A stretch of DNA of 64,000 bases from Acidobacteriota bacterium (lineage in GTDB: Bacteria > Acidobacteriota > Vicinamibacteria > Vicinamibacterales > JAKQTR01): assembly GCA_026393675.1 (NCBI GenBank), contig JAPKZQ010000045.1, positions 248,001 to 312,000 on the forward strand. Reading direction: 5' to 3'. Shown piece by piece: positions 1-64,000 of the stretch (position 1 is its first letter; every line of letters begins with the position of its first letter). The notes beneath the pieces were generated by a model. It searched no databases and was not told the DNA's origin. It worked only from the letters and a program-made list of their open reading frames with translations. The translations under genes were made by a program, and so were the position numbers.

Positions 1-738
1 CGATCCCTCGTCTTTGTACGCCAGCGCGTCCGCGAACCCCTCACACGGAATCCAGGTTGGCAGTTGCTCTGGAGGCTCGATGTGCTCCCAGTCGCCGACC
101 TTGATGGGCGTGGATCGCATCACAGCGGTCAGGGGCGATCGCGGAACGTTCTGGTCGCCGCACCGTTTTGGATCGATAGGCACGACCGCGAGCGATACGC
201 CGGGCAGGACCAGTTGGCTTGACGCCTGACGACGCTCCAGGATGGCCTCAGCCTCGGCCGCGTCCGACGCGCGCTCAAGTTCGATGGCCGCGCTGGTGGC
301 GACGATGGAGGTCTTGCTTCCGAGTTCAGCCAGCGACGAACGCACCAGGTACGAGCTGACGTTCGTGAACAGTAGCCAGCCGGCCAGCACGAAGAAGACG
401 ACAATCAAGACCGCCGGCACGAACCCGATGAGCAGATACGAGACAATCAACTTGCGGCGCACGCGCCAGAGCAGGTGACGCCGGGCCACCTGGGCGAGTT
501 TGTAGAGGATGACTCCGGCGCCGGTCGCGAGCGCGAGTCCGCCCAGGCTGCTCAGGACCTGGAGACCGCCAGAGGTTGGGACGCCCGCGGCGGCCAGGGC
601 GACGACGATGAGTTTGACGCTGGCGCCGATGGCGACGAGGTACCCGGCGATGCTCGTCAGGAAGAATGCCCGGACCGCGCCGAGCCTGGTCGGTGGCGGC
701 CCTAATGGCGATTGGACGGGTGCTGACGGCGGTGCCAT
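1..738 (-). CDS. Membrane signalling protein, N-terminal part (SpoIIE-phosphatase-like), cut by window edge
   Basis: An open frame runs from an ATG at 738 to the first base of the window (246 codons, no stop), so only the N-terminus is present. Three hydrophobic segments are visible at about residues 24-50, 58-82 and 97-122, the last preceded by a basic WRVRRK stretch. Acidobacterial SpoIIE-family protein phosphatases often start with this arrangement, a membrane anchor followed by a sensor region and a C-terminal PP2C domain, but the catalytic part lies outside the window. A sensor histidine kinase is the main alternative. No strong Shine-Dalgarno precedes the ATG. The next gene, cutA, ends 22 bases upstream on the same strand, so the two may be cotranscribed. 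Confidence 0.6.
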   Translation of the reverse strand, partial: MAPPSAPVQSPLGPPPTRLGAVRAFFLTSIAGYLVAIGASVKLIVVALAAAGVPTSGGLQVLSSLGGLALATGAGVILYKLAQVARRHLLWRVRRKLIVSYLLIGFVPAVLIVVFFVLAGWLLFTNVSSYLVRSSLAELGSKTSIVATSAAIELERASDAAEAEAILERRQASSQLVLPGVSLAVVPIDPKRCGDQNVPRSPLTAVMRSTPIKVGDWEHIEPPEQLPTWIPCEGFADALAYKDEGS

Positions 739-760
739 CGGAGGTGTCAGGAATGATAAC

Positions 761-1087
761 TCAGGCAACGACGGAGTGCCGAACCCACGCCAGGTAGTCC
801 GCGCTGCCGTCGGTCGCCGTGAGCACGATGAATTCGGGCACCGAGTAGGGATGCAGGCTCGTCAGCCTGGCCTGCAGATCCTGGACACGGCTTGCGGTGG
901 TCTTGATGATCACCTGCCGCTCGACATCCTCCGTCACGCCGCCCTCCCATCGGTAAACCGATCGCATCTCGCCTGAAGCGGAGACGCATGCTGCCAGATG
1001 TTCGTCCACCAACGTGCGGGCGAATGCGCCGGCGTCGGTGCCGTCTGGCAGCGTGGTGAGCACGATCACGACGTCGGACGGCTCCAC
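761..1087 (-). CDS. cutA: CutA divalent-cation tolerance protein
   Basis: The 108-residue product matches the full length of the CutA family, small trimeric ferredoxin-like-fold proteins linked to copper tolerance and signalling. Visible family features are the N-terminal VIVLTTLPDG strand, the LAACVS segment, the YRWEGG turn with the conserved tryptophan, and the HPYSVPEFI motif near residue 80. The start is a GTG at 1087 preceded by a GGGGAG Shine-Dalgarno-like run. It is divergent from ftsB and lies upstream of the partial membrane signalling gene on the same strand. Metal binding is family knowledge and cannot be judged from this sequence. Confidence 0.9.
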   Translation of the reverse strand: MEPSDVVIVLTTLPDGTDAGAFARTLVDEHLAACVSASGEMRSVYRWEGGVTEDVERQVIIKTTASRVQDLQARLTSLHPYSVPEFIVLTATDGSADYLAWVRHSVVA

Positions 1088-1170
1088 GGTACGGCTCCCC
1101 GGATCCGATGAAGATCCTCTTGCGTTTTCCTATGTACAAACGTCGCGACTTAGGGTACAACAGTTGCCTG

Positions 1171-1521
1171 ATGACTGCCACGCGCATAACCACGGCTGGT
1201 CTTGCGAATATCCGGAAGGGTGATCGTGGCCGTCGTCGCCTTCTGATTGGCCTCGGATTCGTCGTCTGCTTCCTGGTGGTCAACGGCATCGTCGGCGAGC
1301 ACGGCGCGTTCGCACTGATGCAGGCGCGGGCGCAGTATGCGGAACTGGCGCTCACCGTCGACAAGGCAAGGGCGGAGAATGCGCGACTGCGGGAAGAGGC
1401 TCGCCGCCTGCTGACCGATCCGGCCGCCATCGAGGAAATCGCGCGGCGCGAGCTCGGGCTCATCAAGCCGGGCGAGAAGCTCTTCATCATCCGCGACGTG
1501 CCGGCCGCGAAGAAGCACTAA
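1171..1521 (+). CDS. ftsB: Septum formation initiator family protein (FtsB/DivIC)
   Basis: The 116-residue protein has a short basic N-terminus, one transmembrane helix at about residues 25-43 (LLIGLGFVVCFLVV), a heptad-like coiled coil at about 50-90, and the typical C-terminal AIEEIARRELGLIKPGE segment found in FtsB/DivIC proteins. These bitopic proteins bridge FtsL and FtsQ in the divisome. The frame is open further upstream, but the ATG at 1171 puts the membrane helix where the family has it. A TAGGGT -10-like box lies 14 bases before the ATG and no Shine-Dalgarno is visible, so the leader is probably very short. The initiator tRNA gene follows on the same strand. Confidence 0.87.
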   Translation: MTATRITTAGLANIRKGDRGRRRLLIGLGFVVCFLVVNGIVGEHGAFALMQARAQYAELALTVDKARAENARLREEARRLLTDPAAIEEIARRELGLIKPGEKLFIIRDVPAAKKH

Positions 1522-1601
1522 CCTCCCCCTCGCGTTTGCCCCGCTCTCGTCTGGCGTGGTATTATCAGTTGATGTGGTGCACGCGAGTGAAGCACCAGTG
1601 A

Positions 1602-1669
<68 letters not shown>

Positions 1670-1678
<9 letters not shown>

Positions 1679-1760
1679 TAAAGGCCACAGGGCTAAACCC
1701 TGTGGCCTTTTTCATTTGCGCCCGGGGGATTTGAACCCTTGCTGGCCGGCAACCATCCTG
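1670..1760 (+). repeat. tRNA-end repeat, copy 1 (original, at the tRNA gene)
   Basis: The module comprises the last bases of the tRNA (CCGCAACCAT), the AAGGCC...GGCCTT hairpin, TTTCATTTGCG, and then GATTTGAACCCTTGCTGGCCGGCAACCA. Read on the opposite strand, the final part resembles a tRNA T-arm (GGGTTCAAATC). Three further copies follow within 5 kb, so this is the parental copy of a small local repeat family. Confidence 0.7.
1681..1713 (+). terminator. Rho-independent terminator of the initiator tRNA
   Basis: GGCCACAGGG (1683-1692) pairs perfectly with CCCTGTGGCC (1698-1707) around a five-base loop and is followed by TTTTTC. It begins three bases after the encoded CCA of the tRNA. The same hairpin module recurs in degenerate form near 1850, 5340 and 6480. 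Confidence 0.85.
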
Positions 1761-1811
1761 AGCTTGTCGCCCCTCGACGCGGCTCGGGGCGACCCTGAGC
1801 TGGTCGAAGGG
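1752..1811. repeat. REP-like palindromic unit (CCTGAGC...TCGAAGG)
   Basis: Two CCTGAGCTTGTCG / CCTGAGCTGGTCGAAGG arms surround a CTCGACGCGGCTCGGGG core, giving overlapping inverted repeats. Related units with CCCTGAG...TCGAAGGG ends occur at 56515, 58070 and inside the mutagenesis genes. This resembles dispersed REP elements of many high-GC bacteria. Confidence 0.6.
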
Positions 1812-1835
1812 TCGAAGGGCGTTGCCTCGCCCCCC

Positions 1836-1935
1836 CCGCAACCATGAAGGCCGCAGGGCTAAACTCTGTGGCCTTTTTCATTTGCGCGAGCGGAAGATTT
1901 GAACCCCTGGTGGCCGGCAACCATCCTGAGCTGGT
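1836..1935 (+). repeat. tRNA-end repeat, copy 2
   Basis: A diverged copy of the segment at 1670-1760. It contains CCGCAACCAT, a hairpin of GGCCGCAGGG with one mismatch against CTCTGTGGCC, TTTTTCATTTGCG, GATTTGAACCCCTGGTGGCCGGCAACCA and part of the REP unit. No tRNA body precedes it, so only the 3' end was duplicated. It lies between the true tRNA and the GntR-ABC module. Confidence 0.7.
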
Positions 1936-2040
1936 CGGAGGGCGTTGCCTCGCCGCCCACGAGTTCCGCTCGGCCAGACGGTCTCCTGGCTTCGCAAGTC
2001 GCTCATGGCACGGGAGCTATCCGTGGTGCAGAAGATCAGC

Positions 2041-2079
2041 TTGAGGCTCACGTGATATAGTGATATATATCACTCTGTC
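2041..2079 (+). promoter_or_regulatory. Promoter with overlapping palindromic operator for the GntR-ABC operon
   Basis: TTGAGG (2041-2046) and TATATA (2064-2069) are 17 bases apart and fit a sigma-70 promoter. A perfect 14-base palindrome, GTGATATATATCAC, at 2060-2073 covers the -10 box, which is the usual arrangement for an autorepressing YtrA-subfamily GntR regulator. Transcription would start about 2076-2080, at or next to the ATG at 2080, and no Shine-Dalgarno is present, so a leaderless transcript is likely. Confidence 0.6.
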
Positions 2080-2493
2080 ATGCAGTTGATTATCAACCCC
2101 TCCGATGAGCTCCCCCTTTACCGCCAGATCATGCGGCAAATCATGGATGCCATCGCCGGCGGAAGGGTCACGAGCGGCGAGAAACTGGCTTCGCACCGCG
2201 ATCTGAGCGAGCAACTCGTCATCGCCCCGCTCACCGTGAAGAAGGCCTACGACGAACTCGAAGCGCTCGGCTTCATCGAGACGCAGCGCGGTCGAGGCAC
2301 CTTCGTATGTGCCAGACGACCGCAAGCCGACCGCAGCGTTCAGCTCGAACAAATCCAGCAGGCCTCGCGAAAACTTCTCTCGCAAGCCTACCTGGCGGGA
2401 CTCAGTCTTCGGGAAGTGGTGAAGGCGCTCAAAGAGGCCGACCGCGAACTCACCCAAGGTCCGCAGGCGCAACAAAGAAGGGAAACACCATGA
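2080..2493 (+). CDS. GntR family transcriptional regulator, YtrA subfamily
   Basis: The 137-residue protein has a GntR winged helix-turn-helix at about residues 8-78: the LYRQIMRQIMDAI helix, GEKLASHRDLSEQL, APLTVKKAYDELE and the EtQRGRGTFV wing. A short helical tail of about 55 residues follows instead of a large effector domain, the signature of the YtrA subfamily, which represses adjacent ABC transporter operons. The stop overlaps the start of the downstream ATPase gene by four bases, so the two are translationally coupled. A 14-base palindrome lies 7-20 bases before the ATG and probably serves as its own operator. The inducing signal cannot be read from the sequence; cell-envelope-active compounds are typical for relatives. 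Confidence 0.88.
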   Translation: MQLIINPSDELPLYRQIMRQIMDAIAGGRVTSGEKLASHRDLSEQLVIAPLTVKKAYDELEALGFIETQRGRGTFVCARRPQADRSVQLEQIQQASRKLLSQAYLAGLSLREVVKALKEADRELTQGPQAQQRRETP

Positions 2494-3401
2494 CGCCCAT
2501 TTTGGAGTTCCGCGATATCGAGAGGTCCTTCAAGAAAGGGGTACCGATCCTGAACGGCGTGACGTTCACCGTGTCCACAGGCGAAGTCGTGTGCCTCTTG
2601 GGCCGCAACGGCGCGGGCAAAACCACGCTGATCCGTCTTGCCATGGGCATGCTCTTTCCCCATGCCGGCTCGGTGCGGGTATTCGGCGCTTCTCCGACCG
2701 CCGACCCTGTCGCCGTGAAAAAGCGCATCGGCTACGTGGCTGAAGAGCAGGTGCTTCCCACGCGATCGTCCATCGCCGAGTTGATCGCGCTGCACCGTTA
2801 CCTGTTCCCCGGTTGGGACGAGGACCTGGAACGCGAACTCGTGAATCGGTTCCGTTTGGCCGTCCGCGCCAAGATCGGTCAGCTTAGCAAGGGCGAAGCG
2901 CGCCAGGTTGCGCTGCTCTGTGCGGTATGCCACCGACCCGAACTCCTGATTCTCGATGAACCGGCCGGTGGACTCGATCCCGCCGCGCGCCGCGAATTCC
3001 TGGAAACCTCCATTCAATTGCTGAACCGCGAAGGCACGGCGATCCTCTTCTCCTCGCATTATATGAACGACGTGGAACGTCTGGGCGGTCGGGTCGTCCT
3101 GCTCGACGAGGGCAAAGTCTGGCTCGACCGCGAGTTGGACAACCTCCATGAGGGCTATTGCATCGCCCTGATCCCGAACGATTCGATCCCCGATGCCGCA
3201 GCGTTGGAACGCTTGCCCTGCTGTATTCGCGTGCGGCCCGTCCTCTCTGAGTGGCACGCGGTCTTTGAGGGCACACCCGAGGCGGTTGAACGGCAATTGA
3301 ACGAATCGCTCGGCCTCGGCGGCATCCGCTGCGTGCGCGTCCCACTCGAGGAGTTGTTCGTCGAACTCGTGGGCCGTCACCGCCTGCCGGAGGCATCATG
3401 A
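2490..3401 (+). CDS. ABC transporter ATP-binding protein
   Basis: The 303-residue nucleotide-binding subunit shows Walker A GRNGAGKTT (near residue 40), the signature LSKGEARQ in place of LSGGQ, Walker B LLILDEPAGGLDP and the switch histidine in ILFSSHYM. The C-terminal 80 residues form the accessory region common in YtrB/EcsA-like ABC-2 exporters. I chose the ATG at 2490, preceded by AAGAAGGG, because it overlaps the GntR stop and leaves a normal N-terminus (ILEFRDIERSFKKG). Its stop overlaps the start of the permease gene by four bases. The substrate is unknown. Confidence 0.9.
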   Translation: MTPILEFRDIERSFKKGVPILNGVTFTVSTGEVVCLLGRNGAGKTTLIRLAMGMLFPHAGSVRVFGASPTADPVAVKKRIGYVAEEQVLPTRSSIAELIALHRYLFPGWDEDLERELVNRFRLAVRAKIGQLSKGEARQVALLCAVCHRPELLILDEPAGGLDPAARREFLETSIQLLNREGTAILFSSHYMNDVERLGGRVVLLDEGKVWLDRELDNLHEGYCIALIPNDSIPDAAALERLPCCIRVRPVLSEWHAVFEGTPEAVERQLNESLGLGGIRCVRVPLEELFVELVGRHRLPEAS

Positions 3402-5008
3402 TTCTCGAGTTGATGAAGCGTGACGATACGTGGAAGATAGGGCTCGCCCTGGCCCCTGTGACGGTCGTGCTGCTGTTGATGGATCCGGGTGACCCCGATC
3501 CGCAATGGACCCGACTGCTCGAGGTGCAGGCTCTTCTGATCACATCGGGGTTCATGTGTCCTCATCGGCGCGCCACGCTCTTTGAAGCAGCGCTGCCGAT
3601 TGAGGGGCGACAGCTGTTCCTGGCGCGTCTCCTCTCGCGTCTGGCAATGGTCTGGCTACCGGTTCTCGCCGCTATCCTCGTCATCCTTCTTGGTCGGGAC
3701 ACGGGCTGGCCCCAGGTGCTGGGGATGTTGGAATGCGGGACCCTCTACACGGTCGCGTACCTGTTGCCGCTTTCGGTCCGCGTGCGGGAGTGCGCCGCCC
3801 CCGCAGGGCTCTTAGCCGTGCTTTGGACGGGCCTCGCGGCCGCAGGCGCCTTGGCTTGGCATTTCCTCCCGCCGGGTATGTTCCTGTCGGTGTTCGCGTT
3901 CGCCGGCGCGCTGGTCCTCCTGAGAACGTGGTTTGCCATCCCTGCGTCCTTCCAGGTCGCTCCGATGAATGCGGTCGACTCGATCGCGAGTCCCCGATCA
4001 ACACGAGATGCGCAGCCGCTCGCCTGGTGGCCGATCTTGCGGTCGGCTGGTTTCGGGATGCCGCTGTTGCTTTTCCCCGTGGGGATTTTTCTGGGTTGGT
4101 CGGGAGAGTTGTCCGTTCCCTTTGTTGCCATGTTTGCGATCCTGGCGAACGTCGATGTTCGTCAGCGGACGCGCTGGCTGTACGCCCTGCCGCTCTCGTT
4201 TCGCGCCCTCGGGCTGATCATCCTGGTTCCATCGTTGGCTCTTCTTCTCGGAGGCATAGCCATCGGCATGTGCTTCGACAAAACACTGCAACCGGACTAT
4301 TCACTGGTGGGGGGGCCGAGGAGCCAGTCGCCAACCGATGTGGATCATGTGGATTTAGACGTAGACTTCGAGTTCTGGCACCGTGCGCCGGCCGGCAACG
4401 CGCCCGTCATCAGTTCTCCGTGGGGAGAGACCGTTCACGCCACCACTTTTCGGGTTCTAGGAATCACGTTCTACAATCCCTATTCGGTGGGCCCGCGGAA
4501 CAGCAAGCGCTTCGTTGAGTGGCAATTCGAACGGGCAACGGAAGCCGTGTATGGGAGGGTCATCCCTCTATTACAGTATGGGGCAGCCAGCCAAGCCGAG
4601 TTGGTACCCGTAACCGCGCGGCCCCGAATGCGAATCCTCATCCTGTCGGCGGCCCTGCTGGCGGTGCTGTTGCTGGTATACCTAACCGAGTGGACACGGT
4701 GGCACCGGTTGCGCCGACTTTCGGATCCCTTACGAGGTGCGCTCCCGTTCGTGTCACTGCTCGTAGTCTTCGCAATCGATGGTATCGTCCTGTGGTTCTA
4801 TTCCTTCCCAATGGGAACGGCGCTGGTCCATGCCGCATTGCTCCAGCTGTCCAACCTTTTGCCCAACAACCTGCTGCTCGTGACCACTGCCGCCGTGGTG
4901 CCCGTGATGGGAATGTATTGGCTGGTCGAGAAGCAGTTCAGCAAGTCCGAGCTGCTCGGACCAATCCAGCAATCCAGCGCATGGGGCAGGAGAATGCAGG
5001 CCGAGTAA
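3398..5008 (+). CDS. ABC-2 type permease of the GntR-controlled transporter
   Basis: The 536-residue protein begins within the stop of the ATPase gene (ATGA overlap), so it is the membrane partner. I count about ten to twelve hydrophobic segments in two blocks, with a hydrophilic external region around residues 295-395 between them. It lacks strong similarity that I can name beyond an ABC-2-like permease. The three-gene set (YtrA-type regulator, ATPase, large permease) fits an exporter or an envelope-stress ABC system. The last 300 bases before the next repeat contain only a gene fragment. Confidence 0.7.
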   Translation: MILELMKRDDTWKIGLALAPVTVVLLLMDPGDPDPQWTRLLEVQALLITSGFMCPHRRATLFEAALPIEGRQLFLARLLSRLAMVWLPVLAAILVILLGRDTGWPQVLGMLECGTLYTVAYLLPLSVRVRECAAPAGLLAVLWTGLAAAGALAWHFLPPGMFLSVFAFAGALVLLRTWFAIPASFQVAPMNAVDSIASPRSTRDAQPLAWWPILRSAGFGMPLLLFPVGIFLGWSGELSVPFVAMFAILANVDVRQRTRWLYALPLSFRALGLIILVPSLALLLGGIAIGMCFDKTLQPDYSLVGGPRSQSPTDVDHVDLDVDFEFWHRAPAGNAPVISSPWGETVHATTFRVLGITFYNPYSVGPRNSKRFVEWQFERATEAVYGRVIPLLQYGAASQAELVPVTARPRMRILILSAALLAVLLLVYLTEWTRWHRLRRLSDPLRGALPFVSLLVVFAIDGIVLWFYSFPMGTALVHAALLQLSNLLPNNLLLVTTAAVVPVMGMYWLVEKQFSKSELLGPIQQSSAWGRRMQAE

Positions 5009-5102
5009 CCGCCTCCATCACCGTGGCTTTGCCAGGAGGCGGCATGAATCTTCGCCGGGCCAATTCCCTTGGGCACGAACGGTCCCGGCCAGTCGCATGA
5101 AA

Positions 5103-5260
5103 CACCCGAGGTGTCGGCCCTTCGGAACTACAAGATCGCCGGCTTCTCGGTCGAACGGCTGATGACCTTCCTGACCGCGCTCGACCAGGACGTGAGGATC
5201 GTGATCAGCCGGAAGCCCCGCTCCCGGCGTTCAGCTCGCATCAGCGTGGTGGCGGCCTGA
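5103..5260 (+). pseudogene. XRE/HigA-like antitoxin, C-terminal fragment
   Basis: The frame encodes SALRNYKIAGFSVERLMTFL followed by ALDQDVRIVISRK and a basic tail. This matches the end of small XRE-type antitoxins (recognition helix, then the FSVERL...DVRIVI segment). The N-terminal half of the DNA-binding domain is missing and no toxin gene lies beside it. The nearest in-frame start adds residues unlike the family, so I treat this as a remnant left by recombination. Repeat copy 3 follows 36 bases later. Confidence 0.6.
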
Positions 5261-5295
5261 ACACTGACCGTCTGGCCTCTCACGCCGCCCCGCAC

Positions 5296-5412
5296 CACAG
5301 CTGCAAGTATCTTTGGTTGCGGGTCCCCGCAACCATAAAGGCCGCAGGCGAACAGCCTGCCGCCGTTTTCATTTGTGGCCAGCGGATTTGAACCCTTGCT
5401 GGCCGGCAACCA
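5296..5412 (+). repeat. tRNA-end repeat, copy 3, with extra hairpin
   Basis: It begins with CTGCAAGTATCTTTGGTTGC, in which GGTTGCGG pairs with CCGCAACC to form a hairpin. The GGCCGCAGGC...GCCTGC hairpin, TTTTCATTTG and GATTTGAACCCTTGCTGGCCGGCAACCA follow. The 5' half is shared with copy 4 and the 3' half with copies 1 and 2, so it links the two versions of the repeat. Confidence 0.7.
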
Positions 5413-5588
5413 CGCGGATGTTGAATCCACCAAAGGAGTGCCCGACCAGAACATAAGGCCCCTTCTCCCCCGCCATGTTCAGTAGCGCCTTCAATTCCCT
5501 GGCGATCTGTAAGCTCGTGCGCGGCTCGATCGCGGGCCCGCTCCACCCGTAGCCGGCGCGGTCGTAGGAGCACACGCGCGCGAACCCG
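5413..5588 (-). pseudogene. Alpha/beta hydrolase internal fragment
   Basis: On the minus strand the frame reads RVCSYDRAGYGWSGP and then GPYVLVGHSFGGFNIRV, the strand-beta3 region and the nucleophile elbow (G-H-S-F-G) of an alpha/beta hydrolase. The sequence before and after is absent: upstream it runs into the AbiEii-like fragment, and downstream into repeat copy 3, which encodes the unrelated end of the open frame. The acid and histidine of the triad are missing, so it cannot be functional. Confidence 0.65.
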
Positions 5589-5690
5589 GCCTTCGGCGAC
5601 GCCGACCTCCCGGGCGTATGCCTGCGCGTACCGCGCCAGCACTCCGGCCGACGGTGGAGGCCCGGCGGGGCGCTTCCGACCTGGCGTCAC
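5589..5690 (-). pseudogene. AbiEii-type toxin, N-terminal remnant
   Basis: A GTG at 5690 overlaps the stop of the AbiEi-like gene (GTGA), the coupling expected in abiE operons. About 34 codons follow (PSAGVLARYAQAYAREVGV and GRVRARV) before the reading passes into sequence that, in another frame, encodes a hydrolase fragment. A full AbiEii nucleotidyltransferase has roughly 250-300 residues, so nearly all of the toxin is lost. The identification rests mainly on gene position and is moderately secure. Confidence 0.45.
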
Positions 5691-6301
5691 CTCGCACCTC
5701 GGCGTCTGGCCGTGGGCGGGCGGCGGCTTGGCGTCGTCCCCAGCAGCTCTCGCTCCAGGGCGTCAGCCTCGGCCAGGCCCAGAGCCCCAGATCGTCGCCC
5801 ATCGGCGATCGCCGTGCTGACGATTTCGGATCCAAGGTGGCTGGCGTGGGCATCGCGAATGGACCTGGCGGGAGTGGTGACGGGCACACCTTCAACACGT
5901 TCGACATCGTCCGGCGCGAGGTCTGCGTAATGGATGACCAGCACCTTTGGAACCTGGCGTCGAAGGCGAACGGTGGCCGGCAGCGTCAGGTGAATTCGCG
6001 CGGGGTTCACATCAGACAGCTCATGGATGGACAGGGCCGTTTGATGGGACACCACACCGACGACGTCAGGGCGGCGGACTTGAGGCCAGAGGACCGCCGC
6101 CATGTAGTGCCCGAACTGAGTCACGGGGAATCGGGTGAAGCGGTACACGCCTCGCGTTTCGCGCGCGATGTCTCCCTGTTTGGCGAGCTGCACCAAGCGG
6201 ACCTGGTGCAGGCCTGCCGTTCTCGCCTGGGCCGCAGTGAAGAAGCCGCTTTGTCCCTCGGCGATTTCGTAGAGCACGGTGTCCCATTGGCGTTTGTGCA
6301 T
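5687..6301 (-). CDS. AbiEi-family antitoxin / transcriptional regulator (type IV TA), orphaned
   Basis: The 204-residue protein opens with a winged-helix domain (WDTVLYEIAEGQSGFFTAAQ, then VRLVQLAKQGDIARETRGVYRF), the AbiEi N-terminal domain. A C-terminal effector-like domain follows, with VVSHQTALSIHELSD and TTPARSIRDAH, as in AbiEi_1 proteins. AbiEi normally represses the abiE promoter and counteracts the AbiEii nucleotidyltransferase. I take the ATG at 6301 because an AT-rich promoter patch (TATATT near 6325) lies before it. The partner toxin is reduced to a stub, so this antitoxin is probably orphaned. It is flanked by repeat copies 3 and 4. Confidence 0.78.
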   Translation of the reverse strand: MHKRQWDTVLYEIAEGQSGFFTAAQARTAGLHQVRLVQLAKQGDIARETRGVYRFTRFPVTQFGHYMAAVLWPQVRRPDVVGVVSHQTALSIHELSDVNPARIHLTLPATVRLRRQVPKVLVIHYADLAPDDVERVEGVPVTTPARSIRDAHASHLGSEIVSTAIADGRRSGALGLAEADALERELLGTTPSRRPPTARRRGAR

Positions 6302-6435
6302 GGCAGTAGTCGATGGCAATAATATAACGTCTTTGAGTACTAATGCCAGCACTCACATGGACAGCGCCGGTCGTCCAGTCGCGCGAACGCGACTTTAAAC
6401 CCTACCTGGCGCCTCCATCAGGCAGCGCCCGTCCA

Positions 6436-6520
6436 CAAAACTGCAAATATCGTTGGTTGCGAGCTGCCCGCAACCATGACGGCCGCAGGTCGAACAGCCT
6501 GCGGCCGTTGCCATTTGCGC
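6436..6520 (+). repeat. tRNA-end repeat, copy 4
   Basis: CTGCAAATATCGTTGGTTGC matches copy 3 apart from a few changes. GGTTGCG pairs with CGCAACC, followed by a perfect 10-base stem CGGCCGCAGG / CCTGCGGCCG and CCATTTGCGCC. Copies 3 and 4 lie in direct orientation on either side of the broken abiE/hydrolase segment. Confidence 0.7.
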
Positions 6521-6565
6521 CGCGCTCTTCCCCGCCAGCCTCTGTTACCTGGCTTCCCCAGCCGT

Positions 6566-7177
6566 TCAGAGTCTGGGAATGCTCACGACAAGCTGATAGA
6601 CCCCGAGAGCAGCGAGGCTGAGGGCGGAGAAACCAACGAGCACGCGCTGAACGCGAGCACTCAGGAAGCGAGCCGTGCCGACGAGGAACACGAAACCAGC
6701 GAGCGTCGCGACCATCGTTCCGTAGAACGCGACGATGAGCGCGACGGCGCTGGCAGGATAGTGATGCCACGCGGTAGCGACGGCTGGACCAAGCACGAGA
6801 GCCCAGCCGAGGTACGGGTTGGGATTGAGCACATTGACGAGAGCCGCTTGAAGCAGCGTGCGCGGAGCAGAACCGAAGTCTGCAGAGGAAGGCTGGGACG
6901 AGCGGCGCAACTGGCGAAAAGCCGACCAGGCGAAGTAGATGAGAAGGCAACCGCCTGCCGCCCTCAGCCACAGTTGCGCCATGGCGGGAAGCCGTCCGAG
7001 CACGAGCAGGACGAGCACGGCAATTGGAATGTCACTGAGAAGCGGAGACAACGAGGCAGGAAGCGTTCGCTTCCAACCGGTTGCCACAACGCGAGAGAGC
7101 AGGAACGCCTGCAAGGGACCCGGCTGTATGGCTGCCGAGAATGCGAAGCCGATTCCGAGGAGAACGTACTCGAGCAC
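6566..7177 (-). CDS. LysE/RhtB family exporter
   Basis: The 203-residue protein has the six-helix layout of LysE/RhtB amino-acid and metabolite exporters. The N-terminal FAFSAAIQPGPLQAFLL segment carries the conserved proline-glycine-proline, and NVLNPNPYLGWALVLGP in the middle matches the second half-repeat. Translation starts at a GTG (7177) with CAGGAG seven bases upstream. It stands alone, with no adjacent LysR-type regulator. Family members export basic amino acids, homoserine or threonine; the substrate here is unknown. Confidence 0.85.
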   Translation of the reverse strand: MLEYVLLGIGFAFSAAIQPGPLQAFLLSRVVATGWKRTLPASLSPLLSDIPIAVLVLLVLGRLPAMAQLWLRAAGGCLLIYFAWSAFRQLRRSSQPSSADFGSAPRTLLQAALVNVLNPNPYLGWALVLGPAVATAWHHYPASAVALIVAFYGTMVATLAGFVFLVGTARFLSARVQRVLVGFSALSLAALGVYQLVVSIPRL

Positions 7178-7389
7178 GGGACAACTCCTGGGGAGTCAGG
7201 ACAGGATGCCTGACGGCCGGCGCTCACCCGCCGGCGCGCATGATACTACCGGTGGGATCTTCCCTCGCTTCAGTGGACACCGAAGAACGACGCCGCTCGT
7301 TGCTCATGGTCATCTGGCGTTCGATATTCGAGCGGCTGGCCCGCGGCTGCCGGTGGATTGCACGACGAGGCGTGAAGGTCAAGGACGCT

Positions 7390-7563
7390 TCAGACCGGGA
7401 CATTGTACGGGTTGCGGATTCGAAGGAAGGTGGGGAGAAACCAGCCGACGGGAAACCCGAGAAGGATTGCGAAGATCGGTACGCCCATGCCCAGACCGAC
7501 CGCCACGACATCAATGGCTACGAACGCCGCGATTCGGAAGACTCGACTCGCAGGGATAAACAT
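7390..7563 (-). CDS. Small membrane protein of unknown function
   Basis: This is a 57-residue frame starting at an ATG preceded by AGAGGAG with good spacing, which supports translation. The protein is mostly hydrophobic, with two likely helices (FRIAAFVAIDVVAVGLGMGV and PIFAILLGFPVGWFLPTFL) and a short polar tail ending in NVPV. I do not recognise a family. The open frame extends upstream into the duplicated dehydrogenase tail at 7669-7713, but the Shine-Dalgarno favours this start. It may be a remnant of a longer membrane protein. Confidence 0.5.
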   Translation of the reverse strand: MFIPASRVFRIAAFVAIDVVAVGLGMGVPIFAILLGFPVGWFLPTFLRIRNPYNVPV

Positions 7564-7668
7564 GTGGTCTCCTCTGTTGCCCCCGAAGGGCGGCCACCAC
7601 GCGCAGAGATCGATCTGCCGGCGCCTACGATCGCGCTTCAGTCGCGGCGGCTCATTCTCCCGCCGGCC

Positions 7669-7713
7669 CCGCCGCAGGCCTTCGCGCAGCAACTCGGCGA
7701 CGTGCCACACGCG
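7669..7713 (-). repeat. 45-bp duplicate of the 3' end of the D-lactate-type dehydrogenase gene
   Basis: All 45 bases are identical to 12198-12242, in the same orientation. In the intact gene this segment encodes RVWHVAELLREGLRR close to the C-terminus. Here it sits in non-coding sequence downstream of the DUF885 gene, so it is an orphan piece left by a local duplication or recombination 4.5 kb away from its source. Confidence 0.8.
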
Positions 7714-7789
7714 TCAGTTCACCCGTCGACGAGCGGGTCGCTTGCCCGGAATCGCACCCCTGCTGACGCACGAGGGCCCTTTGCGCTGA

Positions 7790-10138
7790 TCAGTGCGTGG
7801 CCAGCTCGCCGTAGAACGGCCAGTCGATGTTCATGTCGCGCGTCAGCGTCTGTTTGGTCAGCGCAAGCCGGAGGAGCGCGATTGGCATGCTCCCCTGACG
7901 AAGGACCTCGTCGTGAAACTGCCTGTTGGTCATGTGCTTCGAGTCCACGAGTTCCTTGCGGAGGCCGCGCAGCTGCAGGCCGCCGAGCAGATAGGCCGCC
8001 TGGTAGAGCGGGCCGTATTCGCCCGAGAACGACCGGCGGACTTCGGCTGTGGCATTGTCGCGTTCGTGCCCGACTCTGTCCACGAGAAAGTCGATGCATT
8101 CCTGCGGCGACCACTGGCCCATGTGGAACTTGAGCGAGAAGATGATGCGCGCGCAGCGATGCATGCGCCAGAACAGCGCGCCGACCTTCTGCGCCGGCGT
8201 CTTGTCGAAGCCCAGGTCGTAGAGCGTCACTTCCCAGTAGAGTGGCCACCCCTCGCCGAAAAACGGCGTGTTGATGCCAAGATTGGCACGGTAGCCACGG
8301 AAGCGTGCGCCCAGGTAGCCCACGAGGTTGTGTCCGGGAATCATCTCGTGGAAGGCCGTGGCGTGCGAGAAACCAGGGTTATTGCCCCGCATGCTCTGAA
8401 GGCGCGCCTCGTATTCCATCGTGTCGGTCGGATAAGACACCTGGATTTGCGATCCGCCCAGGAAGAACGGGTTCGAGAGCTGCGCTTGCGGCGACATCAT
8501 GACCATGTGCAGCGACTCGCTCGCCACCCGGGGCACCGTGATGAGGTCCTTGGCACGCAGGTAGTCAATCGCCTCGAACAGCAGGTCGCGAATCAGAGCC
8601 GGCTGGCCGCCTGGCGGCACGTACGATTCTTTCGTCTTCTCGACCGCCTTCTTCCACTCGTCGCCGAGGCCCATTTGGCGGGAGGCCTTCTTCATCTCCT
8701 CTTCACACCAGGCGAACTCCCGATTGGCCAGCGCGATCAACTGCTCCGGCGTGTACGGGATCATCTCCTCGGTAAGGTCGAGGATGAGACCCTCCCGACC
8801 ACGCGCAGACCCGGCAATGCCGGTGTTGTCGATCTTGCGCGGCGGGTTCGGTGGCAGTGTCACGCTCGCACGGGCGATACGCGCCTCGCTCGTGCGCTTC
8901 AGGTAGAGGTAGTCCACTTGGGCGTTGCGGCTGAGCGTGTCAAAGTCCAGCGTCTTCAGCGCGGCCAGCCAGTCCACGTAGTACTTCGGATCAACCGGTG
9001 CCGCCGCATTGCCGCCTCGGCCCCCGCGGCCGCTACCCGTGCCCGCAAGGAAGCGCGCGACAACATCGCGCATCTCGTCCTGACGGAGGGCAATGATCTC
9101 CGGCAGGTTTGGCACATCGTCAACGGCCGCCGCCGGCGGAATGGGCGTCGCCCGCGGGGCCGGCAGCGTGGATGGCAGATCCGACGCCGCCACCTTGTCG
9201 CGCAGGAATGCCGCGTACCGCGAGAGCGCTTCGTCCACATGCTTGTAGGGAAGGCCCATCCACCACGTGAACAGCGGGTCGTAGCCGTTGTAGAAGCCGT
9301 ACCACTCGGCGGTGATGCTACGGAGCGCGTCGGTGACCACGGCGCCGCGAAGCGCGAGCTCCCGGCCCGGGCGCATGGCGTCGGCCGTACCGGCGGCAGC
9401 CAGGCCCGCTTCGAGCTTCGCGCGAATCTCCCCAATCCCGCGGATTACGCCCGTGATCGCGGCGGCGGCCTGTTGCGCGTTGACGTCCTCGATCCGAATG
9501 CGCGACTCGGCCAAATGCACAATCTCGGTCGCCATCGGTACGATGGGCATGACCGCCGCCAGCGCTTCCGTCTCTGCCTCGAGCGTCTGCAGATTCGTCC
9601 GAATCAGGTTGTGGAGCGCTTCGAGATCCGTTCGCGCCTTGACGGTGAGCTTCGTGGCGTCGAGTCGACCAACGGCCGCCTGCCAATTCACGTCGAAGCG
9701 TTTCAGCCGAGCGATCCGATTCGTCGAAAGCGGCACAATCGGTGGGGCCGCCACGGTTCCGGCTGCTGATGGAGCTCGTGGCTGGGCCGGTGCTCCTCCG
9801 GCTGCCCCGGTCGGAGCACCCGTTCCGCCCGGCGCTGGCTGAGCGGCCGCCGCCCCCCCGCCGGCACGTCCACCGCCGCCACCACGTCCGCCTGCGCGGC
9901 CGCCGCCGGCGTAGTTGCCGGAGAGCGTGGCTCTATCGAGCGTATAGCGCTGCGTGACGAGCCGCATCTCGCTGTCCGGAGCCGCCAGCAGCGGACGCAG
10001 ATCGGCCGGCACCGCCTGGGTCTCCGGCGCCTGTGTTGACGTCCCCTGCTGTGCGACGCTGCGCGCCGCGAACGGCCCGGCCAGGATGGCCACAATCCCC
10101 ACGGCGGCAAGATGGACTCTCGTGCGGCTCAACATCAT
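7790..10138 (-). CDS. DUF885 family secreted metalloprotein (peptidase-like)
   Basis: The 782-residue protein starts at an ATG with CCAGGAG upstream and has an export signal (about residues 1-30, ending ARSVAQQ). A low-complexity Gly/Ala/Pro-rich linker follows at about 85-140. The C-terminal half is the DUF885 domain with the family hallmark HEMIPGH at residues 597-603, an HExxPGH zinc-site-like motif, and further conserved stretches (GEGWPLYWE, RCARIIFSLKFH). DUF885 proteins are predicted periplasmic metallopeptidases, and their substrates are poorly known. The gene is monocistronic, downstream of and divergent from the glutaredoxin gene. Confidence 0.87.
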   Translation of the reverse strand: MMLSRTRVHLAAVGIVAILAGPFAARSVAQQGTSTQAPETQAVPADLRPLLAAPDSEMRLVTQRYTLDRATLSGNYAGGGRAGGRGGGGGRAGGGAAAAQPAPGGTGAPTGAAGGAPAQPRAPSAAGTVAAPPIVPLSTNRIARLKRFDVNWQAAVGRLDATKLTVKARTDLEALHNLIRTNLQTLEAETEALAAVMPIVPMATEIVHLAESRIRIEDVNAQQAAAAITGVIRGIGEIRAKLEAGLAAAGTADAMRPGRELALRGAVVTDALRSITAEWYGFYNGYDPLFTWWMGLPYKHVDEALSRYAAFLRDKVAASDLPSTLPAPRATPIPPAAAVDDVPNLPEIIALRQDEMRDVVARFLAGTGSGRGGRGGNAAAPVDPKYYVDWLAALKTLDFDTLSRNAQVDYLYLKRTSEARIARASVTLPPNPPRKIDNTGIAGSARGREGLILDLTEEMIPYTPEQLIALANREFAWCEEEMKKASRQMGLGDEWKKAVEKTKESYVPPGGQPALIRDLLFEAIDYLRAKDLITVPRVASESLHMVMMSPQAQLSNPFFLGGSQIQVSYPTDTMEYEARLQSMRGNNPGFSHATAFHEMIPGHNLVGYLGARFRGYRANLGINTPFFGEGWPLYWEVTLYDLGFDKTPAQKVGALFWRMHRCARIIFSLKFHMGQWSPQECIDFLVDRVGHERDNATAEVRRSFSGEYGPLYQAAYLLGGLQLRGLRKELVDSKHMTNRQFHDEVLRQGSMPIALLRLALTKQTLTRDMNIDWPFYGELATH

Positions 10139-10384
10139 GGTGCAACTCCTGGACGCAAGCGTAATCACGTCGGGGCACTACGGCAACTGGTACTAGTTGG
10201 GGCTGGTCGAAAACACCGTCGCAGATGGTGGTGCGAGTACGGCGCTCGCGACGGCAGAACCGCGCGCGGCTGCTGATCGACAGGCGTATACTTGCGACGT
10301 CCGTCGCCGCGTGGCCGGGCCGCCGAACGGGCCACGACCAGTCGGGCGGACAACAGGGAATGAACCTGAAGGCAGTATAGAGAT

Positions 10385-10876
10385 ATGGAACAACGCTGTT
10401 ACCTCTCGGCAATCTGGCTGACATGGCTCGGGCTGCCACTGCTGGCGGTGGTGGTGGGACTTCGCGTGGGACTGGTGACCGCGGTGGCGGTGCTGGTGGT
10501 TGGAATCGTCGCACAGGTGCTCTACCTCCGGTGGTTTCCGCAAATGTCGCGCTGGATGGGCTACGGGTCGGTCGCCGACACGCCCCCCGATCCCGCGCGA
10601 ATGCCGACAGAGCTCCCACGCGTGACGTTTTACACGGCCAACGTATGTCCCTTCTGCCCAATCATCAAGCGGCGTCTGGCGGAGTTGCAGCGACAATGGC
10701 CGTTCGAGGTCGAAGAAGTCGACGTCACGTTCCGCCCGGAGATCATTCGGGCCAAGGGGCTGCGCAGCGTTCCGGTCCTGGAAGCCAATCACCGCCTGCT
10801 GGTCGGGAATGCCACGTCGGCACAGATCGCGGAGTTCCTGAGAACGGCTGCAAAGGTGCAAGAGGTCACCGGCTAA
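10385..10876 (+). CDS. Membrane-anchored glutaredoxin-like protein
   Basis: The 163-residue protein has two hydrophobic helices in its first 50 residues. A glutaredoxin-fold domain follows from about residue 78, with VTFYTANVCPFCPIIKRRL carrying the C88-P-F-C91 redox pair and GLRSVPVLEAN carrying the cis-proline. The active site is CPFC rather than the CPYC of classical glutaredoxins. The topology suggests a cytoplasmic-face or membrane-tethered thiol-disulfide function. It is divergent from the DUF885 gene, and no Shine-Dalgarno is obvious. Confidence 0.8.
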   Translation: MEQRCYLSAIWLTWLGLPLLAVVVGLRVGLVTAVAVLVVGIVAQVLYLRWFPQMSRWMGYGSVADTPPDPARMPTELPRVTFYTANVCPFCPIIKRRLAELQRQWPFEVEEVDVTFRPEIIRAKGLRSVPVLEANHRLLVGNATSAQIAEFLRTAAKVQEVTG

Positions 10877-10990
10877 GGTCGGCTTGCAGCCGACGGCGGC
10901 CGACACGAGAATCAGCCGCCCCGGGTGAGGCCCATCTCGTTTGGCGGACCAGACGCTGGTCCCGACAAGAGCTGCCGTCGCCTGATAGGT

Positions 10991-11302
10991 TCAGGCAGCG
11001 TGGCGATTACTCGATGGTTCGAGCACGGCGAGGCTCAGGCGCAATCGGAAAGGTTTGAGGAGCCGATTCAGCGTTTCCTGGGTCGGGTTGTGCCGTGGGT
11101 TGATCGCTCGCACAACATTCGGACTGGCCATGCGGACTCTCGCAGCGTACTCCTTGACACCCATGGCGCGGATTACCTTACCGAGCGCATGTTGGACCGA
11201 CACCCCTTCCTCGATCGCGGCCAGGAGAAACTCGCGGGCGAATTCCGGATCTCGGAGGTCATCTGCGAGTCCGCTATTCCAATCCCTACTACGCCTTGCC
11301 AT
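10991..11302 (-). CDS. XRE/HigA-like antitoxin
   Basis: The 103-residue protein has a helix-turn-helix at about residues 47-85 (MGVKEYAARVRMASPNVVRA, then NPTQETLNRLLKPF) after an acidic N-terminal helix. It is the antitoxin partner of the upstream RelE-like toxin: its ATG at 11302 overlaps the toxin stop by 14 bases, and the toxin-first order is typical of HigBA. The fragment at 5103-5260 is related in its C-terminal region, so the locus may once have had two such systems. Confidence 0.85.
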   Translation of the reverse strand: MARRSRDWNSGLADDLRDPEFAREFLLAAIEEGVSVQHALGKVIRAMGVKEYAARVRMASPNVVRAINPRHNPTQETLNRLLKPFRLRLSLAVLEPSSNRHAA

Positions 11303-11630
11303 GACGGGTCGCCTCCAAATAGTCGTTCCAGAATCGTTGAGCGTTGCGGATGTCCGCGCGCTGGGACGCCTTGTCACCGCCGAGGAGCAGCAGGATGATC
11401 GTAGCGCCTGCCTTGCCGAAGTAGATCCGGTACCCGGGTCCAAACGTGAAGCGCGCCTCCCAGACGCCGCTCTCGACAGCCTTGTGGTCACCGAGATTGC
11501 CCGTTTCGAAGCGGAGCACGCGTGCCTGAATGCATGCCCGTACCCGCAGATCCATGGCGTCCAGCCAAGTGCGAAACGGACAGCTTCGCTGCGCCGTGAC
11601 GTACTCGCGGATCGTGAGCTTCGTCGACAC
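11289..11630 (-). CDS. RelE/HigB-type toxin (Gp49-like)
   Basis: The 113-residue protein matches the HigB/RelE addiction-toxin family: RSCPFRTWLDAMD near the start, GDHKAVESGVWEARFTFGPG, then YRIYFGKAGATIILLLLGGDK and the C-terminal AQRFWNDYL. Such toxins cleave mRNA on the ribosome. I use the GTG at 11630, which lies next to the predicted transcription start of a strong promoter, so translation may be leaderless. The antitoxin gene overlaps its 3' end. Confidence 0.87.
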   Translation of the reverse strand: MSTKLTIREYVTAQRSCPFRTWLDAMDLRVRACIQARVLRFETGNLGDHKAVESGVWEARFTFGPGYRIYFGKAGATIILLLLGGDKASQRADIRNAQRFWNDYLEATRHGKA

Positions 11631-11639
11631 GCAGGTGAA

Positions 11640-11667
11640 ATATTATCATATGGGATAATAATGTCAA
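11640..11667 (-). promoter_or_regulatory. Toxin-antitoxin promoter and operator
   Basis: On the minus strand TTGACA (11667-11662) and TAATAT (11645-11640) are separated by 16 bases, close to a consensus sigma-70 promoter. The same stretch holds the inverted repeat TATTATC (11641-11647) / GATAATA (11654-11660) with a 6-base spacer, which fits autorepression by the XRE antitoxin. The predicted start of transcription is within a few bases of the toxin GTG. Confidence 0.7.
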
Positions 11668-12131
11668 CAGGCGACGGCCCCCCCGGCACGGCAGACGAGA
11701 GAACCTCCGGGTCTTGGCACTCAGGTCAGGCTCGGACCTGACGTCCCTCTCCTTCACAGGGCTGTCGCGATGCTGAACAACGGCCATGTTGACAATCTTT
11801 CGGTAATCTCATATTCGTCCATAATCAGGTAAGTCATGTCTGCCTTTTCTATCCAGACTTCCTTGAAAGATGCTCGGCGACGATTGAAATCCGCGCCCCG
11901 TGCGAGCGGGCGCCGACTTCGGACGGACCGAGGCACGTCACGGCTCGACGCCCCGGTGCTCTCTTGGATCGCCGAAGCTCTTTCGGGACACGGCGGATGC
12001 CAAGACGACCCGTGGCGGATGTCCTCATCGGCGCGTTTGCGAGCACCCGCCAGGGCCTCCTAACGCGCAACCCGACCGACTTCGCCCCGGTATTTCCCTC
12101 GCTGACCATCGTGACGCCGGACGCTTCCTGA
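11668..12131. other. 464-bp intergenic stretch, no recognised gene
   Basis: It contains an inverted repeat TCAGGTC (11721-11727) / GACCTGA (11735-11741) and a more AT-rich patch at about 11780-11870. A 60-codon minus-strand frame (11754-11936) is open, but I cannot relate it to a family and it lacks a Shine-Dalgarno. Base composition differs from the flanking dehydrogenase gene, which suggests a recombined segment. Confidence 0.4.
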
Positions 12132-15104
12132 TCAGGATTGGCGCGGGACTGCCGGGGGCGCCGCGTCTCCCGACGCCACAGCCTCCTCCCGACGGCTCCG
12201 CCGCAGGCCTTCGCGCAGCAACTCGGCGACGTGCCACACGCGACGACCGGTCGCCTGCGTCACCTGCTCGCGACAGCTGAACCCGTTCGACACGATGTAC
12301 GTGTCGTCCGAGGCCGCGCGCACTGCGGGCAGCAGCCCGCGCTCCCCCACCTGGATCGACACGTCGTAGTGGTCGCGCTCGAATCCAAAGGCGCCTGCCA
12401 TGCCGCAACAGCCCGCGTCGAGCAGCGTGAAGTCGAGCCCCAGTTTCTTCAGCACCGCGACTTCGTCGTCGATCCGAAGCGACGCCTTGTGGTGACAGTG
12501 CGCCTGCACAATGGCGCGGCCGGTGAGCGTGGCGGGCACGGTCTTTCCTTCACGCTCCAGGAATTCGGTGAGGAAGAACGTCTGCTCGCTCAACTTCCTC
12601 GCGAGCGCATCATCGGGGAAGAAGCGCAGCAGTTCGTCCCTGAAAACGGACACGCAACTTGGCTCAAGCCCGACGATGGACACGCCGGATTCGATGTCGG
12701 TGCGCAAGCTCTCGAGGATGTCGACCAGTTGACGGCGAGCCGCGTCGAGCAGGCCGTGATCGTAGAGCGGACGGCCGCAGCAGAGATGCTCCCGCGGGAT
12801 CTCCACGCGATAGCCGACCGCGTCGAGGACATCGGCGGCCGCCCTGGCCACCTCCGGGTGGAAGTAGTTGTTCGATGTATCGGCCCACAGGAGCACGCGT
12901 GGGCGCGTATCGGCTTCGCGTGTGGCGGGCGTGAACGACCGCCTGAAACTGCGCGCGGCAAACGCCGGCATGCGCCGCTCGGGTGCGACGTCGAGCGCCC
13001 ATTTCACAATTGTGCTGAACGGTGCCACCTGCGTGAAAAAATTGACCAGCCACGGCACATACTCCGCCATCGCGGCCCATCGATGGATGAGCCCAAACGC
13101 ATACGCGCGCAACGGCCTCCGCCGTCCCTCGTAGTAGTGCGACAGGAACTCCGACTTGTAGGCGGCCATGTCGACGCCCACCGGGCATTCGCTCTTGCAG
13201 CTCTTGCACGACAGGCACAGATCGAGCGCCTCGCGCACAGCCTCGCTGCGAAAGCCGCCCTTCACCACATCGCCCTGGAGCATTTCAAACAGCAGGTGCG
13301 CCCGGCCTCGCGTCGAGTGCTGCTCGTCGCGCGTCACCATGTAGGACGGGCACATGGACCCGATGTCGGTCTTGCGGCACTTCCCCACGCCGACGCAGCG
13401 CACGGCCGCATCAGCGAAGCTGCCTTCGATCGGATACGCGAACCGGCTCGCCACGTGTGGCGGATGATATTGCGGCATCCGGAGGTGCTCGTCGAGGCGG
13501 TACGGGTTGACGACCTTGCCTGGGTTCATCCGGTTGCCAGGATCCCAAATCGCCTTGAACTCGCGAAACGCCTGGACGAGTTCCTCGCCGAACATCCGCG
13601 GCAGAAGCTCCGCCCGCGATTGCCCGTCGCCGTGCTCGCCCGAGAGCGACCCGCCGTAGCCGACCACCATGTCGGCGGCCTGCTCGACGAACCGGCGATA
13701 CGCGGCGATGCCCTCTGTCGACTTGAGGTCGAAATTGATTCGCGTGTGAACGCAGCCCTGGCCGAAGTGCCCATACAGCGCGCCCTGCAGACCAAACGCC
13801 GCCATGAGCTTGCGAAACTCGCGCAGGTATTCGCCGAGCCGCTCCGGCGGCACAGCGGCGTCTTCCCAGCCTTCCCAGTTATGGCCCTCGCCGGGCACGA
13901 ACGAGGTGGCGCCCAGCGCCGACTCCCGGACACTCCAGGCCTGCTGACTCTCGATCGGATCGCGGAACAGCCGCATCGCGGGCATATCCGGACGCGAGCG
14001 GAATCCCTCCATCAACGCTTCAGCCCGGGCCTCCGCCTCGGCGATCGTCTCGCCCCCGAACTCCGCGTACAGCCAGCCTCCGCCAGGCGGCAGCAGCGCC
14101 AGCCCCTTGGCGTTCAGCTTCTTCTTCCGCGTGTGCTCGACGAGCAACGCATCGATACCTTCGAGACCGATCGGGCCGTAGCCGACCACAAACGGTACGG
14201 CGTCGGCCGCACGATACACATCCTCGAAGCCAAGAAGCAGCAACGCGCGCGCCGGCGGGCTCGGCACCAGGCGAGCGGTCGCCTCGAGGATCGTGACGCA
14301 CGTCCCCTCGGTCCCGACCAACGCCCTCGCGACATGAAACCCGTTCTCGGGCAGGAGGAAGTCGAGGTTGTAGCCGGACACGCGGCGCGGGATTCGCGGA
14401 AATCGTGCGCGAACCAGGTCGCCGTACCTGTCGCGCAGGGCGCGAAGACCGCTGTAGATCTCTCCTCGTCGTCCGCCGTCGCGAATGATGCGGTGGAGTT
14501 CGTCATCAGAGGTAGCCCCGGCCCGCATCCGCAGGCCGTCGTAGGTCAACACTTCCAACTCGTCGATGTTGTCGTCGGTTTTGCCCGCCATCACCGAGTG
14601 TGGACCGCACGAGTTATTCCCGATCATCCCGCCGACCGTGCACCACCGATGCGTCGCGGGATCGGGCCCGAACGTCAGATGATGCGTCTCTGCCAGTTCG
14701 CGCAGCCGGTCCAGCACGACGCCCGGCTGGATGCGCGCCTGGCGCGCCACTGGATCCATCGACACGATGTGATTGACGTACTGAGACATGTCGATGACGA
14801 CCGCGACGTTGCAGCATTGACCGGCGAGACTGGTGCCCGCACCACGCGACAAGATGGGCGCCCCTATGCTCCGGCACGCGGCGACGGTCTCGACGATATC
14901 GTCGACATCGCGGGGCACGACGATTCCAATCGGCACCTGCCGATAGTTGGAGGCATCGGTGGCGTAGAGCGCACGGCTCGCGGGGTCGAACTTGACGTCG
15001 CCCTTGATGCGCGCGCGCAGCAGCGCCGCGAGTTCGAGCGCCTCGCGCATGTCAGTGGTTCCCGCGGTCGAGCGGGCGTTGGCGGTGAGCGTCGGAGTAG
15101 CCAT
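12132..15104 (-). CDS. FAD-linked oxidase / Fe-S fusion, D-lactate dehydrogenase-type
   Basis: The 990-residue protein fuses a GlcD/Dld-like flavoprotein to a GlcF-like iron-sulfur and CCG-domain module. The N-terminal PCMH-type FAD domain (about 45-290) shows PIGIVVPRDVDDIVETVAAC, GAGTSLAGQC and GNNSCGPHSV. The FAD-oxidase C domain follows to about 545 with HFGQGCVHTRINFD and GYGGSLSGEHGDGQ. Two 4Fe-4S sites come next (CVGVGKCR...CPSYM and CLSCKSCKSECPVG). Two CCG domains end it (CCGRPLYDHG, CCGMAGAFG). Such proteins oxidise D-2-hydroxyacids, mainly D-lactate or glycolate, at the membrane and pass electrons to quinone or cytochrome. Its 3' end is duplicated at 7669-7713. It is divergent from the DedA gene. 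Confidence 0.9.
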   Translation of the reverse strand: MATPTLTANARSTAGTTDMREALELAALLRARIKGDVKFDPASRALYATDASNYRQVPIGIVVPRDVDDIVETVAACRSIGAPILSRGAGTSLAGQCCNVAVVIDMSQYVNHIVSMDPVARQARIQPGVVLDRLRELAETHHLTFGPDPATHRWCTVGGMIGNNSCGPHSVMAGKTDDNIDELEVLTYDGLRMRAGATSDDELHRIIRDGGRRGEIYSGLRALRDRYGDLVRARFPRIPRRVSGYNLDFLLPENGFHVARALVGTEGTCVTILEATARLVPSPPARALLLLGFEDVYRAADAVPFVVGYGPIGLEGIDALLVEHTRKKKLNAKGLALLPPGGGWLYAEFGGETIAEAEARAEALMEGFRSRPDMPAMRLFRDPIESQQAWSVRESALGATSFVPGEGHNWEGWEDAAVPPERLGEYLREFRKLMAAFGLQGALYGHFGQGCVHTRINFDLKSTEGIAAYRRFVEQAADMVVGYGGSLSGEHGDGQSRAELLPRMFGEELVQAFREFKAIWDPGNRMNPGKVVNPYRLDEHLRMPQYHPPHVASRFAYPIEGSFADAAVRCVGVGKCRKTDIGSMCPSYMVTRDEQHSTRGRAHLLFEMLQGDVVKGGFRSEAVREALDLCLSCKSCKSECPVGVDMAAYKSEFLSHYYEGRRRPLRAYAFGLIHRWAAMAEYVPWLVNFFTQVAPFSTIVKWALDVAPERRMPAFAARSFRRSFTPATREADTRPRVLLWADTSNNYFHPEVARAAADVLDAVGYRVEIPREHLCCGRPLYDHGLLDAARRQLVDILESLRTDIESGVSIVGLEPSCVSVFRDELLRFFPDDALARKLSEQTFFLTEFLEREGKTVPATLTGRAIVQAHCHHKASLRIDDEVAVLKKLGLDFTLLDAGCCGMAGAFGFERDHYDVSIQVGERGLLPAVRAASDDTYIVSNGFSCREQVTQATGRRVWHVAELLREGLRRSRREEAVASGDAAPPAVPRQS

Positions 15105-15183
15105 GGCGCGGCCCTCAGCATACCAGAGCGTTGTATACTTGGAGGATTGTCGCCGACCGTTGGACGGCAGAGAGAGGGTTCGC

Positions 15184-15810
15184 GTGTTCGACTTGATCCA
15201 GGACTTCTTCCGCCTCGTCTACAACGTCCCGAAGCTCATCGAGGTCGGCGGGCTCATCGGTCTGATGTTCGTCATCTTCTCCGAAACCGGCCTGATGGTC
15301 GGCTTCTTCCTGCCGGGCGACTCCCTGCTCGTGACGGCAGGCGTGGTCGCCTCCAGTGGACTCCTGAACATCTACGAAGTGATCCCGGCGCTCATCGTCG
15401 CGGCCATCTGCGGCAACGCCACCGGGTACTACATCGGCAAACGTGCCGGGAAGGCGCTCTACAGCCGGCCCGATTCGTTCTTCTTCCGCCGCCAGCACCT
15501 GATCCGCACGCACGAGTTCTACGAGCGGCACGGCGGCAAGACGATCATCCTCGCGCAGTTCATGCCCATCGTGCGGACGTTCGCTCCGGTGGTCGCGGGC
15601 GCGGCCGACATGACCTACCGCCGCTTCGCCTCGTTCAACGTGATCGGCGCGATCATCTGGATTACGAGCATGACGCTCACCGGGTACCTGCTCGGCAGCG
15701 TGATTCCCAACATCGACAAGAACATCCACATCGTCGTCGCGATTGTGATCGTCCTGTCGTTGCTGCCGGCGCTGATCGCCTGGCTCCGGTCGAGGACGGC
15801 AAAAGCGTAG
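15184..15810 (+). CDS. DedA family membrane protein
   Basis: The 208-residue membrane protein of the DedA/SNARE-associated family starts at a GTG (15184) with AGAGAGAGG upstream. Conserved features are the ETGLMVGFFLPGDSLLV re-entrant segment, GNATGYYIGKRAG, the ERHGGKTIILAQFMPIVRTFAP motif with the essential arginine, and the NVIGAIIWI helix. DedA proteins act as lipid flippases or scramblases and support membrane homeostasis. A TATACT box at 15134-15139 lies between this gene and the divergent dehydrogenase. Confidence 0.9.
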   Translation: MFDLIQDFFRLVYNVPKLIEVGGLIGLMFVIFSETGLMVGFFLPGDSLLVTAGVVASSGLLNIYEVIPALIVAAICGNATGYYIGKRAGKALYSRPDSFFFRRQHLIRTHEFYERHGGKTIILAQFMPIVRTFAPVVAGAADMTYRRFASFNVIGAIIWITSMTLTGYLLGSVIPNIDKNIHIVVAIVIVLSLLPALIAWLRSRTAKA

Positions 15811-16005
15811 TGATAAGGGCGCGGTCAATCGACCCGCGCCGAGTTGCCGGGTCTGACCGCCTCCGCCAAGGCTACGGCGGTCCGCCGGAGCTGCCGAAGG
15901 CAGCGAAGGCGGAAGACCCGGCCTCCAGTGCTGAAGACCCAGCCCCCAGGAGAGCTGTCGAAGGAGAAGACGAGTCTCCAGTCCTTGTTCCTGGCATCTA
16001 CCCCA

Positions 16006-16620
16006 TCAACCGCGCCCCCCGATGCGATAACCACCTGTCGAACGCCGGCGGGCGATCGCATACCAAATCCGCGACGCGAGCAGCACGCCGACGATGACGG
16101 CGTAGTTGCGCGGCGGCCGGATGTCGGCCTTCACCAGCCACCAGTAGTGCACGACGCCGACGATCGCCGAGCCGTACGCCAGTCGATGGAGCCTCCGCCA
16201 CGTCTTCCCGCCCAGCCGGCGAATCATCCCAGCGGTCGACGTCAACGCCAGCGGGAGCATCAGCGTGTAGGCCGTGGCGCCCGCCGTGATGAAAGGCCGC
16301 TTGTAGATGTCCTTGATGATGGCGGCGCCATCGAAGAACTGATCCAGCCAGACGTACGTCATCAGGTGCAGCGATCCGTAGAAGAAGGCGTACAGCCCAA
16401 GCATCCGCCTGAATCGGATCGCGTCGTTCCAGCCGGTCCAGCGACGCATCGGTGTCACCGCCAGCGTCAGCAGCAGGAACCGCAGCGTCCAGAGGCCGGT
16501 CTCGTGCGTGATGGTCTCGATGGGATTCGCGCCGAGCGCGTGAGTCCACGCCCCCCAGCCGAGGTAGGCAAGCGGGCCGAGCGCAGCGACGAAGACGACG
16601 GTCTTGAGGATCAGAATCAT
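16006..16620 (-). CDS. msrQ: MsrQ haem-binding membrane subunit of the methionine sulfoxide reductase
   Basis: The 204-residue integral membrane protein has about six helices, in the YedZ/MsrQ ferric-reductase-like family. Conserved histidine-bearing segments include GLYAFFYGSLHLMTYVW, RRLHRLAYGSAIVGVVHYWW and TLAVTPMRR. MsrQ carries b-type haems and passes electrons from the quinone pool to MsrP in the periplasm. The ATG at 16620 lies 20 bases after the msrP stop, so both form one operon. About 195 bases downstream, up to the dedA stop, hold no gene. Confidence 0.9.
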   Translation of the reverse strand: MILILKTVVFVAALGPLAYLGWGAWTHALGANPIETITHETGLWTLRFLLLTLAVTPMRRWTGWNDAIRFRRMLGLYAFFYGSLHLMTYVWLDQFFDGAAIIKDIYKRPFITAGATAYTLMLPLALTSTAGMIRRLGGKTWRRLHRLAYGSAIVGVVHYWWLVKADIRPPRNYAVIVGVLLASRIWYAIARRRSTGGYRIGGRG

Positions 16621-16640
16621 CCGGCCGTCGCCCCCGTTTG

Positions 16641-17588
16641 TCAGTAATTCCGCCGCAAGTCCATGCCAGCGTACAGCCCGGCCACCTGATCGGCGTAGCC
16701 ATTGAACATCAGCGTCTTTCGCTTGGAGAACTCGCCGATGCGCCGTTCGTTTCCCTGGCTCCAGCGTGGATGGTCGACCTGCGGATTCACGTTGGAATAG
16801 AACCCGTATTCCTGCGGCGCGTACGCTTCCCACGCCGTTGTCGGCTGCTGCTCGACCAGCCTGATGCGCACAATGGACTTGATGCTCTTGAAGCCGTACT
16901 TCCACGGCACCACGAGCCGGAGCGGCGCGCCGTTTTGACCAGGCAGCACGCGCCCGTACAGCCCCACCGCGAGGATGGTCAACGGGTGCATGGCTTCGTC
17001 GAGTCGTAATCCTTCGACGTACGGCCAATTCAGGATCGCCGATCGCAGGCCGGGCATCTGATTCCTGTCGGCCAGCGTCGTAAACTCCACGAACTTCGCC
17101 TGTGACGAGGGCTCGACGCGTTTGAGTAATTCTGCCAGCGGGAATCCCACCCATGGGACGACCATCGACCAGGCCTCGACGCAGCGCAGTCGGTACACGC
17201 GTTCCTCGAGGGCGTGGGGCTTGATCAAATCCTCAAACTGGTAATCGGCCGGCTTGTTGACCAGGCCGTCGATCTTGACCGTCCACGGCTTGACTCTGAA
17301 GTTCCTGGCGTTTCGTGCAGGGTCGGCCTTGTCGGTGCCGAACTCGTAGAAGTTGTTGTACGACGTGATGTCGCCGTACGTATTCCACTCCTCGTTCACC
17401 GTGTAGGCGCTCTTGCGGACGTTGGGAATCTGGTCCTGCGCGGCATCGAGTGCGACGACGCGCAAGAATCCGGCGGCCGCAGCCAGAGCGGGCACGGCGG
17501 CTGCCAGGATGAACTCCCGCCGCCGCAGATAAACACCTTCGTCGGTGATCTCGGAAGATCGGATGGGTGACGCTATTCGTGTGAGCAT
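16641..17588 (-). CDS. msrP: MsrP molybdoenzyme, periplasmic protein-methionine-sulfoxide reductase
   Basis: The 315-residue protein of the sulfite-oxidase fold starts with a twin-arginine-type export signal ([20 protein letters not shown]), which fits a molybdopterin enzyme folded before export. The molybdenum-ligating cysteine lies in [15 protein letters not shown], and [21 protein letters not shown] matches YedY/MsrP. It repairs oxidised methionines in envelope proteins together with MsrQ. The ATG at 17588 has GAGAGG upstream. It is divergent from the DUF2461 gene across 137 bases. Confidence 0.93.
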
Positions 17589-17667
17589 GGGGGCCTCTCA
17601 CCCCCAGCGTACCCCTAAGTGGGGCCGTCTTGCCACTTGCATCAGCCGCGTCACCCGCGTCACCTGA

Positions 17668-17696
17668 TTGGCTTTCCCTGGCCACCGCAGTACACT
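17668..17696 (+). promoter_or_regulatory. Predicted sigma-70 promoter for the DUF2461-DUF1175-macroglobulin operon
   Basis: TTGGCT (17668-17673), a 17-base spacer and TACACT (17691-17696) lie 29 bases before the ATG at 17726. The leader carries GGAG (17713-17716). The following genes are spaced or overlapped so that this could drive the whole run to 24643. Confidence 0.5.
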
Positions 17697-17725
17697 TCGG
17701 GACACTTCTCCCGGAGACCCCTCCC

Positions 17726-18496
17726 ATGCCACAGAAACGACCGACTATACGCACCGCACGCCAGGCCGACGGCGGCTCGCCGGCCCGATTCACCTCGCAG
17801 ACGCTCGCGTTTCTGCGCGCCCTCGCCCGCAACAACCGGCGCGAATGGTTTCAGGAGCGGAAGGACCGCTACGAGGAGGTCGTGCGGGCGCCGATGGCTG
17901 CGCTGGTAGAGCGACTGGCCGTCGACTTCCGCGACTTCGCGCCCGATCTGATCGCGACGCCGCGCGCGTCCATGTACCGGATCTACCGCGACACCAGGTT
18001 CAGCGCGGACAAGACGCCGCTCAAGACGCATATCGCCGCGGTGTTTCCCCACCGGCTGCTGCCCAAGCACGAGTGTGCGGGCCTGTACCTGGAGGTCGCG
18101 CCGCAGCATGTGTGGTACGGCGGTGGAATGTACATGCCGTCGACTTCGCAACTGCACCTGGTGCGCGAACACATCGCGGCCAACCACCGGCGCTTGCGCA
18201 CCATCGTCGAATCCCCGGCTTTCCGTCGGGTCTTCGGTGAGATCACGGGCGACCAGCTGAAGCGCGTGCCGCTCGGCTTTCCGAAAGATCATCCAGCGGC
18301 GGAGTTTCTGAAGTTCCGGCAGTTTCTGGCCGGATGTGAGAAGCCGGCCGCATTCGCCACGTCTCCCGGGTTCTACCGGTCGATTCTGACAGCGTTTCGG
18401 ACACTCTCGCCCCTCATCGCGTTTCTCAACGCGCCGCTCATCGCCGATCGCGGGCGGGGCTCTGATCCCTCCACATGGCTGTCGAGCGAGAGGTAG
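17726..18496 (+). CDS. DUF2461 / TIGR02453 family protein
   Basis: The 256-residue protein matches the DUF2461 family at full length: FLRALARNNRREWFQERKD near the start, RIYRDTRFSADKTPLKTHI in the middle, GLYLEVAPQHVWYGGGMY, and LKRVPLGFPKDHP. The function of the family is unknown; it is common and soluble. The ATG at 17726 has CGGAG nine bases upstream. The next gene begins 6 bases after the stop (or overlaps it, if an upstream ATG is used). Confidence 0.9.
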   Translation: MPQKRPTIRTARQADGGSPARFTSQTLAFLRALARNNRREWFQERKDRYEEVVRAPMAALVERLAVDFRDFAPDLIATPRASMYRIYRDTRFSADKTPLKTHIAAVFPHRLLPKHECAGLYLEVAPQHVWYGGGMYMPSTSQLHLVREHIAANHRRLRTIVESPAFRRVFGEITGDQLKRVPLGFPKDHPAAEFLKFRQFLAGCEKPAAFATSPGFYRSILTAFRTLSPLIAFLNAPLIADRGRGSDPSTWLSSER

Positions 18497-18501
18497 CGCG
18501 T

Positions 18502-19173
18502 ATGGTCGCCGGGATGGCCGGGCGACTGGCGACGGGGCTCGTCGGCCTCGTGCTGGTCGCTGCTGCCGCGCAGGCCCAGATCAGATTTAGCGACGAAACC
18601 GACCGCGGCGCGTTCCGATCCTGGTTCACGTTTCTGGCCGACACGCAGTTCTACCGCCACACCACCGACGTCGCCGACTGCGCGGGTCTGGTCCGCTACG
18701 CCGTTCGCGAGGCGATGCGCGTGCACACGCCTGAGTGGCACCGGCTCGCCGGCCTCCCCCTTTCTCCGCCCTTCGCGGATGTGCGCTCGCGACCGCAGCC
18801 TCGCCCGGACGGGTGGCCGCTATTCCGCGTCGACGACCACCGCTACGCGGAGTTCGCGGATGCGCGGACCATCATTACGCTGAACAGCCGCAGTGTCGGG
18901 CGCGACACCGGGGCCTTGCGCCCCGCCGATCTCCTCTATTTCAGGCAGGAGAACCAGCGCGCCCAGGACCACTTGATGGTGTACGTCGGCCCCTCGTTTT
19001 TTGAGCGGGACGGACAGGACTGGATCGTCTACCATACAGGTCCGACCGACGGGACCCCGGGCGAAGTACGGAAGACCCGGCTGACCGACTTATTGCGCCA
19101 TCCCGCCGCGCGTTGGCGACCGATCCTGCAGAACCCTTCGTTTGTTGGCATCTATCGACTGGCCTGGCTATGA
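18502..19173 (+). CDS. DUF1175 family secreted protein (YfaT-like)
   Basis: The 223-residue protein has an N-terminal signal peptide (MVAGMAGRLATGLVGLVLVA, ending AAAAQAQ). The DUF1175 core includes FRSWFTFLADTQFY, DVADCAGLVRYAVREAMR with a cysteine in an NlpC/P60-like position, and LRPADLLYFRQ and QDHLMVYVG with a histidine. The arrangement of Cys and His suggests a papain-like fold, which is inference. I prefer the ATG at 18502 because GAGAGG precedes it; an in-frame ATG at 18475 lacks a Shine-Dalgarno. In E. coli yfaT lies beside the macroglobulin-like yfaS, as here. Confidence 0.85.
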   Translation: MVAGMAGRLATGLVGLVLVAAAAQAQIRFSDETDRGAFRSWFTFLADTQFYRHTTDVADCAGLVRYAVREAMRVHTPEWHRLAGLPLSPPFADVRSRPQPRPDGWPLFRVDDHRYAEFADARTIITLNSRSVGRDTGALRPADLLYFRQENQRAQDHLMVYVGPSFFERDGQDWIVYHTGPTDGTPGEVRKTRLTDLLRHPAARWRPILQNPSFVGIYRLAWL

Positions 19174-22100
19174 AACGACTACACGTGTTGTTCCTCCTGG
19201 CGCTCGTCGGGTTCGCGCCAGCAAGGCTCGCCGCACAGGCACTGGACCAGAATGCGGGGCCGGCCTTCAACGTGTGGAGCAGCCAGATCTATCTGACGAA
19301 AGATCAGTCGGCGTTCTCCCTGACCTACCAGAACGTCGACCATCTGGATTTCCGGGTATATCGGGTCGTTGATCCGCTTGCCTTCTTCGCCGGCTTGCGC
19401 GATCCCCACCAGTTGGGCAGCGAGAAGCCGGTAGTGCCCCAGGAACGGACGTGGCTCGAGCGCATCGCGCTCTGGAAGGCCTCGCGCCGTGCCGACGTGC
19501 GGATGTTCCTGCGCGCCCAGGTGAGCCACGCCTACCGACTCAAGCAGCGCGAGGCGCAGGACAAGGAGAAGGTCGTGCAGCGCCAGACGCTGCAGTACAA
19601 CACGTTCGCGCAGGTGCCGTTGCTGAATGCGTCCCGCCTGGTGACGTCATGGCGCGAACTGCTGCCGCTCGCTCGTGATCCGGAGACACGGCGGATCCCG
19701 CTCGACGTGCACGATCCCGGCGTCTATCTCGTGGAAGCGGTCAGCGCCCCGCTCAGGGCCTACACGATCGTGATGGTCTCGGATATCGGGCTCGTCACGA
19801 AGACGGCGCCCGGGCAGATTCTCGTGTACGCCGCGCACCGTATCACCGGTGAACCACAGAAGGATTGCGACGTCCAGACGATCGTCGATCGGAAGGTCAG
19901 CAACGCCGGCAGGACCAATCAAGACGGCCTGGTGATGGCGGCGGTCGACGCGGTCCGGCCCGAGTCGGTCGTCACCGTCGCGCGGTGCGGATCGCAGGTG
20001 ACGGCCACCGACCCCGGCGGCTGGGCGATGCGCGAGCCAGCGCGTGAACTCACCGGATACATTTACACCGACAAGCCCATCTACCGGCCCGGCCACACGA
20101 CCCGGATCAAGGCCGTGCTGCGGTGGCGCGCCAACGGACAGTTGGTGCCGCTTGACGCGAAACAGGCGGAGGTCTCGATTACCGATGAGAGCGACAAGGT
20201 CGTGTACCGCGACACCCGCCCCATCGATGCGTTTGGCACCCTGAACACGTCGTTCCCCGTCCCGGCGAAGGGGGCACTGGGCTTCTACACGATCACGGTC
20301 ACATCCGGTGATGAAAAGGCGACCGGACATTTCGAGGTGCAGGAGTACCGGAAACCCGAGTTCGAGGTGACCGTCGTCAGCCCGGATCGCTTTGTGGTGC
20401 AGGGTCGCCAGGCCTCGGCCACCATCACGGCCCGGTACTATTTTGGCCAGCCGGTCGCCAATGGCATCGTGACGTACGTCGTCCACAAGCAGCCGTACTA
20501 TTCGCCGCTACGCTGGGGTGACGAGAGCGACGAGGAAGGCGGCGGGTGGTGGGGCGGCGAGGAGGCCAGCGAACAGTCGGCGCGGCTCGATGAAAAGGGC
20601 ACGGTGACGGTGTCGATTCCGCTCGCCGTCAACGACAAGGGCCGCGACTACTCCGTCCGCATCGAGGCGCGCGTCACCGATGCGAGCAGCCGCGAGGTGA
20701 GCGGCCACACGTTCGTGCACGCGACGTTCGGAAAGTTCTTCATCACGGCCCAGCCCGATCGATTCGTGCAGCGACCCGGAACGCGGGCGCAAGTCACGAT
20801 GAAGGTGCTCGACTATCTAGGCGCCCCGCAGTCAGGAACCACCCTGCGCGTGGCCCTGGAACGGCTCGTCTACGAAAAGGGGCGGTGGGACAATCCGACC
20901 GTCACCTCGATCGCGGACGGTACAGTGCAGTCCGACCAGGACGGACGGGCCGAATGGGCGGCCACCCTGCCAGCCGAACCCGGCACGTATCGATTCCGCG
21001 TCTCAAGCGACAGCGAGGGCAGAGCCGTGCAGGACACGGCGAGTGTGTGGGTGTCCGGCGCGCGATCGGACCTGGTCGATGAGTCCGACACCAATCTCGA
21101 ACTGGTGGCCGACAAGAAGTCCTACCAACCTGGAGACACCGCACGATTGATCATTCGAGGGGGCGAGGTGACGGCCCCCGTCCTGGTCACCAAGGAAGGC
21201 CAGCAGATCTCCGACTATCGCGTAGCCCGCGTCGGCAAGGACAGCACCATCGAGGTCCCGGTCGTCGAGGGCGACCTCGGCGACACATACGTGAATGTCG
21301 TGTTCGTCAGCAAGGATCGGCTGTACCGGGCCGAAAAGCGACTGAAAGTGCCCGCCACGTCACGACAACTGCAAGTGGCGGTCGCTGCCGAGCAGAACGT
21401 GTCGAAGCCCAGGCAACCCGGCCGGTTCACGCTCACCGTCACCGACGCCGTCGGGCAGCCCGTGAAGGCGCAATTGAGCGTTGGCGTCATCGACGAAGCC
21501 GTGTATGGCGTCAAACCTGATGACACGCCGGATCCGCTGCGGTTCTTCTACCGGCTGAACTACAGCCGGGTCAACACGGAGTTCTCTCGCGACTATTCGT
21601 TTACCGGCTACGCCGGGGCGCAGCAGTTGCTGCTCACCCAGCGGCAGCGGCGCCGCCCGTTGACCCTGGCCGACTTCAAGGGCGAAAAGCCCCGGCCCCA
21701 GGTGCGCAAGGACTTCCCCGACGCGATCTTCTGGACGGCCGATCTCGTCACCGATGCACAGGGCAAGGCCAACGTCGAGGTGCCCTACCCCGACGCACTC
21801 ACCACGTGGCGGCTGACGGCGCGCGCCGTGACGGCCGACACGAAGGTCGGTGCGGGACTCGCGCGGACGACTACCACCAAGGACCTGATCCTGCGCGTCG
21901 TCACGCCGCGTTTCCTGACCGAAGGCGACACGCTCGACCTGCCGGTTATCGTGCACAACTTCACAACCGGCGATCAGACCGTCAGCCTCACGGGCAAGGT
22001 CACCGGACTCGCCACCGGCGAGGCGGCTGGCTCCGCCGTTGATCTGTCGCAACCGCGCACGTTGCAGGTCGCGCAAAACGGTGAGGCCCGCATCGACTGG

Positions 22101-23915
22101 CGGATGAAAGCCTCGATCGTGGGAACGGCCACGGTGACCGGGTCGGCGACGACGCCATCCGATTCGGACGCGGTCGAACTGCCGTTCCCCGTGCTGCCCT
22201 TCGGGCTCAAGCGCGAATCCGGCGCCGCCGGTTCCATCGTCGGCGCGGGTGAACAGACCGCCGACCTGACCATCCCCGACACGGCCAATCCCGCGGCCCG
22301 CACCGTGCGGGTCCAGATCGCGCCTTCGCTGGCAGGCCCGCTGCTTGGCGCGTTGGAGTACCTCACGTCGTATCCATACGGATGCACGGAGCAGACACTC
22401 TCGAGCTTCGTGCCCAATCTGATCGCGCGGCGCGCGCTGGCGGATCTTAAGCTCCCGGTGACCGAGAGTCTCAAGTCGCTCGACAGGCAAGTCACCGAAG
22501 GACTCGCCCGCATTGGCGACTACCAGCACGATGATGGCGGATGGGGATGGTGGAAGACCGACGAGAACCACCCGTTCATGACGGCGTACGCTGTCTACGG
22601 ACTTCTCGAAGCGAAGGCCGCCGGCTACAAAGTCGACCGGTGGACTATTCAGAGGGGCCTGGGTGCCCTGCGGCGATTGTATGCCGAGTACCCGCGCGCG
22701 ATCCCGGAATTGAAGGTCTACAGCACATACGTGCTTCTGCTGGGCGGGGCGCAGGGAATCGCCGTTGAGAGCGACGACGCGGAGGGAAAGGGCTGGACCC
22801 AGAAAACGGCGCTCGATGAACTGTGGGCCGCGCGAAGCCGCATGACGGCCTACGGCCAGAGCCTCCTTCTGCTCGCACTCGATCTCGTGAAAGACGTGCG
22901 CGGCAACGACCTGGCCAAAGAACTGACGGCCTCGGCGCAGCGCAAAGGCGACCTCGCCTGGTGGCCCACGGACCATGATCCGCTGCTCGAGGACTTCACC
23001 GACACCAGCGTCGAGGCGACCGCGTTCGCCGTGCGTGCGCTCGCCCGGCGCGATCCGAAGAACCCCCTGCTCGAACCGGCCGTGCGGTGGCTGCTGCTCA
23101 ACCGGACGTATGGCATCTACTGGGCCAGCACCAAGCAAACCGCCATGGTGCTCTACGGTTTGCTCGACTTCATGAGGGCGCGAGGCGAGACCGCGAGCGA
23201 TGGCGAGGTGGACGTGCTGGTCAACGGCACATCCATCGGCACACGACGCTTCACTGCCGCGGCAATCACGTCTCCCGATCCAATTGAGCTGACCGCTCCC
23301 GCACGCTCGGGCGCCAATGCCATTCGCATCGTCAAGCGGGGCGGCGGCGCCGTCTACTGGGCGGCGCAGGCGACCTACTACGACACCACAGCGGCGCAGG
23401 AGCGCACGGGCTCGCGCAAGCTCGCGCTGCAACGCTGCTACTTCACCCTGTCTCCAGTGACCGTCAAAGGCCGCATCGTCTACCGGGAAACGCCGTTTGC
23501 CGGCACGGCCCGACCCGGGGACCTGCTGCTCGTGCGACTGACCACGGCAGGTTCGAAGGACTGGCGCTACCTCATGCTGGAGGATCCGATACCGGCTGGC
23601 ACCGAACCGATCCAGCAGGACCAGTTGTACACGCTGGAGCAGAAGCGATCCTTCTGGTGGGGCAGCCGGCGGGAGTTCCGCGACAGTCGTGTCGTGTTCT
23701 TTCTGGAAACGTTCAGCGAGGGCCGTTACGAGTTTAGCTATCTGCTGAAAGTCACGACGCCGGGCATCTTCCGCGCGACGCCGGCGCGCATCTCCGCGAT
23801 GTATGTACCGGATGCCATGGCCTCGAGCGATACGATTACTGTGACGGTGGAATCGGCAGCGACGGGGATAGCGACGACGCCGGCCGCCGCACCGGCCAAG
23901 GGAGGTCAGCAGTGA
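19170..23915 (+). CDS. Bacterial alpha-2-macroglobulin (YfaS-like), thioester-containing
   Basis: The 1581-residue secreted protein has a signal peptide at residues 1-23. Serial MG-type beta domains occupy the first two thirds (for example GYIYTDKPIYRPGHTTRIK and VQEYRKPEFEVTV). A macroglobulin signature follows (ARAVTADTKVGAGLARTTTT), then the thioester domain with YPYGCTEQ, where C1072 and Q1075 form the internal thioester, and a C-terminal receptor-like domain. Such proteins trap proteases in the periplasm or on the surface. The ATG lies inside the stop of the DUF1175 gene and has no Shine-Dalgarno, so it depends on coupling. There is no lipobox, unlike E. coli YfhM. Confidence 0.93.
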   Translation: MKRLHVLFLLALVGFAPARLAAQALDQNAGPAFNVWSSQIYLTKDQSAFSLTYQNVDHLDFRVYRVVDPLAFFAGLRDPHQLGSEKPVVPQERTWLERIALWKASRRADVRMFLRAQVSHAYRLKQREAQDKEKVVQRQTLQYNTFAQVPLLNASRLVTSWRELLPLARDPETRRIPLDVHDPGVYLVEAVSAPLRAYTIVMVSDIGLVTKTAPGQILVYAAHRITGEPQKDCDVQTIVDRKVSNAGRTNQDGLVMAAVDAVRPESVVTVARCGSQVTATDPGGWAMREPARELTGYIYTDKPIYRPGHTTRIKAVLRWRANGQLVPLDAKQAEVSITDESDKVVYRDTRPIDAFGTLNTSFPVPAKGALGFYTITVTSGDEKATGHFEVQEYRKPEFEVTVVSPDRFVVQGRQASATITARYYFGQPVANGIVTYVVHKQPYYSPLRWGDESDEEGGGWWGGEEASEQSARLDEKGTVTVSIPLAVNDKGRDYSVRIEARVTDASSREVSGHTFVHATFGKFFITAQPDRFVQRPGTRAQVTMKVLDYLGAPQSGTTLRVALERLVYEKGRWDNPTVTSIADGTVQSDQDGRAEWAATLPAEPGTYRFRVSSDSEGRAVQDTASVWVSGARSDLVDESDTNLELVADKKSYQPGDTARLIIRGGEVTAPVLVTKEGQQISDYRVARVGKDSTIEVPVVEGDLGDTYVNVVFVSKDRLYRAEKRLKVPATSRQLQVAVAAEQNVSKPRQPGRFTLTVTDAVGQPVKAQLSVGVIDEAVYGVKPDDTPDPLRFFYRLNYSRVNTEFSRDYSFTGYAGAQQLLLTQRQRRRPLTLADFKGEKPRPQVRKDFPDAIFWTADLVTDAQGKANVEVPYPDALTTWRLTARAVTADTKVGAGLARTTTTKDLILRVVTPRFLTEGDTLDLPVIVHNFTTGDQTVSLTGKVTGLATGEAAGSAVDLSQPRTLQVAQNGEARIDWRMKASIVGTATVTGSATTPSDSDAVELPFPVLPFGLKRESGAAGSIVGAGEQTADLTIPDTANPAARTVRVQIAPSLAGPLLGALEYLTSYPYGCTEQTLSSFVPNLIARRALADLKLPVTESLKSLDRQVTEGLARIGDYQHDDGGWGWWKTDENHPFMTAYAVYGLLEAKAAGYKVDRWTIQRGLGALRRLYAEYPRAIPELKVYSTYVLLLGGAQGIAVESDDAEGKGWTQKTALDELWAARSRMTAYGQSLLLLALDLVKDVRGNDLAKELTASAQRKGDLAWWPTDHDPLLEDFTDTSVEATAFAVRALARRDPKNPLLEPAVRWLLLNRTYGIYWASTKQTAMVLYGLLDFMRARGETASDGEVDVLVNGTSIGTRRFTAAAITSPDPIELTAPARSGANAIRIVKRGGGAVYWAAQATYYDTTAAQERTGSRKLALQRCYFTLSPVTVKGRIVYRETPFAGTARPGDLLLVRLTTAGSKDWRYLMLEDPIPAGTEPIQQDQLYTLEQKRSFWWGSRREFRDSRVVFFLETFSEGRYEFSYLLKVTTPGIFRATPARISAMYVPDAMASSDTITVTVESAATGIATTPAAAPAKGGQQ

Positions 23916-24643
23916 TCAAGCGAACCGCCGCGATCCTCGCCTGGCTGGTCGTCGGACATGCCGTGCTTGGCGGGTTGTACTGGGCGCTGCTCCTGGTGCC
24001 CGAATCGAATGTGCTCATGCTGAGCACTTCCCTGCTGCTCGTTCTGGGCATGGTGTGGTGGCTCGGGCTTGTCGAGGGCGTTGGCCTGCGGGCCTGGCAG
24101 GCCGACGGTGGCCTGCGGGCAAGCCTGACGCCAGCCGCGAGACGCGCCTGGCTGGTCGTGTTCCCGCTGGTCGTCTTCGCCCTCGTTTGGTGGATCACGG
24201 GGCTCGCCTCGGGATGGCTCGACCGGCATTGGAGCGAGATCGATGCCTGGATCCTGTTGAAGACCGGATGGACAAACACCGCAGTCCTGATGTCGGGGTG
24301 GAAGCACCTGATTGCGTTTGTCCGCTATGGGTTCGGCGCGTCGCTTGCCTTGGCGCTCTTTGTCGGTCTGCTCCGAACGGGCCTGGGCGGGCTTGCGTCG
24401 GTTTCATGGGCGCGCCGGGCGTTCGCATGGCGCCAGCTCGTCATCATCGCCGCCGCCCTCGTGGTCGGCGTGCTCCTGCCGTCACATCTCGCGTACTGGC
24501 GCTGGCAGCCCAAGAGCGTCTCCGCCACGTGGTTTGAACCGGCATTTGCTGTGACCAAACTCTCGCTGATGTTCCTGGTCGCGAACCTGGCGTGGGCGGC
24601 TGTGCTTCGAGCGATCAGTCGGGAAGCTCAGAAGCGACAGTAG
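23912..24643 (+). CDS. Membrane protein of the macroglobulin operon, unknown function
   Basis: The 243-residue protein starts at a GTG overlapping the macroglobulin stop (GTGA), so it belongs to the same operon. I count about six transmembrane helices, including AAILAWLVVGHAVLGGLYWA and SLLLVLGMVWWLGLVEGVGL, and few polar loops. No family is recognised. Bacterial macroglobulins often pair with penicillin-binding protein 1C; that partner is absent here, and this protein takes its place. Confidence 0.7.
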   Translation: MIKRTAAILAWLVVGHAVLGGLYWALLLVPESNVLMLSTSLLLVLGMVWWLGLVEGVGLRAWQADGGLRASLTPAARRAWLVVFPLVVFALVWWITGLASGWLDRHWSEIDAWILLKTGWTNTAVLMSGWKHLIAFVRYGFGASLALALFVGLLRTGLGGLASVSWARRAFAWRQLVIIAAALVVGVLLPSHLAYWRWQPKSVSATWFEPAFAVTKLSLMFLVANLAWAAVLRAISREAQKRQ

Positions 24644-24665
24644 CGGCCAGTTCCCTCGAACCCGG

Positions 24666-24706
24666 GTGTGAAATCACACTTCGCGCACGTTCGCTACAAT
24701 GACGGG
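24666..24706 (+). promoter_or_regulatory. Promoter region with inverted repeat before the small membrane gene
   Basis: GTGTGA (24666-24671) and TCACAC (24674-24679) form an inverted repeat with a 2-base centre. TACAAT (24695-24700) is a good -10 box six bases before the ATG at 24707, so the mRNA would be leaderless. No clear -35 box is seen, which could mean that an activator binds the repeat. Confidence 0.4.
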
Positions 24707-25117
24707 ATGCCGTTCCGACTGAAACTCCCGACATCTCGTTTCCACTGGTCTGCCTTGCGCGGCCGCTGCCGGCGGCGCATCACCGTCGGTCTTGTGCTGC
24801 TTGTGGTGGCGGCCAGTTACGGAGCCTATGCCGGCCAGCGATTGGGCGAGCGGGGCAACGACGAAGGCGTGTTCGATCAGCCACTCGCACGCTTGGGCCA
24901 CGCCTTGACGCCACCACCCGTTCACATCCGCGGGTTCAGCCCTCAAAGCGATCGGGAGCTCTATCTCTTGACGGTGGTCAGCGACCAGCAGGACATCATG
25001 TTCGGCTTGACCATGCTCGTGCTGCGGATGATCGCGACACTGACGGTCGCCGGCACCGGCCTGGTGCTCTTGACGGCCGGCTCGACTGAATGGGAAATCA
25101 GGAGCGAAGCCGGTTAG
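24707..25117 (+). CDS. Small two-helix membrane protein, unknown
   Basis: The 136-residue protein has one hydrophobic helix near residues 26-43 (ITVGLVLLVVAASYGAYAG) and a second near 100-123 (FGLTMLVLRMIATLTVAGTG LVLL, a break added here for length). A hydrophilic region containing PLARLGHALTPPPVHIRG lies between them. I recognise no family. The chosen ATG at 24707 lies six bases after a TACAAT -10 box and lacks a Shine-Dalgarno; an upstream in-frame codon at 24668 is less likely because it would precede the promoter. It is convergent with the VWA gene. Confidence 0.5.
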   Translation: MPFRLKLPTSRFHWSALRGRCRRRITVGLVLLVVAASYGAYAGQRLGERGNDEGVFDQPLARLGHALTPPPVHIRGFSPQSDRELYLLTVVSDQQDIMFGLTMLVLRMIATLTVAGTGLVLLTAGSTEWEIRSEAG

Positions 25118-25170
25118 CGTGCCGCGGCACGCTCCCGGCCTCGGTCGGCGGTTGCCCTGTTCTCTTCCAC

Positions 25171-26790
25171 TCAGAACACCCTTGTGTCGACGCGGCCGAG
25201 CAGGTCGGACCCGAAGTCGTAGACGACGAACCGGATGTTCTGCGTGCCGCGGATGTTCGGGAACTGAATCACGTACGGAAACCCGCTCTTCAGGAAGCGC
25301 GCGTATTCCTCCTCGCTCAACTGCAACGGCAGCGCCTGCACATACGTTCCCATCGGATTGGCCGCGCTATCGAAGCAGAAGACCGCAACGTTGAGCAGGC
25401 CGACGCGCAATCCGCCGAGTGTCGTGACCTTGATCTTCGACAGGTCGATCTTGCCCTCGACGGCGAGGGTGGCGCCCCCGCCCTGCGATGCCGACGCCTT
25501 CACCTTGATGTCGTTCACCTCGCGCCGGAAATTCCCAGCCGCGCCGAGCCGACCGTTGGCGACGAACGCGCGTCGGTCGAACGTGCCGATCTCCGATGCA
25601 CGGAAGTACCCGTGCCGGAACAGCACCGTGACGTCGGGGCGGTTCACCTTCACGTCAATGCTCCGGTAGCCGCCGTCCCACGCCGTGTTCGAGGCCCGGT
25701 AGCCGAGCACGTAGCCTGTCCTGGTCGTCTCGTCCAGTCGGTCGAGCACCGCCTGTCCATTCTCGGTGATCGCCGCCAGCCCGCCCGTCAGATCTGAGAT
25801 CGTCCTGAGGCTCCGGAACGACATCGCCTGCTGCGCCGTGGCGTTCAGCTCCCTGCCCGACTCCGCCGCGAGCATGCCGCCGGCCTGGAGCGCGTGGATC
25901 GACACCCGCGCGTCGTTCGCGATGGACGCGAGCGCCCGATCGTTCTCGTCGCTCGGCCAGATCAATCCCTTTTCGGTGACGAAGAGAACGTCCTTCTCGC
26001 CGTCGAAGCGCCGCAGGTACTCCATCAACGCCATCAAATTTTCATGGTCCTTGAGCGTGGTGGCGCTCGACGCCATGAAGTCGTCGAGGGACATCCCGCC
26101 GAACGCCTCGCGTTCGATCGCCTCAGCCGACGTCGGGGTCGCCGGCTTCGCGCCCGGCCCGAGGACCATCGCGTCGATCTTGGTCTGCAGTTTCCTGGGA
26201 AGCACCCGGTTGCCGTAGAGCGGCGCCATCCCGGTGGCGCCCAACTCCAAGCCCAGCGCGAAGTCCACGTCCTCGTGCGACTTCTTGAACCGTTCGAGCG
26301 CCTCCGCGATCTTCTGATGATCGGTCGTGAACGAGAGCGCACGGTCGTGGGCAAACAGCGCCACCTGGTCCTGTGGCAGCAGCCGGGTCTTCACGAAACG
26401 CAGCAGGCCGCTGATGTATCCCGACGGCACTTCGAGCCGGCCCAGGCCCAGCGCGATCACAAACATGCGCCGATTCTGCGGGCCCAACGTCATGCCGCTA
26501 CGGAGGGTCAATGCGGCGTCGGGCGACGATGTGTCGGGCGCGAGCGCCTGCAAGGTGAAGTGCCGGACCTGCTGTGGAACTCCGTCTTCGGTCACGGTGA
26601 AGTCTGCCTGTTTCAGGTCGGTGACCGGCTTGCCGGACCGGTCGACCACGTGAACGTTGACGGGCACGAGGTCAAGCGGGGCTTGCGCGGGCGACGCGGA
26701 CGGCGCCTGCGGCATGGCGTGCGTGACCGGGAAGCCGACGAGCACCAACACGAAGAGGAACGCGCAGACTGGATACAGGCGTCGCGACAT
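25171..26790 (-). CDS. VWA domain protein of the VWFA-related acidobacterial type
   Basis: The 539-residue secreted protein starts at an ATG at 26790 with AGAGAGG upstream. The signal peptide ends near residue 25. A PVNVHVVDRSGKPVTDLKQA segment with ADFTVTEDGVPQ forms the N-terminal strand motif shared by acidobacterial VWFA proteins (TIGR03436). The VWA-like core follows, with RRMFVIALGLGRLEV, FDGEKDVLFVTEKGL and ARVSIHALQAGGML. The metal-site DxSxS motif is not clear. The C-terminal 150 residues form another beta domain. It is the last gene of a minus-strand operon with the PBP-SpoIID fusion (83-base gap). A role in extracellular adhesion or envelope assembly is inferred only. Confidence 0.83.
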   Translation of the reverse strand: MSRRLYPVCAFLFVLVLVGFPVTHAMPQAPSASPAQAPLDLVPVNVHVVDRSGKPVTDLKQADFTVTEDGVPQQVRHFTLQALAPDTSSPDAALTLRSGMTLGPQNRRMFVIALGLGRLEVPSGYISGLLRFVKTRLLPQDQVALFAHDRALSFTTDHQKIAEALERFKKSHEDVDFALGLELGATGMAPLYGNRVLPRKLQTKIDAMVLGPGAKPATPTSAEAIEREAFGGMSLDDFMASSATTLKDHENLMALMEYLRRFDGEKDVLFVTEKGLIWPSDENDRALASIANDARVSIHALQAGGMLAAESGRELNATAQQAMSFRSLRTISDLTGGLAAITENGQAVLDRLDETTRTGYVLGYRASNTAWDGGYRSIDVKVNRPDVTVLFRHGYFRASEIGTFDRRAFVANGRLGAAGNFRREVNDIKVKASASQGGGATLAVEGKIDLSKIKVTTLGGLRVGLLNVAVFCFDSAANPMGTYVQALPLQLSEEEYARFLKSGFPYVIQFPNIRGTQNIRFVVYDFGSDLLGRVDTRVF

Positions 26791-26873
26791 CAGGCACCTC
26801 TCTGGGGACAGCCGAATTCCAGACATTCTGCCTTTTCCTGACTCGGGAAAACAAGCCGCTGTCGACGTAGTCG

Positions 26874-29228
26874 TCAGCGCAGATCCTGCCAGCGCGTGCC
26901 GGAGGCCAGCGCGCGGGCCACGCAACCGCCGGCCGCTTCGTACACACCGCGCCACGCCTCTGGTGAAGCGGCCGCACGGAAGTCGGCGTCGGCCGGACAA
27001 GCGACGCCGCGAGGCCCGGCTGCTGAGTTCGGGCCGCGGGTGGATCGTCCTACGGTGGTGCCCGCCGCACGTTCTCCGGCCTTGACGATGGCCAGTCCCT
27101 CCCGGACCCAGAGCGGGCGATCGCGCAGGAGGGGATCGATCAGGACGTGCACCAGTTCGTGCCGCAGCGTCAGTTCGAGGATCCCCCGCTTCCGCAGCAC
27201 ATCGAGCGGGAGCAGATCGATCCGCGACCCCTTCGTGCGCGCCGACGTCCACCAAGGCTGCCCCGTCGCCCGCGTGTACGCTTCGACCGTCGGGTGAAAC
27301 TGCAGGTCCAGCACCGACGGCAATGCCACGCCGAGGCTGGACGACATGACGCGAGCCAGTTGGCGCGTCAGCGACCGCACCTCATCGAGACGCTCGCGAT
27401 CGGCTTCGGGCAGCAGGACGCGAATGGCCGGATCGCTTCCAGACATCACCGCTCCGCCGGCCCCGCTGTCCGTGCCTGACAGGGCGGCCACCTGAAGACC
27501 TGGAAAGTAGGCCGCGAGGATCTCGACCCGACTTCGACCCTGCGCAGCGCGACTCGCCGCGCCGCGCACGCACAGGCCCACGCCATGGCCGAGGCCACGG
27601 CCCGAGAGCACAAACCCGACACCAGAACGCCGCACGTTGAACAGGGTGCTCTTGACGACCTGCCAGCCAAGCACACGACCGGCGGCCAACTGAAAGGTGT
27701 TGGCATCGATGTGATCGGGCGCCATCCCCTCCACGCGGAGCATCGCGGCGCGTCCGGACGGATGTCGCGATGCGACGCTGAAGCCGCGCACCGCCGAACC
27801 GCGCAAGCCGGCGGCTTCCAACACCCGGCGCAACTGCGGTTCCGCGACCTCGCTCGTCCATCCCGCTTCGTTCTGGCACGCCGGATCCGGTCGCGCAGGC
27901 AGATACGCGGGATCGTCGGCGCCTGCCCACACATGCGACGGCGCTTCCGTGTGACCGCCGCACCAGGCCGAATAGAAGACGCGAGCGACGTGATCCCCTT
28001 CGCGCAGCACGAGGCCCGCAGTCGACCGCGCGGCTCGCTCCGTCTCCGCTGTCGCAAGGCCAAGCACCTGGCAGTGCGTGAGATCGCAGAAGTCAAACCC
28101 CTCGGCGGCATGACGTCCCCGGTTGGCTGCCGCGAACGTCCGCACGGTGATCGTCAGCGCCTCGAGCGCCGCCATCGGAGCGCCCGCGGACATTTCGCCG
28201 GCCACCACGCGCGCGACGTAGGATTCGAGAGGCAGCCAGACAGGATCGTAGCCGCCTCCGCGCCGGGTGATGCCAATGCGAACCTCGCCCGAGCGCACGG
28301 AACGGCTTACGCTCCGTGCGGCCGCGCCAGTGCTGCCGAGATCAGGCGTTGATGGCGCCTGCGTCGCCCCCCCGCCATCCCTCGCTCGCGCGATGCCCCA
28401 CGTCCTCAGTACGTCGACGGCCACCGCAGCCGCATCGGCACCGGCGCCGCCTGGTACGACAACGACGATCGCGTAAGCAGGCTTCGAGTCGGGTGTCGTC
28501 GCGACGACCACTCCGAGGTAGCCCCCGCCAGCCATCGGCGCCGTGCCTGTCTTGGCCAGCGCCGGGACTCCCGCGCTGCCAAACGCGGATGCCGTTCCCA
28601 CCGTCGCCGCCATCCGTAGCCCCCCAATCACGGTCGCCCGCGTCCGGTCGGACATGCGGAATGATGAGGCTGGTCCTGTCACTCTGATGAAGCCGTCCAG
28701 CAGGCCCCGCGGCGTTGCGCAGACGCCAGCCAGGCCCAACGCGACGAGTGCCGTCGGAGCGCCGCCGCCACTCGGCCCAAGCCCCATGCGAACGAGCACA
28801 TCGTCGAGCGCCGCGCGCGGCAAGCGCTGAGCCACGGTGGCGAAGAACACGTTGCAGGAATAGCCCAGCGCCTCGGACGCACCCAGCGGCCGGTGCAGGT
28901 CGGGATGGACGCACGTGAGGGTGCGTCCATCGACCGTCACGGTGCGTCGGCACACAATGCGCGTCGCCTCATCGACGACGCCCTGCTCCATGGCGGCGAT
29001 AAGCGTGGCAATCTTGATGACCGACCCCGGCGCGGTCGCCGCGGCGAGCACGTCGGGGCGCGACTCGGCCACGACACGCTTCGATGAGAGGTCGATCAGA
29101 AGGTAGGCGGGACCGGTTGATGACGCGGGTTGGGCGGCGGCCAGGCCAGGCCAGGCGGCAAGGCATAGCAAGGCGCCCACGGCCGCCAATAACCTGGACC
29201 TCGACAGACGCACGCGTTCAGCAATCAC
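26874..29228 (-). CDS. Three-domain fusion: penicillin-binding transpeptidase, SpoIID, HExxH peptidase
   Basis: The 784-residue secreted protein has a signal peptide at 1-32. Residues 36-280 form a compact transpeptidase domain with all three motifs: S69-V-I-K72, S124-C-N126 and K226-T-G-T. Residues 310-590 match SpoIID/LytB with the catalytic glutamate E345 in VVAGEMS, the cysteine pair C381/C386 in FDFCDLTHC, and the glycine-histidine motif GRGLGHGVG. Residues 600-784 carry HELVH (690-694), a gluzincin-like zinc site. SpoIID is a lytic transglycosylase for peptide-stripped glycan. The chain could therefore crosslink peptides, cut glycan and clip protein. It lies 36 bases after the esterase gene. 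Confidence 0.85.
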   Translation of the reverse strand: MIAERVRLSRSRLLAAVGALLCLAAWPGLAAAQPASSTGPAYLLIDLSSKRVVAESRPDVLAAATAPGSVIKIATLIAAMEQGVVDEATRIVCRRTVTVDGRTLTCVHPDLHRPLGASEALGYSCNVFFATVAQRLPRAALDDVLVRMGLGPSGGGAPTALVALGLAGVCATPRGLLDGFIRVTGPASSFRMSDRTRATVIGGLRMAATVGTASAFGSAGVPALAKTGTAPMAGGGYLGVVVATTPDSKPAYAIVVVVPGGAGADAAAVAVDVLRTWGIARARDGGGATQAPSTPDLGSTGAAARSVSRSVRSGEVRIGITRRGGGYDPVWLPLESYVARVVAGEMSAGAPMAALEALTITVRTFAAANRGRHAAEGFDFCDLTHCQVLGLATAETERAARSTAGLVLREGDHVARVFYSAWCGGHTEAPSHVWAGADDPAYLPARPDPACQNEAGWTSEVAEPQLRRVLEAAGLRGSAVRGFSVASRHPSGRAAMLRVEGMAPDHIDANTFQLAAGRVLGWQVVKSTLFNVRRSGVGFVLSGRGLGHGVGLCVRGAASRAAQGRSRVEILAAYFPGLQVAALSGTDSGAGGAVMSGSDPAIRVLLPEADRERLDEVRSLTRQLARVMSSSLGVALPSVLDLQFHPTVEAYTRATGQPWWTSARTKGSRIDLLPLDVLRKRGILELTLRHELVHVLIDPLLRDRPLWVREGLAIVKAGERAAGTTVGRSTRGPNSAAGPRGVACPADADFRAAASPEAWRGVYEAAGGCVARALASGTRWQDLR

Positions 29229-29264
29229 ACGGTCTCCCGACCCGATGCGTGCGCAGCAACCGCG

Positions 29265-29945
29265 TCACCGACCCGAGACGCCGAGAAACCGCGCCGATTC
29301 GGCCCAGATCAACTCCAGATTCGCGCCTAGCAGATGGTCATCATCGAGCATGCGCAAGGAGACGCCAAGCCGCCCAGCCGCGAATCGCTGCACCATCGCG
29401 GGGTCGACCACATCATCTCGCCGGCCGTGGAAGATGAGCGTCGGTGTCGAGATCTGTTCGGCGAAGGAATCGTGCTTCTGCGCGTCTTCGTACAAGGCAA
29501 AACGGATTGGTCTGATCTGGTTTAACGCGTAGTGCATCACGTCGTACCGGTCCGTCCGGCGCCACCGCTCGAGACCGGCGGCATCCAGCGGTCCGAATCC
29601 CGATCGCCCGAAATCGAGCGCTGGAGCGAGCAGCACCAGGCGATCGATCGGCGAGCGAACCGGCATGCCGGCATCGCGGGCCCGGGCCTGCCGGACCGCC
29701 ACCTGGTACGCCACGAAGCCGCCCAGACTTGATCCAACCAGCGCCAGCGGCCCGTGGGGCAGCAACGCCATCTCCTGCTCGACCTGCGCAATCATCCGCG
29801 TCGTGGTCAGCGTCGAGAAGTCGGGCTCGTTCAAATCCGGGCAGCGCACATCGATGCCGAGTGGACAGAGCCGTTCGGCGAACAACCGCGCCTTGGTCGA
29901 CTCGGGAGACGAGCCGAACCCGTGCAGGTAGATGAGGTGTCTCAC
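29265..29945 (-). CDS. YqiA/YcfP-like alpha/beta hydrolase (esterase)
   Basis: The 226-residue protein begins RHLIYLHGFGSSPESTKA, the characteristic start of YqiA-type esterases. The nucleophile is S73 in G-S-S-L-G-G, an acid residue lies in FHGRRDDVVDP, and the histidine lies in MLDDDHLL, so the triad is complete. YqiA-family enzymes hydrolyse short-chain esters and their natural substrate is unknown. It sits between the SET gene (27-base gap) and the PBP-SpoIID fusion in a minus-strand operon. Confidence 0.87.
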   Translation of the reverse strand: MRHLIYLHGFGSSPESTKARLFAERLCPLGIDVRCPDLNEPDFSTLTTTRMIAQVEQEMALLPHGPLALVGSSLGGFVAYQVAVRQARARDAGMPVRSPIDRLVLLAPALDFGRSGFGPLDAAGLERWRRTDRYDVMHYALNQIRPIRFALYEDAQKHDSFAEQISTPTLIFHGRRDDVVDPAMVQRFAAGRLGVSLRMLDDDHLLGANLELIWAESARFLGVSGR

Positions 29946-29972
29946 TGTCCTGGCGTCGCCCCCGTCAGACCG

Positions 29973-30386
29973 TCAGAGCTTCGTCGTGCAGCCGGGCCGG
30001 CACTGGCAGGCAATGCCCGCCTTTCCGCCGGTGTAATACCGATACGACAATTCCATGCCCGGTTGTACCGTCCGCGCCGCGCAGATCCAGATGGTGTCGC
30101 CGACGACGCGCGAGTAGCAGTTCGGTTTACAGCCGTGGTTGATGTAGCGAGCGATGCTGCCACCCACTTCGCCATCGCGCACCCACCGATGGTTGATGGC
30201 GAACAGCCAGATATGGCCGTGCGCCTGATGCGCGGCTTCCCGCGCGTGGCTCTCCCGCGTCGTGATCTTCTCTCCAGCGTAGTCGATGATGCGTGTGTTC
30301 TTGGGGATGGTCTCGATCGCGAAGACGCCCCAGCCGTGGAGGCGGGAACGACGGCGAACGATACGGGGATACGAGGGTGTCTTCAT
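29973..30386 (-). CDS. SET domain protein-lysine methyltransferase
   Basis: The 137-residue protein is a minimal SET domain. It has SRLHGWGVFAIETIPKNTRI (SAM-binding GWG), SIARYINHGCKPNCYSRV (the RxxNHxCxPN pseudoknot motif), LSYRYY with the catalytic tyrosine, and a post-SET CQCRPGC zinc motif. It transfers methyl groups from SAM to protein lysine. Bacterial single-domain SET proteins are patchy and often acquired from eukaryotes; targets are rarely known. It heads a minus-strand operon, and TATCTT ends seven bases before its ATG, suggesting a leaderless start. Confidence 0.9.
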   Translation of the reverse strand: MKTPSYPRIVRRRSRLHGWGVFAIETIPKNTRIIDYAGEKITTRESHAREAAHQAHGHIWLFAINHRWVRDGEVGGSIARYINHGCKPNCYSRVVGDTIWICAARTVQPGMELSYRYYTGGKAGIACQCRPGCTTKL

Positions 30387-30475
30387 CTGCTCTAAGATAC
30401 ACTGCGCAGGCCCGGGGAGGGCAACTGCCTCGTATCGATGGCAGCATGACGGCGAAGCGGAAAACGGAGCGCGAG
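30387..30475. promoter_or_regulatory. Divergent promoter region between the SET and haem-RidA operons
   Basis: An 89-base gap separates the two divergent starts. On the minus strand TATCTT (30399-30394) lies seven bases before the SET ATG. On the plus strand GGAG (30467-30470) serves the haem-RidA gene. Both operons begin here, so co-regulation is possible. Confidence 0.4.
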
Positions 30476-32059
30476 ATGTCACACTCAACACGTCGACGCA
30501 TCGTGCTGGGCTTCGTGGTCGTGGTGGTAGCCGCCCAGTTCATCAGGCCTGATCGCACCAACCCGGCTGTCGTTCCGGAGCAGGCGCTCGAAGCCGGTGG
30601 GCACGTGCCAGCTCAGGTGGTGGCGACGCTCAAGCGCGGGTGCTACGACTGCCACGCGCACACCACGATCTGGCCCTGGTACACCAATGTGACGCCGGTC
30701 TCGTGGATGATGGCCGACCACGTGAACGAAGGCCGCCAGAAGCTGAATTTCTCGACGTGGAATACCCTGCCGGCGAAACGCCGCGTCAAGGAACTCGAGA
30801 AAATTCAGCGTCTCGTCACCGACGGCGAGATGCCACTCGCCAGCTACCTGCTCATCCACCGCGACGCGAAGATGTCCGACGATGACAAGCAGATCGTGTC
30901 GAACTGGACGAGCGCAGAGCGAGCGCGCCTGATGCAGGAGGAGGCGATCGCCACGATGCCAGCCTTCGCGCCGACCTCGACCTACGGAGGCTTCGTCTAC
31001 GTGTCTGGCATCCTGCCCGGCGCGGCAATCGCGCCGCCATCGGTGGCCGAGGACATCCGCAGGCAGACCACGCGCGTGCTGGACGAACTGAAGGCACGCC
31101 TGGCAAAGGCCGGCACGAGTCTCGATCGCGTGGTGACGCTCTCGGTCTATCTGAAACGCGCCGAGGACTTCGCGGCGATGAACCAGGTGTGGGCGAAGTA
31201 CTGGCCAAAGGACCCGCCGTCCCGCACCACGGTCATCGCGGGACTGCCGTCGCCGGGCGCCCTGATTCAGGTAACCGCCATCGCGGCCACGCCCGACACG
31301 CCGCGCCAGACGATTCATCCGAAAGCCTGGCTCAAATCGCCCAGCCCATACAGCTACGCCGTCAAGAGCGGCGACACGTTGTTTCTGGCCGGCCTGGTTG
31401 CGCGGCGCGGCGTCGACAACACCACCGTCAACGGCGACATCACGGTGCAGACCCGGACCGTACTCGAAAACGCGAAAGCGATTCTGGCGGAGGCGGGATT
31501 CGGGTTCAACGACGTCGTGAGCGCACGGGTCTTTCTGACAGACGTCGCGAACTTTGCCAGGATGAATGAGACCTACCGGTCGGCCTGGCCGAAGGACCCG
31601 CCGGCGCGGGCCACGGTCATCACCGGGCTCACGAATTCGGGCTACCTGGTTGAGATCACATTCGTCGCGGTCAAGGGTGGCGCGCGCGTGGCCTATACGA
31701 CGCCGATCGCCGACGGCACGGCTGGCATCCCGAGCCCGAACCTGAGCGGCGCCATCAACATCGGTCCACGCCTGTTCGCGTCGGGCATGCTCGGGATCGT
31801 CCCGGGCAAGACGCCTGACGCCGCTCTGCAGGCCCGGGAGATCCTGGCGCGGCTGGGCCGGACCATCGCGCTCGGCGGCGCGCAGTGGTCGAATGTGATT
31901 GAATCGGTGGTCTACGTGACGGACCTCGGCAAGGCCCCAGCCGTGCTGAACGCCTTCCGCGCGCAAGTCGGTCCGGCGCTGCCAGTGGGAACCCTCGTGG
32001 TCTCGGGCTTGGTGAGCCCCGGGGGTCTGGCCGAGATCATGCTGACAACGGGAAAGTGA
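30476..32059 (+). CDS. Fusion of a haem-binding domain with three RidA-like domains
   Basis: The 527-residue protein has an N-terminal membrane anchor (residues 9-22) and a haem-binding domain (DUF/Haem_bd type) at about 35-150, with C56-Y-D-C59-H60, WPWYTNVTPVSWMM and DGEMPL. Three YjgF/RidA domains follow at about 155-285, 290-410 and 415-527. Domains 1 and 2 keep the ligand-binding arginine after the double proline (PPSRTTV, PPARATV). Domain 3 has ALPVGTLV and lacks it. RidA proteins deaminate reactive enamines/imines. Soluble RidA is normally a single-domain trimer, so three copies in one chain may form an internal trimer on the outer face of the membrane. Confidence 0.85.
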   Translation: MSHSTRRRIVLGFVVVVVAAQFIRPDRTNPAVVPEQALEAGGHVPAQVVATLKRGCYDCHAHTTIWPWYTNVTPVSWMMADHVNEGRQKLNFSTWNTLPAKRRVKELEKIQRLVTDGEMPLASYLLIHRDAKMSDDDKQIVSNWTSAERARLMQEEAIATMPAFAPTSTYGGFVYVSGILPGAAIAPPSVAEDIRRQTTRVLDELKARLAKAGTSLDRVVTLSVYLKRAEDFAAMNQVWAKYWPKDPPSRTTVIAGLPSPGALIQVTAIAATPDTPRQTIHPKAWLKSPSPYSYAVKSGDTLFLAGLVARRGVDNTTVNGDITVQTRTVLENAKAILAEAGFGFNDVVSARVFLTDVANFARMNETYRSAWPKDPPARATVITGLTNSGYLVEITFVAVKGGARVAYTTPIADGTAGIPSPNLSGAINIGPRLFASGMLGIVPGKTPDAALQAREILARLGRTIALGGAQWSNVIESVVYVTDLGKAPAVLNAFRAQVGPALPVGTLVVSGLVSPGGLAEIMLTTGK

Positions 32060-32069
32060 GGCACCGACC

Positions 32070-32576
32070 ATGGCTGGCACGTGTTCGTTCGATGTGACGT
32101 CAACTGTCGATCTGCAGGAAGTGGACAATGCACTGAATCAGGCCCGCAAGGAAGTGGTTCAGCGGTACGACTTCAAGGGCTCGAAGGCGGCGATCGAGTT
32201 CAGCCGCGCCGACAACACCATCACGCTCGTCGCCGACGATGAGTTCAAGATGCAGGCGCTGTGGGAGATCGTGCAGGGCCGGATGGTCAAGCGCAGTGTG
32301 CCGGTCAAGAACCTCACGCTCGGCGAGATCGAGCGTGGAGGCAACGACACGGTGCGGCGCGTGGTCACGCTCCAGCAAGGCATCCCAGTCGACACTTCCA
32401 AGGCCATCGTCAAGTTCCTGAAGGACCGCAAGCTGAAGAAGGTGCAGGCCGCCATCCAGGCCGACCAATTGCGGATCTCGTCCCCGTCGAAAGACGAGCT
32501 GCAGGCGGTGATGCAGTTGTTACGCGCCGAGGATTTCGGGATCGCGCTGCAGTTCGGTAACCGCCGAGACCAGTGA
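32070..32576 (+). CDS. yajQ: YajQ family nucleotide-binding protein
   Basis: The 168-residue protein matches YajQ across its full length: SFDVTSTVDLQEVDNALNQA, YDFKGSKAAIEF, KRSVPVKNLTLGEIERGG and the C-terminal LLRAEDFGIALQFGNRR. YajQ proteins bind nucleotides; some bind cyclic-di-GMP and interact with regulators. It starts 10 bases after the haem-RidA stop and ends overlapping the PrsW gene, so all three are cotranscribed. Confidence 0.93.
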   Translation: MAGTCSFDVTSTVDLQEVDNALNQARKEVVQRYDFKGSKAAIEFSRADNTITLVADDEFKMQALWEIVQGRMVKRSVPVKNLTLGEIERGGNDTVRRVVTLQQGIPVDTSKAIVKFLKDRKLKKVQAAIQADQLRISSPSKDELQAVMQLLRAEDFGIALQFGNRRDQ

Positions 32577-33622
32577 CGGGCCAACGACTCGTCAAGCCTC
32601 GCACACTGGTCTGGCTGGGGGTGGCCACCGCCGTCGTGTTGTGGGCCACCGCGACCGGGCTGGGCGCGCGCGTCTTTGCCGCGGCGCTGGTGGCGTCCGC
32701 GTTGCCGTTGCCCATCTATCTGGCCGCGGCCCTGTGGCTCGACCGGTTCGAGCCCGAGCCTCGGGGCATGCTCGCGATGGCGTTTCTGTGGGGTGCATCG
32801 GTCGCCATTGTCGTCGCCGGCATCGTCAACCAGGTGATGGATGCCAGCCTGGGCGAGAGCCTCAGTTCCATCCTTACCGCGCCGCTCGCCGAAGAAGTGC
32901 TCAAGGCCTTCATCCTGTTCCGCTTCTACTCGCGTAAAAAGACGGAGTTCGACGGTGTCGTCGATGGATTGATCTACGCGGCGATGGTCGGACTGGGATT
33001 CGCGTTCATGGAGAACATCGACTATTACGGGCGTGCGCTGATCAAGGAAGGCCCCGGCGGACTGGCGGTGACCTTTACGCTTCGCGGCGTCATGGCGCCG
33101 TTCTCGCATCCGCTGTTCACCGGGCTGACGGGTATTGGACTCGGCGTGGCTCGACAAACGCATCGGCGGTGGGTGCGATCTGTTGCGCCGTCATTGGGCC
33201 TGGTGGGGGCGATCGGCCTTCACGCCACCTGGAATGCCGGCGCGTCGATGGGATGCGTCTTCTTCCTGGTGTATGCGGCCGTGATGGTGCCGGCCATGAT
33301 GGCGCTTCTTGCCGTGGCCGCGTTCAGCCTGCGTTCGGAAGGCCGCCTGATCCATACGTACCTGGCGGTCGATCGCGAACGCGGGGTGCTCAGCGACACG
33401 GAGCACCAGGCGCTGTGTTCGGTGCGGGGGCGCCTGCACGCGTCGACGGTCGCGTTGACCCGCGAGGGCTGGGTGGCGTGGCGGCGTCGGCGGGCGTTTC
33501 ACCGGGCCGCGAGCGAGCTGGCCTTCCATCGTCATCGTGTGGCTGATGGAGACGAGCCCGCCGACGCGGCGCTCGAAGCGGACTGGGTCAATCGCCTGAA
33601 CGAGTTCCAGACGCGAGGATAG
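32573..33622 (+). CDS. PrsW family intramembrane metalloprotease-like protein
   Basis: The 349-residue membrane protein starts at a GTG overlapping the yajQ stop (GTGA). PrsW-family motifs are present: LAEEVLKAFILFRF with the glutamate pair (E107, E108), GLGFAFMENIDYY, and two later histidines in MAPFSHPLFTGLTG and GLHATWNAGA, which are the presumed zinc ligands. About eight helices are followed by a cytoplasmic tail of about 90 residues. In Bacillus PrsW starts the degradation of an anti-sigma factor; no sigma or anti-sigma gene is adjacent here. Confidence 0.87.
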   Translation: MTGQRLVKPRTLVWLGVATAVVLWATATGLGARVFAAALVASALPLPIYLAAALWLDRFEPEPRGMLAMAFLWGASVAIVVAGIVNQVMDASLGESLSSILTAPLAEEVLKAFILFRFYSRKKTEFDGVVDGLIYAAMVGLGFAFMENIDYYGRALIKEGPGGLAVTFTLRGVMAPFSHPLFTGLTGIGLGVARQTHRRWVRSVAPSLGLVGAIGLHATWNAGASMGCVFFLVYAAVMVPAMMALLAVAAFSLRSEGRLIHTYLAVDRERGVLSDTEHQALCSVRGRLHASTVALTREGWVAWRRRRAFHRAASELAFHRHRVADGDEPADAALEADWVNRLNEFQTRG

Positions 33623-33650
33623 GGACTCTCCGGCTGCATTCCCATTCTTG

Positions 33651-34064
33651 CTAGGCGTCCCGGGGGAGCAGGCGCGGTTTCCCCTTGATTGGCACGGCAC
33701 CAAAGTGTTTCAGGTCGAGCGTCGCGATGGCCTCGGCGCGCAGGCGTTCCGCCGTCGTGATCACGACGGCGTCCACCAGTCCCAGGCGCAGGGTCTTGTA
33801 GCGCCGGCAGAGCCGGTCGGCAGCCGCGAGATCCTCCTGGCGGCCCCACTCGACCGCGAACGCCCCGGACGCGAGGTCGGCGAGCCAAAGATCCTCGGCG
33901 CGGGTACCAAGGTGCGCGGCGACCAGGTAGTCGATCTCCGGGAGGACGGCCCAGGGCAGGAGCCACGCGTCCGGGTCGTCTTCGTACAACCGCCTCACCG
34001 TCTCGTGATGACGATCGCTCCGGTCGAACAAGGCGATCATGGCCCCGGTATCGGCGACGATCAT
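33651..34064 (-). CDS. vapC: VapC-type PIN domain toxin
   Basis: The 137-residue PIN-domain ribonuclease carries the acidic metal-binding residues D5 (MIVADTGAMIAL), E43 (LPEIDYL) and D98 (LGLVDAVVITTAE). VapC toxins cleave specific tRNA or rRNA sites. The ATG overlaps the stop of the antitoxin gene by four bases. It is convergent with the PrsW gene. Confidence 0.9.
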   Translation of the reverse strand: MIVADTGAMIALFDRSDRHHETVRRLYEDDPDAWLLPWAVLPEIDYLVAAHLGTRAEDLWLADLASGAFAVEWGRQEDLAAADRLCRRYKTLRLGLVDAVVITTAERLRAEAIATLDLKHFGAVPIKGKPRLLPRDA

Positions 34065-34291
34065 CGCGGCGCTCCGAATCCTGCCAGATATTCCTCTGCA
34101 CGCTCGCCAAGGTCGGCATGGCCGCTGCGAGCCGACGCGATGCTGCGCGCGACGCGCACGGTGTCGTGTTTGGCCACGTATTCGGCGATCGCCTCGCGAA
34201 CCAGAGCGGCGGGCGCGATCCGGCGGTGGTACGCCACGCGCTTGAGGCGGCGGTAGTCGTCGCTATCGAGGTAGAGTGTGGTCTTGTCCAT
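34061..34291 (-). CDS. vapB: Ribbon-helix-helix antitoxin of the VapBC pair
   Basis: The 76-residue protein starts with MDKTTLYLDSDDYRRLKRVA and continues PAALVREAIAEYV, a ribbon-helix-helix DNA-binding domain. The tail wraps and neutralises the PIN toxin encoded downstream. The start at 34291 follows tandem CCATATAT boxes that look like its operator. Confidence 0.87.
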   Translation of the reverse strand: MDKTTLYLDSDDYRRLKRVAYHRRIAPAALVREAIAEYVAKHDTVRVARSIASARSGHADLGERAEEYLAGFGAPR

Positions 34292-34310
34292 ATATACCTG
34301 CCATATATGG
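34288..34310 (-). promoter_or_regulatory. VapBC operator
   Basis: CCATATATGG (34301-34310) is a perfect 10-base palindrome, and a second CCATATATA lies 13 bases away at 34288-34296, overlapping the antitoxin start. Paired short palindromes are typical sites for ribbon-helix-helix autorepressors. Confidence 0.55.
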
Positions 34311-34369
34311 TAAATGCGCTCGGCCACGAGGTCAACTGCCCGGGAGTCCGGAACCGGCTCGGCCCCTCT

Positions 34370-34650
34370 CATGGCGCTCACCATCGCGATGCACCGGCCC
34401 GAACCGTCGGTCAGCGCCGTCTTCTCGAAGCCCATGGACTGGCTCGTCAATCTCGAGAAGTACCTGCGGCCGGGCGCCAGGCTCGACAGCATCGATCGCG
34501 ATCCTGCGCAGGGCGCCGACGTCCACTTCTGACCCAGAGAGCGCATCGTCGGGTACGCCAACGACGCCGGCGACGTGCTGATCAAGGCGGTGGATGATAT
34601 GTCGCCACACCTGATCCTGGTGTTCAAGGCGCGGGAGCAGTGGGCGCCTC
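34370..34650 (+). pseudogene. SAM-dependent methyltransferase, C-terminal fragment with internal stop
   Basis: The frame reads NLEKYLRPGARLDSIDRDP then GADVHF, followed by a TGA (34530-34532). It continues in the same frame as RERIVGYANDAGDVLIKAVD and HLILVFK. This is the last third of a class I methyltransferase of the UbiE type, where a residue such as Met normally replaces the stop codon. The N-terminal SAM-binding half is absent, so the gene is dead. Confidence 0.6.
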
Positions 34651-34704
34651 GCCCGTTGCGGCCGATAACGTCGTTATACTGAAGGCAACGGACTGAGGGA
34701 GCCG

Positions 34705-35499
34705 GTGACGTTCCGACCTAAGAACCTGACCGCCGAGACGCACCCCTGCGGAGTGGTCGCGTTTCTGGTGCTCGCGGCCACGCTGGTCGCAGCCTGCGCG
34801 CGGAGCCCGTCTGCTCCGAGTACCGGTGAAAGCCCGTTCGAGCAATTGGCCGAAAAGCTCGCCACGGCCCACTTCAGGATGCTCGCCGATCGGAGCGACG
34901 CGGCAACCCTACGTGCGGTCGCCGATGCGCTGGAGTCGGCCTATCCCCGGGTCACAACCGACTTGCACACGGGCGACCTGCCGGTCGTGGCAGCCTGGAT
35001 CTGGGTGGACGCCGCGTCCTTCTACGACGCGATGCGTGGGAACATCGGGCAGACCTATCCCGGCAGCCGCGGCTACGTCTTTGGCGTGCGCAACCTCGGC
35101 GTGCTGGCCGACGCCACGGTGGCGCGCCACGCCACCCACGAATTCGTCCACGTGGTTTCGTTGGCGGTGAACGCGACGATCGGCAACAACCCGCGCTGGC
35201 TGTGGGAGACAGTGGCGCTTTATGAGAACGGTGAGTTCGTCAACCCCGCGAGCCTTGATTACATGCTTGCCGGCCGCTACCCGACGCTTGCGGCGCTCGA
35301 TGCCGACTTCAATACGAGCCGGCAGATCTACGAGGTCGGCTACCTGCTGGGAGAGTTCATCGTCTCGGAGTGGGGCCTGCCGGGCTTGGTGGGCCTGATT
35401 CGTGAGAATGGCAACCTGGCCCGCGCGCTCGGCGTGACGACCGAGGCGTTCGAGGCTCGGTGGTACGCGTTTCTGCGGTCCAAGTACGGGCTGCCGTAG
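34705..35499 (+). CDS. HExxH-containing lipoprotein (peptidase MA-like)
   Basis: The 264-residue protein starts at a GTG with TGAGGGAG upstream. The signal sequence ends in a lipobox-like VAAC around residue 31, so it is likely a lipoprotein. HEFVHVVSLAV carries a zinc-binding HExxH, and WLWETVALYENGEFV downstream supplies the third glutamate expected in gluzincins such as peptidase MA-like proteins. Its domain resembles the C-terminal domain of the PBP-SpoIID fusion at 26874-29228. The substrate is unknown. It stands alone. Confidence 0.78.
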   Translation: MTFRPKNLTAETHPCGVVAFLVLAATLVAACARSPSAPSTGESPFEQLAEKLATAHFRMLADRSDAATLRAVADALESAYPRVTTDLHTGDLPVVAAWIWVDAASFYDAMRGNIGQTYPGSRGYVFGVRNLGVLADATVARHATHEFVHVVSLAVNATIGNNPRWLWETVALYENGEFVNPASLDYMLAGRYPTLAALDADFNTSRQIYEVGYLLGEFIVSEWGLPGLVGLIRENGNLARALGVTTEAFEARWYAFLRSKYGLP

Positions 35500-35973
35500 T
35501 GACCCGAGCCGGACAAACTTGGCGCATGTTCAGGTGGCCGGCGGACAGGGCGAAGGCCCTCAAGCAGTTGACGAACGGCGGTGCAATCGCCACACCGGAA
35601 ACGTCCACTACCGCTGAATGGCCGCAAACCGTCAACCGTCGGTGCGGCAGTGAGCGGCTCGCGAGGATCTGATCGTGCGCCGCGGACCTTCTCCTTCACC
35701 TGCCCAATCCCGCCACGTTCGACCTCGACATGACCCTCCGCGAGGTCAACCACGTCCACGTCAGGCGACGAGAAGGACCGCTGCCACGCGGATTGCGGAA
35801 CGGCTGGCGTCATCGAACTGAAGCACGAAGAGGAGCGTCCGAGCGCGCGCGTGGAATCCAGCGCGCCCGGCGTCACGGTCGACATCAGATCCCGCTGAGC
35901 CTGCCCCAAGGCGTTCGCTGCGGGAATCCGGGCGGGCGGGTCCCGCTTTCTCGTGCCAGCGGCAACGCGGGTA
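35500..35973. other. 474-bp intergenic stretch without a recognised gene
   Basis: Short frames are open on both strands, but none has a convincing start or a family that I recognise. A plus-strand stretch near 35790-35900 in one frame (AGVIELKHEEERPSARVESS) has protein-like composition and ends in a stop, so a decayed gene end is possible. No hairpin with a T-run was found after the lipoprotein gene. Confidence 0.3.
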
Positions 35974-37239
35974 CTACCGCTTCGTAAACACCACGATCCG
36001 GTTCGTATTGGTCCCGATCGTGTTGTTGGCCACACCCCACAGGTTAGCGGTCTTGGTGAACCGCTGGGCGTTGATCAGGATGAACACCGGCTCGAGCCCC
36101 GCCGCCAGACCGCTAGGCACCACAATTTCTTCCAGCCGGATCGAGCCCTTGTGCACCTCGCCCACTTCGAAGGCGACGCAGCCGCCGGGCTTCAGCACCC
36201 GATAGAGTTCGTGGAACACCCGAGTCATCTCGGCCTGCCAGGATGAGAGACTGCGCACGTTGGTGATGTGGACTGCCGTCGGATCAATCCCGCAGAACCA
36301 GCATCGCAGCCAGTTGTCGCCCTTGTAGTTGACGACCGTCAGGAACGGGGGGGATGTGACGACGAGATCCACCGAATGGTCGGCGATCTCCGGCGTCGCG
36401 TGAGCGGGGCGCGTCACGACCAACGCCCGGGCGCCTGCCCCATGAGTCTCTCCGGCAGACCTCTGGTCGCCGAGCAGCGTCGGTTCGACCGACTGGTAGT
36501 CCTTCAGCAGCGCCCTGCTCTTCTTGCCGATGAGCGCCCGCACGTCACGGCGCGGCGGCACCTGTCCGCGCTTGACATTGATCTTCCGCTGGGAACTCAC
36601 CGAGGTGGCCTGGTTGGGCGGCAGCGTGTAGACCGAGAAGAAGCCCGGCGAATGGCCGGTGAGACGGTTCACGGCGACCATGCGAATCCAGCGGTCCACG
36701 TCGTCGAGCGTGCGGTCGCGTTCGCGTGTCAGCAGATACTCCCGCAAAGCGGAGATCTCCTGCAGCGTGTCGGGATGGTAGAAGACGTCGAAATCCGGCG
36801 GCAGTTCGACGCGGCGTTGGAAGTCGATTTCGGCCAGGCGGCGCTGGACATCTGTCATGGCCGGCGGCGCCAGGCGGGGGGCCAGCAGGACGGCCGTCAG
36901 CGGGTTGATGTCGTTGGCCACCGGCACCCGCTCGGCCAGCGACGCTTCGAGCGGTGTCGTGCCCCGACCCGCGAACGGATCGTAGACGACGTCACCAGGC
37001 TCGGTGAGGCGATCGATGAAGAAACGCGGCAACTGCGGCTTGAAGCACGCGCGGTACGAGATCTCGTGAAGGCTGTGCGCGTCGCGCTGGCGGCTGGTCC
37101 AGAACTCATTGATGAAAGTCGGCACCTCGACCAGGCCTCCGTCGGCCAACGCCGCCGAGGTGGTCGTTTCGGCGGTCACCTTGTGGTGCCAGCGGAAGTC
37201 GCGGACGTGGTGCAGCAGCTCGGCAGCGGTCATGGACAC
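35974..37239 (-). CDS. Orphan DNA methyltransferase (N4-cytosine/N6-adenine, TSPPF type)
   Basis: The 421-residue protein has the SAM-binding motif first, VVYDPFAGRGTTPLEAS near residue 86-100, and the catalytic motif VVTSPPFLTVVNYKGDN near 295. The TSPP motif is typical of N4-cytosine or some N6-adenine enzymes; here tyrosine is replaced by phenylalanine (TSPPF). The C-terminal FHELYRVLKPGGCVAFEVGE strand pair completes the fold. No restriction endonuclease gene lies beside it, so it may be an orphan epigenetic or protective enzyme. The recognition sequence is unknown. Confidence 0.85.
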   Translation of the reverse strand: MSMTAAELLHHVRDFRWHHKVTAETTTSAALADGGLVEVPTFINEFWTSRQRDAHSLHEISYRACFKPQLPRFFIDRLTEPGDVVYDPFAGRGTTPLEASLAERVPVANDINPLTAVLLAPRLAPPAMTDVQRRLAEIDFQRRVELPPDFDVFYHPDTLQEISALREYLLTRERDRTLDDVDRWIRMVAVNRLTGHSPGFFSVYTLPPNQATSVSSQRKINVKRGQVPPRRDVRALIGKKSRALLKDYQSVEPTLLGDQRSAGETHGAGARALVVTRPAHATPEIADHSVDLVVTSPPFLTVVNYKGDNWLRCWFCGIDPTAVHITNVRSLSSWQAEMTRVFHELYRVLKPGGCVAFEVGEVHKGSIRLEEIVVPSGLAAGLEPVFILINAQRFTKTANLWGVANNTIGTNTNRIVVFTKR

Positions 37240-37247
37240 AATCGTTC

Positions 37248-37279
37248 ATCGTGGGCCGCCCGCCGCCGCGTGTCAAGGC
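37248..37279 (+). repeat. 32-bp direct repeat, left copy (flanking the methionine gene)
   Basis: ATCGTGGGCCGCCCGCCGCC followed by GCGTGTCAAGGC is identical to 42512-42543, in the same orientation and 5264 bases apart. The two copies bracket the MetV-MetF-MetH gene. Confidence 0.85.
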
Positions 37280-37414
37280 ACCTTCCGTGAAATCGGCTGC
37301 CGTCATCGGGACGTCGCACCACTCCGCCGCGCGGCAGACCCCCACGCGCGAGAGCATGCCACAGGAAACGGTTGCAGCTGAGGTAGTATTCCCCAACCCA
37401 AGGAGAGAGGTCGC

Positions 37415-40400
37415 ATGCCAGGACTGACCCCCGGACGCCGTTATCAACCCGCCTACTACGGATTCACCAGACAGCCGATGCCCGAGCGGCTGATAACGTT
37501 CGTCGAGCGCCAGGTCAAGGGCGCGCTGTTCGGCTGCCGGATGTGCGGCAACTGCCTGCTACAGGAGACCGCGTACATCTGCCCGATGGAGTGCCCCAAG
37601 GGCTTGCGCAACGGCCCGTGCGGCGGCTCGACACCCGAGGGGTGCTACGTCGACTCGAGCCGGCCGTGCATCTGGTATCGCATCTACGAGCGCGCCGAAC
37701 GGATGGGCCGCACCGACAAGCTGATGGAGATCCTGCCGCCGCTCGACTGGTCGCGCACGGGCCGTGAGACCTGGCTCGAGGTGGGTCGCAAGGTGCGCGA
37801 CCGCGGCTACGGCGCGGCCGCCGCCAGTCTGGTGAAACGCCGAGACGAGCGCCGGGCGTTCTGGGACCCGCTTTTCCGCGAGATCCGCCAGCCGTGGTGG
37901 TGGAACGGCGACGACCAGCCGCACCCGGCGCCGGCCCATCAGCCGGTTTCCTCTCTCGAGGAGAAACTCGCCAGCGGCCAGTTCGTCGTCACCTCCGAGG
38001 TGGCGCCGCCCCTGTCGGTCGCGCCCGACGAGTTGATCCGCACGCTGAACCTGTTGCGGGATTATGTCGACGCCGCGAACTTCACCGACAGCCCGTCGGC
38101 GACGGCGCGCATGTCATCTCTGGCATGCGCCGCGATCGCGATTACCCAGGGTGTCGAGCCCGTCATGCAGATCGCCGCGCGCGACCGTACCCGAACGGGC
38201 GTGCAGGCGGATATTCTCGGCGCCGCGGCCCTCGGCGTGCGCAACGTGCTGTGCCTCACCGGGGACCACCCAAAACAGGGGCCCGGACCGCAGAGCCGCA
38301 TGGATATCTGGGACATCGACTCCATCCAGATGCTGTGGATCCTGCGGCGCATGCGCGACGCGCGGATGTATCTCGACGGCCGCGCCATCGCAAGTCCGCC
38401 GCGCCTGTTACTGGGCGCCGCGGCGTCGCCCTCGGCGTCGAGCCCGCGCATCCAGGCGCTGCGCGAACTGAAGAAGGTGCACGCCGGCGCGCAGTTCTTC
38501 CAGAGCAACCTCGTGTACGACGTCGAGCACTTCGAGCGCTACCTGGCCGAACTCGACAAGGCCGGCGTGCTCGCGCTCGCGCCGTTGCTGGCCGGCATCA
38601 CGCCGGTGCGCAGTGCCCGCGCAGCACGCGCGATGACGGCCGTGCCGGGGATCCGCATTCCGCAGGCCCTCATCGATCGCCTCGAGCACTCGGCCGATCC
38701 GCAGGAAGAAGGCGTGCAGATCACGCTCGAGATCATCGATCGCGTCCGTCGCCTGCCGGGCGTGCGCGGCGTCCATATCATGGCCGTCGGCTGGGAGCTC
38801 ATCGTGCCGCGCCTTGTGCGGGAGGCGAACCTCAAGGAGTTGCCGGCGCACGTGCTCGAGGCGGCCCAGCCGCTGGCGGTGCGCACGCGCGGCCGCAGCC
38901 GCACCGGTTCAGCCGCGGCGGCGCTGCGCCCCCCAACCGAACATACCGAACGCCAGTACCTGGACGCGCTTGCCGAAAAGGTCGTGGTCTTCGACGGCGC
39001 GATGGGCACGGAGCTTCAGAAACACGCCCTCACGGCGGCCGACTTCGGCGGCGAGCAGTATGTGGGCTGCAACGACTACCTTGTGCTCCAGAAGCCTGAG
39101 ATCATCGAGGCGGTGCACGCGTCGTTCCTGGAGGCCGGCTGTGATGTCATCGAAACATGCACGTTCCGATCGAACCGCCTGACGCTGGCGGAGTACGGCC
39201 TGGGGACGCGCGTGCCGGAGATCAATCGCGCTGCGTCCGCCCTCGCCCGCCGCGTCGCCGATCGGCACGCGACGCGGGGTCAGCGCCGATTCGTCGCCGG
39301 CTCGATCGGGCCGAGTGGCAAGCTGCCGTCCTCGTCTGATCCCGAGCTCTCGCGCGTCTCCTTCGACGAGTTGGCGGACGTGTTCGCGGAGCAGGCCGAG
39401 GCGCTCATCAACGGCGACTGCGACCTGCTCCTGGTCGAAACCTCGCAGGACATGCTCGAAGTGAAGGCCGCGTTGATGGGCATCCAGGACGCCTTCGCGC
39501 GCACCGGCCGCAAGATCCCCGTGCAGGTGCAGGTTACCCTCGATCCGAACGGCCGCATGCTGCTCGGCACCGACATCGGCGCCGTCCTCGCCACCCTGGA
39601 GCGCATGCCCGTGGATGTCGTCGGCATCAACTGCTCCACCGGTCCCGAGCACATGCGCGCGCCGCTCGCCTGGCTGGGCGAGCACGCGTCGATCCCGATC
39701 TCGTGCCTGCCGAATGCGGGTCTGCCCGTCAACGTGGACGGCCGCGCGGAGTATCCGCTGCGGCCCGCCGAGTTCGCACGCGACATGGCGGACTTCGTCG
39801 CACGGTTCGGCCTCAATGCCGTGGGCGGCTGCTGCGGTACGACGCCCGACCACATCCGGCGGCTGGTGGGGGCCCTGGCCGCGGCGAAACCGCGGCGTCG
39901 CGCAATTCGCCCGTTCCCGTTCGTGTCGTCGGGCATCACGACGGCCAGCCTCGTTCAGGACCCGAAGCCGATGCTCATCGGCGAGCGGCTGAACGCGCAG
40001 GGCAGCAAGAAGATGAAGGAGCTGCTGCTCGCGGAGGACTACGACGGCGTGGCGGCCCTCGCGCGCGAGCAGATGGAGGGCGGCGCGCACACGCTGGATG
40101 TCTGCGTGGCCATGACCGAGCGGCGCGACGAGGTCTACCTGATGTCGCAGGTGGTCCGGAAGCTCAGCCAGACGGTGGAGGCGCCGCTCGTCATCGACAC
40201 GACCGAGCCTGAGGTGCTCGAGGTGGCCCTCGAGGCCGCACCCGGCCGGATCATCGTCAACGCCATCAACATGGAGAACGGACGGCAGCGGCTCGACGCC
40301 ATGCTGCCGCTCATCCGCGACTACGGCGCGGCCACCATCGCGCTCACCATCGACGAGCACGGCATGGCGCGCACCGCGGACCGCAAGCTCGAGGCCGCGC

Positions 40401-42442
40401 GAAAGATCTACGACATCGCCACGCGCGAGTACGGCCTGTTGCCCGACGCGCTCATCTTCGACGCGCTCACGTTCACGCTCGCCACCGGCGATCCGGAGAG
40501 CGCGAACACGGCGGTGGACACGCTCGAGGGCATCCGGCGCATTAAGGCTGCGCTACCCGGCGTGTTCACCTCGCTTGGCGTGTCGAACGTGTCGTATGGC
40601 TTCAAGCCGGCCGCGCGCTGGGTGCTCAACAGCGTGTTCCTGCATCACGCCGTCGAGGCCGGTCTCGACATGGCCATCGTGAATCCCAAGCAAGTCACGC
40701 CGTACCCGGAAATCCCGGCGGCGCAGCGCGAACTGGCCGAGGACCTGCTCTTGAATCGCCGGCCCGATGCGGCCGCGCGGTTTATCAGTTACTTCGAGGG
40801 CGCGAAGGCGCGCCAGGCCACCGTCGGCGATCCGACCGCCGGCATGGCCCCCGCCGAACGTCTGCAGTGGCGCATCCTGCACCGCCAGGCCGATGGATGC
40901 GAGGCCGACGTGGACACGCTGGTCTCGACCGGCGTGCGCGACATCACCGGCATCGCCGAGTTCACGCGCCAACCCGGCTACCGCTATCCGAATGCCGACA
41001 CCTCTGAGGTGGCGCTGCGCGTCCTGAACCAGGTGCTGCTGCCAGCCATGAAGGAGGTCGGCGACAAGTTTGGCGCGGGTGAGCTGATCCTGCCCTTCGT
41101 GCTGCAGTCGGCCGAGGTGATGAAGAAAGCCGTATCGCACCTCGAGCGGTATCTCGACAAGACCGAGGGCGCGACCAAGGGGAAGATTGTCCTCGCCACG
41201 GTGTACGGCGACGTCCACGACATCGGCAAGAACCTCATCAAGACCATCCTGGCGAACAACGGCTACACCGTGCACGACCTCGGCAAGCAGGTGCCGGTCA
41301 ACGAGATCGTCAACCAGGCCGTTGATCTTCGCGCGGACGTGGTTGGCCTCTCGGCGCTGCTCGTTTCCACGTCTCGCCAGATGCCGCTGGTCGTGCGCGA
41401 GCTCGACCGGCGCAACCTCTCGATTCCCGTGCTGGTGGGCGGCGCCGCCATCAACCGCGACTTTGGCCGGGATATCAGCGTGGTGGACGACGACCGGATC
41501 TACAAGGGCGGCGTGTTCTACTGCCGCGACGCCTTCGAAGGGCTCGAAACGGTCGGTCGCCTCGTCGTTCCGGATTCGCGCAAGGAACTGCTCGACCGCG
41601 AGCGTCACATCGCTGAGGAACGCCGGAGGCCGAGGGCGGCCGACACGACGGGGGTCGGCGCGCGTTCGTCGGTGGTGGCGATTCCCGAGGACGTGCCGCA
41701 GCCGCCGTTCTGGGGCGCGCGGGTCGTCCGGGCCATGCCGCTCGGCGAGGTCTTCCAACACCTCAGTGAGACACGACTGTTCCGCGTGTCGTGGGGCGGC
41801 GCCAACAAGCGCGGCGTGGAATGGAAGCAGGTGCGCGAGGATTTCTCGGAACGCCTCGATCGCATGAAGCAGGAAGCCATCGAGCAGGGCTGGCTCGCGC
41901 CGCAGGCGGTCTACGGATACTTCCCGGCGCTCTCGGAGGGCCACGACCTGCTCGTGTTCAATCCCGAGGCCCCGGACGAGGTGCTGGTGCGATTGTCGTT
42001 TCCGCGGCAGAAAGACGATGAGCGCTTGTGCCTCTCGGACTTCTTCCTCCCCGTCGGTTCGGCGACGCGCGATCTCGTCGCCCTGCAGGTGGTAACCGTC
42101 GGTCCGGCGGCGACTGAGCGCTTCGATGTGATGGATGCGAAGAACGAGTACAGCGAGGCCTACTTCTCACACGGCCTCGCGGTTCAGACCGCCGAGACCG
42201 CCACCGAGATGATCTTCGATCAGATCCGCGGGGAACTGGGGCTGGCCGAGTCGCGCGGCCTTCGTTTCGCGTGGGGCTTTGGCGCCCTGCCGGATGTCGA
42301 GGAGCATCGCAAGGTGTTCCAGTTGCTGCCCGCCGAGCGAGAGCTGGGCATGACGTTGACCTCGGCCGGCCAGCTCATCCCCGAGCAATCCACCGCCACG
42401 CTCCTCGTGCACCACAAGGAGGTGCACTACTTCAAGACTTGA
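37415..42442 (+). CDS. MetV-MetF-MetH fusion: methylene-THF reductase joined to cobalamin-dependent methionine synthase
   Basis: The 1675-residue protein begins at an ATG with AAGGAGAGAGG upstream. Residues about 30-160 form a cysteine-rich MetV-like zinc/Fe-S domain (FGCRMCGNC, CPMECPKGLRNGPCGG). Residues 178-490 form methylene-tetrahydrofolate reductase. Residues 515-825 form the homocysteine domain with zinc cysteines in GINCSTGPEH and GGCCGTTPDH. Residues 850-1120 form the pterin domain (IGERLNAQGSKKM). Residues 1150-1240 form the cobalamin cap, and 1245-1370 the B12 domain with VYGDVHDIGKN. Residues 1430-1675 form the SAM-reactivation domain (ETRLFRVSWGGANKRG). All MetH modules are in standard order, so one chain could make and use methyl-THF. 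Confidence 0.92.
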   Translation: MPGLTPGRRYQPAYYGFTRQPMPERLITFVERQVKGALFGCRMCGNCLLQETAYICPMECPKGLRNGPCGGSTPEGCYVDSSRPCIWYRIYERAERMGRTDKLMEILPPLDWSRTGRETWLEVGRKVRDRGYGAAAASLVKRRDERRAFWDPLFREIRQPWWWNGDDQPHPAPAHQPVSSLEEKLASGQFVVTSEVAPPLSVAPDELIRTLNLLRDYVDAANFTDSPSATARMSSLACAAIAITQGVEPVMQIAARDRTRTGVQADILGAAALGVRNVLCLTGDHPKQGPGPQSRMDIWDIDSIQMLWILRRMRDARMYLDGRAIASPPRLLLGAAASPSASSPRIQALRELKKVHAGAQFFQSNLVYDVEHFERYLAELDKAGVLALAPLLAGITPVRSARAARAMTAVPGIRIPQALIDRLEHSADPQEEGVQITLEIIDRVRRLPGVRGVHIMAVGWELIVPRLVREANLKELPAHVLEAAQPLAVRTRGRSRTGSAAAALRPPTEHTERQYLDALAEKVVVFDGAMGTELQKHALTAADFGGEQYVGCNDYLVLQKPEIIEAVHASFLEAGCDVIETCTFRSNRLTLAEYGLGTRVPEINRAASALARRVADRHATRGQRRFVAGSIGPSGKLPSSSDPELSRVSFDELADVFAEQAEALINGDCDLLLVETSQDMLEVKAALMGIQDAFARTGRKIPVQVQVTLDPNGRMLLGTDIGAVLATLERMPVDVVGINCSTGPEHMRAPLAWLGEHASIPISCLPNAGLPVNVDGRAEYPLRPAEFARDMADFVARFGLNAVGGCCGTTPDHIRRLVGALAAAKPRRRAIRPFPFVSSGITTASLVQDPKPMLIGERLNAQGSKKMKELLLAEDYDGVAALAREQMEGGAHTLDVCVAMTERRDEVYLMSQVVRKLSQTVEAPLVIDTTEPEVLEVALEAAPGRIIVNAINMENGRQRLDAMLPLIRDYGAATIALTIDEHGMARTADRKLEAARKIYDIATREYGLLPDALIFDALTFTLATGDPESANTAVDTLEGIRRIKAALPGVFTSLGVSNVSYGFKPAARWVLNSVFLHHAVEAGLDMAIVNPKQVTPYPEIPAAQRELAEDLLLNRRPDAAARFISYFEGAKARQATVGDPTAGMAPAERLQWRILHRQADGCEADVDTLVSTGVRDITGIAEFTRQPGYRYPNADTSEVALRVLNQVLLPAMKEVGDKFGAGELILPFVLQSAEVMKKAVSHLERYLDKTEGATKGKIVLATVYGDVHDIGKNLIKTILANNGYTVHDLGKQVPVNEIVNQAVDLRADVVGLSALLVSTSRQMPLVVRELDRRNLSIPVLVGGAAINRDFGRDISVVDDDRIYKGGVFYCRDAFEGLETVGRLVVPDSRKELLDRERHIAEERRRPRAADTTGVGARSSVVAIPEDVPQPPFWGARVVRAMPLGEVFQHLSETRLFRVSWGGANKRGVEWKQVREDFSERLDRMKQEAIEQGWLAPQAVYGYFPALSEGHDLLVFNPEAPDEVLVRLSFPRQKDDERLCLSDFFLPVGSATRDLVALQVVTVGPAATERFDVMDAKNEYSEAYFSHGLAVQTAETATEMIFDQIRGELGLAESRGLRFAWGFGALPDVEEHRKVFQLLPAERELGMTLTSAGQLIPEQSTATLLVHHKEVHYFKT

Positions 42443-43088
42443 CAGGGGCCGGGTTCGCCTCCAATGCCACGCGCTCGCCACACTGTTGGATGAAGTGCGA
42501 CGCGTGGATCAATCGTGGGCCGCCCGCCGCCGCGTGTCAAGGCGCCGGATCGCGCCGGATCGCGCCACGCAGAGTGTGATTAGGGGATGTATCGTCGCGC
42601 CAAACCTGGGTTATCCCCCGGACAGATGACGTACTAACTAACCACAGTCCGCTTGAAAAGGCTCCCATCCTGTTCTCGTTTGTGATATACAGTGCCAGCC
42701 CTGATTGTCCCGCCCCCCGGGTGTTGCCCACCGCACCCGTGCGAGTTGTGTTCATTCGAGTTGCTACCTGCCCGCGCGATTGCAGATGAAAACGGTTCGG
42801 CGGCAAACCTCACAGGCGGGATCTTGCGAGGCGTATGACGTCTCGCGATCACCCTTGGTGTCTGTTCCGCTGCGCGGCGGAACGCCAGTCCTCCCGCATC
42901 TCTGTGGTGTCCGTTCGTTCACGCTCTCAGTCCCCTTCGTCATTACTGTCCACGTGTCAGCCGGTGTCGGCGGGCTGCGGTCGTCGGAGAATTCGTTCGG
43001 CGTAGCGGCGTTTCGACGGTGTCTTCTCGGTTGAGGTGAGGGGCGCGTCGCCCACTTCGGCAGCGGCCGGGGATCAGGAGGTGTGAGA
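42443..43088. other. 646-bp intergenic region before the redox cluster
   Basis: It contains the right copy of the 32-bp repeat, a short tandem of GCCGGATCGC (42543-42566) and a long stretch with no plausible frame. The Shine-Dalgarno AGGAGG of the NuoE-like gene ends it. I see no promoter that I would defend, so a long leader or regulatory RNA is possible but unproven. Confidence 0.35.
42512..42543 (+). repeat. 32-bp direct repeat, right copy
   Basis: Identical to 37248-37279 over 32 bases, starting 70 bases after the stop of the methionine fusion gene. Confidence 0.85.
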
Positions 43089-43934
43089 ATGGACGTTCAG
43101 GATGTCCGCTCGATCGTTCAGAAACACAGCGGGCAGCGGGGGTCGATGATCTCCATCCTTGAGGACGTGCAAGAGCAGTGCGGCTACCTGCCCGCTGATG
43201 CCATCGAGGCGGTGGCCGACGCAACGGGGCGTTCGCTCGTGGACGTGTACGGGATCGCGACCTTCTACCGCGCGTTCAGTCTGAAGCCTCGCGGCAAACA
43301 TGTGTGCACGGTCTGCCTCGGCACGGCCTGTCATGTGCGTGGAGCACCAGCCGTCGCCGGGGAATTCGAGAAGCGGCTCGATGTGGCGCGCGGAGAGACG
43401 ACCGCCGACGGGCAGTTCACGCTCGAAACGGTGAATTGCCTCGGCGCCTGCGCGCTCGGCCCCATCGTCGTCGTCGACCGACACTACTTCTCGAACGTGT
43501 CAACGGGCCGCGTGAAAGACATCGTGCAGGAGGCCCAGGCCGGGCTGGACGCTGAGCGCGTCTGCGACGAGGGCGTCTTCCCGCTCGGCGTCAGGTGTCC
43601 CCGATGCAACCACACCCTGATGGATGCAGAGCACCCGATCGAGGGTCACGCCTCCATCGCGCTCTCGATGTCATCCGGGCACAGGCACGGGTGGCTTCGT
43701 CTGTCCGCCCTCTACGGTACGCATACCTTCGAGACGGAGAACGGAGTCGCAGCGGGAAGCGTGACGCGGGTGTTCTGTCCCCACTGCATGGAGGAACTCC
43801 GCGGTGGCACGGTCTGTCCGGATTGCGAGGCGCCCTTTGTACCCCTGATCGTGGAGGGCGGCGCAATCCTGCAGGTGTGTTCGCGCCTGGGCTGCAAAGG
43901 TCACTGGCTCGACCTCGGCGGGGTCAACAGCTGA
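43089..43934 (+). CDS. NuoE-like [2Fe-2S] subunit with C-terminal zinc-ribbon extension
   Basis: The 281-residue protein starts at an ATG seven bases after AGGAGG. Residues 1-155 match NuoE/HoxE thioredoxin-like ferredoxins: GYLPADAIEAVAD, YGIATFYRAFSLKP, and four cluster ligands C76, C81, C117 and C121. Residues 165-281 are an extension with repeated CxxC pairs (C170/C173, C230/C233, C243/C246, C264/C269), which look like zinc ribbons. NuoE passes electrons with NuoF. It is the first gene of a four-gene cluster. The next gene starts after 101 bases. Confidence 0.88.
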   Translation: MDVQDVRSIVQKHSGQRGSMISILEDVQEQCGYLPADAIEAVADATGRSLVDVYGIATFYRAFSLKPRGKHVCTVCLGTACHVRGAPAVAGEFEKRLDVARGETTADGQFTLETVNCLGACALGPIVVVDRHYFSNVSTGRVKDIVQEAQAGLDAERVCDEGVFPLGVRCPRCNHTLMDAEHPIEGHASIALSMSSGHRHGWLRLSALYGTHTFETENGVAAGSVTRVFCPHCMEELRGGTVCPDCEAPFVPLIVEGGAILQVCSRLGCKGHWLDLGGVNS

Positions 43935-44035
43935 TCAGTGGTGTGTCGTGAGGGATGAGTCGCGGGTTGCTCGAGACACGGAATGCGGAACTCAGACCTC
44001 AGGGCTCGAGAGCCACTGCATGAAGGGAAACGGCT

Positions 44036-47000
44036 ATGGAACCACTCGAATCCATTGACGAGTTGGGCGTCCTGCGAGCGCGTCTCGCGACAGCCCGAAA
44101 CCCGCTTCGACCCGTCATCGTCATTCCGGCCGGCACGTGCGGCCAGGCCAGCGGAGCAAACGACGTCATTCGTGCGGCCAAGCGCGAGCTGCTCACTGGC
44201 GGCCTGACCGGCGCAATCGGGTTGCGCGTCACGGGGTGCCACGGCTACTGCCAGATGGAGCCTTCCGTCCTTGTCGAGCCCCGCGGGACCTTCTACCCGA
44301 AGGTCGGGCCGACGGACGTCACCCGGATTATCGATGCCATTCGGAGAGGAGCGGTCGTCGATGATCTGTTGTTCCAGGATCCACTCACGGGACGGCCAAT
44401 TGAGAAACAGCACGATTTGCCCTTCTACGCGAGTCAGGTGCGGACGATCCTCAGCCTCAACGAGAAAGTCGATCCGATCCGGATCTACAACTACATCGAG
44501 CACGACGGGTACGCGGCTCTGCAATCGGCCCTGAGCAGGGGCGACCCGGTGTGGGTGCTCGCCCAAGTCAAGGCATCCGGCCTGCGCGGACGCGGCGGTG
44601 CTGGTTTCCCGACTGGCGTGAAATGGGAAGCGTTGGCGTCGCAGCGAAACGGGCGCGGCAAGATTCTCGTGTGCAACGCCGACGAAGGCGACCCGGGCGC
44701 CTACATGGACCGCAGCGTGCTCGAGGGCAACCCGCACAGCATACTCGAAGGCATGATCATCGGCGCGTACGCGACGGGGGCGGACGAAGGCGTGATCTAT
44801 GTGCGGAGCGAGTACCCGCTGGCGGTCAAGCACCTCAAGGTGGCGCTCCGGCAGGCTCGCGAGCTTGGCTTGCTTGGCAAGAACATCCTTGGCGCGGGGT
44901 TCTCCTTCGACATCTCGCTCGTCAAGGGTGCCGGGGCATTCGTCTGCGGAGAAGAGACGGCGCTCATGCGGTCGGTCGAGGGCAAGATGGGGGAACCGCG
45001 GCAGCGACCGCCGTTCCCGGTTCAGAAGGGCATCGACGGCAAGCCGACGGCCATCAACAATGTCGAGACCTGGGCCAACATCCCAGCCATCCTCCGGCAA
45101 GGGGCGGCAGCCTACGCAGCCACGGGCACCGCGAGCAGCACGGGCACGAAGATCTTCAGCCTGGTCGGCAAGATCAGGAACACCGGGCTCGTCGAAGTGC
45201 CCATGGGCACGACGGTCGAGGACATCGTCACCACCATCGGCGGCGGGCCCTCAGGAACGGCACGGATCAAGGCGGTGCAGACAGGTGGTCCCTCGGGGGG
45301 GTGTATCCCATCGCGGATGTTCGACTTGCCCATCGACTACGAGAGCCTCGCACAAGCGGGGTCGATCATGGGGTCGGGCGGCATGATCGTCATGGACGAA
45401 AACACCTGCATGGTGGACATCGCCAAGTACTTCATGCGCTTCCTCAAGGACGAGTCGTGCGGGAAGTGCTTCACGTGCCGCAAGGGTACGCAGCGGATGC
45501 ACGAGATCCTGGACGACATATCGACGGGAAAGGGAACCCTCGACGCCCTTGCGCTGCTCGAAGAACTCGCGGTCGTCGTGAAGGACACGACGATGTGCGG
45601 CCTTGGCCAGACCGCGGCGAATCCCGTGCTGAGCACGCTGCGGTATTTCAGGCACGAGTACGAACGTCACATTCTGGATCGGAAGTGCGACGCCTTTGTC
45701 TGCAAGGATTTGGTTGGCGCGCCCTGCCAGTCCGCGTGCCCCATCGGCACCGAGGCCTGGAGGTACGTTGCCCACCTGGCCCGAGGTGAGTACGAAGACG
45801 CGTATCGGGTCATTCGTGAGGCCAATCCGTTCCCGTCGGTCTGTGCCAGAGTGTGCGACCACCCGTGCGAAGAACGATGCCGCCTCGGCACAACCGGGGG
45901 CCGGGCGATTGCGATTCGCGCGTTGAAACGGTTCGTCACCGATCGCGTCGATCCGGCCGTGTACCGGCCTGTTCGGAGGGCTGGCGCGGCGATGGCCATG
46001 CCGAAGATCGCCATCGTCGGCTCGGGGCCGGCTGGACTGACCGCCGCCCATTACTTGTCCCTCGATGGGTATGCCGTCACCGTATTCGAAGCGGACGATC
46101 GACCTGGCGGCATGCTGGTCAGCGGGATTCCGGCTTACCGGCTGCGCCGCGACACGCTGCGCAGAGAAATCGACTCGTTGGTTGACGGGCACATCGATCT
46201 ACGGTGCGAGACGGCGCTCGGCCGGGACTTCACCCTCGACAGCCTGTTTGCGGACCACTTCAAGGCGGTGTTTGTGGCGCTGGGCGCCCACAAGAGCCGT
46301 CGCCTCAACATCGAAGGAGAGAATGTCGACGGCGTCATTCCGGCCATCCAGTTCCTGAAGGCCTTCAACCTGCGCGGTGAGACACTGGCCAAAGGACACG
46401 TCGGTATCATTGGCGGTGGCAACTCGGCGGTTGACGCGGCCCGAGTCGCCTTGCGCCAGGAAGGCGTCGAGAGCGTCACGATCTTCTACCGCCGCACGCG
46501 GCACGACATGCCCGCGCTGAAGGAAGAGGTCGGGGCCGCGCTCGTCGAGGGCATCACGCTCAAGTGCCTGGTCTCGCCGGTGAAGATCCTCTCTCGGGAC
46601 GGCCGCTTGACGGGAATCGAGTGCGTGCGCAACACGCTCGGGCGAATGGACGCCAGCGGGCGGAGGCATCCGACATCCATTCCCGGGAGCGAGTTCACGA
46701 CACCGCTCGACTACCTGATTGTGACCATCGGCGACGAACCTGACATCGACTACATGTCGTCGATGGGCCTGACAATCACCGAGCGCGGCACGCTCGCCGT
46801 CGATCCCGAGACACTTGCGACGAACAGGGTTGGCGTGTTCGCGGGCGGCGACGTGGTCACCGGACCAAACACGGTGGTGGAGGCGATTGCTGCCGGCAAG
46901 AAAGCGGCGGCGGTCATCGACCGTTACTTGAGAGGGGAGGAACTGCGAAGGCCGGCGACGCCGAATCTCCCCAAGGTGTACGTCGAGCCGCTGGAGGCCA

Positions 47001-47164
47001 CCGACGCCGAGGGCGCGACGACCAGTCGCGCCCTGCCACCCACACTGCCGCCCGAGGTGCGCAAACGGAGTTTTGCGGAGGTCGAGTTCTCGCTGTCAGC
47101 CGAAGAAGCCACAAGCGAAGCCCGGCGCTGCTTGCGATGCGACCTCGAGTTCACCCGGGTCTAG
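44036..47164 (+). CDS. NuoF-GltD fusion: NADH dehydrogenase flavoprotein joined to an NADPH-type glutamate synthase small subunit
   Basis: The 1042-residue protein opens with a thioredoxin-like [2Fe-2S] region (C35, C68, C72), as in HydB. Residues about 130-540 are the NuoF 51-kDa domain with GRGGAGFPTG near 185, the FMN/NADH site, and the 4Fe-4S ligands SCGKCFTC and MCGLGQ. Residues 555-1042 are GltD-like: two N-terminal 4Fe-4S cysteine sets (CQSACPIG; VCARVCDHPCEERC), the FAD motif GSGPAGLT near 660 and the NAD(P) motif GGGNSAVDAA near 793. It joins an NADH-reactive flavin site to an NADPH-type flavin site through Fe-S clusters. It follows the NuoE-like gene and precedes the ferredoxin gene by 23 bases. 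Confidence 0.92.
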   Translation: MEPLESIDELGVLRARLATARNPLRPVIVIPAGTCGQASGANDVIRAAKRELLTGGLTGAIGLRVTGCHGYCQMEPSVLVEPRGTFYPKVGPTDVTRIIDAIRRGAVVDDLLFQDPLTGRPIEKQHDLPFYASQVRTILSLNEKVDPIRIYNYIEHDGYAALQSALSRGDPVWVLAQVKASGLRGRGGAGFPTGVKWEALASQRNGRGKILVCNADEGDPGAYMDRSVLEGNPHSILEGMIIGAYATGADEGVIYVRSEYPLAVKHLKVALRQARELGLLGKNILGAGFSFDISLVKGAGAFVCGEETALMRSVEGKMGEPRQRPPFPVQKGIDGKPTAINNVETWANIPAILRQGAAAYAATGTASSTGTKIFSLVGKIRNTGLVEVPMGTTVEDIVTTIGGGPSGTARIKAVQTGGPSGGCIPSRMFDLPIDYESLAQAGSIMGSGGMIVMDENTCMVDIAKYFMRFLKDESCGKCFTCRKGTQRMHEILDDISTGKGTLDALALLEELAVVVKDTTMCGLGQTAANPVLSTLRYFRHEYERHILDRKCDAFVCKDLVGAPCQSACPIGTEAWRYVAHLARGEYEDAYRVIREANPFPSVCARVCDHPCEERCRLGTTGGRAIAIRALKRFVTDRVDPAVYRPVRRAGAAMAMPKIAIVGSGPAGLTAAHYLSLDGYAVTVFEADDRPGGMLVSGIPAYRLRRDTLRREIDSLVDGHIDLRCETALGRDFTLDSLFADHFKAVFVALGAHKSRRLNIEGENVDGVIPAIQFLKAFNLRGETLAKGHVGIIGGGNSAVDAARVALRQEGVESVTIFYRRTRHDMPALKEEVGAALVEGITLKCLVSPVKILSRDGRLTGIECVRNTLGRMDASGRRHPTSIPGSEFTTPLDYLIVTIGDEPDIDYMSSMGLTITERGTLAVDPETLATNRVGVFAGGDVVTGPNTVVEAIAAGKKAAAVIDRYLRGEELRRPATPNLPKVYVEPLEATDAEGATTSRALPPTLPPEVRKRSFAEVEFSLSAEEATSEARRCLRCDLEFTRV

Positions 47165-47187
47165 CCGCCTGGGGGAGGGAACGACAC

Positions 47188-47865
47188 ATGATTTCGCTGA
47201 AGGTCAACGGTTTACCCGTCTCGGTCGAGAGGGGCACAACACTTCTTGAGGCGGCGCAGTTCCTGGGTTTTCCCATTCCGACCTTGTGCCACATGGAGGG
47301 GCTCTCGTCATACGGCGCGTGCCGCCTGTGTGTGGTGGAAATCGGAGAAGGGCCGAAGGCGCGCCTGGTCTCGTCGTGCACCTACCCATCAGAGGAAGGA
47401 CTCAGCATGCGCACCGCGTCGGCGCGGGTCGTGCGCGCACGGAAGATGACGATAGAACTGCTGCTGGCCTCGTGCCCGCAGTCAAAGGTGATCCAGGATC
47501 TCGCCTCCGCCCACGACGTTCGGCAGCAGCGGTTCCGCCAGGAGCACGAGGACTGCATCCTCTGCGGGTTGTGCGCCCGGATGTGCAAAGAACAGATGGG
47601 GGCTGGCGCGATTGGCTTCAGGGGCCGAGGCGAGCGGCGGACGCTCGGCACGCCGTTTGACAAGACCTCAGAGGTGTGTCGGCTGTGCGGCGGGTGCATG
47701 TATGTCTGCCCAACCTGCCAGTTGCGCTGCACGTTCAACGAGCCCGAACGCGCAATCTGTGGCGGGTGCGCCAATCTCGGCCCGCCGTGCCTCGAGAAAC
47801 CGACGTTCGACGACATGATGTGTTACATGTCCCCCTGCGTCGCCTGTGAGATCCGCAAAGACTGA
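47188..47865 (+). CDS. HoxU/NuoG-like iron-sulfur subunit
   Basis: The 225-residue protein starts at an ATG with GGGAGGG upstream. Residues 1-75 form a plant-type [2Fe-2S] domain (C34, C45, C48, C64). A 4Fe-4S ferredoxin pair follows: C123-x2-C126-x2-C129-x3-C133 and C164-x2-C167-x2-C170-x3-C174. Eight more cysteines fill the last 50 residues (CGGC, CVAC and others). The first two thirds match the N-terminus of NuoG and the diaphorase subunit HoxU. It probably wires NuoE/NuoF to the FMN enzyme encoded next, 21 bases downstream. Confidence 0.88.
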   Translation: MISLKVNGLPVSVERGTTLLEAAQFLGFPIPTLCHMEGLSSYGACRLCVVEIGEGPKARLVSSCTYPSEEGLSMRTASARVVRARKMTIELLLASCPQSKVIQDLASAHDVRQQRFRQEHEDCILCGLCARMCKEQMGAGAIGFRGRGERRTLGTPFDKTSEVCRLCGGCMYVCPTCQLRCTFNEPERAICGGCANLGPPCLEKPTFDDMMCYMSPCVACEIRKD

Positions 47866-47886
47866 CCGGAGAATGAGGAGACTCAA

Positions 47887-49491
47887 ATGTCACTGTCCAT
47901 CGTGAATGCGTCGGCGGCGACCCTGACCAAGAACCGGACCGAACACTCTGTCGTCCCGACCTCCGGCATGTGTGTGACATGTGTCGACGGCTGCATCGGG
48001 ATGTGCGAGATCGGCAAGTCGGCATACCGGGGCCACGAAGTGATCTACCCGCAGCCCTTCGGCGTGATTACCACCGCTGGCGAGAAACACTACCCGGTTG
48101 ATTACTCACACTTCAACATCATGGGTACCGCAGTCGGCGCCTACGGCATCGAGGCCGACAGCGACAAGGCCATCTTCCCTGCGGTGAATCTCGGGGTGGT
48201 CATCGGCCACGACAACGGGATCCGCTTCCGGTATCCCTGGATCATTCCCGGCATTGGATCGACCAACATCGCGAAGAACAACTGGGAAGGACTCGCCATC
48301 GGGTCTGCGATCGCGGGAACGGGGCTGACGATTGGCGAAAACGTTGTGGGCATGGATCCCGACGCCGTTCTTCGCAACGGCCGTGTCGTCGATACCGCGG
48401 ACTTGAAGCGTCGCGTACGACTCTACAAGGACTATCAGCGGGACGGCTACGGCGCGATCATCGTTCAGGCTAACGTCGAAGACACGCGTCTAGGCGTCCA
48501 GGAGTACGCAATCGAACAACTTGGCGTTGAAATTGTCGAACTCAAATGGGGTCAGGGTGCCAAGGACATCGGCGGCGAGGTGAAGATCGCGAGCCTGCGT
48601 AAAGCGCAGATGCTCTACGAGCGCGGCTACATCGTACTGCCGAATCCGATTGATCCAGCAGTGATCGAGGCCTTCGAACGAGGAGCGTTCAAGGAGTTTG
48701 AGCGCCACTCCCGCGTCGGCATGGTGTCCGAGGAAGGCTTCGCACAGCGCGTCGAGGAACTGCGCAAGGCGGGCGCCAAGTACGTCTTCCTGAAGACCGG
48801 TGCGTACCGACCTGCTGATCTCGCGCGCGCGGTCGCGTTTTCGTCGAAGTACGGCATCGACCTGCTCACCGTCGACGGGGCCGGCGGCGGGACGGGCATG
48901 AGTCCCTGGCACATGATGAACGAGTGGGGCGTTCCGCCCGTGGAGCTTCACTCGCTCCTGTACCAGTACCTGAAGCGCATCGCGGACGCGGGAGGTCGTC
49001 TGCCGGCGGTGGCGGTGGCCGGCGGGTTCGTGTTCGAGGATGCGATCTTCAAGGGCCTCGCGATGGGAGCCCCGTTTGTGAAACTGGTAGGAATGGCTCG
49101 CGCGCCGATTGCCGCAGCAATGGTCGGCAAGACCATCGGCCGGGCAATCGAGGACGACCAGTTGCCCGTCTATATTGAGCGGTTCGGCAACACGAGGGAC
49201 CAGATCTTCGTGACAGCCGCTAGCCTGCGGCAGGAGATTGGCAACGACGCCTTTGAAAAACTGCCGGCTGGTGCCATCGGTCTCTACACGTACTACGAAC
49301 GGATCGCCCAGGGACTGCGGCAGTTGATGGCTGGCAGCCGCAAGTTCACGACCGCGTACATCTCGCGGGACGACATCGCGTCGTTGACGCCCGAGGCAAG
49401 CCGCGTGAGCGGCATCTCGTACGTGATGGACGTGGACCGGCACGAGACGGAGCGGATTATCGGAGGTGCCTGCTCGCCGGCGCTCGTTTAA
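47887..49491 (+). CDS. FMN-binding glutamate synthase domain protein (stand-alone GltB core)
   Basis: The 534-residue protein corresponds to the Glu_synthase FMN domain (PF01645) only; the glutaminase and beta-helix domains of GltB are missing. An N-terminal cysteine cluster (C29, C32, C36, C40; MCVTCVDGCIGMC) suggests an added Fe-S site. FMN-domain motifs include VDGAGGGTGMSPWHMMNEWG, VAVAGGFVFEDAIFKGLAMG and APFVKLVGMARAP. With no ammonia-producing domain it may reduce another substrate, or use free ammonia. It is the last gene of the redox cluster and converges with the next gene. Confidence 0.88.
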   Translation: MSLSIVNASAATLTKNRTEHSVVPTSGMCVTCVDGCIGMCEIGKSAYRGHEVIYPQPFGVITTAGEKHYPVDYSHFNIMGTAVGAYGIEADSDKAIFPAVNLGVVIGHDNGIRFRYPWIIPGIGSTNIAKNNWEGLAIGSAIAGTGLTIGENVVGMDPDAVLRNGRVVDTADLKRRVRLYKDYQRDGYGAIIVQANVEDTRLGVQEYAIEQLGVEIVELKWGQGAKDIGGEVKIASLRKAQMLYERGYIVLPNPIDPAVIEAFERGAFKEFERHSRVGMVSEEGFAQRVEELRKAGAKYVFLKTGAYRPADLARAVAFSSKYGIDLLTVDGAGGGTGMSPWHMMNEWGVPPVELHSLLYQYLKRIADAGGRLPAVAVAGGFVFEDAIFKGLAMGAPFVKLVGMARAPIAAAMVGKTIGRAIEDDQLPVYIERFGNTRDQIFVTAASLRQEIGNDAFEKLPAGAIGLYTYYERIAQGLRQLMAGSRKFTTAYISRDDIASLTPEASRVSGISYVMDVDRHETERIIGGACSPALV

Positions 49492-49530
49492 GAGGGCGGA
49501 CCTATTATCGGCCTTCATGAGTAGGTCGGG

Positions 49531-52392
49531 CTAGGGCCTGGCCAGGAAGCCGAGGGCTTCATCCTTCTCGCCGTCCATGACGACGTGGAGTTCGTGGCCG
49601 TCGGCAACCTGGGCCACGTCAATGACCCTCACCACCTCGGCGAGGTACGCGTACTCGGGGAGCAGCGTGGCGAGCGCGTTTGGGGATCGCAGGAAGAACG
49701 ACTCGTTGAACACGATGCCGTCCTCATCCGGATAGAGCGCCAGGTAGCGGATCCGGGCCTCGACAAGATCCTGGAAGAAGTGTGTCCCAAACGACAGATC
49801 CGGGACGTAGCTTCCGGTCTTCCTGGCGACCTCGACCAGCATCGCCGCGTTGCAGATGCCAGCGTAGGTCACCCGCACGCCGAGCGTGAGGTCGCCGCGG
49901 CTCCCCCAGCGTCCTGGTCCCACCAGGATGAACGTGCGCCGCGGCAGGAGCCCATTCAGGCGACTGACGACGTCGCCAACGGCACACATCTCTCTCATCG
50001 ACCCCAGTTGACCGTACGCGATCGGATCGACATAGACCACGTAGCGGATACCACTGATCTGTGCGTTGGTGACGTACCGGTTGGCCGAGAAGATCTTGCC
50101 CGAGGCAGGCACGTGCCCCGGGACGGGTACTCGTCTTTCGTCTCCGGAGCTGCTCTGCGGGCGGTACTGGAGCAGGTACAGGTCCCTGCCGTCGTGTGCA
50201 AACTCCACGTCGACGGGACCACCAAGCGCGCGTGACAGAATACCCAGGATCTCCCTGATCTGCTTCACAAAACCAGTGGTCTCGACAAGACCGGCGAACG
50301 TGATCACCGTGTCGTCGGTGTCTGGGCGGAGAAGCACGCTCGACGTCCGCCGCAGCATGTCGTCGGCATGCACGGACACGATTTTGTCCAGCAGAGGGAA
50401 CGCTGCGCCGACCTCCTGGAGCAGCGCCCTGAAACTCTTCGACTCGAACTGACCAGTCGTCAGGTTGATCACATCGAGGTACTGCTGGGAGTAGTGAAGC
50501 GTCTCCTCGACGGTGGCGTTGACGCGGAGCCCAGGCTGCCCGGGACACAGAAGGGCGGGATAGTCGTCGCCAACGCGATCCACGGCTCTGGTCCCGAGCC
50601 CAGCCACGAGCCGGATCATGCCATCGTCCCTCTTGATGCGCGGCGACCAGCGGAATTCGTTGTGGCTGAAGGCAACGCCCGCGAAGGCCGGGAAGAAGTA
50701 CCGACCGACGCGCGTGCCGACCACCCGCTGAATGAGCACCGCCATCTGCTCGTTGAAATCGAGCAGGCCTCGTTCCTTGCGGTACTGGATCGGATCGGGT
50801 CCGAACAGTGACGCGTAGACCTCGGCAATCGCGTCGGTGAGCGCGGCGAGCCGTTCATCCTTCGATCCCATGTTCGGCAGGAAGAGGCTGCGGTACTTCC
50901 CCGAGAACGATGCGCCCTCGTTGTCTTCGAGCAGACTCGACGAGCGCACGATGAGCGGCCAATCGCCAAGATCATCGAGCGCCAGCTTCAACCCGTTCGT
51001 CAACTCGGGCGGAAAGAACGAATGCTTGAACGTCTGCTCCAGATAGGCGTGGCCCTGCTGGATCTCCTCGATCGAGGAGTACTTGACGCTCTGGATGTCC
51101 TCCAGGCTGTTGTACCGAATGAAGTCGAGAACGCCGTCCGACAGGATGTACCAGGTGTGGGGAACGCGGATCGTCTCGATGAGTGGGTTGCCCCGGCCAT
51201 CCCTTCGCAAGATGTGTTCAGCGAGGAATAGCCCCGCAGCTTTGCCTCCGATCTTCCCTGTCCCCTGTGGTCGGCCGATGACATGGTTCAGCAGCCGGCC
51301 GAAATCGTGGATGGTCAGGTAACGCTTCGCGGCCCCAACGACCGGGAGTCGCTCGGTCATGAAGCGCTGGGTCAGCGCAGCGCGGACGTTGAGATCGTCG
51401 GACGGCGAGAGCGCCGCTTCTCCTTCGCGTGCCGACCGGCAGAACCGATCGATGATCTCTGACAGTTCCGCCAACGGCAGATCCCGCTGCTCGGTGGCCA
51501 ACGCCAGGAAGCCCATCTTGTCCTGCCGGATCCACTGCTTTAGCAGGACGGTCATGTCATCGGCAGAAACGACGATGGAGGCGATGCGGATGATCTCGTC
51601 AAAGAGTCGGTTGACGATCTCGAGATCCTGTTTCGGCAGCGGTTGGTTCCCCGTCGACTCGCGATCGCGCGCCACGTAGGTGGCAGGGTCGATGCGTTGA
51701 ATCAGCTTCTGGACGCCGGGAACACCGAGTTTCGACAGGTAGTTCATCAACCGTCGGAGGATGCGCCTCCACAAAATCGCATCCGTGTCCTTCAGAAGGT
51801 CGAGAATGACCTCCCACTCGGGTTTGCGCGGGGGACCCGGCCGCACTCCGGGCAACAGCGGCTGGTTGCCGGTCGGTTCGATCCGGCGTGCCTGGATGTA
51901 GCGGCCGACCCAACTGGCGATCGTGTTGGCGAGCTTCTGCTCTTCGAACAGGAACGGATCCGGGTCCGTTGCGGGATAGTCGACGTACGCGACCTCGATC
52001 GCGCCCGCCGGCCGCCCCTCCACCATGATGCTCGCGCGCTGAACCCACGGAGTGGGCTGGAAGCCCGGTGTCTCGTAGCGACTGTCGTCGAACGACAGCC
52101 TCGCGCGGCAGCGCTCAGGATGTTGCCAGCCGTCGGGGATCTTCCCGACAACGTCGCGGAAGACCTCGGCGGGCGACAGCTGAGGATTCTCCAACACATC
52201 GGAGATCGCGTAGAGGCACTGCAGTTCCTTGGCCCGCTCCTCCAGCCCGACAAGGTGGGACGCCGGCGTGTCGTTCTCGTCGGTGGGTCCGGTGTCGCCA
52301 CGGCCCTTCCATCGAGTGTGTGCCGCGGTCTCGTCCGGGCGGGACACCTCTGCAGTCTGGTGGTCCGGCTTCTCACCGCGCGAATTGGTCAT
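49531..52392 (-). CDS. PEP/pyruvate-binding domain protein with GAF-like N-terminus
   Basis: The 953-residue protein starts at an ATG at 52392 with GGAG five bases upstream; a TTG 60 bases earlier is less likely. Residues 50-170 resemble a GAF-type sensor region (EERAKELQCLYAISDVLENP). Residues about 370-720 carry the pyruvate phosphate dikinase N-terminal ATP-grasp domain: GKIGGKAAGLFLAE, WPLIVRSSSLLEDNEGASFSGKY (one segment shown in parts: WPLIVRSSSLLEDNE, GASFSGKY) and ALGGPVDVEFAHDGRDLYLL. The phosphohistidine domain (TGGxTSHAA) and the PEP TIM barrel are not found. It may be a regulatory or ATP-dependent kinase-like enzyme rather than a PEP synthase. It converges with the redox cluster across 39 bases. 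Confidence 0.8.
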   Translation of the reverse strand: MTNSRGEKPDHQTAEVSRPDETAAHTRWKGRGDTGPTDENDTPASHLVGLEERAKELQCLYAISDVLENPQLSPAEVFRDVVGKIPDGWQHPERCRARLSFDDSRYETPGFQPTPWVQRASIMVEGRPAGAIEVAYVDYPATDPDPFLFEEQKLANTIASWVGRYIQARRIEPTGNQPLLPGVRPGPPRKPEWEVILDLLKDTDAILWRRILRRLMNYLSKLGVPGVQKLIQRIDPATYVARDRESTGNQPLPKQDLEIVNRLFDEIIRIASIVVSADDMTVLLKQWIRQDKMGFLALATEQRDLPLAELSEIIDRFCRSAREGEAALSPSDDLNVRAALTQRFMTERLPVVGAAKRYLTIHDFGRLLNHVIGRPQGTGKIGGKAAGLFLAEHILRRDGRGNPLIETIRVPHTWYILSDGVLDFIRYNSLEDIQSVKYSSIEEIQQGHAYLEQTFKHSFFPPELTNGLKLALDDLGDWPLIVRSSSLLEDNEGASFSGKYRSLFLPNMGSKDERLAALTDAIAEVYASLFGPDPIQYRKERGLLDFNEQMAVLIQRVVGTRVGRYFFPAFAGVAFSHNEFRWSPRIKRDDGMIRLVAGLGTRAVDRVGDDYPALLCPGQPGLRVNATVEETLHYSQQYLDVINLTTGQFESKSFRALLQEVGAAFPLLDKIVSVHADDMLRRTSSVLLRPDTDDTVITFAGLVETTGFVKQIREILGILSRALGGPVDVEFAHDGRDLYLLQYRPQSSSGDERRVPVPGHVPASGKIFSANRYVTNAQISGIRYVVYVDPIAYGQLGSMREMCAVGDVVSRLNGLLPRRTFILVGPGRWGSRGDLTLGVRVTYAGICNAAMLVEVARKTGSYVPDLSFGTHFFQDLVEARIRYLALYPDEDGIVFNESFFLRSPNALATLLPEYAYLAEVVRVIDVAQVADGHELHVVMDGEKDEALGFLARP

Positions 52393-52499
52393 GGCGCTCC
52401 AACAGGCCCATTCTTGCACAGGACCCAGCGCCTCGTCGCCCGAAAGCGTCAACCCCGGGGTACGCGCCCTTGGCTCGCCGTAGCCGGAGGCGAAGGCGG

Positions 52500-55400
52500 C
52501 TAATAAAAATCGTGCGACTCGACGTCGATGGGCACACCCGCAATGCCTTCAACGCGCTCGGCACGCACCGAGGTCACGCCCTCCTGGTTCTGCAGCAACC
52601 CCTCGATGAGCAGAAACGGCTCTTCCAGAATCGCCAGTCGATCCCGCGCGAACAGGTCGGGCCGCACGATGATGTTCGAGATGCCCGTTTCGTCCTCGAG
52701 CGTGAGGAAGACAAATCCCTTCGCCGTCCCCGGCCGCTGCCGGGTGATGACCGTGCCGGCCACACGGATGCGGCGGCCCTGGCGCTCGCGCGGCAGGTCG
52801 ATGGCGCGCAGCACGCCGCGCAGCGCCAGTTCGCGACGCCGCATGGCCATCGGATGCGGGCCGATGGTGAGACGTGTGCCGGCATAATCGGCCACAAGGC
52901 GTTCGGTGAGAGACATGGGGGGTAACGGACAGGGATCGGGATCAGGGATTGGGGATTGGGGATTGGGGATTAGAGGTTGGGGATTGGGGGTTGGGGCAGA
53001 ACCAATCCCTAATCCCAAATCCCTAATCCCTTCTTCAAACAACTCCCCCGCCGGCCGCACGGCCTTCTCAATCTGCCACAGCGCCTCGCGCCGATGATAG
53101 CCGAACGCGTTGAGCGCCCCGACCTCGGCCAGCACGGCCAACTCCTCCTTGTTCGCGCCCGTGCGTCGGACAAAATCCTCGAGCGAGCGGAAACGCACCG
53201 GGGCTGGCGTGACCATCCAGTCGTGCGCGCACGTGTTGCAGAACCACGCCATCGCGTGGCCTGCCGGCACACGCTCGAGCATGCGCGGATCGTCGCATCC
53301 GCACTTGGGACAACGCTCGGGGTTGGGGATTGAGGGTTGGGGATTGGGGGTTGGGGCAGAACCAATCCCTAATCCCAAATCCCTAATCCCTTCTTCACAC
53401 AGCTCCCCCACCGCGCGCTCGATTGCTTCGCCCACCTGTCGACGAAGCCCCACGACATACCGCAATCCAATCCGGATGGTGCCGTCCTCCTCCACCTCGC
53501 ACTCCCAGCGCGAATGTTGCACGTCAACCGGCGCAAACCGCACGCCGTGCCGCTGCGCATCCTTGACGAGCGTCGCCGGGTGGTAGAACCCCATCGGCTG
53601 GTTGTTGAGCAGGGCCGTGTAGAACGCGGCCGGAAAATGCGCCTTCAGGTACGCGCTCGCATACACGATCAGCGCGAAGCTGGCCGCATGCGATTCGGGA
53701 AATCCGTACAACGCGAACGACGCAATCGACTTGACGATCGCGTCGGCCGCTTCACCCGTGATGCCCTGCCGTGCCATGCCCTCACGAAGCTGCCCCTCGA
53801 TGGCCTTCATCCGTTTCTCCGATCGCTTGAATCCCATGGCACGCCGCAACTCTTCGGCCTGGCCGCCGGTAAACCCCGCCGCAACCATCGCGATCCGCAG
53901 CAACTGCTCCTGGAACAGCGGCACGCCCAGCGTGCGCGCCAGGATGGGCTCGAGCGACGGATGCGGATACACGACCTCGGCCCGGCCCGCCCGTCGATCC
54001 AGATACGGGTGCACCATCTGCCCCACGATCGGTCCCGGCCGGATGAGCGCCACCTCGACGACCAGGTCGTAGAATTTCGCGGGCTTGAGACGCGGCAGCG
54101 TGGCCATCTGCGCGCGCGACTCCACCTGGAAGACGCCCACCGTGTCGGCGCGCTGGAGCATCTCGTACACCGCCGGATCGTCAGGCGGGATGTTCCACAT
54201 CTCGAGCCGCGGCGTGCAAGCCTGGTGGCGATCCTTCAGGATGCCGAACGCGTCCTGCAGCACGGCCATCATGCCCAGCCCCAGCAGGTCGATCTTGACG
54301 ATCCCCATGTCGGCGCAGTCGTCCTTGTCCCACTGCACGACCACTCGTCCCGGCATGCTCGCGTTCTCGAGCGGCACCACGTCATCGAGCCGGCCGCGCG
54401 ACAGCACCATGCCCCCCGAGTGCTGGCCCAGGTGCCGCGGCAGATCCTGGATGCGCCGCCACAGATCCGCGAACAACGCGATCCGCGGCTGCGAAGGATC
54501 GAGGCCTGCAGCGCGCAGATCGCGCAGCAGCGACGCGTCCACATCCGTGTCGGTGAACTCGAAGCGCCCGACAAGCTTCGACAGGCGATCGAGTGCGCCC
54601 GGGTCGAAGCCCAGCACCTTGCCCACTTCGCGCGTGGCGCTGCGATCGCGGTACGTAATGACGTTGGCCGTCATGGCCGCACCAAAGCGGCCGTACTTCT
54701 CGTAGACGTGCTGGATGACGCGCTCGCGTCGATCGCCGCTCGGCAAATCCAGATCGATATCCGGCCACTCGCCGCGCTCCTCCGACAGGAAGCGCTCGAA
54801 GAGCAGTTCCATCCCCACCGGATCCACGGCCGTGATGCCCAGGCTGTAGCAGACGGCGCTGTTGGCCGCCGAGCCGCGTCCCTGCACGAGAATCTGCTGC
54901 TCGCGGCAGAAGTTGACGATGTCCCAGACGATCAGGAAGTAGCCGGCGAGATCGAGTTTCTCGATCAGATCGAGCTCGCGGCTGATTTGCGCGCGGGCCT
55001 TGTCGTGGAACGGCCGGTAGCGCTCGCGCGCGCCCACCAGCGTGATGGCGCGCAGAAACGAGTTGGCCGTCTCGCCTGCCGGCACCGGAAAGTCCGGAAA
55101 GCGATAGCCGAGATCGGCCATCGAATACTGGATGCGCTCGGCCAGGGCGCGCGTGGCGGAGAGCGCCGCGGGCTCGTCGCCGAAGAGCGCCGTCATCTCG
55201 GCGGGCGGCTTCAGATACCGCTCGGCGTTGCGTGCCAGCTTCCGCCCTGCCTGTTCGATCGTCGTCTTATGACGGATGCAGGTGAGCACGTCAAACAGTG
55301 GGCGCTCGGCCGGATCGGCAAAACGCACGCCGTTTGACACGATGAGCGGCACATGGAACGCGGCGGCCAGGCCGCGCAACATCTGGTTGGCGGTCTCTTC

Positions 55401-56099
55401 GTCACGCAGAAAGTGGCGCTGGAGTTCGATGGCCACGCTCGCGCGCCCGAACAGGCCCGTGATCCGATCGACCAGGCCGCCCACGCCATGGCGGCTGGCC
55501 ACCAGTGCCTCGCGCCCCACGATCGCGATCAGGCCGCTGGTGTGGCCGTCGAGGTCGTCGAGCGTGAGCGCGCCCTCGCCTTTTGGCGCGCGGAGCTTCA
55601 TCCGGGTGAGCAGACGACACAGGTGCTGATAGCCTTCGCGGGTTTCGACCAGGACAGGCAGGCGCCAAAATTCGGAATTAGGGATTGGGGATTCGGGATT
55701 CGGGCCGCCGCTGACGGGGGATTGCCTGGGAACGCCGGGCTCCCCTTCGATTTCCCTCAGGGCTGGCAGCCCGGCACGCGGTCCGGCCACGCTGGAGCGT
55801 GGCGATCCCAGGAAGCCTGCCTGCGGTGAGCCTGTCGAATCCGCCTGAGGGCTTCGGCGAGGCGAGCGGGAGCCGGGACCGGATCCCGTCGCTGTCATCG
55901 TCAGCTCGCATCCGATGATGGGCTTGATGCCGGCGGCGCGGGCGGCTTTGTGGAAACGCGGTGCGCCATACACGCCGTCGCGATCGATGAGCGCAAGCGC
56001 GGAATATCCCAGTGCCGCCGCACGCTCGACGAGCGTCTCCGGCAGCGAGGCGGCTTCGAGGAAGCTGAAAGCGGAGGAACAGTGCAGTTCGATGGACAC
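52500..56099 (-). CDS. dnaE2: Error-prone DNA polymerase DnaE2
   Basis: The 1199-residue C-family polymerase starts at a GTG at 56099 (SIELHCSSAFSFLEAASLPE, the PHP-domain opening). Polymerase residues are in RGSAANSAVCYSLGITAVDP and GEWPDIDLDLPSGDRRE, and QHSGGMVLSRG and GFPESHAASFALIVYASAYL match the DnaE2 palm and fingers. The C-terminal OB-fold ends in VESHDFY. The usual length is 1030-1080. The excess comes from three in-frame repeat insertions, at about residues 70-140 in the PHP domain and twice near the C-terminus (52920-53045, 53313-53405). It works with ImuA and ImuB in SOS-induced translesion synthesis. Confidence 0.93.
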   Translation of the reverse strand: MSIELHCSSAFSFLEAASLPETLVERAAALGYSALALIDRDGVYGAPRFHKAARAAGIKPIIGCELTMTATGSGPGSRSPRRSPQADSTGSPQAGFLGSPRSSVAGPRAGLPALREIEGEPGVPRQSPVSGGPNPESPIPNSEFWRLPVLVETREGYQHLCRLLTRMKLRAPKGEGALTLDDLDGHTSGLIAIVGREALVASRHGVGGLVDRITGLFGRASVAIELQRHFLRDEETANQMLRGLAAAFHVPLIVSNGVRFADPAERPLFDVLTCIRHKTTIEQAGRKLARNAERYLKPPAEMTALFGDEPAALSATRALAERIQYSMADLGYRFPDFPVPAGETANSFLRAITLVGARERYRPFHDKARAQISRELDLIEKLDLAGYFLIVWDIVNFCREQQILVQGRGSAANSAVCYSLGITAVDPVGMELLFERFLSEERGEWPDIDLDLPSGDRRERVIQHVYEKYGRFGAAMTANVITYRDRSATREVGKVLGFDPGALDRLSKLVGRFEFTDTDVDASLLRDLRAAGLDPSQPRIALFADLWRRIQDLPRHLGQHSGGMVLSRGRLDDVVPLENASMPGRVVVQWDKDDCADMGIVKIDLLGLGMMAVLQDAFGILKDRHQACTPRLEMWNIPPDDPAVYEMLQRADTVGVFQVESRAQMATLPRLKPAKFYDLVVEVALIRPGPIVGQMVHPYLDRRAGRAEVVYPHPSLEPILARTLGVPLFQEQLLRIAMVAAGFTGGQAEELRRAMGFKRSEKRMKAIEGQLREGMARQGITGEAADAIVKSIASFALYGFPESHAASFALIVYASAYLKAHFPAAFYTALLNNQPMGFYHPATLVKDAQRHGVRFAPVDVQHSRWECEVEEDGTIRIGLRYVVGLRRQVGEAIERAVGELCEEGIRDLGLGIGSAPTPNPQPSIPNPERCPKCGCDDPRMLERVPAGHAMAWFCNTCAHDWMVTPAPVRFRSLEDFVRRTGANKEELAVLAEVGALNAFGYHRREALWQIEKAVRPAGELFEEGIRDLGLGIGSAPTPNPQPLIPNPQSPIPDPDPCPLPPMSLTERLVADYAGTRLTIGPHPMAMRRRELALRGVLRAIDLPRERQGRRIRVAGTVITRQRPGTAKGFVFLTLEDETGISNIIVRPDLFARDRLAILEEPFLLIEGLLQNQEGVTSVRAERVEGIAGVPIDVESHDFY
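52981..53037 (-). repeat. GGGATT-type low-complexity repeat inside dnaE2, copy A
   Basis: GGATTGGGG units and their complement CCCTAATCCC form an inverted repeat that, read on the coding strand, gives Pro/Asn-rich residues (SAPTPNPQP, PNPQSPIPD). Fifty-seven bases are identical to 53341-53397, exactly 360 bases away, so the reading frame is kept. Confidence 0.8.
53341..53397 (-). repeat. GGGATT-type low-complexity repeat inside dnaE2, copy B
   Basis: Identical to copy A at 52981-53037. It is followed on the coding strand by a zinc-ribbon-like segment (CPKCGCDDPRML, WFCNTCAHDW) that belongs to DnaE2. Confidence 0.8.
55699..55878 (-). repeat. 180-bp dispersed repeat inside dnaE2 (copy in the PHP domain)
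   Basis: Nearly identical to 57278-57457 inside imuB, in the same orientation, with few differences. It encodes SRSPRRSPQADSTGSPQAGF and RAGLPALREIEGEPG in both proteins. It contains a REP-like CCCTTCGATTTCCCTCAGGG core. Confidence 0.85.
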
Positions 56100-56160
56100 A
56101 GGTTTCGCTGATTTCTGTTAGAAGTAAGAAGCTCCTTGCTTCTTGCTTCTGACTATTGTT

Positions 56161-57939
56161 TCAATCCACGATCGCTTCAACGAACCATCGTCCGCTCTCG
56201 CGGTCTTCGAAGATGCGGTAGAGGCCGCCGTCGGCCAGCGCCACGTCCCACTCGTCACGGTTCCAGCCGGATAGTCCGCGCAACGCCTCCACTCCGGATG
56301 CGCCCTGCGTCGTACTCGTCTTCCACCACTCGCCCGACGTGCGCCAGGGTCCGGTGCAGGCGTGCACGCGACCGCCCGGCAGTCCCGGCCGATCGGTGTT
56401 GACCACGATGGGGCAGTTGTGATCAATCAGCACGCGCGCCGGAATGGGAAGACGAAAGCGACGGAGGCACGCACTCGGGGTGGCCTGTGCCTGCGGTGCC
56501 CCCGGGGCTGCCTGCCCTGAGCGCAGTCGAAGGGAAGCCCCGGGACTACACGATGGAGAATCAGGTCCTGGGGAGACACGAAATGGAGAACTCGGCGCCA
56601 GAGCGGCACGTACATGCGGAGCATCGACGCGGGTGTTGCTGGGCACGCGGAACGGCGCCATCGTGAACGCGCCGGGACGATGGGAATCGACCAGCGCCGG
56701 CGATCCGCATCGCGTGTCGCCCATCAGCGCGGAGAGCCGCGCCAGCAGCGTCGACACCTGCTCGGGCGCCGGCAGCGCCCGCGTGAGGAGCGACTCTTGT
56801 ACGATGCGGCCGGGTGTCGGGTCGATGACCACCGTCACGCGGTCGACGCCGGCTGGCGGCTGGTGCGATTCGAGATCCAGCAGCAGCAGCGTGCGCAGCA
56901 CCTTCGCGTCGCGCATCGGCGCAGGCAACTGCAGGCTGCGGGTGTGCGTGTCTTTGGTGACAAGCCGCAGATGCAGGTGCAGCACGGCCGCCCCGCGATC
57001 GCGCCGTTCGAGCCGCTGGCAGAGCGGATCGAGCAGGCCGCCGAGCACGAACGACAACGGCTCGAGTCCCTCGATGGGCCATTCCAGTTCGGCCGTCGCT
57101 TCAAACGGGTCGTCTTCCCGCGTGGGCACCAGCGGGCCGGCGTCTTCGCCGCGCGCCAGGCGCTGCCACGCCAACCCCTCCTGCCCGATGCGCTCGGACA
57201 ATTCGACGGCGGGCAGTGCGGCGAGTTGCCCAAGCGTGCGAATGCCCCAGCGGGACAGGACGAGAAGAGCAGCGGGATTCGGGAGGCCGCTGACGGGCGA
57301 TTGCCTGGGAACGCCGGGCTCCCCTTCGATTTCCCTCAGGGCTGGCAGCCCGGCACGCGCCCCGGCCACGCTGGAGCGTGGCGATCCCAGGAAGCCTGCC
57401 TGCGGTGAGCCTGTCGAATCCGCCTGAGGGCTTCGGCGTGGCGAGCGGGAGCCGGGAGCCGGAAGAAAGATCTCGAGCATGCGCAGCGGCAACGGCGCCA
57501 GGACCGCGGCTTCTTCTCCCGCGGGCACCACGGTCACACCAGCACGGGCTGCGGCACACAGGATGGCCGTCGTGCGCGTCGCCGCGACGCCCACGTGCAC
57601 CGACCCGAGTCCGGCGTCAGCCGCCGTGCGTCGCAGTTGGTCACCAACCGCCTTGTCGTCGCCGAACAATCGTGTGAGGCCATCCACTTCCAGCGTGATC
57701 ACCGTATCGGAGCGCGCATCCACGCGAGGCGAAAACAGACGCGCCACGTCCAGCAATCGCGATCCTGTGTCGCTCCGAACATCCGAGCCCGTTGGCGTCG
57801 CGCGGGACTGGCCTCCCCTGCCTGTTCCGAGCGAATCCGACGACACCGAAGCCCCTCGCCCCGGATCGGCGCGAGTCGAAGACAGCCTGGCATGGGCTGC
57901 GCGAACGCCCTGATCCGGCTTGTAGAGACAAGCAAACAT
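56161..57939 (-). CDS. imuB: ImuB, Y-family polymerase-like mutagenesis protein
   Basis: The 592-residue protein starts at an ATG at 57939 with GAGGAG upstream (MFACLYKPD). It is a DNA polymerase Y-family protein with VITLEVDGLTRLFGDDKAVG, the fingers/palm region VGVAATRTTAILCAAARAG and the little-finger part PFEATAELEWPIEGLEPLSF. ImuB is normally catalytically dead and acts as the clamp-binding hub linking ImuA and DnaE2. A 180-bp repeat is inserted in frame at 57278-57457, and another REP-derived piece lies near 56500-56560. The gene order imuA-imuB-dnaE2 on the minus strand is classical. Confidence 0.9.
   Translation of the reverse strand: MFACLYKPDQGVRAAHARLSSTRADPGRGASVSSDSLGTGRGGQSRATPTGSDVRSDTGSRLLDVARLFSPRVDARSDTVITLEVDGLTRLFGDDKAVGDQLRRTAADAGLGSVHVGVAATRTTAILCAAARAGVTVVPAGEEAAVLAPLPLRMLEIFLPAPGSRSPRRSPQADSTGSPQAGFLGSPRSSVAGARAGLPALREIEGEPGVPRQSPVSGLPNPAALLVLSRWGIRTLGQLAALPAVELSERIGQEGLAWQRLARGEDAGPLVPTREDDPFEATAELEWPIEGLEPLSFVLGGLLDPLCQRLERRDRGAAVLHLHLRLVTKDTHTRSLQLPAPMRDAKVLRTLLLLDLESHQPPAGVDRVTVVIDPTPGRIVQESLLTRALPAPEQVSTLLARLSALMGDTRCGSPALVDSHRPGAFTMAPFRVPSNTRVDAPHVRAALAPSSPFRVSPGPDSPSCSPGASLRLRSGQAAPGAPQAQATPSACLRRFRLPIPARVLIDHNCPIVVNTDRPGLPGGRVHACTGPWRTSGEWWKTSTTQGASGVEALRGLSGWNRDEWDVALADGGLYRIFEDRESGRWFVEAIVD
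57278..57457 (-). repeat. 180-bp dispersed repeat inside imuB
   Basis: Near-perfect copy of 55699-55878 with an offset of 1579 bases. Because the two host genes are in different frames, both copies are nevertheless read in the same phase and give the same peptide. Confidence 0.85.
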
Positions 57940-58194
57940 GAACGGCTCCTCGCATGTCTGATTTCGAGCGATGCTAAGCTCGGAGATCGCTTGAGTTGAT
58001 GGCAATCATGCGTCTTTTCTGATGGGGAGCCCGGGGTCTTCCCTGGCCTGAGCCCCTCGGCGTTGCTCGGGACTCCCTGAGCTTGTCGAAGGGAGCGAAG
58101 TCGAAGGCAGACCCCGGGTTGCCCGTCGAGACAAATGAATTCCGGTATAAATGCCCCGATGCCGAAGTTCGCCGACGTATTCCGGGCGAAGCAC
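57940..58194. repeat. REP-rich spacer between imuA and imuB
   Basis: It holds GAGCCCGGGGTCTTCCCTGG, a CCCTGAGCTTGTCGAAGGG unit (near 58070-58090) and CCCCGGG arms that pair over about 90 bases. No gene is present. The stretch belongs to the same repeat family that is inserted inside the neighbouring genes. Confidence 0.55.
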
Positions 58195-59121
58195 TCAGGC
58201 ACTGGCCCGCAGGCGCACCGGCGAGGTGTCCACCCCCGGAACCAGTCGCGCGCGCGCGGTCCGCACGTCGCTTTCGAACCCGCGAAACACCCGCTCCGAA
58301 TCCCAAATCCCGCTTGCCGGGCTGCCAGCCCTGAGGGAAATCGAAGGGGAGCCCGGCGATCCCAGGGAAGGTCCCGAATCCCGCTTGCCCCGCCGTAGCT
58401 CTTCGGCCTCGCTCAGAGCGGAGGCGGGAACCCCGGTTTCCGGCTCCCCCAATCCCCAATCCCTAATCCCTAATCCCGAGTTTCGAGGGCGCAGCGACAC
58501 ACTGACGCCTCCCGCGCTCCGGCTCATCGGCGCGCTGCCGACAATCACCCCCACGGCCTCCTGCCCTTCCAGCACGCGCTGGAATCGCAGCCAGGAGGTC
58601 TGCGGCACACGCCGCAGCGCTTGCGTGGGCGCGTCGGCCAGATCCAGGGCCATCACGCCGAATACGCCTGATTGCAGGATCAGGTTGGTGGCTTTCAACG
58701 CCCGCGCGATGGCGCGATCCGCCCCGGCCTGGCGATTGGCCATGAGCGGAAAGGCCGGCGCGCAAGGATCGCCGCGCACCCAGAGCATCCGATGCAAATC
58801 GACCCCAGCGGCCGCCGCCGACTCCGGATCGAACAGATCGAATGTGTCGACAAGCGCGACCATCTCACCTCTGGAGGTCGCCGCCGCTAGAATCGCCATG
58901 AGCAGGCTGGTGCGGCCCGAGGAGCGCGGCCCGACAATCTCGGACATCTGTCCGAGCGGGAGGCCGCCTCCAAGTTGTTGATCCAACTCGAATAAACCTG
59001 TTTTCACCGTTTCCTGGAACATGACGCCTGGCGCCCCGGCTGTTGCCATCGGCACCAGCGTCCGATCGAGCTTCTTACTCCGCAGCAACGCTTCCACATC
59101 AGCACGACAGGCAGCAGGCAT
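58195..59121 (-). CDS. imuA: ImuA, RecA-like mutagenesis protein
   Basis: The 308-residue protein starts at an ATG at 59121 with TGGAGG upstream. It is RecA/SulA-like, with LFELDQQLGGGLPLGQMSEI, a Walker-A-like GPRSSGRTSLL near residue 64, GEMVALVDTFDLFDPES and ALRRVPQTSWLRFQRVLEG. ImuA joins ImuB and DnaE2 in damage-induced mutagenesis. Between residues about 215 and 275 there is an in-frame insertion (NSGLGIRDWGLGEPETG; SPSISLRAGSPASG) made from the GGGATT repeat and an inverted piece of the 180-bp repeat (58316-58355). Beyond it the reading resumes with RTARARLVPGVDTSPVRLRA. Confidence 0.85.
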   Translation of the reverse strand: MPAACRADVEALLRSKKLDRTLVPMATAGAPGVMFQETVKTGLFELDQQLGGGLPLGQMSEIVGPRSSGRTSLLMAILAAATSRGEMVALVDTFDLFDPESAAAAGVDLHRMLWVRGDPCAPAFPLMANRQAGADRAIARALKATNLILQSGVFGVMALDLADAPTQALRRVPQTSWLRFQRVLEGQEAVGVIVGSAPMSRSAGGVSVSLRPRNSGLGIRDWGLGEPETGVPASALSEAEELRRGKRDSGPSLGSPGSPSISLRAGSPASGIWDSERVFRGFESDVRTARARLVPGVDTSPVRLRASA

Positions 59122-59348
59122 TGGGCCTCCAGTGTGGCATTCTCAGTGTTTCGCTTTATCTTCGCCTCACAGACTATAGCGCGCCTGGGCGAACCGATGC
59201 AAGGGGATCGACGCCCAAGAAATCGACGCCCAGCACGTCAGAAGCAGATTGTTAGTGAGCGCAGGCAAACTGAACGCTCAACTCTGTTGGCGCTCCCGTC
59301 CAGGACAATGGCCGGGGTCCTGGTGCCTGTTCGGCGCTCCTCCGGCCG

Positions 59349-59383
59349 AAAAAGTAAGGGGCCAGGCGGTATGCCTGACCCCT
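59349..59383 (-). terminator. Rho-independent terminator of the TonB-dependent receptor gene
   Basis: On the minus strand AGGGGTCAGGC pairs with GCCTGGCCCCT (one mismatch) around a five-base loop and is followed by TACTTTTTC. It lies 31 bases beyond the receptor stop codon. Confidence 0.7.
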
Positions 59384-59413
59384 GATGAGGTTGACACGAG
59401 CGGAGAACAGAAT

Positions 59414-62347
59414 CTAGAAGCGGATCCCCACCGAGAAGCTCTCCGTTCGCGGGAACTGGTAGCTGGTCGGGCCGGTCGGCTGCCCGAACAGCGGGCCGTA
59501 CCGGTAGTTGACGTCGGCGACCGGCGCCGCCGTGAACGGGTTGAACGCCGGCAGGCTGGCGGCGGTGTACGTGCCTGGCGACGCGTTCGAAGACACCGTC
59601 GTGTCGACGCTCGTCACGGCCAGATTGTTGAAGACGTTGGAGATCAGACCGCGGAAAAACACTTCCACCGAGCCATGGATCTTCCTGGTCCACGTCAGCG
59701 ACAGGTCGGTATTAGAGACGTTCTGGTTCCGCAGCGGGCCACGGCCAGAGATGTAGTACGTGACGCTCGTGGGCGGAGTGATGTAGCCGGGATTTGTGAC
59801 GTATGTCGATGGGTTCACAGACAACGCGATGTCGTAGGGCGTGCCCGAGTCGAAGCGCTGGACCAGGCCGAGCGTGAACTGGCCGAAGCTCGGGTTGACC
59901 GGCACCAGATACGACGCGTAGGCGCGCGCCTTGTGCCGCTGGTCGTTCCCCATGTAGCCGGTCGGCCAGTTCCACGCCTCCTGGCGGTACTCGGGGAACG
60001 TGTTGATGCTGGCCATGATCGGCCCGCTGCCCACGTTTTCGCCGTCGTTGTTGCCCTTGGAGTACGACAGCGTGTAGTTGCCGCCGAACGTCAGCCGGCT
60101 GAGACGATAGTCTGCGGCCACCGTCACCGCGTGGTACCAACGGATTGCGTCAGGCGTGTTTTTCTCGAGTTCAGCATCGTACGTGCGACCCGTCGGATCG
60201 GTGACCTTGCCGGTGGTCATGTCGGTGAAGCTGCCGTACATGTCGCGGTACTTGCGGTAGGCGTAGTCGACGCGAAGTGTCCCACGGTTCTTGCCCAGTT
60301 CCCGCGCGATGCCGACCGTGATCTCATTCGCGCTAGGCGCCTTCGTGCTGCCGCTGACCTTGGCGGTGACGCCGGGGATCGACGGCGCGCTCCGGTAGGT
60401 CGTGTTGTTGATGCCGCCGATGCTGTTGAACCACGAGAACACCTGCGGAAGGATATCGGCAATCTTCTGGCAGTCTGCCCCCGAGCACGTGGAGTTCAGC
60501 TTCGGCCCCGTGTAGGTCCATGAGTAGGACGCCGTGCGGCCGCCCGACGAGCCGGCATCGACGACCGCGCCGTTGACGCCCATGACGTAGCGGGCGTAAC
60601 CAGCGTTGGCGATCCATTTCCCGTCGTCCCTGATATCCCAACTGAAGCCCAGGCGCGGGCTCCACTGCCAGTCTCTCAGGACCGGCACGCCTCCCTGGTC
60701 TTTCGAGCGGTTCTGGTCGTAGCGGGCCCCGATGTTGAACGTCAACCTGTGGTTGAAGCGCCACTGGTCGTTCGCGAACAGCGAGTAGGTACGGATATCG
60801 CTGCCGACGCTCGGCGCCACCAGCGGGGTGTACTGGATGTAGCTGCTGCCGTCGATCACCGGGTAGATGGTGTGGTCGGGCGTATCCACGATATACGTCT
60901 TGGTCGCGTAGACGCGGTACCCGCTGCCCGACTGATAGTTATCCACCTTGCGCGATTCCTTGAAGTTGTCGAAGCCGAGCACCAACGAATGCGACCCGGT
61001 CTTATCAGTCGAGAGAAAGTAGCCGAACTTGGCGAACCAATCCCAGTTGTTGCGCTCCTCGTGCCAGCCCGTGCCGCAGACGGCGCAGAAGGTTGGCGAG
61101 TTGAAGCGCGCGCTGCCACGCGAACGGTCGAACATCAGCGTGCCCTTCACCACGTCGATGAACTGCGCGCCGGTGTCCTCGGTGACCATGGTCTTTCTCG
61201 AGAACTGGGCCTCGAGAAACAGCTTCGACGAGAGGATGCTCGTATAGTTGAAGGCCGTCAGCGTGTCAGTGGTGCCGTTGTTGTACAGGCTGTCGAGGTC
61301 GATCGGGCTATTGGACGTGTTGTTCGTGGTCCAAATCCACTTCTTCGTAAACGACGCTTTCACCGTATTCTGAGAGTTGATCGCGTAGGTGCCTTTCCCC
61401 TCGTAGCGCTTGTCGCTCTGCGCATAAGGATAGGAGAGGCCGGTGTAAGGAAGCACCCGCTGTTGCTTGTTGTTCTGGTAGCGCCCGTCGGCGAAGAACC
61501 AGACCTTGTCCCTCATGATCGGACCACCGAAGGTGACCTCGTACGCCGGGACAATCTGGTCCGTCGTGACGTCGCTCATCGGCCGCAGCGCCCGCCACGC
61601 GTCGTTGGAGAACGAGTCGCGAAACGACCCGCTGAAGCGATTGCCGCCCGACTTCGTGATCATGTTGACGACGCCGCCGTTGAAGCGGCCGTACTCGGCC
61701 GAGATGTTGCCGGTCGAGATCTTGGTTTCCTGAATGGCGTCTTCGATGTACAGCGTCCGCGGTTGGCCGCGAAGGTTCTCGTTCACGTTCACGCCGTTAA
61801 TCAGGTACAGGCCCTCGTAGGACAGCGCGCCGGCGAGCACGATGCCGCCCCTCGGCCCGTTACCGCTCACGCCGGGCGCGAGCAGGACCGCGGATTCCAG
61901 GGTCCGGCCGACCGGCAGGTTCTCGATCTTCGCCGCGGTGTACGTCTGCGCAATCGTGCCCGTCTTGAGAATCTCGGTCGACGTCGACCCGGTGACGGTG
62001 ACCGTCTCGGTCACCGTGGCCAGCGCAAGCTTGACTTGCAGCGCCCGGGTTTCCGCCATGGCCACGCCAATCGTCTGTTTCTGCGGCGCGAACCCCTGCA
62101 ACTCGAAGCTCACGGCGTACTCGCCCGGCGGCAGGAACGGAATCATGAAGTCGCCGTTGGCTGACGTCACCACGCTGCGCGTGCCCTGCAACGCGGACGA
62201 CGAGACGGTGACCGTGACGCCAGGCATCGCCAGTCCGGAAGGATCGGTGACCGTGCCTCTGATGACACCGGTTGGATTGCCCTGAGCCCAGGCACTTGCC
62301 GCCACGGCCAGCACCATGAGCACAGCCATCAGTGTTCTGCTACGCAT
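59414..62347 (-). CDS. Oar-like TonB-dependent receptor with carboxypeptidase-regulatory domain
   Basis: The 977-residue outer-membrane protein starts at an ATG preceded by AGGGGGG. Its signal peptide occupies residues 1-22. A CarboxypepD-regulatory beta domain (26-110; GVIRGTVTDPSGLAMPGVTV) is followed by a plug domain (about 125-235; IENLPVGRTLESAVLLAPGV, NGVNVNENLRGQP) and a long beta-barrel ending in aromatic residues (ESFSVGIRF). This Oar type is greatly expanded in Acidobacteriota. The substrate cannot be inferred; no SusD-like partner is adjacent. A terminator follows. Confidence 0.9.
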   Translation of the reverse strand: MRSRTLMAVLMVLAVAASAWAQGNPTGVIRGTVTDPSGLAMPGVTVTVSSSALQGTRSVVTSANGDFMIPFLPPGEYAVSFELQGFAPQKQTIGVAMAETRALQVKLALATVTETVTVTGSTSTEILKTGTIAQTYTAAKIENLPVGRTLESAVLLAPGVSGNGPRGGIVLAGALSYEGLYLINGVNVNENLRGQPRTLYIEDAIQETKISTGNISAEYGRFNGGVVNMITKSGGNRFSGSFRDSFSNDAWRALRPMSDVTTDQIVPAYEVTFGGPIMRDKVWFFADGRYQNNKQQRVLPYTGLSYPYAQSDKRYEGKGTYAINSQNTVKASFTKKWIWTTNNTSNSPIDLDSLYNNGTTDTLTAFNYTSILSSKLFLEAQFSRKTMVTEDTGAQFIDVVKGTLMFDRSRGSARFNSPTFCAVCGTGWHEERNNWDWFAKFGYFLSTDKTGSHSLVLGFDNFKESRKVDNYQSGSGYRVYATKTYIVDTPDHTIYPVIDGSSYIQYTPLVAPSVGSDIRTYSLFANDQWRFNHRLTFNIGARYDQNRSKDQGGVPVLRDWQWSPRLGFSWDIRDDGKWIANAGYARYVMGVNGAVVDAGSSGGRTASYSWTYTGPKLNSTCSGADCQKIADILPQVFSWFNSIGGINNTTYRSAPSIPGVTAKVSGSTKAPSANEITVGIARELGKNRGTLRVDYAYRKYRDMYGSFTDMTTGKVTDPTGRTYDAELEKNTPDAIRWYHAVTVAADYRLSRLTFGGNYTLSYSKGNNDGENVGSGPIMASINTFPEYRQEAWNWPTGYMGNDQRHKARAYASYLVPVNPSFGQFTLGLVQRFDSGTPYDIALSVNPSTYVTNPGYITPPTSVTYYISGRGPLRNQNVSNTDLSLTWTRKIHGSVEVFFRGLISNVFNNLAVTSVDTTVSSNASPGTYTAASLPAFNPFTAAPVADVNYRYGPLFGQPTGPTSYQFPRTESFSVGIRF

Positions 62348-62650
62348 TCAGTCCCCCCTATCAAAAGACCGCCGGGAGCCGGCTCGCCCGACTCTTGACC
62401 TACTGTCCTAATGAATCCACAGCGCTCATCTCAATCGTCGAAGTTCTTGCAGCCCCTGGTCTGCAGGTGCGCTATGACGCGAGAAGAACGTTGACCGCAA
62501 CGGCGCCGCGTCGATGGGCATGCGGTTTCGAGTGTGCGAGGAGGCGTCGGGGGCCGATTGACACGCCGCGATCGTGACGCGGGATCAGTATAGGCACAAG
62601 GACGTGTACTCGTCCAGATGATCCGTGACCGTGACCCATCTCCCTGGCGT
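62348..62650. other. 303-bp intergenic region upstream of the receptor
   Basis: It lies between the receptor start and the stop of the HAD gene (both minus strand). It must hold the receptor promoter, but I find no convincing -35/-10 pair. No repeat or RNA gene is visible. Confidence 0.35.
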
Positions 62651-63346
62651 TCAGAGCCAGAGGTCTGGGACGACACCGACCGACTCAAGGAGGTGAGTGT
62701 GCGGGGCACGGTCGAGCGTCGCCCGATCGTGTGCCCCAGTCAGCACGCCGATTCGATAGGCCACGCCGGCATTGGCCCCGGCTTCAAGATCCAGCCGCGT
62801 GTCCCCGACCACGGCCACGCGACCGACGTCATAGACGCCGGTCTGTTCCATGCTGCGGAAGATCATGAACGGGGCCGGGCGCCCGGCCGAGACCTCGTCA
62901 CCGCAGACCACCGCATCGACCAGGTCTTTGGGCCAGCCCGCCACCGTGAGGATCACGTCCACGATGCTTCGGTCAAATCCCGAGTTGAGCGCCACGCAGA
63001 TTCCTGCATCATGGAGCCGCTCAAACGCCACACGAGCGTCGGGAAACGCCAGGTCGCGGGTGGTACGCAGCCGTTGCGTGAGCATCGTGCAGAAGTGCCG
63101 GTAGATGATGGCCACGAGCGCCTCGCGCTCGGTGTCTTCAAGTGCCGGACGTTGATCGGCAACAAGATGGCTGAGCACCTCCCGCTTGGAGGCACCCCGC
63201 CATTCCGTGATGGCGCCGGGCTCGACGGCGAGGCCAGATGCCTCGAGAGAGCCGGCAAAGGCGGCGGGAACCTCCCCGCGGTCCCTGATGGTGGTACCGC
63301 CCAGATCAAAGATGACGAGTGCGGGCGGCTGGATAGAGTCAAGCAT
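62651..63346 (-). CDS. HAD-family phosphonatase-like hydrolase
   Basis: The 231-residue protein has motif I as VIFDLGGTTIRDRG. The second aspartate of the usual DxDxT/V is glycine (D-L-G-G-T), as in some phosphonatase-like hydrolases (TIGR03351). Motif II lies in GICVALNSGF, and the motif III/IV region in AGRPAPFMIF and VAVVGDTRLDLEAG. I start at the ATG at 63346 because upstream codons add a non-family N-terminus. It is divergent from the MFS gene. Hydrolysis of a phosphonate or phosphate ester is inferred from the family. Confidence 0.82.
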   Translation of the reverse strand: MLDSIQPPALVIFDLGGTTIRDRGEVPAAFAGSLEASGLAVEPGAITEWRGASKREVLSHLVADQRPALEDTEREALVAIIYRHFCTMLTQRLRTTRDLAFPDARVAFERLHDAGICVALNSGFDRSIVDVILTVAGWPKDLVDAVVCGDEVSAGRPAPFMIFRSMEQTGVYDVGRVAVVGDTRLDLEAGANAGVAYRIGVLTGAHDRATLDRAPHTHLLESVGVVPDLWL

Positions 63347-63522
63347 CGGCAAATAGTCGCTTCCACCGCCCTGCACATCGGCCGGGCGAGACCGCGTTCG
63401 TTTCGCCGCCCAGATGCCGACCGCCGTCGGCCTCATCCGCGCGTTGGCGGCCCAGGCGGTATGAATCAAGCATAAAGGTAACAGATCCAACCGTCTGCGC
63501 GATCCTGCTAACATGAGCGGGC

Positions 63523-64000
63523 GTGGCCACTCCGCCGTCGATCCAGCGCATTGCCGCCGCCCTGCACTACCGCGACTTCCGCGTGATGTGGACCGGCGCC
63601 TGCGTGTCGAGCATCGGCACGTGGATGCAGGCGGTGGCGCAAAGCTGGCTGGTGCTGACCATCACCGGGTCGCCGTTCTACCTCGGCCTCGACGCGTTCC
63701 TCGGCGGAGTGCCCATCCTGCTCTTCACCCTGATCGGTGGCGTCGTCGCCGATCGGCACAATCGCCGCGCCATCCTGCTCATCTCGCAATGCGTCCAGCT
63801 CTCCACGGCGTTCGCACTCGCCGCCCTGGTCTACTGGCAGGTGGTGCAGGTGTGGCACGTGCTGGCGCTGTCGTTTATCACCGGCACGGCGCAGGCGTTT
63901 GGCGGGCCAGCCTACCAATCGCTGCTGCCCTCGCTGGTCGACAAGAAGGACGTGCCGAACGCGATCGCGCTCAATTCAATGCAGTTCAATATCGCTCGAA
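63523..64000 (+). CDS. MFS exporter (MFS_3 / enterobactin-exporter type), N-terminal part
   Basis: The frame from a GTG at 63523 runs to the window end (159 codons). The start matches the MFS_3 type: LHYRDFRVMWTGACVSSIGT, WMQAVAQSWLVLTITGSPF, GGVPILLFTLIGGVVADRHN (motif A D-R-x-N-R-R), then VQLSTAFALAALVYW and FGGPAYQSLLPSLVDKKDV. TAACAT (63509-63514) lies eight bases before the GTG and no Shine-Dalgarno is present, so the start may be leaderless. The substrate is unknown. Confidence 0.87.
   Translation, partial: MATPPSIQRIAAALHYRDFRVMWTGACVSSIGTWMQAVAQSWLVLTITGSPFYLGLDAFLGGVPILLFTLIGGVVADRHNRRAILLISQCVQLSTAFALAALVYWQVVQVWHVLALSFITGTAQAFGGPAYQSLLPSLVDKKDVPNAIALNSMQFNIAR

What the first reader, a model, noticed from the sequence alone, without database searches (positions are those of the whole stretch)
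26874..29228. Transpeptidase, SpoIID glycan-cleaving and HExxH domains fused in one exported protein
All three penicillin-binding motifs (S69xxK72, S124CN126, K226TGT), the SpoIID catalytic glutamate E345 with its Cys pair, and a HELVH zinc motif are intact. SpoIID is known mainly from endospore engulfment, whereas this organism appears to be non-sporulating and diderm. Combining peptide crosslinking with cleavage of denuded glycan and a metalloprotease suggests a self-contained wall-remodelling enzyme.
Basis: partly seen in the sequence, partly recalled or inferred. Interest (0 to 1): 0.75.

Follow-up and report, generated by a model that had tools for sequence, protein, structure and literature searches.

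The report
Wall-enzyme fusion of a macroglobulin cluster
One exported bacterial protein joins a penicillin-binding domain, a wall-sugar-cutting domain and a metalloprotease domain, and it occurs only in genomes that also carry a particular bacterial alpha-2-macroglobulin gene cluster, which suggests these protease-trap clusters come with their own cell-wall repair enzyme.

Summary
The 784-aa exported protein (26874-29228, -) has a compact PBP-type transpeptidase (TP) domain, a SpoIID domain and an M1-like gluzincin domain, all with intact catalytic residues. These residues are conserved across two phyla.

It is not a stand-alone enzyme. It belongs to a cluster of DUF1175, alpha-2-macroglobulin (A2M) and a membrane protein; in the window these lie at 18475-24643, convergent. 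In 60 genomes of the order, DUF1175 is present in exactly the 22 genomes with the A2M-linked gene and in none of the other 38. At least three lineages lost the TP domain and DUF1175 together. Myxococcota encode TP, SpoIID and HExxH as separate neighbouring genes after DUF1175-A2M. Another acidobacterial family has the domains in a different order. E. coli yfaT-yfaS-yfaQ has the same layout, and YfaQ is a remote, partly degraded relative.

Most likely this is the peptidoglycan-editing part of Mag/Yfa-type A2M systems, the lineage of YfaQ and, by gene order, MagE. The Pseudomonas mag operon protects against wall-cutting T6SS effectors by an unknown mechanism. Gene linkage and residues are shown; enzymatic activity and wall repair are inferred.

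The parts
26874..29228 (-). TP-SpoIID-gluzincin fusion protein, 784 aa, GTG start
29133..29228 (-). predicted Sec signal peptide (about residues 1-32, hydrophobic core then LAAAQ; no lipobox)
   Evidence: sequence; hydropathy windows 12-14; helix 2-24 in model
28389..29117 (-). compact PBP-type transpeptidase domain (residues 38-280): S69xxK72, S124CN126, K226TGT
   Evidence: PF00905 1.3e-18; Foldseek hits to PBP2/PBP3; motif conservation
27471..28295 (-). SpoIID domain (residues 312-586): E345, H373/C381/H385/C386 zinc-type site, GHGVGLC
   Evidence: PF08486 and TIGR02669 over cut-off; Foldseek best hits 5i1t and 4rwr
26877..27440 (-). M1-like gluzincin domain (residues 597-784): H690ELVH694, E710
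18475..19173 (+). DUF1175 protein (YfaT/MagC type, NlpC/P60-like fold)
   Evidence: PF06672 4.7e-50
19170..23915 (+). alpha-2-macroglobulin with thioester motif YGCTEQ; ATG at 19170 overlaps the DUF1175 stop by 4 nt
23912..24643 (+). polytopic membrane protein of the A2M cluster (243 aa), overlaps the A2M stop by 4 nt
   Evidence: conserved next to A2M in several Acidobacteriota families
29265..29945 (-). alpha/beta hydrolase (UPF0227-like) 36 nt upstream of the fusion gene, same strand; homologous neighbour at several orthologous loci, functional link uncertain

Best explanation
The protein is the peptidoglycan-acting component of a periplasmic alpha-2-macroglobulin system of the Mag/Yfa kind, and a catalytically intact relative of E. 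coli YfaQ. It is exported to the periplasm. Inferred mechanism: the SpoIID domain trims peptide-free glycan, for example where the wall has been damaged or opened by an amidase. The serine TP domain acts on D-Ala-D-Ala stems or crossbridges (transpeptidation, or DD-carboxy/endopeptidation) to close or tidy the site. The gluzincin domain cuts a peptide or protein substrate. The partner A2M traps intruding proteases, and DUF1175 docks the system on peptidoglycan. Together they would act as envelope damage control. Shown here: domains, residues, and linkage to DUF1175 and A2M. Inferred: every enzymatic step and the damage-control role.
For: Domains, residues and folds. Linkage: in 60 genomes of the order, DUF1175 occurs in exactly the 22 genomes that carry the A2M-linked gene (TP verified in 18; in 4 the gene is cut by a contig end) and in 0 of the other 38 (Fisher 7e-17, not corrected for kinship). 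The short A2M follows the same 22. Three genomes (G009, G024, G038) keep both although the genes are not neighbours. On the gene tree TP and DUF1175 states agree in 46 of 46 rows, with 3 independent joint changes on well-supported branches. 0 of 14 TP-less loci have A2M nearby. Same cassette in other forms: TP|SpoIID|HExxH as separate genes after DUF1175-A2M in Myxococcota; TP|SpoIID-HExxH in Terriglobia and Bryobacteraceae MAGs; fused and co-directional behind DUF1175-A2M in other acidobacterial families; TP then HExxH-SpoIID in family f36. E. coli and Citrobacter have DUF1175-A2M-YfaQ; YfaQ matches the SpoIID profile (32-40 bits) and the TP profile (13.6-16.3 bits, controls at most 1.0), with S-L-W-K, SCG, KTW and HEYLH at corresponding places. 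Literature: the mag operon protects P. aeruginosa against wall-cutting T6SS effectors (PMC12663445); MagC is NlpC/P60-like and binds peptidoglycan (Zouhir 2021, as cited in PMC10318531).
Against: No activity has been measured. In the window the A2M genes are on the other strand, so co-regulation is not implied. G298 has the TP form and a partial DUF1175 but no A2M beside it. Only 3 independent joint changes exist, too few for significance. The HExxH part of YfaQ is matched by motif and position only. PMC5764988 reports MagE as cytoplasmic and possibly a chaperone, which fits badly with a periplasmic wall enzyme; MagE = YfaQ is itself inferred from gene order. Thermotoga has DUF1175 and A2M but no PF08486 match.
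Confidence: 0.6

Rival explanations
1. Ordinary septal or growth-related wall remodelling enzyme: SpoIID removes denuded glycan at division and TP trims or crosslinks; the A2M cluster is an incidental neighbour kept by chromosome conservation.
For: SpoIID of Waddlia is septal (PMC6635528). TP-less SpoIID-HExxH forms live on without A2M or DUF1175, so the SpoIID part has a use of its own. The genome has one Amidase_3 protein that could supply denuded glycan.
Against: Presence follows DUF1175/A2M genome by genome even when the genes are not neighbours (G009, G024, G038). The cassette stays beside DUF1175-A2M in Myxococcota and Gammaproteobacteria with different strand arrangements and gene structures. 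Most genomes of the order lack it, so it is not a core division enzyme.
Confidence: 0.2
2. Processing or maturation factor of the A2M: the HExxH and TP domains act on A2M or on its membrane complex rather than on the wall, as suggested for MagE.
For: Delta-magE changes MagD forms and amount (PMC5764988). The gluzincin residues are conserved with the cassette. E. coli YfaQ keeps HEYLH although its SpoIID part is shortened and its SxN/KTG motifs are changed.
Against: Intact SpoIID glutamate, zinc-type site and TP triad in two phyla point to wall substrates. TP-less forms without A2M keep SpoIID.
Confidence: 0.15
3. Beta-lactam sensing or sequestering protein: a soluble compact TP domain that serves as a decoy target.
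For: Compact, periplasmic, non-anchored TP fold with an intact SxxK/SxN/KTG set.
Against: No sensor or beta-lactamase gene was recognised next to it among the neighbours scanned; fusion with glycan-cutting and metalloprotease domains is not explained.
Confidence: 0.05

Closest known systems
E. coli YfaQ (tandem DUF2300) of the yfaA-yfaT-yfaS-yfaQ-yfaP cluster; by gene order MagE of the P. aeruginosa mag operon
   Same: TP-like, SpoIID and HExxH parts in the same order in one exported-looking chain; encoded next to A2M and DUF1175.
   Different: YfaQ has SCG and KTW instead of SCN and KTG, a shortened SpoIID part, and matches PF10062; the window protein has intact motifs and no PF10062 match.
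SpoIID/LytB lytic transglycosylases (B. subtilis, C. difficile, Waddlia SpoIID)
   Same: Domain family, catalytic glutamate, zinc-type site, fold.
   Different: Fused to TP and gluzincin domains; not the sporulation equivalog TIGR02870 (76.6 bits against a cut-off of 234.75); linked to A2M.
Class B penicillin-binding proteins (PBP2, PBP3, SpoVD)
   Same: TP fold and the three motifs.
   Different: Compact (about 240 aa), no pedestal domain, no membrane anchor beyond a signal peptide.
Type I bacterial A2M (yfhM type) paired with PBP1c
   Same: A thioester A2M paired with a transpeptidase-bearing protein (PMC5764988).
   Different: PBP1c is described as a peptidoglycan synthase; here the partner has SpoIID and gluzincin domains and no glycosyltransferase match, and DUF1175 is present.

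Membership tests
Penicillin-binding transpeptidase fold (PF00905) | Curated profile over cut-off and TP fold | tested here: met
   PF00905 67.7 bits, cut-off 22.1; Foldseek to PBP2/PBP3 chains
Penicillin-binding transpeptidase fold (PF00905) | SxxK, SxN and KTG motifs | tested here: met
   S69VIK, S124CN, K226TGT; conserved in TP-bearing relatives, two with KTAT
Penicillin-binding transpeptidase fold (PF00905) | Beta-lactam acylation, crosslinking activity | not testable with these tools
   needs Bocillin labelling and muropeptide analysis
Class B PBP proper | N-terminal pedestal domain and membrane anchor before the TP domain | tested here: not met
   TP starts at about residue 38, directly after the signal peptide
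SpoIID/LytB | PF08486 and TIGR02669 over cut-off | tested here: met
SpoIID/LytB | Catalytic glutamate | tested here: met
   E345, 90% or more in A1 and present in all orthologues that cover it
SpoIID/LytB | Cleavage of denuded glycan | not testable with these tools
   needs amidase-treated sacculi
Sporulation SpoIID (TIGR02870 equivalog) | Equivalog cut-off 234.75 bits | tested here: not met
   76.6 bits
DUF2300 (PF10062, YfaQ) | PF10062 match | tested here: not met
   no match in the window's genome, so not filed as DUF2300
YfaQ-type protein of an A2M cluster (works like / counterpart) | Homology of the SpoIID and TP parts to YfaQ | tested here: met
   SpoIID 32-40 bits; TP 13.6-16.3 bits, controls at most 1.0; single-sequence E-values only
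YfaQ-type protein of an A2M cluster (works like / counterpart) | Homology of the HExxH part to YfaQ | tested here: inconclusive
   HEYLH at the right place, no profile score above controls
Mag/Yfa A2M cluster | A2M adjacent to DUF1175 | tested here: met
   18475-19173 and 19170-23915
Type II A2M (MagD/YfaS) | A2M lacks the CXEQ thioester | tested here: not met
   window A2M has YGCTEQ
Mag/Yfa A2M cluster | DUF2138 (MagB/YfaA) and DUF2135 (MagF/YfaP) genes | not tested
   not searched in this genome; none seen among the neighbours scanned
Gluzincin (M1-like) metallopeptidase | HExxH plus downstream glutamate, gluzincin fold | tested here: met
   H690, E691, H694, E710 invariant; Z 11.6 to aminopeptidase N
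Gluzincin (M1-like) metallopeptidase | Curated Pfam family match | tested here: inconclusive
   Peptidase_MA_2 best 0.0041 and SprT-like 0.0084 in some relatives, none for the window domain

The most novel reading that the evidence does not exclude
DUF1175-type bacterial A2M systems are envelope damage-control machines with a dedicated peptidoglycan-editing enzyme (TP + SpoIID + gluzincin), of which YfaQ/MagE is the degraded proteobacterial version; A2M protease trapping is only one arm of a wall-repair module that counters peptidoglycan-cutting attack.
Probability: 0.35. Interest if true: 0.85.

Novelty: new variant of a known kind. Interest (0 to 1): 0.68.

Why it matters
What bacterial A2M clusters do, and why they carry genes of unknown function, is open. 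The mag operon was recently shown to protect P. aeruginosa against peptidoglycan-cutting T6SS effectors with no mechanism known (PMC12663445). An intact three-domain wall enzyme that appears and disappears with DUF1175 and A2M gives a concrete, testable mechanism, and it re-labels YfaQ, annotated only as a tandem-DUF2300 protein in E. coli K-12 and the likely MagE counterpart, as a probable wall-enzyme relative. No held paper was found that links SpoIID to A2M systems or this fusion to Acidobacteriota.

Tried and rejected
(1) Chance or mis-framed ORF: rejected, orthologues and codon-position pattern. (2) Self-contained sporulation-like enzyme: rejected as the main reading; TIGR02870 below cut-off. 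(3) DUF2300 membership by Pfam: not met. (4) Direct BLAST/hhalign of YfaQ against the window protein gave only the SpoIID stretch; TP homology needed profiles with Myxococcota and f36 sequences. (5) A profile of the C-terminal domain found no PDB sequence relative, and Foldseek alone gave no match under E 0.001; the fold assignment rests on VIA-align. (6) Plasmid search with the window protein gave only SpoIID-domain matches. (9) An apparent 1540-aa ORF on the minus strand of L050 was the antisense of the A2M gene.

Full report
OBSERVATION. The ORF at 26874-29228 on the minus strand gives 784 residues. PF00905 (1.3e-18) and PF08486 (1.6e-15) are over their cut-offs, as is TIGR02669. The chain starts with a signal-peptide-like stretch and has no other clear membrane segment (hydrophobic windows at 12-14, 60 and 251-254). 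A full-length AlphaFold model with 32 orthologues has mean pLDDT 87 and pTM 0.46, so domains are confident and their arrangement is not. Foldseek puts SpoIID of C. difficile and B. anthracis first and PBP2/PBP3 transpeptidase domains next. The last 188 residues modelled alone (pLDDT 90.5, pTM 0.86) align best with M1 aminopeptidase catalytic domains (Z 11.6). H690, E691, H694 and E710 are invariant in 16 relatives, so this is a gluzincin-type zinc site.

CONSERVATION. Orthologues occur through the same order. Two layouts exist: TP-SpoIID-HExxH, and SpoIID-HExxH without TP. SxxK and SCN are conserved in every TP-bearing sequence from Acidobacteriota and Myxococcota, and KTG in nearly all (two have KTAT; in two rows, L079 and L082, the alignment left the column empty). 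The SpoIID glutamate is kept throughout. HExxH is degenerate only in some TP-less proteins (L020, L022, L023, L027; L014 has HQxxH).

NEIGHBOURHOOD. In the window, DUF1175 (18475-19173), A2M (19170-23915) and a polytopic membrane protein (23912-24643) form a plus-strand unit with 4-nt overlaps. It converges on the fusion gene, with a minus-strand gene (25171-26790) between. The same convergent arrangement is seen in 13 further loci of Vicinamibacterales-type MAGs. In other acidobacterial families (L125-L129, L131) the order is DUF1175, A2M, membrane protein, then the fused TP-SpoIID-HExxH gene on the same strand; in L130 the DUF1175 gene lies just outside the fetched stretch. In Terriglobia and Bryobacteraceae MAGs TP is a separate gene before SpoIID-HExxH. 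In Myxococcota, six of nine loci with a strong DUF1175 match carry A2M and then TP and SpoIID, five of them with HExxH, mostly as separate genes on one strand. In acidobacterial family f36 the module order is TP, then HExxH-SpoIID, once as a single chain (L164). E. coli K-12 and a Citrobacter plasmid have DUF1175, A2M, YfaQ.

CO-OCCURRENCE. In 60 genomes of the order, DUF1175 is over cut-off in 22. These are exactly the genomes with the A2M-linked orthologue: TP is verified in 18, and in G004, G006, G012 and G055 the gene is cut by a contig end. The remaining 38, among them all with only TP-less copies (G005, G008, G015, G020, G028, G030, G039, G046, G048, G054), have none. Fisher's test gives 7e-17 without correction for kinship. 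The shorter type of A2M follows the same 22 genomes; a longer A2M of 1900-2100 aa occurs independently. G009, G024 and G038 keep both gene sets although they are not neighbours. Fourteen TP-less loci have no A2M nearby, though flanks are short for a few (L136-L138). On a tree of 50 SpoIID-HExxH sequences, TP and DUF1175 states agree in 46 of 46 scored rows; each needs four changes, and three independent pairs lie on well-supported branches. Three pairs cannot reach significance. In a phylum-wide sample, 40 of 297 genomes have DUF1175. The 20 genomes in that sample where I identified the TP form are all among them. Of the other 20, seven were inspected: all have a TP gene right behind A2M, and six also have SpoIID and HExxH; L167 has TP only.

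RELATION TO YfaQ. YfaQ matches DUF2300 and PF08486. By eye its N-terminal part reads PLGSLWKL, then a Cys-rich segment, then RSCGLYFA, then VKTWSW, against APGSVIKI, the C-x-C segment, YSCNVFFA and AKTGTA in the window protein; near its end it has THEYLH. Profiles support this: SpoIID 32-40 bits, TP 13.6-16.3 bits against at most 1.0 for 50 shuffles, reversed sequences and other yfa proteins. The HExxH part of YfaQ is supported by motif and position only. YfaQ is therefore a remote and, at the TP motifs, degraded relative. The window protein does not match PF10062, so it is called a counterpart and not a DUF2300 member. MagE = YfaQ rests on gene order.

MECHANISM. From the families: SpoIID cuts glycan whose peptides have been removed and depends on amidase action (PMC6221140; PMC6635528). 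A serine TP domain with an intact triad can crosslink or trim stems. A gluzincin cuts peptides. The mag operon of P. aeruginosa is needed against the wall-cutting effectors VgrG3 and Tae1 (PMC12663445). MagC, a DUF1175 protein, binds peptidoglycan (Zouhir 2021, as cited in PMC10318531). The simplest joint reading is an envelope damage-control system in which this protein does the wall chemistry and A2M deals with intruding proteases. The wall chemistry, the division of labour and the damage-control role are all inferred. PMC5764988 reports MagE as cytoplasmic and possibly a chaperone; that conflicts with this reading and should be retested.

A further point: the window's A2M has the thioester motif YGCTEQ, typical of type I A2M, yet its partners are those of the type II operon. 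The two published types are therefore not cleanly separated in these phyla.

SCORE. The domains are known kinds; the intact fused form and its strict tie to DUF1175/A2M are, as far as I could search, not described. It turns an open question about A2M operons into simple experiments. Interest 0.68; new variant of a known kind.

Noticed in passing
L134-L146, L152: TP-less SpoIID-HExxH proteins without A2M or DUF1175; in some relatives of this group the HExxH residues are degenerate while the SpoIID glutamate stays.
   Followed up: partly
L163-L168 (G084, G139, G275, G245, G314, G297): In family f36 the modules are ordered TP, HExxH, SpoIID instead of TP, SpoIID, HExxH; in L164 all three are one chain, an apparently separate fusion. 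L167 has only TP behind A2M.
   Followed up: partly
L149 (G298): TP-SpoIID-HExxH, a partial DUF1175 and the membrane protein are present but A2M is absent between them; could be a real deletion or an assembly fault.
   Followed up: partly
L151 and L152 (G056): One genome has two copies: a TP-bearing one beside A2M-DUF1175 and a TP-less one without A2M.
   Followed up: yes
window 19170-23915: A2M carries the thioester motif YGCTEQ although its partners (DUF1175, YfaQ-like protein) are those of the thioester-free type II operon.
   Followed up: partly
window 23912-24643: Conserved polytopic membrane protein directly behind A2M in several Acidobacteriota families; no Pfam family over cut-off.
   Followed up: partly
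window 34705-35499: A second, separate exported-looking HExxH protein (HEFVH) with a weak Peptidase_MA_2 match.
   Followed up: no
window 25171-26790: Gene between the fusion gene and the A2M unit without a Pfam family over cut-off; looks like a VWFA-related acidobacterial protein by eye.
   Followed up: no
window 30293-32059: Haem-binding domain fused to three L-PSP (RidA-like) repeats in one ORF.
   Followed up: no
G000 versus relatives: Most relatives also have an ordinary second SpoIID/LytB protein; the window's genome has only the one PF08486 match.
   Followed up: no
L053 9799-14403: E. coli K-12 yfaS (A2M) is annotated as a pseudogene while yfaQ and yfaT beside it are intact.
   Followed up: no
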